A DNA stretch of 45,788 nucleotides from Rhodospirillales bacterium. Lineage in GTDB: Bacteria; Pseudomonadota; Alphaproteobacteria; BOG-932; Roseiterribacteraceae. The stretch covers positions 1-45,788 of the forward strand of contig JAQGIF010000377.1 of the NCBI GenBank assembly GCA_028291345.1, in the 5' to 3' direction. A program made the translations under genes and the position numbers. This document shows, piece after piece, positions 1-45,788 of this stretch. The notes under the pieces are model-generated. The model ran no database searches. It was not told where the DNA came from and saw nothing but the letters and a program-made list of their open reading frames with translations. How positions within the stretch are numbered: position 1 is the first letter of the stretch; every line of letters starts with the position of its first letter.

Positions 1-325
1 TGGGGGGCGACCCCTAAGTTAAAGAAGGCACTCGTGCGATCCCTGCGCGCCTGTTGGTAACCGTGGTGCGAGGGTTGGGAACCTTCTGGGCTCGGCGCTT
101 TTAGGTCTTCACATGAAAGCGATAACCCGGGAAGACCATGACCGATCAGCCCACAACAAGCCTTGCGCTTGCAACGCTCGCCTTGTTGGAAATCTTGGCC
201 ATGCCAGAGAACGTTTATAATTCGCCGATTTTCCCGTCGATTTCCCGGGCTTTTCAGTCCTGAATTGACACGTTTATCAGTTTCCGCTTCGATCTAGGAT
301 GCGAGCTAGCAAGGGCCAACGGCAC
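1..325. other. Left-edge region without a convincing gene
   Basis: No recognisable protein is encoded here. A 41-codon ORF at 138-263 (+) starts with ATG and has a GGGAAG stretch upstream, but its product resembles nothing I know. A perfect TATAAT lies inside it at 213-218 with no good -35 at normal spacing. A perfect TTGACA at 265-270 could be the -35 of a promoter for the small gene that follows, but the hexamer 17 bases downstream (TTCGAT) is a poor -10. Confidence 0.3.
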
Positions 326-514
326 ATGATGGACAGCGAATCTCAATATCTCAGCAGAGCCGATGTCGCGCAACGCGAGGCAGACCGATGCACCGATCCG
401 CAAGTTTCCGCCATATACCGTTTCCTGGCCAATTCATGGCGGTTTTTGGCCTATCAAGCTGCAAGACAGGATTCCTATAAATTCTTGGGCTCGGAGTTCG
501 GCACGCGGCACTGA
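326..514 (+). CDS. Small hypothetical protein, 62 aa
   Basis: This short soluble protein has no enzyme motif. Its middle is helix-prone: an A-D-V-A-Q-R-E-A segment is followed by S-A-I-Y-R-F-L-A-N-S-W-R-F-L-A. That layout, an N-terminal polar helix and then a Y/W/L-rich helix, resembles many short alphaproteobacterial proteins of unknown function. I chose the ATG at 326; an adjacent ATG at 329 is equally possible, and an upstream ATG at 299 would add nine atypical residues. No strong Shine-Dalgarno is visible. The function is unknown, and the call rests on composition and on the lack of a better ORF on either strand. Confidence 0.5.
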   Translation: MMDSESQYLSRADVAQREADRCTDPQVSAIYRFLANSWRFLAYQAARQDSYKFLGSEFGTRH

Positions 515-544
515 GGTTGTGACCGTACGCTGGAGGCACGGTCG

Positions 545-798
545 ATGAACAAGAGCTTTACCGCCAAACTTCAGAAGTCGCCGGCAAAGGGCGGCTGGAC
601 TTCTGTGGTAATACCAGATTCGGCGGCGTTTTTCGGCACGAAAGGTCTCGTAAAGGTCAGCGGCACGATCGATGGCTGCGCCTTTGAAAGCGCCTGGGGG
701 ACGGGACCCACTAAGTGCCGGTCAAGGCCGGTATTCGGAAAGTGATTGGTAAGAAAGCGGGCGACGAGGTTAGTGTCCGTATAACGGCACGGTTTTAA
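545..798 (+). pseudogene. Broken DUF1905-family gene
   Basis: The first frame, from ATG 545 with a GGAGG at 532-536, reads like the N-terminal half of a DUF1905 protein: G-G-W-T-S-V-V-I-P, then F-F-G-T-K-G-L-V-K-V-S-G-T-I-D-G. After about residue 51 the family pattern continues in another frame: D-G-T-H, a stop TAA where lysine is expected, then V-P-V-K-A-G-I-R-K-V-I-G-K-K-A-G-D-E-V-S-V, ending at 798. Around 690-705 a few residues normal for the family are also missing, which suggests a small deletion. So there is a frameshifting deletion plus a nonsense codon. The ribosome binding site is intact, which fits recent decay. A 66 aa truncated product ending at 745 could still be translated. Confidence 0.72.
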
Positions 799-981
799 GG
801 TTCCACTCCCAAACCTGAAACTCCGCTCATGTCCTACGGGCGAACCGGCGTTCGATGTGAAAATCGGGTGGGCCGTGCTCACGATGTCAGAGGCCAAAGA
901 TCGCGGGATGCAGGAACAACCGGCTGCTGTCTGCGCTATAACATCAGATCGCCACGCCGAACGCGTTAAGGTGGATGGCTT

Positions 982-1158
982 ATGCCGAGCAAGCGCCGCA
1001 GACGGCCTGAGCTGCACAAATATTCATCGATCGCCCAGCGCCCGCCTCTTGAAGATCGCGCGCCGCAGAGGCGGGCCAGGATGATCATGATCCTGGTCGT
1101 CGCGCTGCTGATTGCCGGATTTGTCGCCGCAATGCTCGTTTTCAGAGGCCGGCTGTAG
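982..1158 (+). CDS. Small one-helix membrane protein, 58 aa
   Basis: The ORF starts at ATG 982 with an AAGGTGG ribosome-binding stretch at 968-974. The product has a very basic N-terminal tail (four arginines at residues 5-8, more at 27-33). A single hydrophobic segment follows at about residues 34-53, M-I-M-I-L-V-V-A-L-L-I-A-G-F-V-A-A-M-L-V, and then the short end F-R-G-R-L. Basic residues on the N-terminal side suggest that end stays in the cytoplasm. No family is recognised. The clean amphipathic and hydrophobic layout and the ribosome binding site are the reasons to believe it. A perfect 7-bp stem at 1201-1225 lies just downstream. Confidence 0.55.
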   Translation: MPSKRRRRPELHKYSSIAQRPPLEDRAPQRRARMIMILVVALLIAGFVAAMLVFRGRL

Positions 1159-1200
1159 GCTGGCGCGTTCCGCCCAAGCTCTTGTTGCCTGGCCTGGTCA

Positions 1201-1225
1201 CGGGCAGGTCTGTCATGGCTGCCCG
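1201..1225 (+). terminator. Possible hairpin after the 58 aa protein
   Basis: CGGGCAG at 1201-1207 and CTGCCCG at 1219-1225 form a perfect 7-bp stem with an 11-base loop. No T tract follows, so it is not a standard intrinsic terminator. It may stabilise the 3' end of the transcript or be incidental. Confidence 0.25.
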
Positions 1226-1280
1226 CAGGCTGCTGGTCTGAAGTTGCCGGACATTTAGGTAATTGATTCAACTTCATATG

Positions 1281-1308
1281 TTGACAGCCGACAGAATAAA
1301 CATCTAAT
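1281..1308 (+). promoter_or_regulatory. Sigma-70-type promoter for the riboswitch leader
   Basis: A perfect -35 TTGACA at 1281-1286 is separated by 16 bases from TCTAAT at 1303-1308, which matches the -10 consensus in five of six positions. Transcription would begin near 1314-1316, right at the 5' edge of the riboswitch that follows. This placement supports both calls. Confidence 0.65.
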
Positions 1309-1314
1309 TACCTC

Positions 1315-1430
1315 ATTCATTGGGGAGTAGCCGCCCTCGGATTCATAGAGGGGCTCGCGTCAACATCCTTGGCTTCGGTCATGGCGCGATCGGTCGATTC
1401 GACTTGGCGAGACCACTGGTATCGACGTTC
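1315..1430 (+). promoter_or_regulatory. yybP-ykoY manganese riboswitch
   Basis: Three hallmarks of the yybP-ykoY RNA family occur in the right order: GGGGAGTAG at 1322-1330, GTCAACAT at 1359-1366, and GGCGAGACC at 1406-1414. The closing stem can form between CATTGG (1318-1323) and CCACTG (1413-1418), with one mismatch. A second stem forms from AGCC...CCTC after the first motif and GAGGGGCT before the second. Downstream, GGGTCGG (1437-1443) can pair with CCGACCC (1474-1480). That stem lies immediately before the AAGG ribosome-binding sequence of the exchanger gene, so control of translation initiation is plausible. This RNA class is established as an Mn2+ sensor that usually turns on manganese exporters. 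The identification is by eye, without a covariance-model score. Confidence 0.85.
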
Positions 1431-1493
1431 GTCCGTGGGTCGGGCGAGGGCGTCGAACCATTGGCTCGTGCGTCCGACCCTGAAGGCTCTTGG

Positions 1494-2501
1494 ATGAACC
1501 CCGTTTATTTAACGATTCCCCTGCTCCTCGGCTCGGCCGTGGTGATCTATCTTGCGTGCGAATATTTCGTAAACGGCGTGGAGTGGGTCGGCCGAAAATT
1601 CGCGGTCGGCCAACAGGCCACGGGCACAATCCTTGCGGCTTTTGGCACTGCTTTGCCGGAAAGCGTGGTTACCTTCGTCGCTGTGGTCTTCGGCGCCACG
1701 GCAGCGCAGAAGGCGATCGGCGTGGGCGCCGCGTTGGGCGGCCCCCTTGTCTTGGGAACCATTGCCTACGCGGTTGTCGGTTTGACACTTATCATCTGTC
1801 GTCAGCAGCTGCCGAAAACCGCTGCGATCAGAAGCGACTTTAAAAAATTAAGTCGTGATCAGGGCTGGTTCCTCTGGATCTTCATCGTGAAGGTCGCACT
1901 GGGTCTGGTCGCATTTGCCTATAAGCCATGGCTCGGAATCGTTTTTCTCGGCGCCTACGCAGCATATTTCCGGAAGGAGATGCGCGGCGGGCAGATTGAG
2001 GTAGAAGGCGAGCTTGAGCCTCTCAAGTTTATGCCCACGAGAGCGGCCCCGGAGACCTGGGCCGCCGTGACTCAGACCCTCTTCGCACTGGGTGTGATCT
2101 TCATAGCTTCAAGAATATTCGTCAGCCAGTTGGATGCGCTCGGACCAATGCTTGGAATCAAGCCACAGTTATTGGCCCTGCTTCTCAGCCCGATTGCGAC
2201 GGAGTTGCCCGAGACTCTGAATGCTGTGATCTGGGTTCGGCAGGGCAAACATCGTTTGGCGCTGGCGAACATCAGTGGCGCCATGATGATTCAAGCGACT
2301 ATGCCGACCGCGCTCGGCTTGTTCTTCACTCCGTGGCTACTTGACCGATCTCTCATCCTCGGCGCCATCGTCACGACTCTCGCGGTCGGGGCGATGTTCC
2401 TGGCATTTCGGCAGGGCTTTATCTCCCGGACATTCTTATCGCTTATGGGCCTGTTCTATGTCGCTTTTGCAGTGTTGCTCCTGATCCTTCGTCTGGGATG
2501 A
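1494..2501 (+). CDS. CaCA-family sodium/calcium-type cation exchanger, 335 aa
   Basis: This polytopic membrane protein has two inverted alpha repeats. The first contains G-T-A-L-P-E-S (residues 51-57) and the second S-P-I-A-T-E-L-P-E-T-L-N (232-243). The glutamates in these motifs are the expected cation ligands. A hydrophilic loop at about residues 105-125 and a second at 160-190 separate the two halves. The ATG at 1494 is chosen because the protein becomes membrane-like exactly there and an AAGG lies upstream. A longer reading from 1320 would run through the riboswitch and is rejected. Because a manganese riboswitch precedes it, the likely job is export of Mn2+ (inference); Ca2+ is the alternative. 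Confidence 0.85.
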   Translation: MNPVYLTIPLLLGSAVVIYLACEYFVNGVEWVGRKFAVGQQATGTILAAFGTALPESVVTFVAVVFGATAAQKAIGVGAALGGPLVLGTIAYAVVGLTLIICRQQLPKTAAIRSDFKKLSRDQGWFLWIFIVKVALGLVAFAYKPWLGIVFLGAYAAYFRKEMRGGQIEVEGELEPLKFMPTRAAPETWAAVTQTLFALGVIFIASRIFVSQLDALGPMLGIKPQLLALLLSPIATELPETLNAVIWVRQGKHRLALANISGAMMIQATMPTALGLFFTPWLLDRSLILGAIVTTLAVGAMFLAFRQGFISRTFLSLMGLFYVAFAVLLLILRLG

Positions 2502-2587
2502 ACCAAGGTTCGACAGAGGGTCGATGCTGAACGCGCTAACGCTTACCGGTGACCTTCCGATTGCGCACTGCGCGCCGCGCCGCGCCG

Positions 2588-2612
2588 GGAACCAATTGAA
2601 CGTGAGATGTTT
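2588..2612 (+). promoter_or_regulatory. Possible EcfG-type general-stress promoter
   Basis: GGAAC at 2588-2592 is followed after 16 bases by GTT at 2609-2611. This matches the GGAAC-N16/17-(C)GTT pattern known for the alphaproteobacterial general-stress sigma factor EcfG. The base before GTT is T rather than the preferred C. It would place a transcription start about 45 bases before the Rrf2 gene. Confidence 0.35.
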
Positions 2613-2663
2613 GTTTTCATGGGGCCGGCCGAAGCGCTCGCCGCATTTATGAGATCACGAACG

Positions 2664-3182
2664 ATGGCGCTGCTTTCATCGAAATTCATGCGGACCCTCC
2701 AACTCGTTCTGGATGCCGCCGTCAATTTCAGGCGAAGGCGAGTCAATGGGGACGAGCTTGTAGGACGGCAGGGATATCCCCCGCGCTATTACGAACCCAT
2801 ACTGAACGCGCTGGTGAAAGCAGGCATTCTGAAAGGCGCGCGTGGGCCGAATGGCGGCTATCACTTCAGCGCGGACCCGGAAGATATAACGCTGGCAGAT
2901 ATCGAGCATGTCGTTTCCAGCACCTCGATAAAAAAAGCCGAGGATACCGGTGAGCCGATTCCCATGCGAACCATGGTGACTGGGCCGCTATTTTCAGAAA
3001 TAGCAAAACGGTGGACCAGGCATTTGAGCGCGATCACCATCGCGGATCTTTGCCGGAAGGCGATGCGACTGTCCGGCGGCCGGGACTTACCGGTGGGGAC
3101 AATGCAAACCGCGGATCGAACTATCCCCTACGCCGACGCTCAGCCTTATGAAGAGGCGGAAATGCCTCCGCCGACGTCTTGA
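2664..3182 (+). CDS. Rrf2-family transcriptional regulator, 172 aa
   Basis: The N-terminal winged helix-turn-helix of the Rrf2 family is clear: a basic helix, then G-Y-P-P-R-Y-Y-E-P-I-L-N-A-L-V-K-A-G-I-L and the wing R-G-P-N-G-G-Y. The second half has the usual dimerisation helix ending I-T-I-A-D-L-C-R-K-A. There is one cysteine in the whole protein, so the three-cysteine Fe-S ligand set of IscR or NsrR is absent. The C-terminal tail of about 35 residues, rich in proline and acidic residues, is longer than usual. The start is placed at ATG 2664, where the homology begins; an ATG at 2607 is possible. It is a paralogue of the Rrf2 protein beside cysK in this window. Its target is unknown. Confidence 0.82.
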   Translation: MALLSSKFMRTLQLVLDAAVNFRRRRVNGDELVGRQGYPPRYYEPILNALVKAGILKGARGPNGGYHFSADPEDITLADIEHVVSSTSIKKAEDTGEPIPMRTMVTGPLFSEIAKRWTRHLSAITIADLCRKAMRLSGGRDLPVGTMQTADRTIPYADAQPYEEAEMPPPTS

Positions 3183-3299
3183 GATATGAACAATAGTGCG
3201 ATGTACGGAGTTGTGGTCGCTAGCGGCAACCTTTTTAGCGTAGTGCGATACTCATTCCCGTGTTTCGGCGGTGGTATTTGAACAGCATCCCCAGAGACC

Positions 3300-3605
3300 A
3301 TGAACGATGCAGCGACCGAATGGGAAAGACTTATGATTTTTGAAACGGACTCGGCACGCAATATTTTGTCGGCATTCATTGCGGATGTTAGCAGTGGCAA
3401 GCATGGCGGTGATCCCGAGCTCGTGGCGATCCTGCTGGAGCATCTTCTCCTGCAAGGCGGCTTCAAGATCCTTTCGCGCGAGCCCGATGAGCGGATATTG
3501 CTGGCCGGCGTGCGTGCGACCGCGCCTGACGACATATGGCGCGAGATATGGGACGCGGTGGGCAGCCACGATCTCGATGGAGACGAGAACTACACGCCTG
3601 CTTAA
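3300..3605 (+). CDS. Hypothetical protein, 101 aa
   Basis: This acidic, soluble, helix-rich protein carries the stretch D-P-E-L-V-A-I-L-L-E-H-L-L-L-Q-G-G-F in its middle and an acidic C-terminus. I recognise no family. The start is ATG 3300; an internal ATG at 3333 (90 aa product) has a better GGAAAG sequence just upstream and may be the true start. Reverse-strand ORFs over the same bases are rich in Arg, Ser and Pro and look like shadows. It could be transcribed with the Rrf2 gene or alone from the 117-base gap upstream. Confidence 0.5.
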   Translation: MNDAATEWERLMIFETDSARNILSAFIADVSSGKHGGDPELVAILLEHLLLQGGFKILSREPDERILLAGVRATAPDDIWREIWDAVGSHDLDGDENYTPA

Positions 3606-3780
3606 AGGCTGTATCGGGTCGGGCGCGGCGGCAGTAACGGTAGGCAGCGACGCTTGCACGTGCCTCACCCGTACGCCATTGCGCGAATCGGGGGTCCCCG
3701 GGCACTATGGCTTTTGCGATGCGGAATAGGTAAATTCCACAGAACTGGGCCGCACCATCGCCCGAATAGAGTATTGGACC

Positions 3781-4719
3781 ATGCAGGTAATCCTAGCTCA
3801 GCCCCGCGGATTCTGCGCCGGCGTCGAGCGCGCCATCGAAATCGTCGAGCGTGCGATCGATAAATTCGGCGCACCGGTCTATGTCAGGCACGAAATCGTT
3901 CATAACCGCCATGTCGTCGAAAGCCTGCGCGCCAAGGGTGCGCATTTCGTCGATGAACTGGACGAGGTGCCCCCTGGCGGCATCACGATTTTCAGCGCGC
4001 ATGGTGTCGCCCAGTCGGTCGAAAAGGCAGCGGCCGAACGCGGCCTGCCGGTTATCGACGCGACTTGTCCGCTGGTCTCCAAGGTGCACATCGAGGGGCG
4101 ACGCTATGCGGCGCAGGACCGCACCGTGATCCTGATCGGCCATGCCGGCCATCCCGAGGTCGAGGGCACGATGGGGCAGATCCCCGGCGGCGTTCATCTG
4201 ATCTCCACGGTCGGAGACGTCGCCCGGCTCGAGGTCGCTGACCCTGACAAGCTGGCTTACGTCACCCAGACCACGCTCAGCGTCGACGATACCCGCGCAA
4301 TCATCGAGGCGCTACGGGCGCGGTTCCCCGCCATTTCGGGGCCTGACACTAAGGATATCTGCTACGCTACTCAGAACCGACAGCGCGCGGTGCGCGAACT
4401 CGCTACGGTTGTAGACGTTCTGCTGGTAGTGGGCGCGCGCAACAGTTCGAATTCCAACCGGCTCGCCGAGATCGGTACCGAGCTCGGTATTCCCAGCTAT
4501 CTGATCGAGGACGCCGAGGCACTGAACCCCGACTGGATCGCTGGCAAGACCTCGATCGGCATCACTGCGGGAGCCTCGGCGCCCGACACTCTGGTCACCG
4601 AACTGATTGAAACATTGCGCCGATATGCCGACATCCAGGTTTCGGCGCTGCCGGGCGTCGATGAGAATGTCAGGTTTCGTCTGCCGCCCGAACTTACGGA
4701 TCGGGCCAAAGTAGCGTAA
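3781..4719 (+). CDS. ispH: 4-hydroxy-3-methylbut-2-enyl diphosphate reductase
   Basis: This is the last enzyme of the MEP pathway. It converts HMBPP to IPP and DMAPP using a [4Fe-4S] cluster. The three cluster cysteines are C12 (G-F-C-A-G-V), C96 (D-A-T-C-P-L-V) and C194 (D-I-C-Y-A-T-Q-N). The substrate and proton-relay residues H41, H124 and E126 (H-P-E-V-E-G-T) are present. The length of 312 aa is normal. It sits 40 bases before hpnH and probably shares its transcript, which links isoprenoid supply with hopanoid modification. The ATG start coincides with the conserved N-terminus. Confidence 0.97.
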
Positions 4720-4759
4720 TATATGTTGAGTCCGCGTTTAGCGGATCAGGAGGTTATCC

Positions 4760-5923
4760 ATGGGCTTAGCGCTCAACCAGGTACTCAAAGTCGGCGCCTA
4801 TGTCGTCAAGCAGCAGCTCAAGGGTGTAAAGCGCTATCCGCTGGTGCTGATGCTCGAGCCTTTGTTCAAATGCAATCTCGCCTGCTCCGGCTGTGGCAAG
4901 ATCGACTACCCGGACGAGATCCTCAATCAGCGCCTATCGGTCGAACAATGCCTCGAGGCGGTCGACGAATGCGGCGCACCCGTCGTTTCCATCGCCGGCG
5001 GCGAACCGCTGCTGCATAAGGAAATGGCTGAGATCGTACGCGGCATCATCAAGCGCAAGAAATTCGTCATCCTCTGTACCAACGCCCTGCTGCTGGACAA
5101 GCGCATGGACGAGTACGAGCCCAACCCCTATTTCACCTGGGACATCCATCTCGACGGCGACCGCGAGATGCATGACGCCGCGGTTGATCAGAAGGGCGTG
5201 TATGACCGCGCCGTCGCCGTGCTGAAAAAGGCCAAGGCGCGCGGCTTCCGTGTCTGCATCAACACCACCCTGTTCAACAATGCCGATCCCGAGCGCGTCG
5301 CGAACTTCTTCGACGATATCAGCAAGCTGGGCATTGACGGCATCATGACCTCGCCGGGCTACGCCTATGAGCGCGCCCCCGACCAGGCGCATTTCCTGAA
5401 TCGGACGACGACCAAGAACTTGTTCCGCGACATCCTCCGCCGCGGCAAGGGCAAGAAATGGATGCTGGGCCACTCGCCCCTGTTCATGGATTTCCTGGCC
5501 GGCAACCAGACCTATGAATGCACGCCGTGGGGCAATCCGACCCGCAATTATTTCGGCTGGCAGAAGCCCTGCTACCTGATCGGCGAAGGCTATGTCAGCA
5601 GTTTCAAAGAGCTGATGGAAACCACGGATTGGGATGCTTATGGGGTCGGCAATTACGAGAAATGCGCCGATTGCATGGTCCATTCCGGCTTCGAGGCGAC
5701 CGCGGTTATCGATTCGGTGAAACATCCGCTGAAGGTGGCGATGGCCGCGATTCGCGGGCCGCGCACCGAAGGCCCCATGGCTCCGGATATCTCGCTGGAT
5801 AACCAGCGCCCGGCCGAATATGTCTTCTCGGACCATGTGAGGACCGCTATGGAGCGGCTGAAGCACACACCGAAAGCCGCCGCCAATTCCGATGCCAGCG
5901 TCTACGCGGAAAGCGCGGAATAA
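4760..5923 (+). CDS. hpnH: Adenosyl-hopene transferase, radical SAM
   Basis: HpnH joins the 5'-deoxyadenosyl group of SAM to diploptene, the first step in building the extended hopanoid side chain. The radical SAM signature C-N-L-A-C-S-G-C (C38, C42, C45) is present, followed by the S-I-A-G-G-E-P-L glycine-rich motif. A C-terminal set of cysteines occurs in the N-Y-E-K-C-A-D-C region. The 387 aa length is typical. A strong AGGAGG at 4748-4753, six bases before the ATG, fixes the start. The gene converges on hpnG, whose stop lies only 3 bases away on the other strand; the two products act in consecutive steps. Confidence 0.96.
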   Translation: MGLALNQVLKVGAYVVKQQLKGVKRYPLVLMLEPLFKCNLACSGCGKIDYPDEILNQRLSVEQCLEAVDECGAPVVSIAGGEPLLHKEMAEIVRGIIKRKKFVILCTNALLLDKRMDEYEPNPYFTWDIHLDGDREMHDAAVDQKGVYDRAVAVLKKAKARGFRVCINTTLFNNADPERVANFFDDISKLGIDGIMTSPGYAYERAPDQAHFLNRTTTKNLFRDILRRGKGKKWMLGHSPLFMDFLAGNQTYECTPWGNPTRNYFGWQKPCYLIGEGYVSSFKELMETTDWDAYGVGNYEKCADCMVHSGFEATAVIDSVKHPLKVAMAAIRGPRTEGPMAPDISLDNQRPAEYVFSDHVRTAMERLKHTPKAAANSDASVYAESAE

Positions 5924-5925
5924 GC

Positions 5926-6579
5926 CTAACGAGCCAGGCGATGAGTAGCGCGGCGCAGCGATTTGAGCGCCGCTCCAGTCTGCCGGGCTGTCCTGATCAG
6001 GGCCGGAATTTGTCCGGGGTTGCTGAGCACCGACCATAGGACGGCCAGCAGACGCGGTCGTCCCGATGGGCTCAGTGGCAGCAGGGCTGCCGGAGGCAGG
6101 CCGTGGCCCGCCGGATCGGCAATAGCGCGCAGCGCGACGAACGGGATATTATGCTCCATCGCCACCTTGGCGATCGCGGCGCTTTCCATATCGACCGCCA
6201 GCGCACCAGTCCGGGCGAAAATGGCAGCCTTTTCGCCCGGCGACGCCACAATCGTCCAGGCGCCATAGATCGCGCCGCTATGGCTCTTCACGATATTCGC
6301 CGATCCAGCCAAGGCCGGATAGGCCTCGAAATCGGTGATGATTTCCGTCGCAATCACTCGCGATCCGGGCCGCAAGCCGGGCGACAGCGCCCCGGCGATG
6401 CCAAAGCTCATTAAGGTCGTCACGCCGCTATTGATCAGTTCGAGCGCTTGGCGCGCCGCGACCTCGGGCCTGCCACCCGAGCAGAGCACGTGCGCCGTCA
6501 GCCGCCGCGCCAGTTTGGCCTCGGAGGCTAGGCCGACGACGATGCCGATCTCGTCGAATGGCGGGCATTTCGCTGTCAC
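5926..6579 (-). CDS. hpnG: Hopanoid-associated nucleosidase/phosphorylase
   Basis: HpnG removes adenine from adenosylhopane to give ribosylhopane, or phosphoribosylhopane by a phosphorylase route. The 217 aa protein belongs to the nucleoside phosphorylase/MTAN fold. Visible motifs are G-L-A-S-E-A-K near the N-terminus, S-F-G-I-A-G-A-L, and the substrate-binding V-D-M-E-S-A-A-I. I chose the GTG at 6579 because it overlaps the shc stop codon (A-T-G-T-G-A) and gives the normal family length. The open frame continues upstream inside shc, but that part is unlike the family. It is the last gene of the reverse-strand hopanoid operon. Confidence 0.93.
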   Translation of the reverse strand: MTAKCPPFDEIGIVVGLASEAKLARRLTAHVLCSGGRPEVAARQALELINSGVTTLMSFGIAGALSPGLRPGSRVIATEIITDFEAYPALAGSANIVKSHSGAIYGAWTIVASPGEKAAIFARTGALAVDMESAAIAKVAMEHNIPFVALRAIADPAGHGLPPAALLPLSPSGRPRLLAVLWSVLSNPGQIPALIRTARQTGAALKSLRRATHRLAR

Positions 6580-8528
6580 ATGCCCCAGGCCACAGCCTTG
6601 GTATTGCTGCGCATGAGGTTGCGATAGCGCGACACAGCCCATACCGGGAAGAACTGGCGATAGCCGTGATAGCGCAGATAGAAGACGCGGGGGAAGCCGA
6701 CAGCCGTATAGCTGTCCTCCTCCCATGATCCTTCGGCGGTCTGCGTGCGAGCGAGGAACTCGACGCCGCGTGCGACAGCCGGATTCTCAACCTCGCCCGC
6801 CGCCATCAGTCCCAGTACGGCCCAGGCGGTCTGTGACGCGGTCGATACGACCTTCGGGCTCTTTTCGACTCCGGCATAATAGGACTCGCCGCCTTCGCCC
6901 CAGCCGCCATCCTCTCCCTGGCAACCGAGCAGGAAAGCGACCGCTTTGCGCATTTCCGGTGCTGAAGCTTCCACGCCGACAGCGTTCAGCGCACACAGGG
7001 CCGACCAGGTGCCGTAGATATAGTTAGTGCCCCAACGACCGTACCACGATCCGTTCGGTTCCTGCTCGCGCCGCAGATAGTCAAGCGCGCGGGCGACCGC
7101 GGGATCGTCCTTGGTTCGCCCAAGCTGCGCCAGCATCCCGACGCAGCGCGCCGTCACATCGACGGTTGGCGGATCGAGCAAAGCCCCATGGTCTGCAAAC
7201 GGAATATGGTTGAGATAGTAATGTTCGTTATCGACCTCGAATGCGGCCCAGCCGCCGTTCGAGCTCTGCATCCCCTCTACCCATTCGGTGGCGCGCTCAA
7301 TCGCCGGCGTAAACTGGCCGTCCTGGCTGCGGTCCAGCGCCATCGCCACCACGGCGGTGTCGTCCAGGTCGGGATAATGTGCATTCTCATACTGGAAGGC
7401 CCATCCACCCGGCCGCAGATCGGGCCGGCGCGCGACCCAGTCGCCCTTGACGTCGAGGATCTGCTTGCCGCGCAGCCATTCCAGCCCGTGCTTGGCCTTT
7501 TCGATCGCTTCAGGCTCGCCGCTTTCCAGCAGCGCGTGGCAAGCCAGTCCGGTATCCCAGACGGGTGATACGCAGGGTTGGGCATAGAACCGCCCTTCCT
7601 TGTCGCCGGCCAGCAGCTTCTCGATCGACAGCTTGGCGACCACCAGATTGGGATCGTCCTTGGGGAATCCCAGGCACTCGTACATCATCACGGAATTGGC
7701 CATGGCGGGATAGATCGCGCCCAGCCCATCCTCGCCGTTCAGCCGCTCCGTAACCCAGGCCACGGCTAGATCGGTCGCCCGCTTGCGGGTGCTTTTGGGT
7801 ATCAACGGCTCTCCGACGCGCAGCACCTTGTCCAGTCCGCGGAAGAACGTGGCCCAGCCACTGCGGTCGTTGCTGGGATGCCAGTTCCTGACCTCATGCA
7901 CAGGCTCGGAGAACAGCTCGGGTATATCGATGCGAATCTTGGACTTGGGCTTCACCGCCATCAGGACGAGCAGCGGCACGATCACCGTTCGGCTCCAATA
8001 GGAGATTTTTTCCAGATGGAACGGGAACCAGCGTGGCAGGATCATGATCTCAACCGGCATAACCGGCACGGCGCGCCACGGCACTTGCTCGAACAGCGCG
8101 AGCATGATGCGCGTGAACACGTTGGTCCGCTCCGCACCGCCATGTGCCAGGATCGCCTTGCGGGCCCGCACCATATGCGGTGCATCGATCGAATCGCCCG
8201 CTGCCTTCAGCGCCCAATAGGCTTTGACCGTCGCGGAGATATCGAGCGGCCCGTTATGCCATAGCGGCCAACCCCCGTGGTCTGCCTGGGTTTCGCGGAT
8301 ATAACCGGCCAGCTTTTCCTGCTTCTCGAGATCGACTTCGTCGAGGAAATATTTCAGGAGGATATACTCGGCCGGAATCGTCGCATCGGCTTCGAGTACG
8401 AAGACCCAATGGCCGTCGTCGCGCTGCTGGTCGAGCAGAGCGCGTACGCCTTTCGAGATCGAGGCCTCAAGCTTCGAAGCCGTTAAACCTTCGGAATTAA
8501 ATTGCTCTGACAAACGTGCCCGCATCAT
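6576..8528 (-). CDS. shc: Squalene-hopene cyclase
   Basis: Shc (HpnF) folds squalene and cyclises it to hopene and hopanol at the membrane. The 650 aa length is typical. The catalytic D-x-D-D-T-A motif is D387-L-D389-D390-T-A. Several QW repeats are visible, for example Q-T-A-E-G-S-W at 596-602, Q-G-E-D-G-G-W at 537-543 and Q-S-S-N-G-G-W at 421-427. Two ATG codons stand in a row at the start. It overlaps hpnG by 4 bases and follows hpnB after 62 bases in the same direction, so the three are probably cotranscribed. Confidence 0.97.
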   Translation of the reverse strand: MMRARLSEQFNSEGLTASKLEASISKGVRALLDQQRDDGHWVFVLEADATIPAEYILLKYFLDEVDLEKQEKLAGYIRETQADHGGWPLWHNGPLDISATVKAYWALKAAGDSIDAPHMVRARKAILAHGGAERTNVFTRIMLALFEQVPWRAVPVMPVEIMILPRWFPFHLEKISYWSRTVIVPLLVLMAVKPKSKIRIDIPELFSEPVHEVRNWHPSNDRSGWATFFRGLDKVLRVGEPLIPKSTRKRATDLAVAWVTERLNGEDGLGAIYPAMANSVMMYECLGFPKDDPNLVVAKLSIEKLLAGDKEGRFYAQPCVSPVWDTGLACHALLESGEPEAIEKAKHGLEWLRGKQILDVKGDWVARRPDLRPGGWAFQYENAHYPDLDDTAVVAMALDRSQDGQFTPAIERATEWVEGMQSSNGGWAAFEVDNEHYYLNHIPFADHGALLDPPTVDVTARCVGMLAQLGRTKDDPAVARALDYLRREQEPNGSWYGRWGTNYIYGTWSALCALNAVGVEASAPEMRKAVAFLLGCQGEDGGWGEGGESYYAGVEKSPKVVSTASQTAWAVLGLMAAGEVENPAVARGVEFLARTQTAEGSWEEDSYTAVGFPRVFYLRYHGYRQFFPVWAVSRYRNLMRSNTKAVAWGM

Positions 8529-8590
8529 TGCGCCAGACTACCTTATCCCTTGAACGCGTAGCCGCTTTTTAAGACACAGCGTACGTCTAC

Positions 8591-9736
8591 TCAACGCGCG
8601 GCCTGAAAACGGCCTTTCCAGGCCCCACCCTTGCCCCGCATATGCCGCAGCGCAGAATCGAGTGTGGCGCCGAGATAAACCAAACCTACCACCGGAAGCA
8701 AGGGAGCCCACCAAAGCGGGCGCCCATAGAATCGCAGCATCGGACTATAGCACGCAGCCATGATTATCCAGGCCAGCAGTCCGAACAGGCTGGCGGCGCC
8801 GTGACAGAATAGGAACAGCAGCGGCGGCGCCAGGAAGGTGATACAAAGTCCCAGCACCGTGCCAAGCAACAGCAAGGGCGAATAGTTAAGCTGGGTATAC
8901 GCGGTGCGGGCCACCATCTGCCAAACCTCCGAGATATCCTTGTAGACACGCAGGCTCTGCGCATCGTTGGTCAGGCTGAGCCAGATCGGTCCATTCCGCT
9001 TCATCGCGGCCGCTAGTGCGCAATCGTCAATCAACGCGCCTTTGATCGCCGCGATCCCGCCGATGCGCTCCAACGCCGATCGGCGCACAAGCATGCAGCC
9101 GCCGGCGGCCGCCGCGGTTTTGTTCGACGGATCGTTCACACGAGAGAACGGGTAGAGCATTTGGAAGAAGAAGACGAAGGCGGGGATCAGCATCTGTTCG
9201 GCGATGCTCTTGCAGCGCAGCCGTACCATTAGCGACGTCAAATCCAGTGCTCCGGCTTCCGCCCGCGCGACCAGATGCACGACATTGCGGTCGCCGTGGC
9301 TGATGTCGCCATCGGTCAGCAGGACATAGCGGGCGCTGGAATCGATTTCAGCAGCCTTGGCCAGACCTTGGGATACGGCCCACATCTTTCCCGTCCAGCC
9401 CACGGGGGTGGGCGTCCCTGAGATGACGTGGAGGCGCTCTGGCGCTCCGGCGGAAGCAGCCGCACGGTGCGCCGTCTCGGCGGTACCGTCGGTGCTTTCA
9501 TCATCGACGACGACGACGCTGATGCGGCCTTTGAAATCCTGATCGAGCAGCGATGCTACCGCGCGGCCGATCCCCTCAGCCTCGTTACGCGCCGGTATAA
9601 CGGCGACGACGCTCGGCCATTCGCGCGGCGTGTCGGGCAGGGGAGAGATGCTCGTCCGCCAGAAGCCGCCATGGCGCAGCCACAGCACCATCCAGATCAT
9701 GAAAGTCAGCGCTCCCAGCAGCCAGCCGATGCTCAT
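8591..9736 (-). CDS. hpnB: Hopanoid-associated GT2 glycosyltransferase
   Basis: HpnB-type proteins are GT-A fold glycosyltransferases of hopanoid gene clusters; their acceptor is not firmly known. The 381 aa product starts with one membrane helix. Next comes the GT2 core: V-V-A-V-I-P-A-R-N-E-A, V-V-V-D-D-E-S-T-D-G-T, and a D-G-D metal motif (L-L-T-D-G-D-I). The C-terminus has several membrane helices. The ATG at 9736 overlaps the hpnA stop as A-T-G-A, which marks translational coupling. A longer frame to 9763 exists but lies within hpnA. Confidence 0.92.
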   Translation of the reverse strand: MSIGWLLGALTFMIWMVLWLRHGGFWRTSISPLPDTPREWPSVVAVIPARNEAEGIGRAVASLLDQDFKGRISVVVVDDESTDGTAETAHRAAASAGAPERLHVISGTPTPVGWTGKMWAVSQGLAKAAEIDSSARYVLLTDGDISHGDRNVVHLVARAEAGALDLTSLMVRLRCKSIAEQMLIPAFVFFFQMLYPFSRVNDPSNKTAAAAGGCMLVRRSALERIGGIAAIKGALIDDCALAAAMKRNGPIWLSLTNDAQSLRVYKDISEVWQMVARTAYTQLNYSPLLLLGTVLGLCITFLAPPLLFLFCHGAASLFGLLAWIIMAACYSPMLRFYGRPLWWAPLLPVVGLVYLGATLDSALRHMRGKGGAWKGRFQAAR

Positions 9737-10728
9737 TGCAGATATCCCGCCTCTCGAAACCATGTGACCGCATCGGCCAGCCCCTGGATGGCCGGCCGGG
9801 TCGCGTAGCCAAGTTCCCGCTCGGCTTTAGCCGAAGAAAAAAACATACGCTTGCGCGCCATGCGCAACGTATCGCGGGTTAGCATCGGCTCGCGCCCAGT
9901 GAAGCGCGCCAAAAACTCGGCGCCGAGCGCCAGCGGATAGAGCGGACCGACCGGCAGGCTGATCGTCGCCGGGCGCTGCCCGCTCATCCCGGCAATTTCC
10001 ATCTGCATTCTGGCCAGCGAAAAATCCTCGCCGCCCAATATATAGCGCTCGCCCGGTTTCCCCTTGGCGAAGGCCAGCAGATGACCGGCGGCGCAATCGT
10101 CGACGTGCACGAGATTCAGCCCCGTATCGACATAGGCCGGCATCTTTCCGGTCGCCGCCATGACAATGGTGCGTCCGGTCGGCGTCGGCTTGATATCGCG
10201 CGGCCCGATCGGGGTGGATGGATTGACCGTCACAACCGGGAGGCCGGTTTCGTTTGCTGCCTTGGCGACGGCTTCCTCGGCCAGATATTTCGAGCGCTTA
10301 TAGTGCCCAATCATGTCGGCAAGCGTGACCGGCGTATTTTCATCGGCCGGCTTGCCGCTTTTATCGATGCCGAGCACGGCCACGCTGCTGGTATAGACTG
10401 CGCGACCGACGCCGGCTTTTGCGGCGGCTCGGATCAAGGCGGCGCTGCCGGCGACGTTGGTGCGGTACATAGCATCTGGATCGCGCACCCAGAGCCGGTA
10501 GTCCGCCGCAACATGGAAAAGGGCACTACATCCCTTCAGCGCCGGCTCCAGTGTCTCAGGCCTGCTCAGATCGCCGCTGACGATCTCGACATCGATGCCT
10601 TCCAGATTACGTTTGTCGCTCTCCGGCCGGGCCATGACCCGGACTTGGTGCCCTTCAGCAATCAGCGCGCGCGCGACCGCCGAACCCAGAAAGCCCGTTG
10701 CCCCCGTCACCAATGCCGTTTCGGCCAT
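9733..10728 (-). CDS. hpnA: Hopanoid-associated sugar epimerase/SDR
   Basis: This extended short-chain dehydrogenase/reductase of 331 aa is of the HpnA type found in hopanoid clusters. The NAD(P)-binding motif G-A-T-G-F-L-G is at residues 9-15. The catalytic Y143-K-R-S-K147 pair and the Y-T-S-S-V strand before it are intact. The substrate is unproven; a role in sugar-nucleotide or side-chain chemistry is usually assumed. It lies between the CopD-type gene (30 bases upstream) and hpnB (4-base overlap), so it belongs to the same operon. Confidence 0.93.
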   Translation of the reverse strand: MAETALVTGATGFLGSAVARALIAEGHQVRVMARPESDKRNLEGIDVEIVSGDLSRPETLEPALKGCSALFHVAADYRLWVRDPDAMYRTNVAGSAALIRAAAKAGVGRAVYTSSVAVLGIDKSGKPADENTPVTLADMIGHYKRSKYLAEEAVAKAANETGLPVVTVNPSTPIGPRDIKPTPTGRTIVMAATGKMPAYVDTGLNLVHVDDCAAGHLLAFAKGKPGERYILGGEDFSLARMQMEIAGMSGQRPATISLPVGPLYPLALGAEFLARFTGREPMLTRDTLRMARKRMFFSSAKAERELGYATRPAIQGLADAVTWFREAGYLQ

Positions 10729-10758
10729 GTCCGTCTGCGTTCCTTTGAGGTTTTATCG

Positions 10759-12432
10759 TCAGGCTTCGCGATAATTGAGCAGCAACAGCCCGATCAGAAC
10801 ATAGGTTATCGGCCAGATCGTTCGAAACACACGATTGTCGGGTGGTAGCAAGCGAAGTTCCAGCCAGCGGCTCCATGCCGACCCAACGGCGAGCAACGCC
10901 AGTGGAATATGCGTCAACTCGATCAGGAATTGTTCCTTCACATCGGAGATGTTGTGTGAATGCATCAACAGCATGCCGCCACCGATCGCAGTCAGGATGG
11001 GAAAGACCAGCGGGGCCCAAGGCTGCTTCAGGCGCTCTGTCCTCACACCCCATTCAAACAGGCCGAAGACGATCACAAGCAGCACGATAACCTTGTGCTG
11101 GAAAGGTTCGGCGTCTTTCAGGCTTTCCCAAAAGCCAATCGGACCCAGCGGCCAATCCTCTGGATCAGACCGGATAAACAGGAAGGCGGCTAGTCCGAGG
11201 AAAACCAGCGGCCAGTGCCGGGTCCAGCGGGTGCCCCGCCAGCCGCTATGTTCAAGAATAGCCAATATCCCAATGACGAGCACAAAAACGCCAGCCCAAT
11301 GGTGGTTATATTCCGACCATGCGATATCGGCCGGAACACGCTGGACCAGCACGCCGGTACCAGGAACATAAGCGCGTGGATGCTGCTCGGCGTTGGCGCC
11401 GGCCTTTGCTTCGGCGTCCAATTTCAATTGAAGGGCGGGAATGGCCATCTCGTCATAGGCAGGGCTAATCAGGCGGGGTGGCCAGACCGGGGACATGCGC
11501 GACGCCGTCACTGACCAGGGAACCTGGTCGAAAGGCTGGTCGATCGATGGCGGCGAAGATGTGATCGACGCGGCGAGGGCGAAGACCGAGAGACCGATGC
11601 CGACTTCGACCTCGGCGAAGCGCCGCATCCGCAGGATTGGCGTCGAAGTATCGGCGCGCAGCCGCTCGACAACGCGAAAATTCAGAAAACCCAGAGATAG
11701 CAGGATGCCAAGCAGGGCGACCTTGCCGATGACCATCACGCCGTAGGATGTACCGTACAGGCCCTGCCAAGAGCCGACGAACACGTAAGCCAGTACTAAT
11801 CCGGCCAGGACCAGACCGGCAACGCTGACCATCGACATTACGGAAAAGCGCTTACCGATCCGCCGCCAGGCGATGCCATTATGGGTTCGGGCGAGGGCGA
11901 TGATGAAGTAAGGAATTCCGCCGATCCAGATCGATGCGCCGAGTTGATGGATGCCGTCGGCGAAAGCCATAGGCACGCGTCCCGTCATGCGGGAGACTGA
12001 ATGGCTGTTTACCGCGGCAGCGATCAGGAGGATTGCGGCCAACAGGGCTAGCGCCCAGCGGCGTCCGGCGCCGACCGACGGGCTGGAAGCCAGGATGAAG
12101 ACACCTATCGCCGCCCCGATTCGCACCATTTCGGCGAGGGCGAAGTTTGCCATTAGGCCCTGCGAAATCGGAACGTCGGCCGATCCGTAAAGCAGCAGGA
12201 CATTGATGATGATATAGGCGACGGCGCCCAGGACCGCGATGCAGGCGCCCCACCGCAGCAGCATACGGCAGCGCCTGAGGATTTCATCCGCCTCCGCTCC
12301 GATCTCGGCGCGAAATGGCAGGACGACCAGCAGGATAAATGCAATCCCGCCAATCATCAGCGCCTGGGTCGCCAGCGCGATCAGTCGCAGAACAACGTCG
12401 AGAAAGCCGAATAGATCGAAGAGTAATTCCAC
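10759..12432 (-). CDS. CopD-family multi-pass membrane protein, 557 aa
   Basis: The N-terminal half (about residues 1-285) is a CopD-like bundle of about eight membrane helices. It includes H-Q-L-G-A-S-I-W-I-G-G, the characteristic copper-resistance D segment. A periplasm-sized hydrophilic stretch (about 295-365) follows. A second block of helices has histidine-containing segments E-Y-N-H-H-W and L-M-H-S-H-N-I. CopD proteins are linked to copper uptake or handling; the C-terminal half is of unknown role. It is embedded in the hopanoid operon between hpnL and hpnA, 30 bases before hpnA. Whether it transports a metal, binds a cofactor or serves hopanoids cannot be told from sequence. Confidence 0.78.
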   Translation of the reverse strand: MELLFDLFGFLDVVLRLIALATQALMIGGIAFILLVVLPFRAEIGAEADEILRRCRMLLRWGACIAVLGAVAYIIINVLLLYGSADVPISQGLMANFALAEMVRIGAAIGVFILASSPSVGAGRRWALALLAAILLIAAAVNSHSVSRMTGRVPMAFADGIHQLGASIWIGGIPYFIIALARTHNGIAWRRIGKRFSVMSMVSVAGLVLAGLVLAYVFVGSWQGLYGTSYGVMVIGKVALLGILLSLGFLNFRVVERLRADTSTPILRMRRFAEVEVGIGLSVFALAASITSSPPSIDQPFDQVPWSVTASRMSPVWPPRLISPAYDEMAIPALQLKLDAEAKAGANAEQHPRAYVPGTGVLVQRVPADIAWSEYNHHWAGVFVLVIGILAILEHSGWRGTRWTRHWPLVFLGLAAFLFIRSDPEDWPLGPIGFWESLKDAEPFQHKVIVLLVIVFGLFEWGVRTERLKQPWAPLVFPILTAIGGGMLLMHSHNISDVKEQFLIELTHIPLALLAVGSAWSRWLELRLLPPDNRVFRTIWPITYVLIGLLLLNYREA

Positions 12433-12483
12433 GGGACTTGAACCTGGGGGTTACGACGTTGAAAGGTGGTGTCGGAACGTCAC

Positions 12484-13530
12484 CTACAGCACCCTGGTGT
12501 CCATTTCCACCATGCGTCGGCGTTGGCGCAGCTGAAGTTCTTGCCACTGCCATGCGGCAAGGCCCGGCAGCCCCAACGCCAATTCCCTGACACGCTTAGT
12601 CAGCGAGATTGATAAGGCGGCATCCGGCGGTACGCCGAACAAGCCCGCCAGCACCATAAACCCACCTTCCTGGATGCCCACCGCGCCGGGAACGAAGAAC
12701 GCCGCGCTGCGAATGGCCTGGGCCAGGCTTTCGATCACGTAAGACTGTCCGAGATTGAGGTGATAGCCCAGCGCCCAGGCTGCGATCATGACTTCGCCCG
12801 CGCCGAGCGACCAGGCAACCATATGATGCAGCCCGGCCAGGAACAATTTGCCGCGCATCTGGTAGACTTGGGTCAGCGCCACATCAAGTCCGGCAACCCC
12901 CTCCAGGCGGTCCCAGCCTAGCCGCGCGGCAATGGCGAGCAGCAACTTCTCGAAAAGCCGTACTCCGCCCCAACGCTGGGCAAACACTGCCAGCGCGGCG
13001 AAAAGCAGGGCAATCGCGAATCCGAGCGCTGCCCAATGCGCGACATCGCCGGGAACGGCCAAAAGGAAGATCAGGGCGAAACCTATCAAGGTGAACGCCG
13101 CCTGGGTCAATGTTTCGATCGTGACATCGGCGATGATCGAGGCACCGGCGATGGGGAGCACGATTCCGCCTGTCGCAAGGAGCCTGGACACCGCTATTTC
13201 GCCGCCGACCTGCGCCACCGGCAACAGGCTGTCGATCGATTCCCGTATCCAGCGTAGAGCCAGCAGCTGGACAATACCGGGGCGCCCCCCGACCGCCGAT
13301 GTGTTGAACAGCGAGCCCCAGGCAAAAGTACAGAAGGCGAGCTGACCGACATGCACCAGCATGATCGCGGGAAGGCCCAGACCGACACTGACCAATTCGG
13401 TCCAAATGCGGGCGAAGCCGAGATCGGCAATGGCGAAAAACAGCGCGATTCCAAAAATAGCGGCGGTGCCGAGACCAAAGCCGAGCGTGCCAGCACGGAA
13501 GGAGAATCGGGGAAAGCGAATTCTGATCAT
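12484..13530 (-). CDS. hpnL: HpnL-type membrane protein, 348 aa
   Basis: This integral membrane protein of the lysylphosphatidylglycerol synthase TM-domain (UPF0104-like) family is of the version found in hopanoid clusters and called HpnL. It has about eight hydrophobic segments, with conserved features such as S-L-L-P-V-A-Q-V-G-G-E and F-F-V-P-G-A-V-G-I-Q-E-G-G. By analogy with related proteins it may move lipids between leaflets or export hopanoids, but this is inference. The start at ATG 13530 has AGGGAGG a few bases upstream; the longer frame to 13578 would run into the mgtC end. It is followed by the CopD-type gene after 51 bases. Confidence 0.85.
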   Translation of the reverse strand: MIRIRFPRFSFRAGTLGFGLGTAAIFGIALFFAIADLGFARIWTELVSVGLGLPAIMLVHVGQLAFCTFAWGSLFNTSAVGGRPGIVQLLALRWIRESIDSLLPVAQVGGEIAVSRLLATGGIVLPIAGASIIADVTIETLTQAAFTLIGFALIFLLAVPGDVAHWAALGFAIALLFAALAVFAQRWGGVRLFEKLLLAIAARLGWDRLEGVAGLDVALTQVYQMRGKLFLAGLHHMVAWSLGAGEVMIAAWALGYHLNLGQSYVIESLAQAIRSAAFFVPGAVGIQEGGFMVLAGLFGVPPDAALSISLTKRVRELALGLPGLAAWQWQELQLRQRRRMVEMDTRVL

Positions 13531-13574
13531 GCCTCCCTTTATCCGGTCACGGTCGCGCCGGATAGGGCAAGGGG

Positions 13575-14126
13575 TCAATCGTCCTCGGTGGTGGTGCTCG
13601 TGCCTGGCAAGCGGATTTCTCCCATCTCCGCCGCGCGCTCGATTTCCAGGCGCCTATTTTTGATGTCGTGCGGCTCGATCATGCGGATAAAAATCAGGAT
13701 AGCCAGTCCCAACACGGCCGCCACGATCCCCAGCCGGAACTGCCCCACGCCGAACACTATGCCCAGTCCGCCGGCCAGCCAGACCCCGGCGCCTGTCGTC
13801 AGCCCGTGAACTTTATGCTGCCCTCGGATGATTGCGCCGGCGCCGAGAAACGACATGCCGGTGATGATGCCCTGTAATATGCGGGTAGCGTCGGGATTGC
13901 TCCCCGGTCCGCGATCGCTTTCCATCAGATAGAGATCGATCGACATGATCGACATCATCGCACAAGCCAGCGCGAAGAGCATGTGCGTCTTGAGGCCCGC
14001 GGGTTTGCGCAGCCATTCCCGATCCAACCCGATCGCACCCCCGGCGGCGAGGGCGGCTGCGAGCCGTACGATGATCTGGGTCCACGTGAAATGGGAATTG
14101 TCCATGTTGACAACCAGAATAGCCAT
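13575..14126 (-). CDS. MgtC/SapB-family membrane protein, 183 aa
   Basis: The MgtC/SapB domain is recognisable from G-G-A-I-G-L-D-R-E-W, followed by G-L-K-T-H-M-L-F-A-L, then G-M-S-F-L-G-A-G-A-I and V-H-G-L-T-T-G-A-G-V-W. Four to five membrane helices are followed by a cytoplasmic tail of about 40 residues. MgtC proteins affect growth in low Mg2+ and inhibit F-type ATP synthase in pathogens; the role in environmental bacteria is less clear. It is the first gene of the reverse-strand hopanoid operon and diverges from hpnCD over about 105 bases. The start is uncertain between ATG 14126 and ATG 14105. Confidence 0.82.
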   Translation of the reverse strand: MAILVVNMDNSHFTWTQIIVRLAAALAAGGAIGLDREWLRKPAGLKTHMLFALACAMMSIMSIDLYLMESDRGPGSNPDATRILQGIITGMSFLGAGAIIRGQHKVHGLTTGAGVWLAGGLGIVFGVGQFRLGIVAAVLGLAILIFIRMIEPHDIKNRRLEIERAAEMGEIRLPGTSTTTEDD

Positions 14127-14231
14127 CGCGATGTGTCACGTCGATCCATTGCGACACAGGTGGATTGTCTGCATCGTCAACACCATCAAACCGTCTTGTC
14201 CTTCCGACCATACGCGGCTACCCGTATCGCC

Positions 14232-15935
14232 ATGACTGTTTCGCAAACAGGCGGAGAGCGGATCGCTCAAACGCCGATTATCGCAACACCGACCAAGGAT
14301 GCCGGCGGGGAGAATTTCCCGGTTGGATCGTGGCTGCTGCCCAAGGCCCTGCGCCGGCATGTCGCCGCCTATTATCGGTTTGCGCGGACCGCCGACGATA
14401 TCGCCGACTCGCCGACGTTGACCCGCGAGGACAAGCTGTCCGGGCTGGCCGCGATGGATGCGGCGCTGGCCCAGGGCGGCGACGATCGCGTCGATCCTAT
14501 CCTCGCATCGATCGCGGAAACCGGGATCGGTTTGGCGGAATGCCGTGACCTTCTGGTCGCCTTCAACCGCGATGCCCGGAATCTGAGCTGCGAAAGCTGG
14601 GACGATTTGATCGATTATTGCCGGCACTCCGCTCACCCGGTGGGGCGCTATCTGTTGTTGATCCATGGCGAGGATCCCGACACGCTGGCTCCCGGCGATG
14701 CGCTCTGCGCGGCGTTCCAGATATTGAACCACTTGCAGGATTGCGGGGACGATTGGCGCAATCTGGAACGCATCTATATCCCGCGACGCTGGATTGTGGC
14801 CGCAGGCGGCGAGGAACGATTCTTTGAGCCGGCCGCCGCCGATCTGCGGCGTCCGGTACTCAACCGCTGTCTGGACGGCACCGACCGGCTGATCGAAACC
14901 GCATGCCTCCTGCCGGGCCGCTTGAAGTCGCGAGGGCTAAAGGCCGAGGTGTCCGTCATGCTTTCGCTGGTCAAGGCGTTGGCCGAACGACTCCGGCACG
15001 GCGATCCGATTCAATCCAGGGTCAAGCTGACGCGTGGAGATTTTGCCCGCGCGCTGCTGCCTGGCTTAAAGGTTCTGGCCGGGGGAACGCCGAGACTGAC
15101 CCCAGACAAGGATATCGTCGCCGCCGCCGTCGCCCACGCCGGTTCGTCCTTCACCAAGGGCATGCAGATACTGCCCAGGGAACGCCGGCGTGCCATGTAC
15201 GCGCTTTACGGCTTTTGCCGCGCGGTCGACGACATCGTTGATGCACCGGCGCCAGTCGACGACAAGCGCGCCGAACTCAGCGCCTGGAGTGCCGAACTCG
15301 ACCGGATTTATGATGGGCAAGGCAATTACGCTCTAGGGCGCGAACTGGTCGATGCGGTGCGGCGCTATGGCTTGCCGCGCGACGAGTTCGACCTGATCCT
15401 CGAAGGAATGATGATCGACGCGGCGCCGGTGGTTCGTATCGCCGATCGCCAGGGTCTCTCGGATTACGCCCGGCGGGTGGCCGGCGCGGTCGGCGTATTA
15501 TCGTGCCGGATCTTCGGGGCGCCCGGTCTCGAGGCAAAGAATTTCGCGATCTACCTGGGCGAAACGCTGCAATTGACCAATATTCTGCGCGACGTAGATG
15601 AGGACGCCACAATCGACCGTCTCTATCTGCCGCTCGACATGATCCGGGCCGCGGGCATCTCGACGGATCAGGATACTAAGGCGATCGTCGTCGATCCGCG
15701 CATTGTCGGAGTCTGCGAAGCGCTGGCGGCGGAAGTCACCGAACGCTACCGGCTGTTGCCCGATAGGACCCCACGCGCTTATTGGCGGGAGTTACGCTCG
15801 GCGCGGATCATGCAGATGGCCTATGGGCTGGTGTTCCGCAAACTCGTCACGCGGGGCTGGCGGCAGCGAGATCTGCGGCCGCGCCTGACCAAGCGTGAAG
15901 GGCTGTCCACACTCCTGTCCTCATATCGCCGATGA
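14232..15935 (+). CDS. hpnCD: HpnC-HpnD fusion, squalene-synthase-family enzymes
   Basis: Two complete trans-isoprenyl diphosphate synthase domains are joined in one 567 aa frame. Residues about 25-275 match HpnC (hydroxysqualene synthase), with Asp motifs D-D-I-A-D (55-59) and D-C-G-D-D (170-174). Residues about 295-567 match HpnD (presqualene diphosphate synthase), with D-D-I-V-D (333-337) and D-V-D-E-D (454-458). In other bacteria these are usually separate neighbouring genes. Here about 20 residues link them and both metal-binding sets are kept, so both sites may work. HpnD makes presqualene diphosphate from two farnesyl diphosphates, and HpnC converts it to hydroxysqualene. The ATG at 14232 is chosen because homology begins about 25 residues later. 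The stop overlaps the hpnE start as A-T-G-A. Confidence 0.93.
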   Translation: MTVSQTGGERIAQTPIIATPTKDAGGENFPVGSWLLPKALRRHVAAYYRFARTADDIADSPTLTREDKLSGLAAMDAALAQGGDDRVDPILASIAETGIGLAECRDLLVAFNRDARNLSCESWDDLIDYCRHSAHPVGRYLLLIHGEDPDTLAPGDALCAAFQILNHLQDCGDDWRNLERIYIPRRWIVAAGGEERFFEPAAADLRRPVLNRCLDGTDRLIETACLLPGRLKSRGLKAEVSVMLSLVKALAERLRHGDPIQSRVKLTRGDFARALLPGLKVLAGGTPRLTPDKDIVAAAVAHAGSSFTKGMQILPRERRRAMYALYGFCRAVDDIVDAPAPVDDKRAELSAWSAELDRIYDGQGNYALGRELVDAVRRYGLPRDEFDLILEGMMIDAAPVVRIADRQGLSDYARRVAGAVGVLSCRIFGAPGLEAKNFAIYLGETLQLTNILRDVDEDATIDRLYLPLDMIRAAGISTDQDTKAIVVDPRIVGVCEALAAEVTERYRLLPDRTPRAYWRELRSARIMQMAYGLVFRKLVTRGWRQRDLRPRLTKREGLSTLLSSYRR

Positions 15936-17179
15936 CGGTTCACGTCATAGGGGCCGGATTGTCCGGCTTGGCCGCCGCTGTTGCGCTGGCTGATAAGGGG
16001 CGGCGCGTCGTGGTCTATGAGGCGGCAGCGCAGCCCGGCGGCCGGTGTCGATCCTATCATGACCGTGAAATCGACCGGGTGATCGATAATGGCAACCACC
16101 TGGTTCTGTCGGGCAATGAAAACGTCCGGCGCTATTTGCGGCTTGTCGGGGCCACGGACCGGCTTGTCGGTCCGATAGGCGAAGGCTTCCGGTTCCTGGA
16201 CCTAGCGCGGGGACGCAGTTTCGCCGTGCGGCCCAATGACGGGCCGATCCCCTGGTGGATATGCGATGCCTCTCGACGCGTGCCCGACACCAGTGCCCTG
16301 AATTATCTTTCCACGATCCGACTGGCCTTCGCTCGGGCAGGCACGGCGGTTGCGGATATTCTGCCGCATGACGAACTCTATCGGGTCCTGTGGGAGCCTT
16401 TGGCAGTTTCGGCTTTGAATACCCCGGTCGAGGAGGCATCGGCGCAGGGCTTCTGGCGCGTGCTGGCGAAAACATTGGCGCGCGGTGGCTCGTTCGCACG
16501 TCCGCTTATCGCCCGCGAAACGCTGGCTGACGCGTTCGTGACACCCGGCGTCCAATTCCTGGCGGCACGCGGTAGCAGCGTTCGGCTCGGAACGCGGATC
16601 AAGCGGCTGGTCTTCACCGGGCAACGCGTCAGCGGATTTATGTCGGATTGCGGCGACGAGGATTGGACCGCCGGAGACCGGATGATCATGGCGGCACCGC
16701 CGGCAATAGCCGAACGCCTGGTTCCTGGGCTCCAAGCGCCTGGAGCGGACGAACCGATTGTTAATGCGCATTTCGCGACATCGGATCCCGAGGGAACGCC
16801 GCTGGAGGTCGTCGCCGTCGTCGGCGGCGCGGCCCATTGGGTGTTCCGGCGCCCCGGCCTCGCAAGCGTTACGGTGAGCGCGGCCCGTGCGATGGTAGAC
16901 GAGCCGGCTGAGACGCTGGCGCCACGTTTATGGGCGGATGTAGCGCGCGCATTTCCAGCATTGGGCCCGGCGATGCCGCCGTACAGGATCATCAAGGAAA
17001 AACGTGCGACAATCCGCCAGTCGCCGGCTGACGAAGCAGTCCGGCCCGATTTTTTGACGAAATACGATAATCTGTGGCTGGCCGGAGATTGGACCCGGAC
17101 AGGTCTGCCCGCGACGATCGAGGGCAGCCTGTTATCAGGTTTTCGCGCCGCCGAAGCCGCGCTCAAGGCTGGCAGTTAG
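15932..17179 (+). CDS. hpnE: Hydroxysqualene reductase, FAD-dependent
   Basis: HpnE reduces hydroxysqualene to squalene, the last step of the three-enzyme HpnCDE route. The 415 aa protein has the N-terminal Rossmann FAD motif V-I-G-A-G-L-S-G-L with the downstream [11 protein letters not shown] of amine oxidase/phytoene-desaturase-like flavoproteins. It also has the C-terminal flavin motif L-A-G-D-W-T. Its start overlaps the hpnCD stop by 4 bases, so translation is coupled and the whole squalene pathway comes from one transcript. Its last 4 bases overlap the end of cysK on the opposite strand. Confidence 0.95.
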
Positions 17180-18147
17180 TCGAGACCTTCGAACAAGGCA
17201 GTGCTGAGATAACGTTCGGCGAAGCTCGGGACGATGATCACAATGACCTTCCCGGACATCTCAGGCCGGCTACCGACCTCGATCCCGGCCGCGATCGCCG
17301 CGCCCGACGAAATTCCGACCGGGAGCCCTTCGACCCTGGCGCTCAGGCGCGCCATGTCCATCGCCGTCGTGTTCGAAATGCGAATGACCTCGTCGATCAG
17401 GGCGGTATTCAGGATCGGCGGGATAAAGCCCGCGCCGATCCCCTGAATTTTGTGCGGCCCGGGGACGCCGCCCGAAAGGACCGGACTATCCTCCGGCTCA
17501 ACCGCGACTGCGCGGAACGATGGCTTGCGTGCCTTTAATACATCGGCAACGCCGGTCAGCGTGCCGCCGGTGCCGACACCGGAAATCAGGACGTCCGCCC
17601 GGCCTGCCGTATCGTTCCAGATTTCCTCCGCCGTCGTGTGGCGATGAATCTCGGGATTGGCCTCATTGGCGAATTGCTGCGGCATGAAACTATCGGGAAT
17701 TTCCTTCAGCAACGCTTCGGCGCGCGAGATGGCGCCGCGCATACCCGCAGCGGCCGGCGTGAGTTCGGTTTTAGCCCCAAGCAGCAGCAGCATCTTGCGG
17801 CGCTCCAGCGACATGCTTTCCGGCATCGTCAGGATCAGGCGATAACCCTTGGCGGCGCAGACGAATGCCAACGCGATACCAGTATTGCCGGACGTCGGTT
17901 CGATGATCGTGGTATTCGGGCCGATCTGGCCGGCGGCCTCCCCGGCCTCGATCATGGCAAGGCCGATACGATCCTTGACGCTGGCAAGCGGATTGAAGAA
18001 TTCGAGCTTGGCCAGGAGCTCCGCCTTTACGCCCGTGCGCGCCTCGAGCTTACGCAGCCGTACGAGCGGGGTGGCGCCGATCGTGTCGATGACGCTGTCA
18101 TAAATCCGGCCCCGGAACTCCGGCTTGTGCGTGCTATCGGTCGCCAT
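17176..18147 (-). CDS. cysK: Cysteine synthase
   Basis: This O-acetylserine sulfhydrylase of 323 aa is PLP-dependent and makes cysteine from O-acetylserine and sulfide. The PLP lysine is K58 in S-V-K-D-R. The substrate loop P-T-S-G-N-T-G and the phosphate-binding G-V-G-T-G-G-T are present. It follows an Rrf2 regulator gene on the same strand, with 147 bases between them that hold a dyad (18166-18192) close to its start codon. CysK rather than CysM is favoured by length and by the T-S-G-N-T-G-I context. Confidence 0.94.
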
Positions 18148-18165
18148 AATTCCCCCTGTTGCCTT

Positions 18166-18192
18166 GTGAAAATTCTAAAACTACGAATTCAC
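18166..18192 (-). promoter_or_regulatory. Possible regulator-binding dyad upstream of cysK
   Basis: GTGAA at 18166-18170 and TTCAC at 18188-18192 form an interrupted inverted repeat, with A/T-rich AATTC-type sequence inside each arm. It lies about 20-45 bases before the cysK start codon, where an Rrf2/CymR-type repressor encoded by the adjacent gene could bind. No motif model for this regulator was available, so this is a suggestion only. Confidence 0.35.
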
Positions 18193-18294
18193 TGAGGATA
18201 TAGCGCGGCGTCGCCGGAAAAAACATCTTTGTCGTTGGCCCCCGGACAATCCGAGGCAGCAAGCTGCCCGGCAAAGCGTCCTGGGGCTTAATCG

Positions 18295-18750
18295 TCAGAT
18301 CGAGAAATCGGCCGTGTTTGCCGCGACGCTGTCGATCCCGGTCTCACGTGCTCTCAAGCACAGGTCCTCGATCGTGATCTTCTCCAATTCCTTCGTCCAT
18401 GTGGCGACGAGATCGAGGCATAGCGGGCGAACGATCTCTTGGCCGAGTGGGGAACCGGGGGGGATATCGAACGGGTCGCCGGTGGCTTCGGTGCTGCGTA
18501 CCGCCTCGGCGATTTCTGCCAGGGTAATCTTCCGTCGCTCGCGCGCTAGCCGATAACCGCCGCGCGGCCCACGCACGCCGTCTAGAATGCCGGCGCGCAC
18601 CAGCTGCTGGAGAACCGGTTCGAGGTAGCGGCGGGGAATTCCCTGGCGGCTATTGATTTCACGGCTTTGCACCGGTTGGGCACCGGAATTATAGGCGATA
18701 TCGAGTACAGCCTCGATCGCGAACATGAGTTTCTTTGAAAGTCTTAACAT
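18295..18750 (-). CDS. Rrf2-family regulator beside cysK, 151 aa
   Basis: The winged-helix Rrf2 domain is complete: R-Q-G-I-P-R-R-Y-L-E-P-V-L-Q-Q-L-V-R-A-G-I-L and the wing R-G-P-R-G-G-Y-R-L. Only two cysteines exist, C111 and C131, too few and wrongly placed for the IscR-type Fe-S site. Regulation by a ligand or protein partner, as for CymR with CysK in Firmicutes, is therefore a reasonable hypothesis. Position between dut (3 bases upstream) and cysK supports a role in cysteine or sulfur control. It shares its domain layout with the 172 aa Rrf2 protein at the left end of this window. Confidence 0.88.
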   Translation of the reverse strand: MLRLSKKLMFAIEAVLDIAYNSGAQPVQSREINSRQGIPRRYLEPVLQQLVRAGILDGVRGPRGGYRLARERRKITLAEIAEAVRSTEATGDPFDIPPGSPLGQEIVRPLCLDLVATWTKELEKITIEDLCLRARETGIDSVAANTADFSI

Positions 18751-18753
18751 TCG

Positions 18754-19212
18754 CTATGCACCAGTTTGTCCAAGTCCAGTCGATCCAAAACCACCTTCGC
18801 CGCGCACCGTTTCCGGCAGTGATTCCGCCATTTCCCAACGAATTTGCATTACCGGCGCCACTATTAACTGTGCAATCCGGGCATTTGGTTCCACCACGAA
18901 CGGGGCATTGCCCAAATTTATCAGAATCGCCTTGATTTCACCCCGATAGTCGGCATCGATCGTGCCCGGACTGTTCAAGATGGTGACGCCATGCTTCGCA
19001 GCCAAGCCCGACCTTGGCCGTACTTGCGCCTCGAAGCCGACGGGCAGGGCGATGGCGATCCCCGTTGGAATCATCACCCGCTGTCCGGGAGCAATCGTTA
19101 CCGGTTCGGCGAGGGCGGCCATCAGGTCGAGCCCCGCCGCATGAGGGGTCGCGTAACTGGGCAGCTCCATATGCGCGCCGTGCGGCAAGCGAACGATAGG
19201 AATCGATGTCAT
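18754..19212 (-). CDS. dut: dUTP diphosphatase
   Basis: This trimeric dUTPase hydrolyses dUTP to dUMP and pyrophosphate, keeping uracil out of DNA. All five family motifs are present in the 152 aa product: [31 protein letters not shown]; and the C-terminal G-G-F-G-S-T-G arm. The ATG at 19212 overlaps the coaBC stop as A-T-G-A; a longer open frame reaches back into coaBC and is rejected. The coaBC-dut pairing is common in Proteobacteria. Confidence 0.95.
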
Positions 19213-20483
19213 GCGGATGAAGCCGTTCCAGTTTGTTGTTCGATGATAGCATTCGTCGTCAAATAGTCGGCGACAGCGGCGGCCAACCGTCTGCCCACTT
19301 CCTGTTTGGAACCACGAGGCCAAAGCTCCGATCCGGCCGCCGTCACTAAGGTGACGCTGTTATAGTTACTGCCAAATACAGTAGAATCCTGCGTTGCGGC
19401 ATTCGCGACGATCCAATCGCATCCTTTGGAAACCAACTTGGCTGTGGCGTTTTCGATCAAATTCTCGGTCTCCAGCGCAAACCCCACGACTAAAGCGGGG
19501 CGCAGTGTGCCGGCCTTTGAAAGGGCGGCCAGAATGTCCAGCGTCTCGATCAAACGAATTTCCGGAACCGCGGCGCCGGCCTTCTTTTTGAGCTTTTGCG
19601 GGGCAGGATCGGCCGGCCGCCAGTCCGTGACGGCGGCAGCGCAAATGGCGGCGTCGACAGGCAGTGCTGCCCGGCATGCTGCCAGCATCTCTTCGGCGCT
19701 CTCGACGCGCACGATCTTGACGCCGGATGGAGGGGGCTCGACCGTCGGGCCGGAAACCAAGATGGTCTCAGCACCAAGGCTGGCGAATGCTTCGGCTATC
19801 GCATGTCCCTGTTTGCCCGATGAGCGGTTGCTGATGTACCGCACCGGGTCGATGGCTTCCTGGGTAGGACCGCTGGTGATCAGCACCCGCCGCCCCGCAA
19901 ATGGACCGGATTTCGTTCTGGCGAAATGTTGAGAAATCACCAGCAATATCTCGGCCGGTTCGGCCATCCGGCCCATACCAAACTCGCCACAGGCCATCGG
20001 CCCGGGCGCCGGCCCCACTTTGGCGACGCCCCGGCTTTCCAAGGTAGCGATGTTGGCGATCGTGGCAGGGTGCTCCCACATCCGCACATTCATCGCCGGC
20101 GCGATCAGAACCGGCTTGTCGGCGGCAAGCAGCATGGTCGATGCCAGATCGTCCGCCATGCCGGCGACCATTTTCGCGAGCAGGTCCGCACTGGCCGGAG
20201 CGATCACGATGAGGTCGGCCTCGCGCGATAGGCGAATATGGCCCATCTCAGCCTCGTCGGTCAGCGACCACAGATCCGTATAGACCTTATCCTCAGTCAG
20301 TGCTCCGACGCTGAGCGCAGTGACGAACTCCGCCCCGGCCGGCGTCAGCACCGCACGAACCGACGCGCCCGACTTGCGCAGTAGGCGAATCAATTCCAGC
20401 GCTTTATACGCGGCGATCCCACCCGAAATGACGAGGAGAATTCGCTTGGCCGTCAGGTCGGGCAGTTGCGTCGGTTCAGCCAA
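19209..20483 (-). CDS. coaBC: Bifunctional CoaBC, coenzyme A synthesis
   Basis: Phosphopantothenoylcysteine decarboxylase (CoaC, about residues 12-185) is fused to phosphopantothenate-cysteine ligase (CoaB, about 200-424), as is usual in bacteria. The decarboxylase has the flavin-binding S-G-G-I-A-A-Y-K, catalytic H82 (M-G-H-I), the P-A-M-N-x-x-M-W motif and C165 in G-P-M-A-C-G. The ligase half has [10 protein letters not shown]. It is translationally coupled to dut and follows ubiE after 84 bases. Confidence 0.96.
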
Positions 20484-20567
20484 TGAATGTGTCCGTTAGG
20501 AATTCACCCGGGCGTATAACGAAATTTAGGTGTGCTGACAGCCCGTATCAAGAACAGTGCCTTTATG

Positions 20568-21323
20568 TCAAATTCGCCTAGCGCGATGGATGGCCGCAAT
20601 GCCGGCCGAAAGGTTGCGATAGCTGATGAATGCGAAGCCCGCGCGCTCCATGCGTTCGATCAATACCTCCTGCGTTGGGAAGCGTCGGATGCTTTCCACC
20701 AGATAGGCATAGGCATCGCGATCCTGGGCGATTAAGGCGCCCAGGCGCGGGATCACGGCCTCGGAATAGGCATCGTAAATTTTCCGTAGCGGCAAGATAG
20801 CCACGCGGCTGAACTCCAGACAAAAAAAGCGACCGCCAGGTTTCAGCACTCTGCGGGCCTCGCACAGGGCAGCGTCGATATCGGTAACGTTCCTGAGACC
20901 GAAGGCAATGGTGTAGGCATCGAAACTGCGATCGGGGAAGGGCAGGCATTCCGCGTTGCCGACCGCCCAGGACATGCCCGAGAGCTTGCCCCGATCCATC
21001 GCCCGGTCGCGGCCCTGGCTCAGCATGGCCTCGTTGATATCGCACAGAATGGCCGGCCCGCCGCCGGAGCTCCGCCAGCCGGTCGCGATATCGCCGGTAC
21101 CTGCCGCGACATCCAGAAGCGCTTCATGCGGACGGGGATTGAGGTCGCGAATGAACCGCGCCTTCCAGACCCGGTGCACGCCAGCGGACATCAGGTCATT
21201 CATGAGATCATAGCGGCTCGCAACCCGGTCGAACACGCCGCGGACGAGGCCGGTCTTCTCGGACGGATCGACCGCGCGGTCCCCGAACCAGGCGCCTTCA
21301 GGCGATGAAATGTTGCGATTCAT
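20568..21323 (-). CDS. ubiE: Ubiquinone/menaquinone C-methyltransferase
   Basis: This class I SAM-dependent methyltransferase of quinone synthesis is about 251 aa long. It shows S-R-Y-D-L-M-N-D-L-M-S near the N-terminus, SAM motif I L-L-D-V-A-A-G-T-G-D-I-A, F-G-L-R-N-V-T-D and the C-terminal L-S-A-G-I-A-A-I-H. The ATG at 21323 fits the usual N-terminus; ATG 21335 or TTG 21344 are alternatives. In many alphaproteobacteria ubiB lies between ubiE and coaBC. Here only 84 bases separate them and no ubiB is present. Confidence 0.93.
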   Translation of the reverse strand: MNRNISSPEGAWFGDRAVDPSEKTGLVRGVFDRVASRYDLMNDLMSAGVHRVWKARFIRDLNPRPHEALLDVAAGTGDIATGWRSSGGGPAILCDINEAMLSQGRDRAMDRGKLSGMSWAVGNAECLPFPDRSFDAYTIAFGLRNVTDIDAALCEARRVLKPGGRFFCLEFSRVAILPLRKIYDAYSEAVIPRLGALIAQDRDAYAYLVESIRRFPTQEVLIERMERAGFAFISYRNLSAGIAAIHRARRI

Positions 21324-21380
21324 GCTGGGGATCATATCGGGCAATTCATTGTGTCGCCAGATTAGCAGGGAGAGTTTGTA

Positions 21381-24158
21381 TTATATTTCTGTGACAAGCG
21401 GTGCGGGCATCAGGAAGCGCCGCGTTTCATCGACCGCTTCCGCCAAGCCGACTCGCCGCATCTCGACGCCTGCCGGAAATGCGCCGGAAAGTCGCGACGG
21501 CATCATCGGGTCCAGCAGAACGAAGACGCCGGTATCGTCGGCACGACGGATCAGGCGTCCATAGGCCTGACGTAACCTGCGCCGAGTCAGTCTCTCGTCC
21601 CAGGTCTTGCCGCCGAACGCCGCGCGGCGCGCCTTATGCAGAATATCCGGTCGCGGCCAAGGCACACGGTCGAAGACGATCAGCCGCAAGGCGCGGCCCG
21701 GCACATCCACCCCATCGCGGATTGCGTCGGTGCCAAGCAGGCAGGCATCCTCCTCTGCGCGGAAGATTTCAATCAACGTCGAGACGTCCAGCCCGTCAAG
21801 ATGCTGAGCATAGAGCGAAAGCCCGGCCATTTCGAGCGGATCGGCGATCCGTTCATGCACTGCCTTGAGCCGCTGTACCGCCGTGAAGAGTCCCAACGAA
21901 CCGCCGCCGGCCGCGAGGAACAACGAACGATAGGCCGCGGCGACCTGATCCAGATCGTCCTTGCGGACGTCGTTGACGACGAACACACGCGTATGCCCTG
22001 CATAATCGAATGGGGAGGGCACCTGGGCACGCACAGGCGGCATCGCCAGATGGCGGGATCCGGTAACCTCCGCCGCCGCAGCCCAATCCTCTTCGATATT
22101 TCCAGTGCCATCGGTCAGCGTCGCCGAGGTCACAACCATACCATGGGCCTGCGCACCGACCGTCGCGGCGAATGGTACAGTCGGATCGACATGGTGGCGA
22201 TAATAACCGAAATCGATATCGCGGCCCTCGCTGCGCTCGATCCCGAACCAATCGATGAAATCCGGCGACGCGGTGCCACGGAGACCCTTCAGCATCGTGC
22301 GCCATGCAGACAAGGTGAGCGTACCGCGTCGCACAAGCGTGCGGGCCATGGCGTCCAGGCGGCGGCGATCCTCGCTCACCAGCTTCTCCGCCTCGTCGCC
22401 GAGCTTTTCCGATAGCTTGCGGGCCAGTGCAGCGATTGGCTTTTCCAGCGCCCCAAGCGCCAGCTCCAGCCCATCGGCCGCCTCCAGCAAATCGGCGGGA
22501 GCAGGGCGTGGCTCGGTTTCCAGGCTGTACATGCTGTGACTGCCCTCGGCCCGGGCATAAACGAGATGGCGGAGCGCGAACAGGAACTGCTCGGTCGGAC
22601 CACGCGCCTGGTTTCCCGCCAATCTTTGTGTCCAGCCATCGCCCGGCAGACTGCGCGCGGCCTCGTTGATCTGGTCGAGCAGGGTCAGCATCGTCTCGTC
22701 GCCGGCTGCGAGATCCTCGATCCGCCGTTTCAGGCCGCGCGCCCGGCTGCGCGTCGCGGTCTCGCTACCGATCAGCCAGCGTCGCAGTTCGGCGGTCTCC
22801 TGTGCGGTCAGATGGGCGGCGAAGGCGCTGTCGGCGGCGTCGAAGATGTGGTGACCTTCGTCGAAGACATAGCGCGTCGGTAGATGCGCATCCTCGACCC
22901 CGCCCAGCGCAGCCTGGATCATTACCAGCGCATGGTTGGCGATCACGATATCGGCGCGGCGGCCGCGTCTGACATTGCGTTCGATGAAACAGCGCCGGTA
23001 GTGCTCGCAGGCGCTATAGACGCATTCCCCCCGGCGGTCGGCGAGGCCGAATGTGCGGCCCCGACCATGCAGCTCCGACAGCCAGCCCGGGAAATCGCCA
23101 CCGGTCAGGTCCCCGTCACGCGTCGCCGCGGCCCATCTAGCCATCAGGCCAAGTCCGACCGCGCTGCCAGCCTGTAAAGTCGTTCCGCGAACGGCCTCGG
23201 CGAAATTCAGCAGGCACAGATAATTCTCGCGCCCCTTGCGGATCACGACCCGCTCGGCCTTTTCGGCCGGATCGATGAAACGCCGCCCCAACTCGTCGTC
23301 GATCTGGTGCTGCAGGTTGCGGGTGTAAGTCGAGACCCAAACCGGCGCGCGATTGCGCTCTGCCCAGACAGTTGCGGCGGCCAGATAGCCCAGCGTCTTG
23401 CCGACGCCGGTACCGGCCTCGGCGATAACCGCGTTCGGCCCGTCTGGATTTTCGCGCGGCGTGAATGCGCTGGTGATGGCGCTGGCGAAATCGGCCTGCT
23501 GCGGACGCGGTTCGGCGGAATAACCGCGTTCGACCGCGATCATCTCGGCCAGACGCTTCCGGGCCTCGTTGGGGGTTACCGGAATTTGGCCGGGCGGCCC
23601 TTCGGGCGGCTCGTCCTCCCATTCCGGCAGGCCGCGCCAGATATCGAAGACCCGGTTTTGCCCCTGTGCGCGTGCCGCCGCACCGAGCGCAGCCATGACC
23701 GCGGGACCCCAGCTCCATCCGCCGCGCTGCATCGCATCGGCGAGACCGGCTATGTCCGAATGGGAATCCGCCCGGCCTGCGGCTAGATCGCTCAGCAGCC
23801 GGCGGGCGATATCCACAATCGCGACGCATTCGGCGGACAAGCCTTTGGGTTCTGGCAGGCCGAGCCATGCCGCAAGCCCGCGGACAGTAGGCAGGCAAAA
23901 ACGTGCGGGATGGACGAAGGCAAACAGGTCCAGGAGGTCGAATGCGGGAAAACGGTCGATACCCAGGCGTCGGGCCACCGACCCTCGATGGCAAACGATC
24001 GCACCCAAGACGGCACGCTCCGCCGCCTGGCGCGGCGTCAGGTCCTCGATCTCACCGTCCGGCGTCAGCCAGACAGCATGGCGCGCGGTCAGCGCCAATG
24101 CGCCGGCATCCGGCAGAACGATACGGGCAGGGGCGGGTAGCCCCGCTGATTGCGTCAT
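21381..24158 (-). CDS. DinG/XPD-like superfamily 2 helicase, 925 aa
   Basis: This ATP-dependent DNA helicase of the iron-sulfur XPD/DinG group has Walker A A-E-A-G-T-G-V-G-K-T at 246-255. The Walker B variant D-E-G-H is at 433-436, and motif VI is Q-A-Y-G-R-L-I-R-R. Four cysteines, C315, C379, C384 and C390, lie between them at the place of the [4Fe-4S] cluster of this group. About 220 residues precede the helicase core and show no recognised domain. Such proteins unwind 5'-to-3' and deal with R-loops, forks or damaged DNA; the exact role here is not known. It is divergent from lysK and lies 57 bases upstream of ubiE. Confidence 0.9.
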   Translation of the reverse strand: MTQSAGLPAPARIVLPDAGALALTARHAVWLTPDGEIEDLTPRQAAERAVLGAIVCHRGSVARRLGIDRFPAFDLLDLFAFVHPARFCLPTVRGLAAWLGLPEPKGLSAECVAIVDIARRLLSDLAAGRADSHSDIAGLADAMQRGGWSWGPAVMAALGAAARAQGQNRVFDIWRGLPEWEDEPPEGPPGQIPVTPNEARKRLAEMIAVERGYSAEPRPQQADFASAITSAFTPRENPDGPNAVIAEAGTGVGKTLGYLAAATVWAERNRAPVWVSTYTRNLQHQIDDELGRRFIDPAEKAERVVIRKGRENYLCLLNFAEAVRGTTLQAGSAVGLGLMARWAAATRDGDLTGGDFPGWLSELHGRGRTFGLADRRGECVYSACEHYRRCFIERNVRRGRRADIVIANHALVMIQAALGGVEDAHLPTRYVFDEGHHIFDAADSAFAAHLTAQETAELRRWLIGSETATRSRARGLKRRIEDLAAGDETMLTLLDQINEAARSLPGDGWTQRLAGNQARGPTEQFLFALRHLVYARAEGSHSMYSLETEPRPAPADLLEAADGLELALGALEKPIAALARKLSEKLGDEAEKLVSEDRRRLDAMARTLVRRGTLTLSAWRTMLKGLRGTASPDFIDWFGIERSEGRDIDFGYYRHHVDPTVPFAATVGAQAHGMVVTSATLTDGTGNIEEDWAAAAEVTGSRHLAMPPVRAQVPSPFDYAGHTRVFVVNDVRKDDLDQVAAAYRSLFLAAGGGSLGLFTAVQRLKAVHERIADPLEMAGLSLYAQHLDGLDVSTLIEIFRAEEDACLLGTDAIRDGVDVPGRALRLIVFDRVPWPRPDILHKARRAAFGGKTWDERLTRRRLRQAYGRLIRRADDTGVFVLLDPMMPSRLSGAFPAGVEMRRVGLAEAVDETRRFLMPAPLVTEI

Positions 24159-24238
24159 GATTCGCCAAGCCTAGGCTGATACTGCGGGTAAGTCAGCCTG
24201 CCCTGGCCTATATTGGGTTGCCCGCACCGCCCGCCACG

Positions 24239-24267
24239 TTGACCTCTAACCCCTCGATGAATAGGGT
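24239..24267 (+). promoter_or_regulatory. Possible promoter for lysK
   Basis: TTGACC at 24239-24244 and TAGGGT at 24262-24267 are separated by 17 bases. The -35 is near consensus and the -10 matches three of six positions. The start would lie about 23 bases before the lysK ATG. Confidence 0.4.
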
Positions 24268-24296
24268 CCGGCCGTCCATCGAGAGAGTTCGCTAAG

Positions 24297-25895
24297 ATGT
24301 TGTCCGCGTCGCCCGAGATTAAAAAAGCATTGACCACGGCCCGGGCCTGGCCGTTCGAAGAGGCACGCAAGCTTGTCGAGCGCTTTGCAAAGAAGCCGCC
24401 GGAAAAAGGCTATGTCCTGTTCGAGACCGGCTACGGCCCGTCGGGCTTGCCGCATATCGGCACATTCGGCGAAGTCGTACGGACATCGATGGTGCGGCAT
24501 GCCTTCACAACGATGTCGGATATCCCGACGCGCCTGTTCTGTTTCTCTGACGATATGGACGGGCTGCGCAAGGTGCCCGACAACATCCCGAACAAGGAGA
24601 TCGTCGCGGCGCATCTGGGCAAGCCGCTGACCGTCATCCCCGATCCCTTCGGCACGCATGACAGTTTCGGTCATCACAATAATGCCCGTCTTCGTGGATT
24701 TCTGGACAGTTTCGGGTTTCAGTACGAATTTCAGTCGGCGACTGACTGGTACACATCCGGCCGGTTCGACGAGACATTGCTGAACGTCCTTCGTCACTAT
24801 GAGGAGGTTATGGGGCTGATGCTGCCGACCCTGGGCGCTGAGCGGCAAGGGACCTATAGCCCGTTCCTGCCGATCTCTCCCTCGACCGGCCGCGTTCTTC
24901 AGGTGCCTCTCGTGGCGCGCGACGCCGATGCCGGAACGATCGCCTTCGCCGACGAGGATGGACGACTCTGCGAGGTTCCCGTGACCGGCGGACATTGCAA
25001 GCTGCAATGGAAGCCGGACTGGGCAATGCGCTGGGTCGCCCTCGGCGTCGATTACGAGATGTCGGGCAAGGATCTGATTCCCTCAGTCCAACTAGCGCAG
25101 AAGATCAGCCGGCTACTGGGTGGCAATCCGCCCGAAGGGTTCAGCTATGAGCTGTTTCTCGATGATAAGGGCCAAAAGATATCGAAATCGAAGGGCAATG
25201 GGCTCGCGGTGGAGGACTGGCTGCGCTATGCGCCACCCGAAAGCCTGTCGCTGTATATGTATCAACAGCCGCGGCGGGCGAAGCGGCTCTATTTCGATGT
25301 CATCCCGCGCGCAGTCGATGAATATATCACCTTCGCCCACAAGTACTCGGGCGAAACGCCGGAGGCGCAGCTCGAAAATCCGCTATGGCATATCCATAGC
25401 GGCAACCCACCGGCCTTCGACTGCCCGCTATCGTTCAACGTGCTGCTCAATCTCGCGGGCGTCGCGAATGCCGAGGACCCTGCTGTCCTGTGGGGCTTCA
25501 TCAGCCGCTACGTACCGGGCGCCACGCCGGCCGGCTCGCCCTTCCTCGGAAGGCTGGTCGAATATGCGATCAATTACTATCGCGATTTCGTGAAGCCGGC
25601 GAAGCGCTTCCGCGCAGCCGACGAGACGGAACGCGCGGCCCTGACCGAACTCTCCGCCAGCCTGGCGGCAATGCCGCTCGACAGTACGGCAGAGGCGATC
25701 CAGACCGAGATCTATGAAATCGGCAAGCGCCATCCATTCCCGGAACTGAAAGATTGGTTCAAGGCGATCTATGCCGTCCTGTTCGGGCAGAGCGAAGGGC
25801 CGCGCATGGGCTCGTTCGCCCAGCTTTACGGCATTGCCGAGACCAAAGCGCTGATCGACGACGCGCTAGCCGGCAAATTCGTCGATGCTGCTTAA
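24297..25895 (+). CDS. lysK: Lysyl-tRNA synthetase, class I
   Basis: This is the archaeal-type class I LysRS, found in place of the class II enzyme in many alphaproteobacteria. The nucleotide-binding signature is P-H-I-G at 52-55 and the second is K-I-S-K-S at 294-298. The length of 532 aa is typical. It charges tRNA-Lys and is essential when no LysS exists. The last 11 bases overlap the start of the gtrA-like gene, so that gene is likely coexpressed. Confidence 0.96.
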
Positions 25896-26325
25896 GCGGG
25901 TCTACGAAGCACGTTCCGAGGGACAGCGGCAATTCGTGAAATTTGGCCTTGTCGGTGGCGTCGGCTTCGTCGTCGATGCCGGCACGTTCTTCTTGCTGAC
26001 GCATTATCTGGGCTTCGGGCTTGTGACCGCGCGGGTCATGTCGTCGTTGGTCTTCGGCATGACCGCGACCTGGCTACTGAACCGCTATCTGACTTTCGCC
26101 AACCAGCGCGGGGGATCGATCCTTGGACAGTATCTGCGCTTCGCCACCGCGAACATTATCGGCAATCTGCTCAATATCGGCACCCACGCCTTGTTGGTCG
26201 AGAATCTAGCATTTTTCCACCGTTCTCCGCTTCTTGGAATCGTCGCGGGAACTTTCGTAGGGCTGGTTTTCAACTTCACCGGCTCAAAATATTTCGTTTT
26301 TCGGCCGGCTAACTCTCAATCATAG
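25885..26325 (+). CDS. GtrA-family membrane protein, 146 aa
   Basis: Four membrane helices and the GtrA signature are visible: [16 protein letters not shown] near the N-terminus and [11 protein letters not shown] at the end. GtrA proteins are thought to flip polyprenyl-phosphate-linked sugars across the inner membrane. The ATG overlaps the end of lysK by 11 bases. The next two genes, a multi-pass protein and a GtrB-like transferase, complete the set expected for a Gtr glycosylation system. Confidence 0.92.
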
Positions 26326-26401
26326 ATCGGCAACGCCTGTCGCCACTGTGAAAACACGGCTTTGCCTTGGCGGAGCCATCATCAGCCGGTAATAGGGTCT
26401 G

Positions 26402-28042
26402 GTGACACACAGGACATATACGACTCGCGACAGCCTGGCCGGATCCTCTCGTCTCCGCTTGTCCGGCTATTTGCTGGCCTTCCTGGCACTGCCGTTCTTC
26501 GCGGTTTGGGCCGTGATCTACGGCAAGGAAGCCGGTTGGGACTTCCAGAATTATCATTGGTACGATCCGTATTCCCTCCTGTCCGGCCGGCTTGGGTTCG
26601 ATATCGCCGTCGCGCATCACGCGACCTATTACAATCCGTTCCTCGACGTCCCGCTTTATTGGGTCGCAACTCATTTCCCGGCCTGGACCGGCGGGGCTCT
26701 GCTCGGCGCGGAGGCGGGAGTTGCCGCTGCTTTGATCGGCGCTATCGCCTATCGCCTGCTTCCATTCGAGAACACACGCCAGCGTATGGCGGTTGCCGTA
26801 CTGCTCGCTCTTTCTGCAATGACCGGCGGCGGAGCCGCGGGGGAAATCGGCAAAACATCCGACGATATCGCCGCTGGCCTCGGGGCAATCGCCGGCCTCT
26901 TCGTGCTGATTGCCTGTTTCGATCGCGTTGTGCGCGCCAAGGGCGCCGATCTCCTGTTCATTGCGCTCGCGGGGTTTCTCGCGGGTGGGTCGCCCGGCCT
27001 GAAACTGACCTCACTTCCTTACGTCGTCGGCATGACTCTGGGCGTGCTCGCGTTACCAGGCGGATTCTGGCTTCGCATCCTACGCACTGGCGTATTTGGC
27101 ATAGGCGTTCTCATCGGCATCGCGGTGTTCGGCGGCGCATGGTTCTGGACCATATGGCAGTATAGCGGGAACCCGGTCTTCCCATATTTCAACGACCTGT
27201 TCCATTCGCCTCTGGTGCCGCCGGGCAGCTATCGCGACGAGACATTCCTGCCCAAGGACTGGTCCACGCGGCTCTTCTTCCCGTTCATCTTCAGCCAGAA
27301 TTCGCTGACCGTGGCGGAGTGGTCGTTCCGCGACCTCCATATACTGATCGCCTATATCCTCGTGCCGGTTGCGGCGCTCGCCGCTTTGTTCCGCAAACCG
27401 GTCGGGCGCCGGCTGGTCGATCCGCTGATGGCGCGGCTGATGTTGGTGATGGCGGTCGGCACCTATGTCGTTTGGATATTCCTCTTCGGCATCTATCGTT
27501 ATCTGATCCCGCTGGAGATGCTGTCCGGCCTGGTGATCGTGTCGGCGGCGGCGATGCTGCCTTTGCGATCCGGCGTACGCCTGGCAATCATGGTCGTACT
27601 GCTGGGCGGCGCGCAGGTGATGGCCTGGAAGGGCGAGGAGCCGCGTTTCAGCTGGCAAGGGCCCTATGTCGGCGTCACCGTTCCACCGATCGCCGATCCC
27701 GCCAATACACTGATCCTGATGACCGAAAACGCGCCCATGGCCTATGTCATTCCGGCCTTTCCAAAGGAAATTCCCTTCCTGCGGATCCAGGGCTGGATGA
27801 TCGGCTCGAAGGACACCAGTTCGATGCTCGGCGCCGAAATGCATAGACGCGTCGCCGAGCATAAAGGTCCGATACTGGGCCTGTATTGGCCGGTCGAACA
27901 TGAGGCGACGGTCGGTGCTTTCGCCGATTACGGATTGAAACTCGATGATGCCGCCTGCAAGCCGGTCGAGAGCAATATCCAGGAACCGATCGACCAGGGC
28001 CACCCCTTGCTTCTGTGCCCTTTGATAAGGATGACGCCATGA
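26402..28042 (+). CDS. Multi-pass membrane protein, GT-C-like, 546 aa
   Basis: About ten or more hydrophobic segments fill the protein. The first outer loop carries G-W-D-F-Q-N-Y-H-W-Y-D-P-Y, with acidic residues placed as in GT-C membrane glycosyltransferases, which use polyprenyl-phosphate sugars. A hydrophilic C-terminal domain of about 130 residues follows. No family could be named with confidence. The GTG start at 26402 is preceded by AGGG and is the best available. Its stop overlaps the start of the GtrB-like gene as A-T-G-A. By position it would be the specificity transferase of a Gtr-type system (inference). Confidence 0.7.
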   Translation: MTHRTYTTRDSLAGSSRLRLSGYLLAFLALPFFAVWAVIYGKEAGWDFQNYHWYDPYSLLSGRLGFDIAVAHHATYYNPFLDVPLYWVATHFPAWTGGALLGAEAGVAAALIGAIAYRLLPFENTRQRMAVAVLLALSAMTGGGAAGEIGKTSDDIAAGLGAIAGLFVLIACFDRVVRAKGADLLFIALAGFLAGGSPGLKLTSLPYVVGMTLGVLALPGGFWLRILRTGVFGIGVLIGIAVFGGAWFWTIWQYSGNPVFPYFNDLFHSPLVPPGSYRDETFLPKDWSTRLFFPFIFSQNSLTVAEWSFRDLHILIAYILVPVAALAALFRKPVGRRLVDPLMARLMLVMAVGTYVVWIFLFGIYRYLIPLEMLSGLVIVSAAAMLPLRSGVRLAIMVVLLGGAQVMAWKGEEPRFSWQGPYVGVTVPPIADPANTLILMTENAPMAYVIPAFPKEIPFLRIQGWMIGSKDTSSMLGAEMHRRVAEHKGPILGLYWPVEHEATVGAFADYGLKLDDAACKPVESNIQEPIDQGHPLLLCPLIRMTP

Positions 28043-28968
28043 CCTCGCCGCGCGTTGCCGTGCTGGTGCCCTGCTACAACGAAGCCGCAGCGATCCATCA
28101 GGTCGTCGTCGATTTCAAGGCGGCGCTGCCCGAAGCGACCGTCTATGTCTATGATAACAACTCGACCGATGACACGATCGCCGTGGCGCGAGCCGCTGGG
28201 GCTGTCGTGCGCACCGAAAAGATGCGCGGCAAGGGCAATGTCGTGCGGCGAATGTATGCCGATATCGAAGCGGATATCTATGTGCTGGTCGATGGCGATG
28301 ACACCTATGAGGCCGCCGCCGCCCGCCCGATGGTTGACCGGCTGTGGGCCGAACAGTTGGACATGATCAACGGTCAACGCCTTACCAGTATCGAAGCTGC
28401 GTATCGGCCGGGACATAAGCTTGGCAATGTTGTGCTGACCGGCATCGTGCGGAAGATCTTCGGCGACCCGATCAGCGACATGCTGTCCGGCTATCGCATC
28501 ATGTCGCGGCGCTTCGTGAAGTCGTTCCCGACCATCGCCGAGGGTTTCGGCATCGAAACCGAGATGACGGTGCACGCCTTGCAGCTGCGCATGCCGATCT
28601 CGGAAATGCCGACCAGCTATAAGGATCGCCCGGCTGGCTCGGCGAGCAAGCTGCGCACCTATCATGACGGCGTCCTGATCCTCAGCACCATTATCGGGCT
28701 GATCAAGCAGGAATTGCCAATGGCCTTCTTCGGTGGCATTGCCGTTTTCCTGGCCGCGGTCTCGCTACTTGTCGCCTATCCGGTCGTGGTCGAGTTCGCC
28801 CATACCGGATTGGTCCCCAGATTCCCGACCGCGATTGCTGCCACCGGTATCATGCTCGCTGCGTTCCTGAGCCTGACATCCGGGGTGATACTCGATTCCG
28901 TAACGCGAGGGCGATGGGAGGTCAAACGGCTGCAATATCTGGCACTGAAAGGGCCTGGGGTGGATTAG
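28039..28968 (+). CDS. GtrB-like polyprenyl-phosphate glycosyltransferase, 309 aa
   Basis: This is a GT2-family enzyme. The N-terminal catalytic domain has V-L-V-P-C-Y-N-E-A, Y-D-N-N-S-T-D-D-T and the metal motif D-G-D-D-T. The segment G-S-A-S-K-L-R-T-Y-H-D-G is typical of bactoprenol/dolichol-phosphate sugar transferases. Two or three C-terminal membrane helices follow. It would load a sugar onto undecaprenyl phosphate for flipping by the GtrA-like protein. Its start overlaps the upstream stop by 4 bases. A longer frame from 28015 lies inside the upstream gene and is rejected. Confidence 0.88.
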   Translation: MTSPRVAVLVPCYNEAAAIHQVVVDFKAALPEATVYVYDNNSTDDTIAVARAAGAVVRTEKMRGKGNVVRRMYADIEADIYVLVDGDDTYEAAAARPMVDRLWAEQLDMINGQRLTSIEAAYRPGHKLGNVVLTGIVRKIFGDPISDMLSGYRIMSRRFVKSFPTIAEGFGIETEMTVHALQLRMPISEMPTSYKDRPAGSASKLRTYHDGVLILSTIIGLIKQELPMAFFGGIAVFLAAVSLLVAYPVVVEFAHTGLVPRFPTAIAATGIMLAAFLSLTSGVILDSVTRGRWEVKRLQYLALKGPGVD

Positions 28969-28988
28969 GCGGCCATAGCGGTCCGCCC

Positions 28989-30230
28989 GTGCATGTCGCG
29001 ATCATTGGGTATGGCACCGCTGGACAGGCGATAGCGTCGCTTCTCGCGCAGGACGATCATCGGATCGAGGTCTTCGAACGCGCGCCGGCCCTCGGGCCGG
29101 CTGGCGCCGGGGTTCTGCTTCAGCCGACCGGACTTTGGGTTTTGTGGCAGATGGGACTGCTGCGAGAGGCCTTCAGATATGGCGCGCCAGTTCGCCGGCT
29201 GTTCGGAGACACCCTTGCCGGCAGACCGGTGATGGATATGCGATACAGCGCGCTCGATCCGCGCCTCTCGGGCCTGGGCATGCAGCGCGGTGCATTGTTC
29301 CAGTTGCTCAGGATGGCCTGGCCTGAAGCGGATAAGGTTCGGTGCGGCCACGATATCGTTTCGATCGACGAGGACGGACGCCGGCTGGTCGATGATACCG
29401 GCATATCTTATGGTCCCTATGATTTGCTCGTGATCGCGAACGGGGCGGCCTCTAAACTTCGGGATGTGATGGGACGCCATCGTCTGGACCGTCCTTATCC
29501 CTGGGGCGCCCTATGGTGCCTGCTACCACAAGCGGATTGGCCGCATGCCGCCGACCTGCGTCAGCGTTACAAGGCGGCGCGGAAGATGATGGGTCTGCTG
29601 CCCGTGGGCTCCCGGCCGGATAATCCGGTCAAGCAACTCAGTTTTTTCTGGAGCCTTCCGATTGCAAGCCTGGACAGGTGGCGGGAGCAAGGCTTGGTCG
29701 CGTGGCAGGAAGAGGCGGCGGCCTTGTGGCCGGAGGCAACGGCGCTGCTCGCCCACGTGACCCATGCCCAGATGCTGATGCCGGCCACCTATCGCGACGC
29801 GGCGCTCAAACGCTGGCATCGCGCACCGATCGTCCTTGTCGGGGATGCGGCGCATGCGATGAGCCCGCAATTGGGGCAGGGGGTGAATATGGCGCTGATG
29901 GATGCCGTGGCATTGCGGGATGCGCTCCGGCGTCAGCCGTGTATCGAAATCGCGCTTGCGGAATATGATCGCGAGCGCAGGTCGCACGCCCATATCTATC
30001 AGTTCTGGAGTCGCTGGCTGACGCCGCTTTTTCAGTCGGAACGCGACATAGTGGCTTGGCTGAGGGATGTGAGTTTCATACCGATGGGGCGTTTCCCAGG
30101 AAGCCGCGGCCAGATGCTGCGCGTTTTGACAGGAACACAGAAAGGCTGGTTTGGCCGTTTGCGCCTTCCTGCCGATTTCGTCGAGGCGCTGGGTGAAGAA
30201 TTGAGCAACACCGCGGGCGCGGCCCTCTAG
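28989..30230 (+). CDS. FAD-dependent monooxygenase, 413 aa
   Basis: This is a PHBH-fold flavoprotein. The N-terminal Rossmann motif is I-I-G-Y-G-T-A-G. The second FAD motif, V-L-V-G-D-A-A-H-A-M-S-P-Q-L-G-Q-G, is at about residues 297-313. The C-terminal 90 residues do not recall a specific subfamily. The substrate cannot be told; UbiH-like and aromatic hydroxylases share this fold. The GTG at 28989 is the best start because the flavin fold begins right after it; an ATG at 28914 would overlap the previous gene by 55 bases. It lies 20 bases after the GtrB-like gene and 36 bases before pyrD. Confidence 0.85.
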   Translation: MHVAIIGYGTAGQAIASLLAQDDHRIEVFERAPALGPAGAGVLLQPTGLWVLWQMGLLREAFRYGAPVRRLFGDTLAGRPVMDMRYSALDPRLSGLGMQRGALFQLLRMAWPEADKVRCGHDIVSIDEDGRRLVDDTGISYGPYDLLVIANGAASKLRDVMGRHRLDRPYPWGALWCLLPQADWPHAADLRQRYKAARKMMGLLPVGSRPDNPVKQLSFFWSLPIASLDRWREQGLVAWQEEAAALWPEATALLAHVTHAQMLMPATYRDAALKRWHRAPIVLVGDAAHAMSPQLGQGVNMALMDAVALRDALRRQPCIEIALAEYDRERRSHAHIYQFWSRWLTPLFQSERDIVAWLRDVSFIPMGRFPGSRGQMLRVLTGTQKGWFGRLRLPADFVEALGEELSNTAGAAL

Positions 30231-30266
30231 CCGCATCTTCTGCTTTCCGCTAAGCGTCGCCTTATC

Positions 30267-31319
30267 TTGAGCATAGATCGCTTCTCCTTCACCGCCCCGA
30301 TTCTCCGCCTTTTGCCGCCCGAAGCGGCGCATAGGGCGACGATTCATGCGATGCGCCTGGGGCTGAGCGGACACGACCGAAGGCCTGACGATCCGATCCT
30401 CGCGATCCGGCGGTTTGGGTTGCAATTTTCTAACCCCGTGGGGTTGGCGGCAGGGTTCGACAAGAATGCCGAAGTGCCCGAAGCGGCGTTGAGGCTCGGG
30501 TTCGGTCTTACCGAGTTCGGCACGGTCACGCCGCGCCCGCAGCCCGGCAACCCTAAGCCGCGCATATTTCGGCTGCCGGCGCAGCAGGCAGTCATCAACC
30601 GGCTTGGCTTCAATAATGAGGGGTTGGACGTGGCGGCAAGGCGGGCTGAGGCCCTGCAGAAACGCGGGGATGGAATCATCGGCGGCAATATCGGCAAAAA
30701 CAAGGATTCGACGGATGCCGTGGCCGATTACGTCACCGGCGCGGCGCGGCTGAGCCCACTCGTCGATTATCTGACGGTCAATGTTTCATCGCCCAACACG
30801 CCGGGATTGCGTGCCCTGCAAGGCCGGGCGGCGCTGACAGAACTTTTGTCCGCCGTACAGGCTGCACGGCGAGCACCCGTGCCAATACTGGTCAAGATCG
30901 CACCGGATCTGACCGAGGACGATCTGGAAGACATCATCCGCGCCGTCATCGATACGCAGGTCGCCGGAATTATCATTTCCAACACCACGATCGAGCGGCC
31001 AGCCGGTCTCCCGCCCGTTCTCGCGAGTGAGGCCGGCGGTCTGAGTGGCGTGCCGCTCTTCGCGCCATCGACCGAGATGCTGCGCCGCGCATATCGTCTC
31101 GCGGGCGACACCATTCCGCTGGTCGGGGTCGGGGGAATCGCCAACGCAGACGATGCCTATGCAAAAATCCGGGCTGGAGCCTCGCTGGTTCAGCTTTACA
31201 CCGCCCTGGTCTATCAGGGGCCCGGGCTCGTGCGACGGATCAAGGCGGGGCTTGCCGCGCGGCTGCGGGCCGATGGGTTTGCGCGGCTCGAGGACGCGAT
31301 CGGTGTCGATTCGCGATGA
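30267..31319 (+). CDS. pyrD: Dihydroorotate dehydrogenase, class 2
   Basis: This membrane-associated, quinone-dependent enzyme of pyrimidine synthesis is 350 aa long. The FMN and substrate motifs N-R-L-G-F-N-N-E-G, N-I-G-K-N-K-D, V-N-V-S-S-P-N-T-P-G-L-R (with the class 2 catalytic serine) and S-N-T-T-I are all visible. The N-terminal extension that contacts the membrane quinone is present. No ATG fits; a TTG at 30267 is the best start. The stop overlaps the next gene as A-T-G-A. Confidence 0.95.
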   Translation: MSIDRFSFTAPILRLLPPEAAHRATIHAMRLGLSGHDRRPDDPILAIRRFGLQFSNPVGLAAGFDKNAEVPEAALRLGFGLTEFGTVTPRPQPGNPKPRIFRLPAQQAVINRLGFNNEGLDVAARRAEALQKRGDGIIGGNIGKNKDSTDAVADYVTGAARLSPLVDYLTVNVSSPNTPGLRALQGRAALTELLSAVQAARRAPVPILVKIAPDLTEDDLEDIIRAVIDTQVAGIIISNTTIERPAGLPPVLASEAGGLSGVPLFAPSTEMLRRAYRLAGDTIPLVGVGGIANADDAYAKIRAGASLVQLYTALVYQGPGLVRRIKAGLAARLRADGFARLEDAIGVDSR

Positions 31320-32203
31320 GCGTGAAATCGCTGGGCGGCATCCGTTCGTTGGTCGATCGTTATGACACCTATGTCATCGACCTCTGGGGCACGCTCCATA
31401 ACGGCATTGTCGCCTATCCCGGCGCGATCGAAGCCCTGACGCGCCTGAAGGCGGCGGGCAAGCAAATCACTCTCCTGTCCAACGTTCCGCGCCGTCTACA
31501 ATCTGCCGTTGAGTTGCTTGAGGGATTCGGAATCAGGCCGGAGATGTATGATGTCATGATGACGTCGGGCGAATCGGTGTATCGATCGCTCCGCGATCGG
31601 CCTAACGATTGGTACAGAAAGCTGTCCGGCGCCTGTTGGCATCTGGGAAACCCGCGGGATCGTCGGCTTTTTGACGGTATGGAGCTCGATCTGCGGGAGG
31701 AACCGGATGGCGCCGGCTTCTGCGTCGCCACCGGCGCGAAGATGAATGAGGAGCGGCTCGAGGACTATCGGAAGGATCTCGATCGCGGCCTGGCGCTCGG
31801 CCTGCCGATGATTTGCGCCAATCCCGATATCGTCGTACCCGTCGGCGACATGCTGGCGATCTGCGCCGGGGCGTTCGCCGAATATTACGAAGGCAAGGGT
31901 GGGGACGTCTGCTGGCACGGCAAACCCCACGCGCCGATCTATAAGGAGCTATTCGCGGAGCTCGAGGCCACGGGCGGCGGCTCGATCGATCCTGTACGGA
32001 CGCTGGCGATCGGTGATGGGCTGTATACCGACGTCGCCGGTGCGGCGGCAGCCGGTATACCGAGCGCCCTTCTGGTCGGCGGCGTCCATCGTCCGGAACT
32101 GAAGATTAACTGGCGTGGCAAACCTGATTGCAAAACGTTGGCCGCGCTGATCGACAATGCCGACGCCAAGCCCAATCATGTGCTACGCCGGTTCGCATGG
32201 TGA
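31316..32203 (+). CDS. HAD-superfamily class IIA hydrolase, 295 aa
   Basis: This HAD phosphatase-like protein resembles the NagD/TIGR01459 group. Motif I reads D-L-W-G-T-L, so the second aspartate of the usual D-x-D is replaced by tryptophan; this occurs in the TIGR01459-type subfamily. Motif II is L-L-S-N, the motif III lysine is in W-H-G-K-P-H, and motif IV is I-G-D-G-L-Y-T-D. The substrate is unknown. The start overlaps the pyrD stop by 4 bases, suggesting a house-cleaning or nucleotide-related role (inference). Confidence 0.88.
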   Translation: MSVKSLGGIRSLVDRYDTYVIDLWGTLHNGIVAYPGAIEALTRLKAAGKQITLLSNVPRRLQSAVELLEGFGIRPEMYDVMMTSGESVYRSLRDRPNDWYRKLSGACWHLGNPRDRRLFDGMELDLREEPDGAGFCVATGAKMNEERLEDYRKDLDRGLALGLPMICANPDIVVPVGDMLAICAGAFAEYYEGKGGDVCWHGKPHAPIYKELFAELEATGGGSIDPVRTLAIGDGLYTDVAGAAAAGIPSALLVGGVHRPELKINWRGKPDCKTLAALIDNADAKPNHVLRRFAW

Positions 32204-32250
32204 GTCGGCCTTTGCCTTCGGGCGCCGCTGGAACTAGCGTTGCAAGCTGA

Positions 32251-33309
32251 ATGATCGCTTATATTCTCCGCCGTCTGCTGCTGATTCCGCCGACCCTATT
32301 CGGCATCCTGCTGCTGAACTTCACCATCGTGCAGTTCGCCCCCGGCGGCCCTGTCGAGCAGATGATTTCACGCCTGCAGGCAGATAGCGACGGCGTGGCC
32401 GCGGCGGCGCCCTCCGACGGCAACGCCGGCTATCGGGGCGCGGAGGGGCTCGATCCCAAGCTGGTCAAGGAAATCGAACATCAGTTCGGCTTCGACAAGC
32501 CGCCGTTGGAGCGGTTCGAGCTGATGATCGGCAACTATCTGCGGTTCGATCTAGGCGAGAGCTATTTCCGGGGAGAGCGTGTCGCGAGTCTGATCTGGCG
32601 CAAGTTGCCGACATCCTTCGCCCTCGCATTCAGCGCGACGCTGATTGCCTATCTTGTCTCGGTGCCGCTGGGCATCGCGAAGGCGGTGCGCGACGGCTCG
32701 CGTTTCGATCTCATTACCAGCCTGGCGATCGTCTTTGCCTATGCCGTGCCGGGCTATCTGTTCGCGGTGCTGATGATCGAATTCCTTGCCGGGGGCAGCT
32801 ATTTCCAGATATTCCCGCTACGCGGTCTCATGTCCAACGATTGGGCGATGCTGCCCTGGTGGCGGAAGCCACTCGATCTCGGCTGGCATTTGGTGTTGCC
32901 GGTAACGGCGCTCGTGGCCGGCAGCTTTGCGCGGCCGACCTTGCTGACCAAGAACGCCTTCATCGAGGAAATCGGCAAGCAATATGTCATGACCGCTCGT
33001 GCCAAGGGGCTGACGCCAAACCGGGTACTATATGGCCACGTCTTCCGCAATGCGATCTTGGTCGTCGTGGTCGGTTTTCCCAGCGCTTTCATGCGGATGC
33101 TGTTCGTCGGCGCATTGCTGATCGAGATCATCTTCTCGCTCGACGGGATGGGTTTGCTCGGTTTTGAATCGGTGGTAACCCGCGATTATCCGGTGGTGTT
33201 CGGAACGCTCTATGTGTTCACCCTGCTCGGGCTGCTGGTGAACATCCTCACCGACATCGCGACGATGGCAATCGATCCGCGCATCGATTTCGCCGGGCGG
33301 GTGGCCTGA
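32251..33309 (+). CDS. yejB: Peptide ABC transporter permease, YejB-like
   Basis: This is the inner-membrane permease of a dipeptide/microcin-C-type ABC importer, 352 aa with six helices. The N-terminus I-L-R-R-L-L-L-I-P-P-T-L-F-G-I and the long periplasmic loop after helix 1 are typical of YejB. The cytoplasmic EAA-type loop T-A-R-A-K-G-L contacts the ATPase. The stop and the next start share one base (T-G-A-T-G), so translation is coupled with the second permease. No substrate-binding protein gene lies next to it. Confidence 0.92.
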   Translation: MIAYILRRLLLIPPTLFGILLLNFTIVQFAPGGPVEQMISRLQADSDGVAAAAPSDGNAGYRGAEGLDPKLVKEIEHQFGFDKPPLERFELMIGNYLRFDLGESYFRGERVASLIWRKLPTSFALAFSATLIAYLVSVPLGIAKAVRDGSRFDLITSLAIVFAYAVPGYLFAVLMIEFLAGGSYFQIFPLRGLMSNDWAMLPWWRKPLDLGWHLVLPVTALVAGSFARPTLLTKNAFIEEIGKQYVMTARAKGLTPNRVLYGHVFRNAILVVVVGFPSAFMRMLFVGALLIEIIFSLDGMGLLGFESVVTRDYPVVFGTLYVFTLLGLLVNILTDIATMAIDPRIDFAGRVA

Positions 33310-34358
33310 TGTCGCCGCTATCCCAGCGCCGGTTGGCGCTCTTTCGGCAAAACCGGCGCGGATATTGGTCGGCCATCCTGCTGGGGATATTGCTGCTGGT
33401 GACCTTGCCGGCGGAATTCATCGCCAACGATCGGCCGCTGGTCGTCAGCTATGCCGGTTATCTCTATTTTCCGGTGCTCAAGGACTATCCGGAAACCACT
33501 TTCGGCGGTGATTTCGCCGCCTATGCCGATTACGGCGACGAATATCTTAGACGGCAGATCAAGAGCGAAGGCTGGATGCTCTGGCCGCTGATTCCTTTTT
33601 CCTATTCGTCGCCAGTGACCGACCTCGAGGAACCGGCGCCGGCTCCGCCATCGGCGAGGAACTGGCTCGGCACCGACGATCAGCAGCGCGACGTACTCGC
33701 TTGGCTCATCTACAGCCTGCGGACGTCGCTGCTGTTCGGCGCTGCTGTCGCCGCCCTGTGCAGCATCATCGGTGTACTGATGGGAAGCATAGAAGGGTTT
33801 TTCGGCGGCTGGGCAGATCTGATCCTGCAGCGGCTGACTGAAATCTGGGTCGGCCTGCCGGTCCTGTTCCTCCTGATCATCATGGCGTCAATCGTGACGC
33901 CGACTTTCTGGAACTTACTGCTGCTCGTCGGCGTCTTCGCCTGGATGCCGTTGGCGCAGCTTGTCCGGGCCGAGGTGCTGCGCGTCCGGGCGCTCGACTA
34001 TGTGCGGGCGGGCAGGGCGCTCGGCCTCGGTCCCGCCGCCTTGATGGTTCGCCACTTGCTGCCCAATGCCTTGGTGGCGACATTCTCGTACCTTCCGTTC
34101 GAACTGACCGGCGCCATCGCGACGCTCGCCGCGCTCGACCTGATCGGCTACGGTATGCCGCCCGGGGCGCCGTCACTCGGCACCTTGCTGAATGAGGGGC
34201 GCACCAATCTGCAGGCGGTGTGGCTTGGGCTCACCGGGTTCTTCGCGCTGGCGATCGTCCTGACATTGCTAACCTTCCTGGGTGAGGCGGTACGCGACGC
34301 CTTCGATCCCAGGCGACAGCTGGACCGACCCAAACAGGCCGAAGCGGTACCGCCGTGA
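33309..34358 (+). CDS. yejE: Peptide ABC transporter permease, YejE-like
   Basis: This partner permease has 349 aa and six membrane helices. A large first periplasmic loop contains N-W-L-G-T-D-D-Q-Q-R-D-V-L, a hallmark of the YejE/OppC type. The EAA loop is visible around A-G-R-A-L-G-L-G. It is coupled to yejB upstream and overlaps yejF by 4 bases, so the three proteins are made in concert. Confidence 0.92.
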   Translation: MSPLSQRRLALFRQNRRGYWSAILLGILLLVTLPAEFIANDRPLVVSYAGYLYFPVLKDYPETTFGGDFAAYADYGDEYLRRQIKSEGWMLWPLIPFSYSSPVTDLEEPAPAPPSARNWLGTDDQQRDVLAWLIYSLRTSLLFGAAVAALCSIIGVLMGSIEGFFGGWADLILQRLTEIWVGLPVLFLLIIMASIVTPTFWNLLLLVGVFAWMPLAQLVRAEVLRVRALDYVRAGRALGLGPAALMVRHLLPNALVATFSYLPFELTGAIATLAALDLIGYGMPPGAPSLGTLLNEGRTNLQAVWLGLTGFFALAIVLTLLTFLGEAVRDAFDPRRQLDRPKQAEAVPP

Positions 34359-35947
34359 GCGATTCGATGTTCTCCGTTCGCGACCTCACGGTTGATTTTC
34401 CCTCGCACGGCAGCAGCGTCGCTGCCGTGCGGAGGATTGGTTTCGACATCATGCCGGGCGAAATCCTGGCGCTGGTCGGTGAATCCGGATCGGGCAAATC
34501 GGTCACCGCCTTGTCGATCCTCGACCTGATACCTCCGGGATCGCAGGTGCGCACTCGCGGCAGCATCCGGTTCCAAGGTCAAGAACTGGTCGGAATGCCG
34601 CCGTCCGAGTTGCGCCGATTGCGCGGCAACCGCATCGGCATGATCTTTCAGGAGCCGATGACGTCGCTAAACCCGATCCAGCAGATCGGCCGGCAAATCA
34701 TTGAAATACTGGAGGTCCATCGGCCAAGTTCAGAGAAACTCTTAACTGATAAGGTGCTCGATTTATTGCGTCGTGTCGGCATTCAAGAACCGGAGCGGCG
34801 GATGCGTTCCTATCCCCATGAGCTGTCGGGCGGCCAGCGCCAGCGCGTCATGATCGCCATGGCCATCGCCAATCAGCCCGACCTCCTGATCGCCGATGAG
34901 CCGACCACGGCGCTCGACGTCACGGTGCAGGCGCAGATCCTCGCTCTGCTGCGCGACATGCGCGAGCGATTGGGCATGGCCGTCCTGCTGATCACGCATG
35001 ATCTCAGCATCGTGCGGGCCATGGCGGACAGGGTCGCGGTCATGCGCCATGGCGAGATCGTCGAAACCGCCAGCGCCGCCGATCTGTTTGACCGTCCGCG
35101 GCATTCCTACACACAGATGCTGCTGGCCGCTGAACCCAAGGGGCCGCCATTGCCGGCGCGACCCGACGCGCCGGAGATATTGCGCGCAGACGCGGTGCAG
35201 GTGCGGTTTCCTATCCGCTCCGGCGTGTTCCGCCGCGTCACCGGCCATGTGCAGGCGGTGGCCGGCATCGACCTTTCGGTCCGCGCGGGTGAAACACTGG
35301 GTGTCGTCGGCGAGTCTGGATCGGGCAAGAGCACGCTCGGGCTGGCCCTGCTGCGCCTCGTATCCAGCACGGGCGCGGTCACCTTCGTTGGACAAAATCT
35401 CCAGGCGCTGAAAGCGCGCGATCTGCGCACTCTGCGGCGCGAGATGCAGATCGTGTTCCAGGACCCCTATGGCTCGCTTTCGCCCCGCATGACGGTCGGT
35501 GAGATCATCGGCGAGGGACTGCGCGCCCACGGCATGGGCAAGGCCGATGAGCGCGCAAGGCTTGTCGAGCATGCGCTGGGCGAGGTCGGGCTGGAGCCGT
35601 CGATGCGCGAGCGCTATCCGCATGAATTTTCGGGCGGCCAGCGTCAGCGGATCGCCATCGCGCGGGCAATCGTGCTGCGCCCCAAGCTGCTCATCTTGGA
35701 TGAGCCGACCTCCGCGCTCGACCGCTCGGTCCAGGCACAGATCGTCGATTTGCTGCGCGACCTGCAGGCGCGTCACGGCCTGGCCTATATCTTCATCAGC
35801 CACGATCTGCGCGTGGTACGCGCGCTCGCCAGCGAGGTACTGGTGATGCGCGACGGCAAGGTGGTGGAACAGGGGCCGGCGGAGCGGATATTCACCGCCC
35901 CGCGGGAGGATTACACCAAGGCGCTCCTGGCCGCGGCGCTCGGCTAG
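34355..35947 (+). CDS. yejF: Peptide ABC transporter ATPase with two nucleotide-binding domains, YejF-like
   Basis: Two full ABC domains are fused in 530 aa. Domain 1 has Walker A G-E-S-G-S-G-K-S, signature L-S-G-G-Q-R-Q-R and Walker B L-L-I-A-D-E-P. Domain 2 repeats these with [17 protein letters not shown] and L-L-I-L-D-E-P. It powers the YejB/YejE permeases. The start is GTG at 34355, overlapping the yejE stop. The gene ends 4 bases from the stop of leuB on the other strand. Confidence 0.95.
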
Positions 35948-35951
35948 CGGC

Positions 35952-37058
35952 TTAGCGGGACAGCCGATCCAATTCAGCCGCTACGGCCTCGCCCATGCCA
36001 GTCGTGCCGACGCTCTTCTGACCTGGCGCCGCAATGTCGCCGGTGCGGATCCCGGCATTCAACACGTTCTGCACGGCCGTCTCGACAAGGTCGGCCTCGG
36101 CGGCGTGGCCGAAGGAATAGCGCAGCATCATGGCGACGCTGAGGATCGTCGCCAGCGGATTGGCTATACCCTTGCCGGCGATATCGGGTGCTGAGCCGTG
36201 GATCGGCTCATACATCGCGGCGCGCTTGCCGTTCGCGTCGGCGCCACCCAATGACGCGGAAGGCAGCATGCCTAGCGACCCGGTCAGCATCGAGGCTTCG
36301 TCCGACAGCATATCGCCGAACAGATTGTCGGTGACGATCACGTCGAACTGCTTGGGATTGCGCAGCAACTGCATCGCGCAATTGTCGGCCAGCATGTTCG
36401 ACAGCGTGACGTCGCTATAATCCTTGGCATGGACGACGGCGACTTCCTCGCGCCACAGCCGGCCGGATTCCATGACGTTGGCCTTTTCGACCGAGCAGAC
36501 CCGGTTCTGGCGGACGCGGGCCAGGTCGAAGGCGACGCGCGCTATCCGGTGAATTTCGCTGGTCGTGTAGACCTGGGTGTTGATGCCCACCCGTTCGCCA
36601 TTGGGGAGATCGCTGATGCCGCGCGGTTCGCCGAAATAGACGCCGCCGGTCAACTCGCGCACGATCATGATGTCCAGCCCGCGCACGACATCCGGCTTCA
36701 GGCTGGACGCATCGATCAGTGCGTCGAACACGATGGCCGGCCGCAGATTGGCGAACAGCTCAAGCTCCTTGCGGATGGCGAGCAGGCCGGCCTCGGGACG
36801 CAGATGGAAGGGCAGGGCATCCCATTGCGGGCCGCCGACGGCCGCGAGGATCACCGCATCGGCGGCTTTCGCACGCGCGATGGTTGCATCGGATAGCGGC
36901 ACACCTTCTTGCTCGTAGGCGCACCCGCCGACGAGCGCTTCCTCGGTTTCGAACGCGATCCCGCGCCGATCTTGCAGCCAGCTCAACAGGCGGCGAGCCT
37001 CTGCGATGACTTCGGGACCGATACCGTCACCGGGGAGAAGCAGGATCTTATGGGGCAT
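35952..37058 (-). CDS. leuB: 3-isopropylmalate dehydrogenase
   Basis: LeuB oxidatively decarboxylates 3-isopropylmalate in leucine synthesis. The 368 aa protein has the family start [11 protein letters not shown], the R-E-L-T-G-G-x-Y-F-G loop, [12 protein letters not shown] and the NAD-binding G-S-A-P-D-I-A-G-K. The ATG at 37058 is chosen over the upstream TTG at 37082. The gene follows leuD after 159 bases that hold a palindromic element. Confidence 0.97.
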
Positions 37059-37085
37059 GGGAAAATCTCGTCTCGTTATCAATTT

Positions 37086-37209
37086 GCACCCTCACCCTCC
37101 CGCTTCGCGGGTCCCTCTCTCCCTTTTCACGGGCGAGGGTTTCATTGCCCTACTACCGCTTGCGAGAGAACGAGGGGCCCATCGCAAAGCGATAGGAAAG
37201 CGAGGGTGC
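37086..37209. repeat. 124-bp palindromic intergenic element
   Basis: The ends are a perfect 8-bp inverted repeat: GCACCCTC at 37086-37093 and GAGGGTGC at 37202-37209. Inside are short perfect hairpins, including CCCGCTTCGCGGG near 37099-37111 and ATCGCAAAGCGAT near 37179-37191, plus CCCTC/GAGGG blocks. This style (CCCTC-rich arms around GC-TTCG-GC hairpins) is common among dispersed REP-like repeats of high-GC alphaproteobacteria. It fills nearly all of the leuD-leuB gap and would form a strong RNA structure in the operon transcript. Only one copy is visible in the window. Confidence 0.6.
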
Positions 37210-37217
37210 TTAGGTGT

Positions 37218-37829
37218 TTACGACCAAAGCCACGGCTGTGAAAGGCTCTGGCGCTGTTCGAAACTCGCGATCTCGCTGTTGCGCTGAAGCGTCTGGCCGA
37301 TCTCGTCCAGCCCCTCGACCAGCTGCAGCTTGCTAGACGGGTTGATCTCGAACGAGAAACTTTCGCCGTTGGCACGGATCACCTTCTGCGCCGGCAGGTC
37401 GATGGTCAGGACGCGGGTATTGTCGCGCGCGGCGTCGGCCATCAAGATGTCGATCTGTTCCTGCGGCAGGACGATCGGCAGCATGCCATTCTTGTAGCAA
37501 TTGCCGAAGAAGATATCGGCGAAGCTGGGCGCGATCACCGCGCGGATGCCGAAATCCTGCAAGGCCCATGGGGCATGCTCGCGGCTCGACCCGCACCCGA
37601 AATTGTCGCCGGCCACCAAGATTTCGGCACGGCGATATTCTCGCTGGTTCAGTACGAAATCGGGAAGTTCCGAGCCGTCATCGGCATAGCGCATCTCGAA
37701 GAACAGCGATTTGCCGAGGCCGCTGCGGGTGATCGTCTTCAGGAACTGTTTCGGGATGATCATATCGGTGTCGATATTGATCATCGGCAGCGGCGCCGCG
37801 ACGCCGGTCATTTTGGTGAATTTTTGCAT
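37218..37829 (-). CDS. leuD: 3-isopropylmalate dehydratase small subunit
   Basis: LeuD pairs with LeuC to isomerise 2- to 3-isopropylmalate. The 203 aa protein shows [14 protein letters not shown], the swivelling-domain motif [17 protein letters not shown] and [10 protein letters not shown]. The ATG at 37829 is chosen because the TTG at 37838 has no advantage. A DUF4282 gene ending at 37835 separates it from leuC. Confidence 0.96.
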
Positions 37830-37834
37830 GGTCT

Positions 37835-38119
37835 TCAAATAACCGGCGGAGTGGATAAAGGAGGAGGGATGATCTCAACTGGCGTCACGCGCCGGTTATC
37901 GCGCATCTCGGTCAGCGTATCGTTGATCTCGAACAGCACGAGGATCAGTTCGCAAACAATGCGAAGCAGGACCGGGCCGACGAACAGGGTAAAGACAGCG
38001 CCCCAGAAATCATGGCCGCCGAAAAAGGCATCCATCGTGTTCGCGAACAACAGAATCCAAAACAGGACATGAATGATCGCGGGCGTGTAGTGCTTCCTGA
38101 AGCTCAGATATTCACCCAT
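37835..38119 (-). CDS. DUF4282-like small membrane protein, 94 aa
   Basis: Two membrane helices (about residues 15-30 and 40-68) precede the family-like end [18 protein letters not shown]. This R-x-x-x-E-L...F-x-I-x-x-x-L arrangement is typical of DUF4282 proteins. A short proline-rich tail follows. The ATG at 38119 has GGAGGG just upstream; an in-frame ATG at 38131 would add four residues. The open frame continues into leuC, but that part is not coding in this frame. It sits between leuC (29-base gap) and leuD (5-base gap), so it is made from the leucine transcript. Its function is unknown. Confidence 0.78.
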
Positions 38120-38148
38120 CTCGCCCTCCATCAGACGATTCAATGCGG

Positions 38149-39558
38149 TCAGGCGAATGTGCGGATATCCGTCAGGCGGCCGGTAATCGCCGCAGTGGCC
38201 GCCATGGCTGGGCTGACCAGATGAGTACGGCCGCCGCGCCCTTGGCGTCCCTCGAAATTGCGGTTCGAGGTCGAGGCGCAGCGCTGGCCGGGCTCGAGCC
38301 GGTCGGCATTCATCGCCAGGCACATTGAGCATCCGGGCTCGCGCCATTCGAAGCCGGCCTCGGCGAAAATTACGTCGAGCCCTTCTTCTTCCGCCTGATG
38401 CTTGACCAAGCCGGAGCCTGGTACCACTAGCGCGCGGACGCCCTTGGCGACCTTGCGACCACGCGCGACATCGGCCGCTATCCGAAGGTCTTCGATGCGC
38501 CCGTTGGTGCACGAGCCGATAAAGACAGTGTCGATGGTGATCTCGTCCAGCTTCTGCCCGGCATGCAGGCCCATGTAGGCCAGCGACCGCTCGACGGCAG
38601 CGCGGCGGCCGGCATCGGCGTAATCGGCCGGGTTGGGAACCGAGGCGGAAATCGGCAGCACATCCTGCGGGCTAGTGCCCCAGGTGACCTGCGGCGCGAT
38701 ATCGGTGGCGTCCAGCACGACTTCATGGTCGTAGCTCGCGCCTTTATCCGTCGGCAGCGTCTTCCAGAAGGACATGGCTTGTTCCCAGCCGGCACCCTTC
38801 GGCGCCATTGGACGGCCTTTGAGATATTCGAATGTGGTTTCGTCCGGTGCGATCAGCCCGGCGCGGGCGCCAGCCTCGATGGTCATATTGCAGACGGTCA
38901 TTCGGCCTTCCATCGACAGGCCGCGAATCGCCTCGCCGGCATATTCGACGACATAGCCGGTGCCGCCGGCGGTACCGATCTTGCCGATAACGGCTAGAAC
39001 CAGATCCTTGGCGGTGATGCCGGGGGCAGGGGTGCCGTTGATCGTCACTCGCATCGACTTGGCCGGCTTGAACAGCAAAGTCTGGGTCGCCAGCACATGC
39101 TCGACTTCGGAAGTGCCGATGCCGAAGGCGAGCGCGCCGAACGCGCCATGGGTTGCTGTGTGGCTGTCGCCGCATACGATCGTCATGCCGGGCTGGGTCA
39201 TGCCCTGCTCGGGGCCTACAATATGGACGATGCCCTGACGGATATCGTCCATCGGGATATAGGGCACGCCGAATTCGGCGACATTCTGCTCCAGCGTCTT
39301 GAGCTGGATTTTGCCCTCTTCCTCGCCCGGGCCGAAAACCCGGCCGGGCGTGGTCGGAACGTTATGGTCGGGCACGGCCAGCGTGCCTTCGGGGCGGTGA
39401 ACTTTGCGGCCGGAAACGCGCAGCCCTTCGAAAGCCTGTGGGCTGGTCACCTCATGAATGAGGTGACGGTCGATATAGAGCAGCGTGGTCCCATCAGCAT
39501 CGCGGCTGACGGTATGGCTGTCGAGTATCTTTTCAAAGAGGGTGCGCGGCGCCGACAT
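38149..39558 (-). CDS. leuC: 3-isopropylmalate dehydratase large subunit
   Basis: This aconitase-family [4Fe-4S] subunit of isopropylmalate isomerase is 469 aa long. Cluster cysteines are visible in F-I-G-S-C-T-N-G and C-S-M-C-L-A-M-N. The N-terminal [14 protein letters not shown] motif and the G-D-S-H-T-A-T-H-G motif are intact. It starts 7 bases after the end of rplS, so the leucine genes probably extend the ribosomal-protein transcript. Confidence 0.97.
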
Positions 39559-39565
39559 GGCAGAA

Positions 39566-39955
39566 TTACTCCCCAGACTTTTCCTTCAGACCATGACCCG
39601 TTGTCCGCTCGGCGATCCGAGCCGACTTGCCGCGACGGCCGCGCAGATAATAAAGCTTTGCCCGGCGTACATCACCACGGCGAACCAACTCGACCGAGTC
39701 CAGGCGCGGGCTGTAGAGCGGAAATACGCGCTCGACGCCTTCGCCATAGCTGATCTTGCGCACGGTGAAGGACGAGTTCACGCCGGCATTGCGTCGCGCG
39801 ATGCAGACGCCTTCGAAGGCCTGGACGCGTTCGCGCGTGCCTTCGACGACCTTCACATTCACTCGCACCGTATCGCCGGCCGAGAATGCCGGAATGATGC
39901 GCCCTTCGGTCAGGCGGGCGATTTCGCCGGCTTCGACCTCTTCCAAAACGTTCAT
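39566..39955 (-). CDS. rplS: 50S ribosomal protein L19
   Basis: L19 sits at the interface of the ribosomal subunits. The 129 aa protein has the family features [24 protein letters not shown] and [10 protein letters not shown]. It follows trmD after 74 bases in the conserved rpsP-rimM-trmD-rplS order. Confidence 0.98.
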
Positions 39956-40029
39956 AGTCTACTCCCTCAAAATCATGGAAGCGGGAGCACCCGATCCATA
40001 TAGCGTCCAAACCTCAAGACCCCGCGATC

Positions 40030-40758
40030 TCACGATCCACGATAGCGGGACCACAAATCCGGGCGCCGTTCCCGCGTCAGCCTTTCGGCTTTCGCCCGGC
40101 GCCAGGCCTTGACCTTTTGATGGTGCCCTGAAACCAGCACCTCCGGCACGGCCCACTCGCGCTCTTCGGCGTCGCGCCATAGCGCCGGCCTGGTATAATG
40201 CGGGTACTCGAGCAGCCCGTCCGTAAAACTCTCTTCCGTCGCCGTCTGGTCATTGCCCATGACGCCCGGCAGCAGCCTGACGCAGGCATCGATCAAAACC
40301 AGCGCCGCCGGCTCGCCGCCGGATAGCACGTAATCGCCGACGCTCATCTCCTCGACCGCATTGGCGGCGAGTACGCGCTCATCGACTCCTTCGAATCGGC
40401 CGCAGACCAAGGTGAGTCCCGCCGCATTCGAAAGTTCGGCGACCCAATCCTGCGTCAACAGACGCCCGCGCGGCGACAGATAGATCAGCCGGCGATCTGG
40501 CCGATGCGCCGCGCGGATCGCGCGATCGAGCACATCGGGCCGCATCACCATACCGGCCCCTCCGCCGAACGGGGTGTCGTCCACGGAGCGATGCTTATCG
40601 CGCGCGAACTCCCGAATGTCCAGCGTCTCCAACCGCCATTTGCCCGATTCCAGCGCCTTTCCGGCCAGACTTTGCCCAAGTGAACCTGGAAACATCGCCG
40701 GAAACAGCGTCAGAACCGTGGCGCTCCATATATCCTCGCCCGGCTGGGCGTCCGTCAT
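40030..40758 (-). CDS. trmD: tRNA (guanine-37-N1)-methyltransferase
   Basis: This SPOUT-fold methyltransferase makes m1G37 in tRNAs and so prevents +1 frameshifting. The 242 aa protein has [22 protein letters not shown] and [11 protein letters not shown], which form the knot and the substrate site. Its start overlaps the rimM stop as A-T-G-A. Confidence 0.97.
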
Positions 40759-41279
40759 GGTTGCACGTCCCCGCTTTTCGCCTCGTCGAGCAGGCCCGGC
40801 GGCGGGTCCACCACGATTCGCCCCGCTGCCGGATCAATCTCGGGCACCGTCTCCCGGTCGAACGGCAGCAGAGGCCGTTTACCCGAGGGAAGGGCGAGTT
40901 CCACGATATCGCCCGCGCCGAAATTATGCATCGCTGCGACGGTGCCCAGCACGGTGCCGTCCGCAAGCTCGGCCCGAAGGCCGATCAGGTCGGCATGGTA
41001 GAACTCATCCTCGTCGGGCGGCGGCAGTGCCGCGCGATCGACGAAGAGCCGCGTACCGCCAAGGGCTTGCGCCGCATCCCTGTCATCGACCTTATCGATC
41101 CGCGCGATCCAGTGGCCCTTGTTGGACCCGACCAGCTCAACTGGAAACGTCCTGGTCCCGGCCTGGTCCGTCAGGTCGCCATAATGGGAGATGGCCTCGG
41201 GGTCTTCGGTAAAGCTGGCAAGCTTGACCAGACCCCGCACGCCATGTGCGCCCAATATTTGCCCGACGCAGATGCGCAT
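40755..41279 (-). CDS. rimM: 16S rRNA processing protein RimM
   Basis: RimM helps mature the 30S head domain. The 174 aa product shows [14 protein letters not shown] at the N-terminus and the PRC-barrel segment [10 protein letters not shown]. The ATG at 41279 is preferred to the TTG at 41291. It lies 24 bases after rpsP and overlaps trmD by 4 bases. Confidence 0.95.
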
Positions 41280-41303
41280 AGCACGCCCCAACCGCCCTTA
41301 AAC

Positions 41304-41675
41304 TCAGCCTTCCGCAGGCGCTGCTTCAGCCGCGGCGGCCGCCGCTGCCGCGGATGCCTTAGCACGTTCCTGCGCCTTGGCCTTCGGGGCCGAGCGGGAC
41401 GGGGTTTCTGTCCACTGGCGCTTCTCGACCAAACCGGCACTGCCGAAGAACAGGGCGACGCGATCCGTCGGCGTCGCTCCAACCGACAGCCAATGCTTGG
41501 CGCGTTCTTCGTCGATGGTGATGCGGGTCGCGTGATCCTTCGGCAGCATCGGGTTATAGGTGCCGATCTTTTCGATGAAACGGCCATCACGCGGGCTGCG
41601 CGAGTCGGCGATCACGATCGAATAGAACGGGCGCTTCTTCGCGCCGCCGCGGGACAAACGAATCTTCAAAGACAT
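41304..41675 (-). CDS. rpsP: 30S ribosomal protein S16
   Basis: The S16 core (residues 1-80) includes [12 protein letters not shown] and I-G-T-Y-N-P-M. A C-terminal extension of about 35 residues, rich in alanine and lysine and ending in an alanine run, is common in alphaproteobacterial S16. An AGAAGGAAG ribosome-binding sequence precedes the ATG. Confidence 0.97.
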
Positions 41676-41708
41676 ATTAACTTCCTTCTGTTTCTCTAAC
41701 TAAAATCA

Positions 41709-43082
41709 CTATCTCAGACCGCCGGGGGGCATCATGCCAGGCGGCAATTTCCCGGCCAGGCTTCGCATGAAGCCTTTCTTGCCCATCTTTTGCATTTTCT
41801 TCATCATCTCCTGCATTTGCAGGAATTGCTTCAGAAGACGGTTCACATCCGCCACATCGGTTCCGGAGCCCAGCGCGATGCGCCGGCGGCGTGAACCGTT
41901 CAGCACTTTGGTGTTTTTGCGCTCGGCCCTGGTCATCGAGCTGATGATCGCCTGCTGCCGCTGCAGCATCTTGTCGTCGATATTGGCGTTCTTGAGCTGG
42001 TCCTTGATCTTACCCATGCCCGGCAACATGCCCATGATGCCGCCAAGGCCGCCCATTTTGCCCATCTGCTTCAGCTGAGAGGCGAAATCGTCCAGGTCGA
42101 AGCCGCCTTTTTCCAGCTTTTTCGCAAGCTTTTCAGCCTCTTCGCGATCGATATTCTCTGCCGCGCGCTCGACCAGACTGACGACGTCGCCCATGCCCAG
42201 CACGCGGCCGGCCAGCCGTTCGGGATGGAAAGCCTCCAACGCGTCCAGACCCTCGCCGACGCCCAACAGCTTGATCGGTTTGCCGGTGACCGCGCGCATC
42301 GACAGGGCCGCGCCGCCGCGCGCATCGCCATCGATACGGGTCAGCACGATACCAGTCAGCCCGACGCGCTCGTCGAATATCTTGGCGACATTGACCGCGT
42401 CCTGGCCGGTCATCGCATCGGCGACCAGCAATATTTCGACCGGATTGGTCGCGTCGCGCACGGCGGCCACTTCGGCCATCAGCACGTCGTCGATCGCCAG
42501 CCGTCCGGCCGTATCGAGCATGATTACGTCATACCCCTCAGCGCGGGCGACCCGCATCGCCCGCTGGGCGATCTCGACCGGATTTTCGCCCGCGACGATC
42601 GGCAGGGTCGGCACGTTCGCCTGCTCGCCGAGCACACGAAGCTGTTCCTGCGCTGCCGGCCGATGCACGTCGAGCGACGCCATCAGCACGCGCTTGCGCT
42701 CGCGCTCGACCAGCCTTTTGGCGATCTTGCCGGTTGTGGTGGTCTTGCCCGAACCTTGCAGACCGACCATCAGGATTGGCACCGGCGGCACCGCTGTGAG
42801 GTTCAGGGTCTCGTTCGCCTCGCCCAGCATCTCGACCAGGCAGTCATGGACGATCTTAATGACCTGCTGGCCAGGCGTAATCGAGCGCAGGACTTCATGG
42901 CCGACTGCGCGCTCGCGCACCTTGGCGACGAAGTCCTTGACGACGGGAAGGGCGACGTCAGCCTCCAGCAACGCGACGCGAACTTCGCGCAGCGCGGCGA
43001 CGACATCATCCTCCGACAGCGCACCACGGCCGCGCAGTTTCGTGAAGATGTCGCCAAGGCGACCGGTCAAACCCTCGAACAT
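41709..43082 (-). CDS. ffh: Signal recognition particle protein
   Basis: Ffh binds signal peptides and 4.5S RNA and delivers nascent membrane proteins to FtsY. The 457 aa protein has the N domain, then the GTPase G domain with G-L-Q-G-S-G-K-T-T-T (about 108-117), and D-T-A-G-R. The methionine-rich M domain ends the protein in M-Q-E-M-M-K-K-M-Q-K-M-G. The ATG at 43082 is preferred to a TTG three codons upstream. It is separated from pssA by an intrinsic terminator, so it likely has its own promoter. Confidence 0.97.
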   Translation of the reverse strand: MFEGLTGRLGDIFTKLRGRGALSEDDVVAALREVRVALLEADVALPVVKDFVAKVRERAVGHEVLRSITPGQQVIKIVHDCLVEMLGEANETLNLTAVPPVPILMVGLQGSGKTTTTGKIAKRLVERERKRVLMASLDVHRPAAQEQLRVLGEQANVPTLPIVAGENPVEIAQRAMRVARAEGYDVIMLDTAGRLAIDDVLMAEVAAVRDATNPVEILLVADAMTGQDAVNVAKIFDERVGLTGIVLTRIDGDARGGAALSMRAVTGKPIKLLGVGEGLDALEAFHPERLAGRVLGMGDVVSLVERAAENIDREEAEKLAKKLEKGGFDLDDFASQLKQMGKMGGLGGIMGMLPGMGKIKDQLKNANIDDKMLQRQQAIISSMTRAERKNTKVLNGSRRRRIALGSGTDVADVNRLLKQFLQMQEMMKKMQKMGKKGFMRSLAGKLPPGMMPPGGLR

Positions 43083-43123
43083 ACCGTCCAAAAAACTCCG
43101 CTATGCCTGGCGTAAGGCCAAGC

Positions 43124-43158
43124 AAAAAAGGCCAGTGGGCGAAACTCGCCGACCGGCC
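43124..43158 (-). terminator. Intrinsic terminator after pssA
   Basis: Read on the reverse strand, a GC-rich hairpin with arms GGCC-GT-GGCG and CGCC-AC-GGCC (small mismatches between blocks) is followed directly by six T residues. It lies between the pssA stop and the ffh start, and would end the psd-pssA transcript. Confidence 0.7.
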
Positions 43159-43190
43159 GACCCCCGCAGGGACCTTGTATGGGCTGGCTT

Positions 43191-44021
43191 TTAACTCTCG
43201 GTGTGCGGTTCTGTCAAATCCGGCGCATCGGCCGGAGTTAGCATTTCAGGCACGGCGTTGCGCGCGCGGAGCCGGTGGCGCTGCCAATAGAGCACCGGAA
43301 TACTGAGCAGATAGCCGACGATCACGACGATCGCCGTTGCCCAGGGCGTATCCACCGTCACGCCCGCGGCGATGCCGATCACTGCCAGAAGCGGCAGGCG
43401 AAGGCGTTGGCCCACACGTATGCTCGTCAGGGCCAGGGTCGGGATCCGACTGACCATCAACAGCGCTACCACCAGAACCCACAGGCTGACCAGATAGGGA
43501 TGCTTGACGAAACCCGGTTCCCCCATCTGCAAATCTATGATTAGCGGGAGCAACGCCGTGCCTGCCCCGGCGGGAGTCGGCACGCCGACGAAATAGGGCG
43601 CCTTCGGTTGGCGCGGTCCGATCGCACTCAGCGCCGTGTTGAACCGCGCCAGGCGCAGGGCCGCGCAGATGCTGAAGGCCAAAGTCGCCATCCAGCCGAT
43701 ATTGCCGGCGGCATGCAGCGCCCACAGATACAGCAGGATCGCCGGTGTGACGCCGAACGAGACGATATCGGCCAGGCTGTCCAGCTCCGCGCCGAACTTG
43801 CTCTGCGCGTTCAGCAGCCGCGCCGTGCGTCCGTCCAGCGTGTCGAGGATGGCGGCGATGACGATCGCGACCACCGCCGCCTCCCACCGGCCTTGCACGG
43901 CGAAGCGGATAGCGTTCATGCCCGCGCACAGCGCCAGAGTCGTCAACGCATTCGGCAGCATCCGGAAAAACGATCCGGCGGGCGGCGGCAGCCGCCGGCG
44001 ATTGCGCATCATGGGCTCCAT
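43191..44021 (-). CDS. pssA: CDP-diacylglycerol-serine O-phosphatidyltransferase
   Basis: This membrane enzyme makes phosphatidylserine from CDP-diacylglycerol and serine. The CDP-alcohol phosphatidyltransferase motif is complete: D60-x2-D63-G-x2-A-R-x8-G77-x3-D81-x3-D85. About seven or eight membrane helices fit the 276 aa length. The start shares a base with the psd stop (T-G-A-T-G), so both steps to phosphatidylethanolamine are coupled. Confidence 0.94.
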   Translation of the reverse strand: MEPMMRNRRRLPPPAGSFFRMLPNALTTLALCAGMNAIRFAVQGRWEAAVVAIVIAAILDTLDGRTARLLNAQSKFGAELDSLADIVSFGVTPAILLYLWALHAAGNIGWMATLAFSICAALRLARFNTALSAIGPRQPKAPYFVGVPTPAGAGTALLPLIIDLQMGEPGFVKHPYLVSLWVLVVALLMVSRIPTLALTSIRVGQRLRLPLLAVIGIAAGVTVDTPWATAIVVIVGYLLSIPVLYWQRHRLRARNAVPEMLTPADAPDLTEPHTES

Positions 44022-44713
44022 CAGTCGCGCAAACCTGACCGGGCGGGCTCGACGCTGGCGAAGTCGGCCAGGATCGTCTCTCCGCCGATCGCGGTCTGGC
44101 CGACGATGACTAGCGGCTGGGCATCGCGCGGCAGATAGATGTCGAGGCGGCTGCCGAACCGGATAAGGCCATAGCGCTCGCCGGTACGAACCTCCTGACC
44201 GTTCTTTAAGGTCGTGATGATGCGGCGCGCCACCAGTCCGGCGATCTGTACGAAGGCGATTTCCTTGCCGTCTTCCAGCCTCAGCCGAACGGCGGCACGC
44301 TCATTGACATCGCTTGCTTTATTCATCGAGGCGCTGAGGAACTTGCCGGGGTGATAGGCGGCGGTGACCACCGTACCGTCGATCGGTACCCGGTTCACAT
44401 GCACGTTGAAAACATTGAGGAAGATGCTGATGCGCAGCATCGGCTCCTCGCCCATCACCAGCTCCGGCGGCGGGACGGCGGGAACGATCATCGTCACCGC
44501 ACCATCGGCAGGGCTGACGACCAACCCCTTGCGCAGGGGCACCGTGCGGTGCGGGTCTCGAAAGAAATAGATGCACCACAAAGTAAGGACCAATCCGATC
44601 CAGCCGAGTAGCGACGAGAAGGTGAAGAATATGGCGGTCATGGCCACGAAGCCGGCGATGAAAGGCCAGCCAGCGCGGTTGATCGGGTAAAGAACGGTGC
44701 TTAAAGCGGACAT
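44021..44713 (-). CDS. psd: Phosphatidylserine decarboxylase proenzyme
   Basis: Psd decarboxylates phosphatidylserine to phosphatidylethanolamine. This is the short form (230 aa) with N-terminal membrane helices. Self-cleavage at G187-S188, in R-F-G-S-R, yields the pyruvoyl group. The V-H-V-N-R-V-P and H-P-G-K-F motifs support the call. The ATG at 44713 is preferred to a TTG two codons upstream. It is divergent from the PmtA-like gene across 121 bases. Confidence 0.94.
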   Translation of the reverse strand: MSALSTVLYPINRAGWPFIAGFVAMTAIFFTFSSLLGWIGLVLTLWCIYFFRDPHRTVPLRKGLVVSPADGAVTMIVPAVPPPELVMGEEPMLRISIFLNVFNVHVNRVPIDGTVVTAAYHPGKFLSASMNKASDVNERAAVRLRLEDGKEIAFVQIAGLVARRIITTLKNGQEVRTGERYGLIRFGSRLDIYLPRDAQPLVIVGQTAIGGETILADFASVEPARSGLRD

Positions 44714-44834
44714 TATCAATTCTGGCTATGCGTGCGACGGGTTATGGTCGCACTCCGCGCGCGGATTCGGAAGCCCCCGGCCCGCGAGAATGGTATTTGA
44801 GCCGCCTTGGCCCTGAACCGGTAGGATATTCTGA

Positions 44835-45416
44835 TTGGACGGCGACCTCCTTAAATTCCTGGCCCAATTCCGCAGCGCGCCACGCTCTGTGGGCGCTATC
44901 GTGCCAAGTTCCCGCGAACTGGCCGAGGCGATGATCGCGCCGATCGATTTTGCGAATGCGCGCGTGATCGTCGAGTTCGGCCCGGGAACCGGGGTGATGA
45001 CCACGGCCATCGTGAAGAATCTCGGGCCGGAGACGCGCTATGTCGGGGTCGAGATCAACGAAACCTTCTGCCGGACTCTGACTGTGCGCTTTCCGCATCT
45101 GCATTTCTTCAATCGCGGTGCCCAGGACATCAAGGAGATACTGGCCTCGCTTGGCGTCGAATCGGTCGACGCCATCGTCTGCGGCCTGCCCTGGGCCTCG
45201 CTGCCGATCGACCTTCAGGCCCGCATCATGTGGGCGATTGGCGAGGTGCTGCGCCCCGGCGGCGTGTTCGTGACCTTCGCCTATCTCCAGGGCCTCGTCA
45301 TGCCGGCAGCCGGCATGCTCCGCCGGCGGCTCAAGGCGCAGTTCGCGGTGGTGAAAACGACGAAAATCATCTGGCGCAACGTGCCGCCCGCTTTTGCGTA
45401 TGTGTGTTATCGGTAG
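44835..45416 (+). CDS. PmtA-like phospholipid N-methyltransferase, 193 aa
   Basis: This class I SAM methyltransferase has motif I V-E-F-G-P-G-T-G-V at about residues 46-54 and later L-R-P-G-G-V-F-V-T-F. The N-terminal F-L-x-x-F-R-S-A-P-R-S-V-G-A-I-V-P-S-S and the length are like the PmtA and KsgA-like phospholipid methyltransferase group. The neighbours pssA and psd make its presumed substrate phosphatidylethanolamine, so phosphatidylcholine or methylated intermediates are the likely products (inference). The TTG at 44835 directly follows a stop codon in frame and has AGGA upstream; no ATG fits. Confidence 0.8.
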   Translation: MDGDLLKFLAQFRSAPRSVGAIVPSSRELAEAMIAPIDFANARVIVEFGPGTGVMTTAIVKNLGPETRYVGVEINETFCRTLTVRFPHLHFFNRGAQDIKEILASLGVESVDAIVCGLPWASLPIDLQARIMWAIGEVLRPGGVFVTFAYLQGLVMPAAGMLRRRLKAQFAVVKTTKIIWRNVPPAFAYVCYR

Positions 45417-45499
45417 CCCAAGACAGCCGGCGTATTTACGCCAAAATCTATACTCTGTTCCATAAGTAACGAACCTCGAGCGTTCGACAGGCGGCTCCA

Positions 45500-45700
45500 A
45501 AGCTTTGCAAGGCTAGGTTTCTGTTCGGATTGACGGTGACTGCCGTAGCAGGTACCGCGGGCGGCGCTGCGAACCTTCCGGTCAAGCGCGTGATCCTCTC
45601 ATCCAGCGGGTTGGCACAGATCGAGCGCGAAGGAATCATCGACGGGAATATCGAGATAACGCTCCCGAAATTCAGCCGCTCGAAGGCACGGACCGCCGGC
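45500..45700 (+). pseudogene. Probable 5' remnant of a DUF4139-like gene
   Basis: One frame reads like a secreted protein's N-terminus: K-A-R-F-L-F-G-L-T-V-T-A-V-A-G-T-A-G-G-A, then L-P-V-K-R-V-I-L-S-S-S-G-L-A-Q-I-E-R-E-G and D-G-N-I-E-I-T-L-P. That string resembles the start of DUF4139-domain proteins. No ATG begins it; a TTG at 45530 or GTG at 45536 would cut the signal-like segment. After about 45665 the family pattern is lost and the translation becomes Arg/Ser-rich. The window ends at 45788, so an intact gene continuing beyond cannot be excluded. The 45417-45499 stretch shows only a small GGCGT/ACGCC hairpin near 45429-45442. Confidence 0.5.
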
Positions 45701-45788
45701 ACGGCGAAGGATGCGCGTCGGGGTCGGCTATACTCTCGCGCAGCAAACTCACCTGGATCAGATAGTTGCCGGATCTTAGGCCTGACGA

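Follow-up and report, generated by a model that had tools for sequence, protein, structure and literature searches.

A probable Mn2+-detoxification unit combining a yybP-ykoY riboswitch with a CaCA-fold exchanger in a Rhodospirillales bacterium

Features of the locus

The whole stretch of 45,788 nt that was analysed (the window) carries a promoter, a leader RNA and the gene of a CaCA-superfamily protein in succession on the plus strand. The features are listed below with the evidence for each in brackets; the clade named in the last line is that of the Bordetella pertussis gene BP3410.

1281–1308, plus strand: sigma-70-type promoter, TTGACA at 1281–1286, a 16-base spacer and TCTAAT at 1303–1308 (sequence)
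1310–1489, plus strand: RF00080 yybP-ykoY Mn2+ riboswitch, aptamer and platform (Infernal, whole model)
1317–1419, plus strand: aptamer core (sequence, Infernal and conservation in 21 leaders)
1322–1330, plus strand: L1, GGGGAGTAG (sequence)
1359–1366, plus strand: GTCAACAT element of the aptamer (sequence)
1406–1414, plus strand: L3, GGCGAGACC (sequence)
1413–1464, plus strand: stem A, 1413–1435 with 1441–1464 (covariation, RNAalifold consensus)
1437–1480, plus strand: stem B, 1437–1446 with 1471–1480 (conservation of pairing in 21 leaders)
1482–1486, plus strand: probable Shine-Dalgarno sequence GAAGG, 7 nt before the ATG (sequence)
1494–2501, plus strand: gene of a CaCA-superfamily exporter of the BP3410-type clade, putatively of Mn2+, 335 aa (Pfam, AlphaFold2 model, clade alignment)

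The outer limits of the unit, 1281 and 2501, had been placed correctly in the preliminary description. A longer TTG-started frame (1320–2501) was not taken as the gene; it passes through the aptamer.

Promoter and aptamer

The promoter, which had been read in the preliminary description as TTGACA-16-TCTAAT, is borne out by the sequence and by the enrichment of its −35 motif in related leaders, since a TTGAC precedes L1 in 36 of 67 homologous leaders (3 expected from shuffled sequences), and its distance is in most cases exactly 41–42 nt. The Mn2+ riboswitch proposed there is supported by the Infernal search, in which RF00080 scored 69.9 bits (E 2.2e-16, model positions 1–177) against a gathering score of 45 bits and was the sole Rfam match of the whole window. 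The three signature stretches GGGGAGTAG, GTCAACAT and GGCGAGACC follow one another in yybP-ykoY order, as had been described, and the L1 and L3 core is invariant or almost invariant across the 21 leaders. The P1 strands (1317–1323 and 1413–1419) can close as claimed, but the helix is imperfect, with one internal mismatch. Apart from this mismatch, the conserved L1 and L3 loops around a P1-closed junction are those of the yybP-ykoY class.

Conservation of the riboswitch–exchanger pairing

A scan of species genomes with a profile of the clade gave 239 confirmed relatives, and 80 loci were fetched. RF00080 was found above its gathering score just upstream of the gene in 61 of these 80 loci and above the cut-off in 0 of 20 ordinary CaCA loci. 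The riboswitch-bearing loci belong to Alpha-, Beta- and Gammaproteobacteria, and others among them carry deltaproteobacterial, planctomycete (Tautonia) or actinobacterial titles. In the Achromobacter group, a clade member was present in 43 of 43 genomes. Two members titled "clostridial" (L098 and L103) have partial motifs, none above the cut-off. The presence of the riboswitch is clustered on the protein tree, with 14 changes against a shuffled mean of 26 (0 of 500 shuffles as low).

RF00080 was not found upstream of the three closest homologues in the sampled alphaproteobacteria (L010–L012, 59–64% identity), one of which, L010 (identical in sequence to L075), is the clade member of the same genus. 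Because no above-threshold riboswitch precedes this gene or the genes of 19 of the 80 loci, several of which have sub-threshold motifs, control by Mn is not universal in the clade. The view that the pairing is rare, which came from its absence in L010–L012, was overturned by the wide genome scan. That the pairing is a matter of chance, or of a recently captured neighbour without functional meaning, could be argued from the riboswitch-free copy of the same-genus relative; the conservation of the pairing in 61 of 80 clade loci against 0 of 20 controls, together with a covarying platform and a spacing that is near-constant among closer relatives, already refutes this explanation, which we regard as extremely improbable.

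The window gene is nearer to copies in Rhodanobacteraceae, Pseudomonas and Phenylobacterium (75–78% identity) than to the riboswitch-free member of its own genus (64%), so that horizontal exchange of the riboswitch–exporter unit is likely, as judged from these identities.

Several other arrangements were observed around related genes. A distant sister branch, with about 36% identity, also includes riboswitch members: L141 with 85.4 bits, which shares the ATELPE motif, and L146, recognised by motif. Each of these two loci carries a tmRNA gene downstream. In three Pseudomonas loci (L041, L043 and L044), a Mg2+ M-box riboswitch lies on the minus strand at about 2240–2450, some 370–410 bases upstream of the Mn2+ riboswitch, so that the two switches face apart. 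In Collimonas-type loci (L092, L097, L101, L102, L112 and L126), a guanidine-II riboswitch lies within about 0.5 kb after the exporter gene.

The exchanger and its ion site

The 335-aa product matches Pfam PF01699 (Na_Ca_ex) in two stretches with 91.3 bits (E 7.9e-26), and its AlphaFold2 model (mean pLDDT 88.9) adopts the CaCA fold; its best match is NCLX (Z 33.8), and NCX1, VCX1, CAX and NCX_Mj (Z 21.7) match as well. The CaCA exchanger gene of the preliminary description, with its ATG at 1494, is thereby confirmed, and the Na_Ca_ex domain, the two alpha repeats and the fold place the protein in the CaCA superfamily. It is not a YrbG antiporter by the family models: TIGR00367, with a cut-off of 179.65 bits, gave 69, and PRK10734, with one of 432, gave 26.3. 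YrbG/TIGR00367 antiporters and NCX_Mj share with the clade the CaCA fold and the GT-x-LPE and AT-E-LPE alpha repeats; in contrast, the window protein has less than 30% identity to ordinary CaCA proteins, and Na+-site residues are replaced in the clade. The yrbG gene of V. vulnificus is also predicted to be under a yybP-ykoY riboswitch (PMC13274385).

For the ion site, the clade was aligned to NCX_Mj and one ordinary CaCA protein, and invariance was assessed over 39 members. The two essential glutamates and two essential threonines of NCX_Mj are kept (E54/E213 as E56/E240 and T50/T209 as T52/T236), whereas six other positions are changed: S51 to A53, S77 to G83, N81 to L87, S210 to E237, S236 to A263 and D240 to Q267. 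The altered residues are invariant in the 39 members, save at position 263 (A in 34, S in 5), and the second alpha repeat holds both an extra invariant glutamate, E237, and an invariant MMxQ motif. The window protein lacks the side chains of an NCX-type Na+ site (S77, N81, S236 and D240 in NCX_Mj numbering). The lost residues bind Na+ in the NCX_Mj structure. Because most of the Na+-binding side chains of NCX_Mj are missing, export is probably driven by a coupling other than the NCX Na+ cycle. These residues are offered as a set for testing how a Ca2+/Na+ exchanger fold can turn to Mn2+.

Other Mn exporters in the host genome

The host genome has a single RF00080. Neither MntP nor UPF0016/GDT1 (MneA) was found in this 97%-complete draft, in a gap of which either gene could lie; TerC-family and Nramp-family genes are present. 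Because both MntP and MneA are missing from the assembly, the exchanger appears to replace them as the riboswitch-controlled Mn exporter of the host. In related alphaproteobacteria, the same riboswitch precedes these other known Mn exporters, UPF0016/GDT1 (MneA, Mnx) and MntP, which belong to other Pfam families. A broader proposal is that the clade forms a separate CaCA-fold family rebuilt for Mn2+, with export driven by H+ or another non-Na+ ion, and that Proteobacteria have in it one of their chief Mn exporters under riboswitch control, in place of MntP and MneA; we consider this quite possible, though somewhat short of probable.

Five full-length Nramp-family genes occur in the host genome (contigs C169, C267, C121, C229 and C99), a notable count of possible divalent-metal importers against one riboswitch-linked exporter.

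BP3410 and the transported ion

BP3410 of B. pertussis was shown in 2021 to be a CaCA-superfamily Mn2+ exporter under a yybP-ykoY riboswitch; its expression is induced by Mn and not by Ca, cells without its function contain about 5-fold more Mn as measured by ICP-MS, and the gene is inactivated by a 10-aa duplication in most B. pertussis strains (PMC8546581). A 2023 review already names BP3410 a Ca2+:cation-exchanger-type Mn exporter (PMC9936198), which makes the earlier remark that the substrate assignment of this branch was still open out of date.

Among matches of the Achromobacter family (L118), genome G1021 stood out by a repeat of about 10 residues. Its locus (L209) contains an alpha repeat with an exact 30-bp/10-residue tandem duplication, RF00080 at 61.2 bits and the promoter TGCTACAAT that PMC8546581 gives. 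The encoded protein shares 54% identity with the window protein over residues 4–326 and is placed next to Achromobacter within the clade on the protein tree. On the strength of the duplication and promoter signatures, L209 is presumably BP3410 of B. pertussis. The window gene lies in the same protein clade and directly downstream of the same yybP-ykoY leader, with the −10 element at an equal place. Unlike the window copy, BP3410 has the 10-aa duplication, a longer leader and a reported control at the RNA level.

The proposal of the preliminary description that the exchanger exports Mn2+ rather than mainly Ca2+ is, by analogy with this clade member and in light of the clade-wide pairing and the lack of MntP and MneA in the genome, well supported. 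A riboswitch that senses Mn2+ may nevertheless control a transporter whose main cargo is Ca2+ or some other divalent ion, the Mn response then being cross-talk. The CaCA fold, the Pfam name and a Ca2+ site with its EE/TT core preserved would fit this alternative, as would a Streptococcus P-type ATPase under Mn-riboswitch control that is reported to move both Ca2+ and Mn2+. Against it, BP3410 brings cellular Mn down about 5-fold and is not induced by Ca, the ion site is altered in a manner that is invariant in 39 members, and the host has no other riboswitch-linked Mn exporters; we therefore hold the alternative to be improbable. Taken as a whole, the locus is very probably a self-contained Mn2+-detoxification unit consisting of a riboswitch-controlled CaCA-fold Mn2+ exporter.

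The type of substrate was already known through BP3410; new are how widely the clade extends, how its ion site is altered and how the switch is built. A result for a single Bordetella gene is thereby extended to a clade-wide prediction, in which many genes annotated as calcium/sodium antiporters, with 239 confirmed relatives from one scan, are probably Mn2+ exporters.

Expression platform and possible mechanism of control

Two stems follow the aptamer. Stem A covaries, with double changes in 11 of 21 pairs and 37 double-change cells against 14.1 after shuffling (0 of 500 shuffles as high). Stem B corresponds to the second stem that had been noted at 1437–1480 just before the ribosome binding site, and it is upheld by the homologous leaders, in 21 of which its nine aligned pairs are paired in 98.9% of cells, two of them with double changes; its 3' end lies 1 nt before the Shine-Dalgarno sequence. 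Stem A recruits the P1 3' strand, and since A and B share bases, the formation of one excludes the other. As far as sequence comparison goes, the two stems are a covarying, conserved switch adjoining the ribosome binding site; which way it switches, and that it acts on translation, we infer.

A pairing of 1316–1328 (the P1 5' strand and L1) with 1486–1498 (the start region) is predicted in the window. Across species, the P1 5' strand and L1 pair better with their own start region than with regions swapped in from other species (equalled in 3 of 2000 permutations), by a signal that is small (0.7 kcal/mol) and that relatedness can inflate. Because this cross-species signal is modest, sequestration of the Shine-Dalgarno sequence is kept as a conditional step in the mechanism, and a strong, universal sequestration was dropped.

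Based on these features, a possible mechanism is proposed. Transcription from the sigma-70-type promoter would yield a leader RNA with the yybP-ykoY Mn2+ aptamer. Without Mn2+, the P1 3' strand may extend stem A, and the 5' strand so released, together with L1 (CCUUUGGGGAG-like), may pair with the CCCC/Shine-Dalgarno/start region, so that translation would be blocked. At high cytosolic Mn2+, L1 may dock to L3 and P1 close, as is known for this riboswitch class. With P1 closed, stem A would be shortened and stem B could be formed by the GGGUCGG and CCGACCC strands, whereby the Shine-Dalgarno sequence and the AUG would be freed. Control at translation, as the anatomy of the switch suggests, is thus plausible. 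In E. coli, the mntP and alx riboswitches (RF00080) belong to the same aptamer class and also directly precede Mn-handling genes, and control of mntP is translational (PMC11647493). The transporter family downstream differs in these two cases, and stems A and B were compared within the exchanger clade.

Control by Mn2+ could instead be mainly transcriptional, by a Rho-dependent or factor-assisted stop in the leader rather than by hiding of the ribosome binding site. This alternative is a serious one because control at the RNA level was reported in Bordetella, where a leader RNA of about 200 nt and induction by Mn at the mRNA level were found and taken to mean that polymerase halts inside the riboswitch (PMC8546581), and the long GC-rich stems A and B between aptamer and gene would suit it. 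Since stem B is followed by no U-tract, no intrinsic terminator is evident, and the conserved length of the platform, as well as the conserved position of the Shine-Dalgarno sequence adjoining stem B, speaks for translational control. On balance, a mainly transcriptional control seems a real but rather doubtful possibility, and translational control remains the preferred reading.

Other genes of the window

An Rrf2-family regulator gene (2607–3182) lies between the exporter gene and a hopanoid/isoprenoid gene cluster at 3781–17179, which comprises an ispH-like ORF, an HpnH-like radical SAM ORF and genes for a phosphorylase, a squalene-hopene cyclase, a squalene/phytoene synthase and amine-oxidase-type proteins. 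At 26402–28042 on the plus strand, a 546-codon open frame without a Pfam match was observed.
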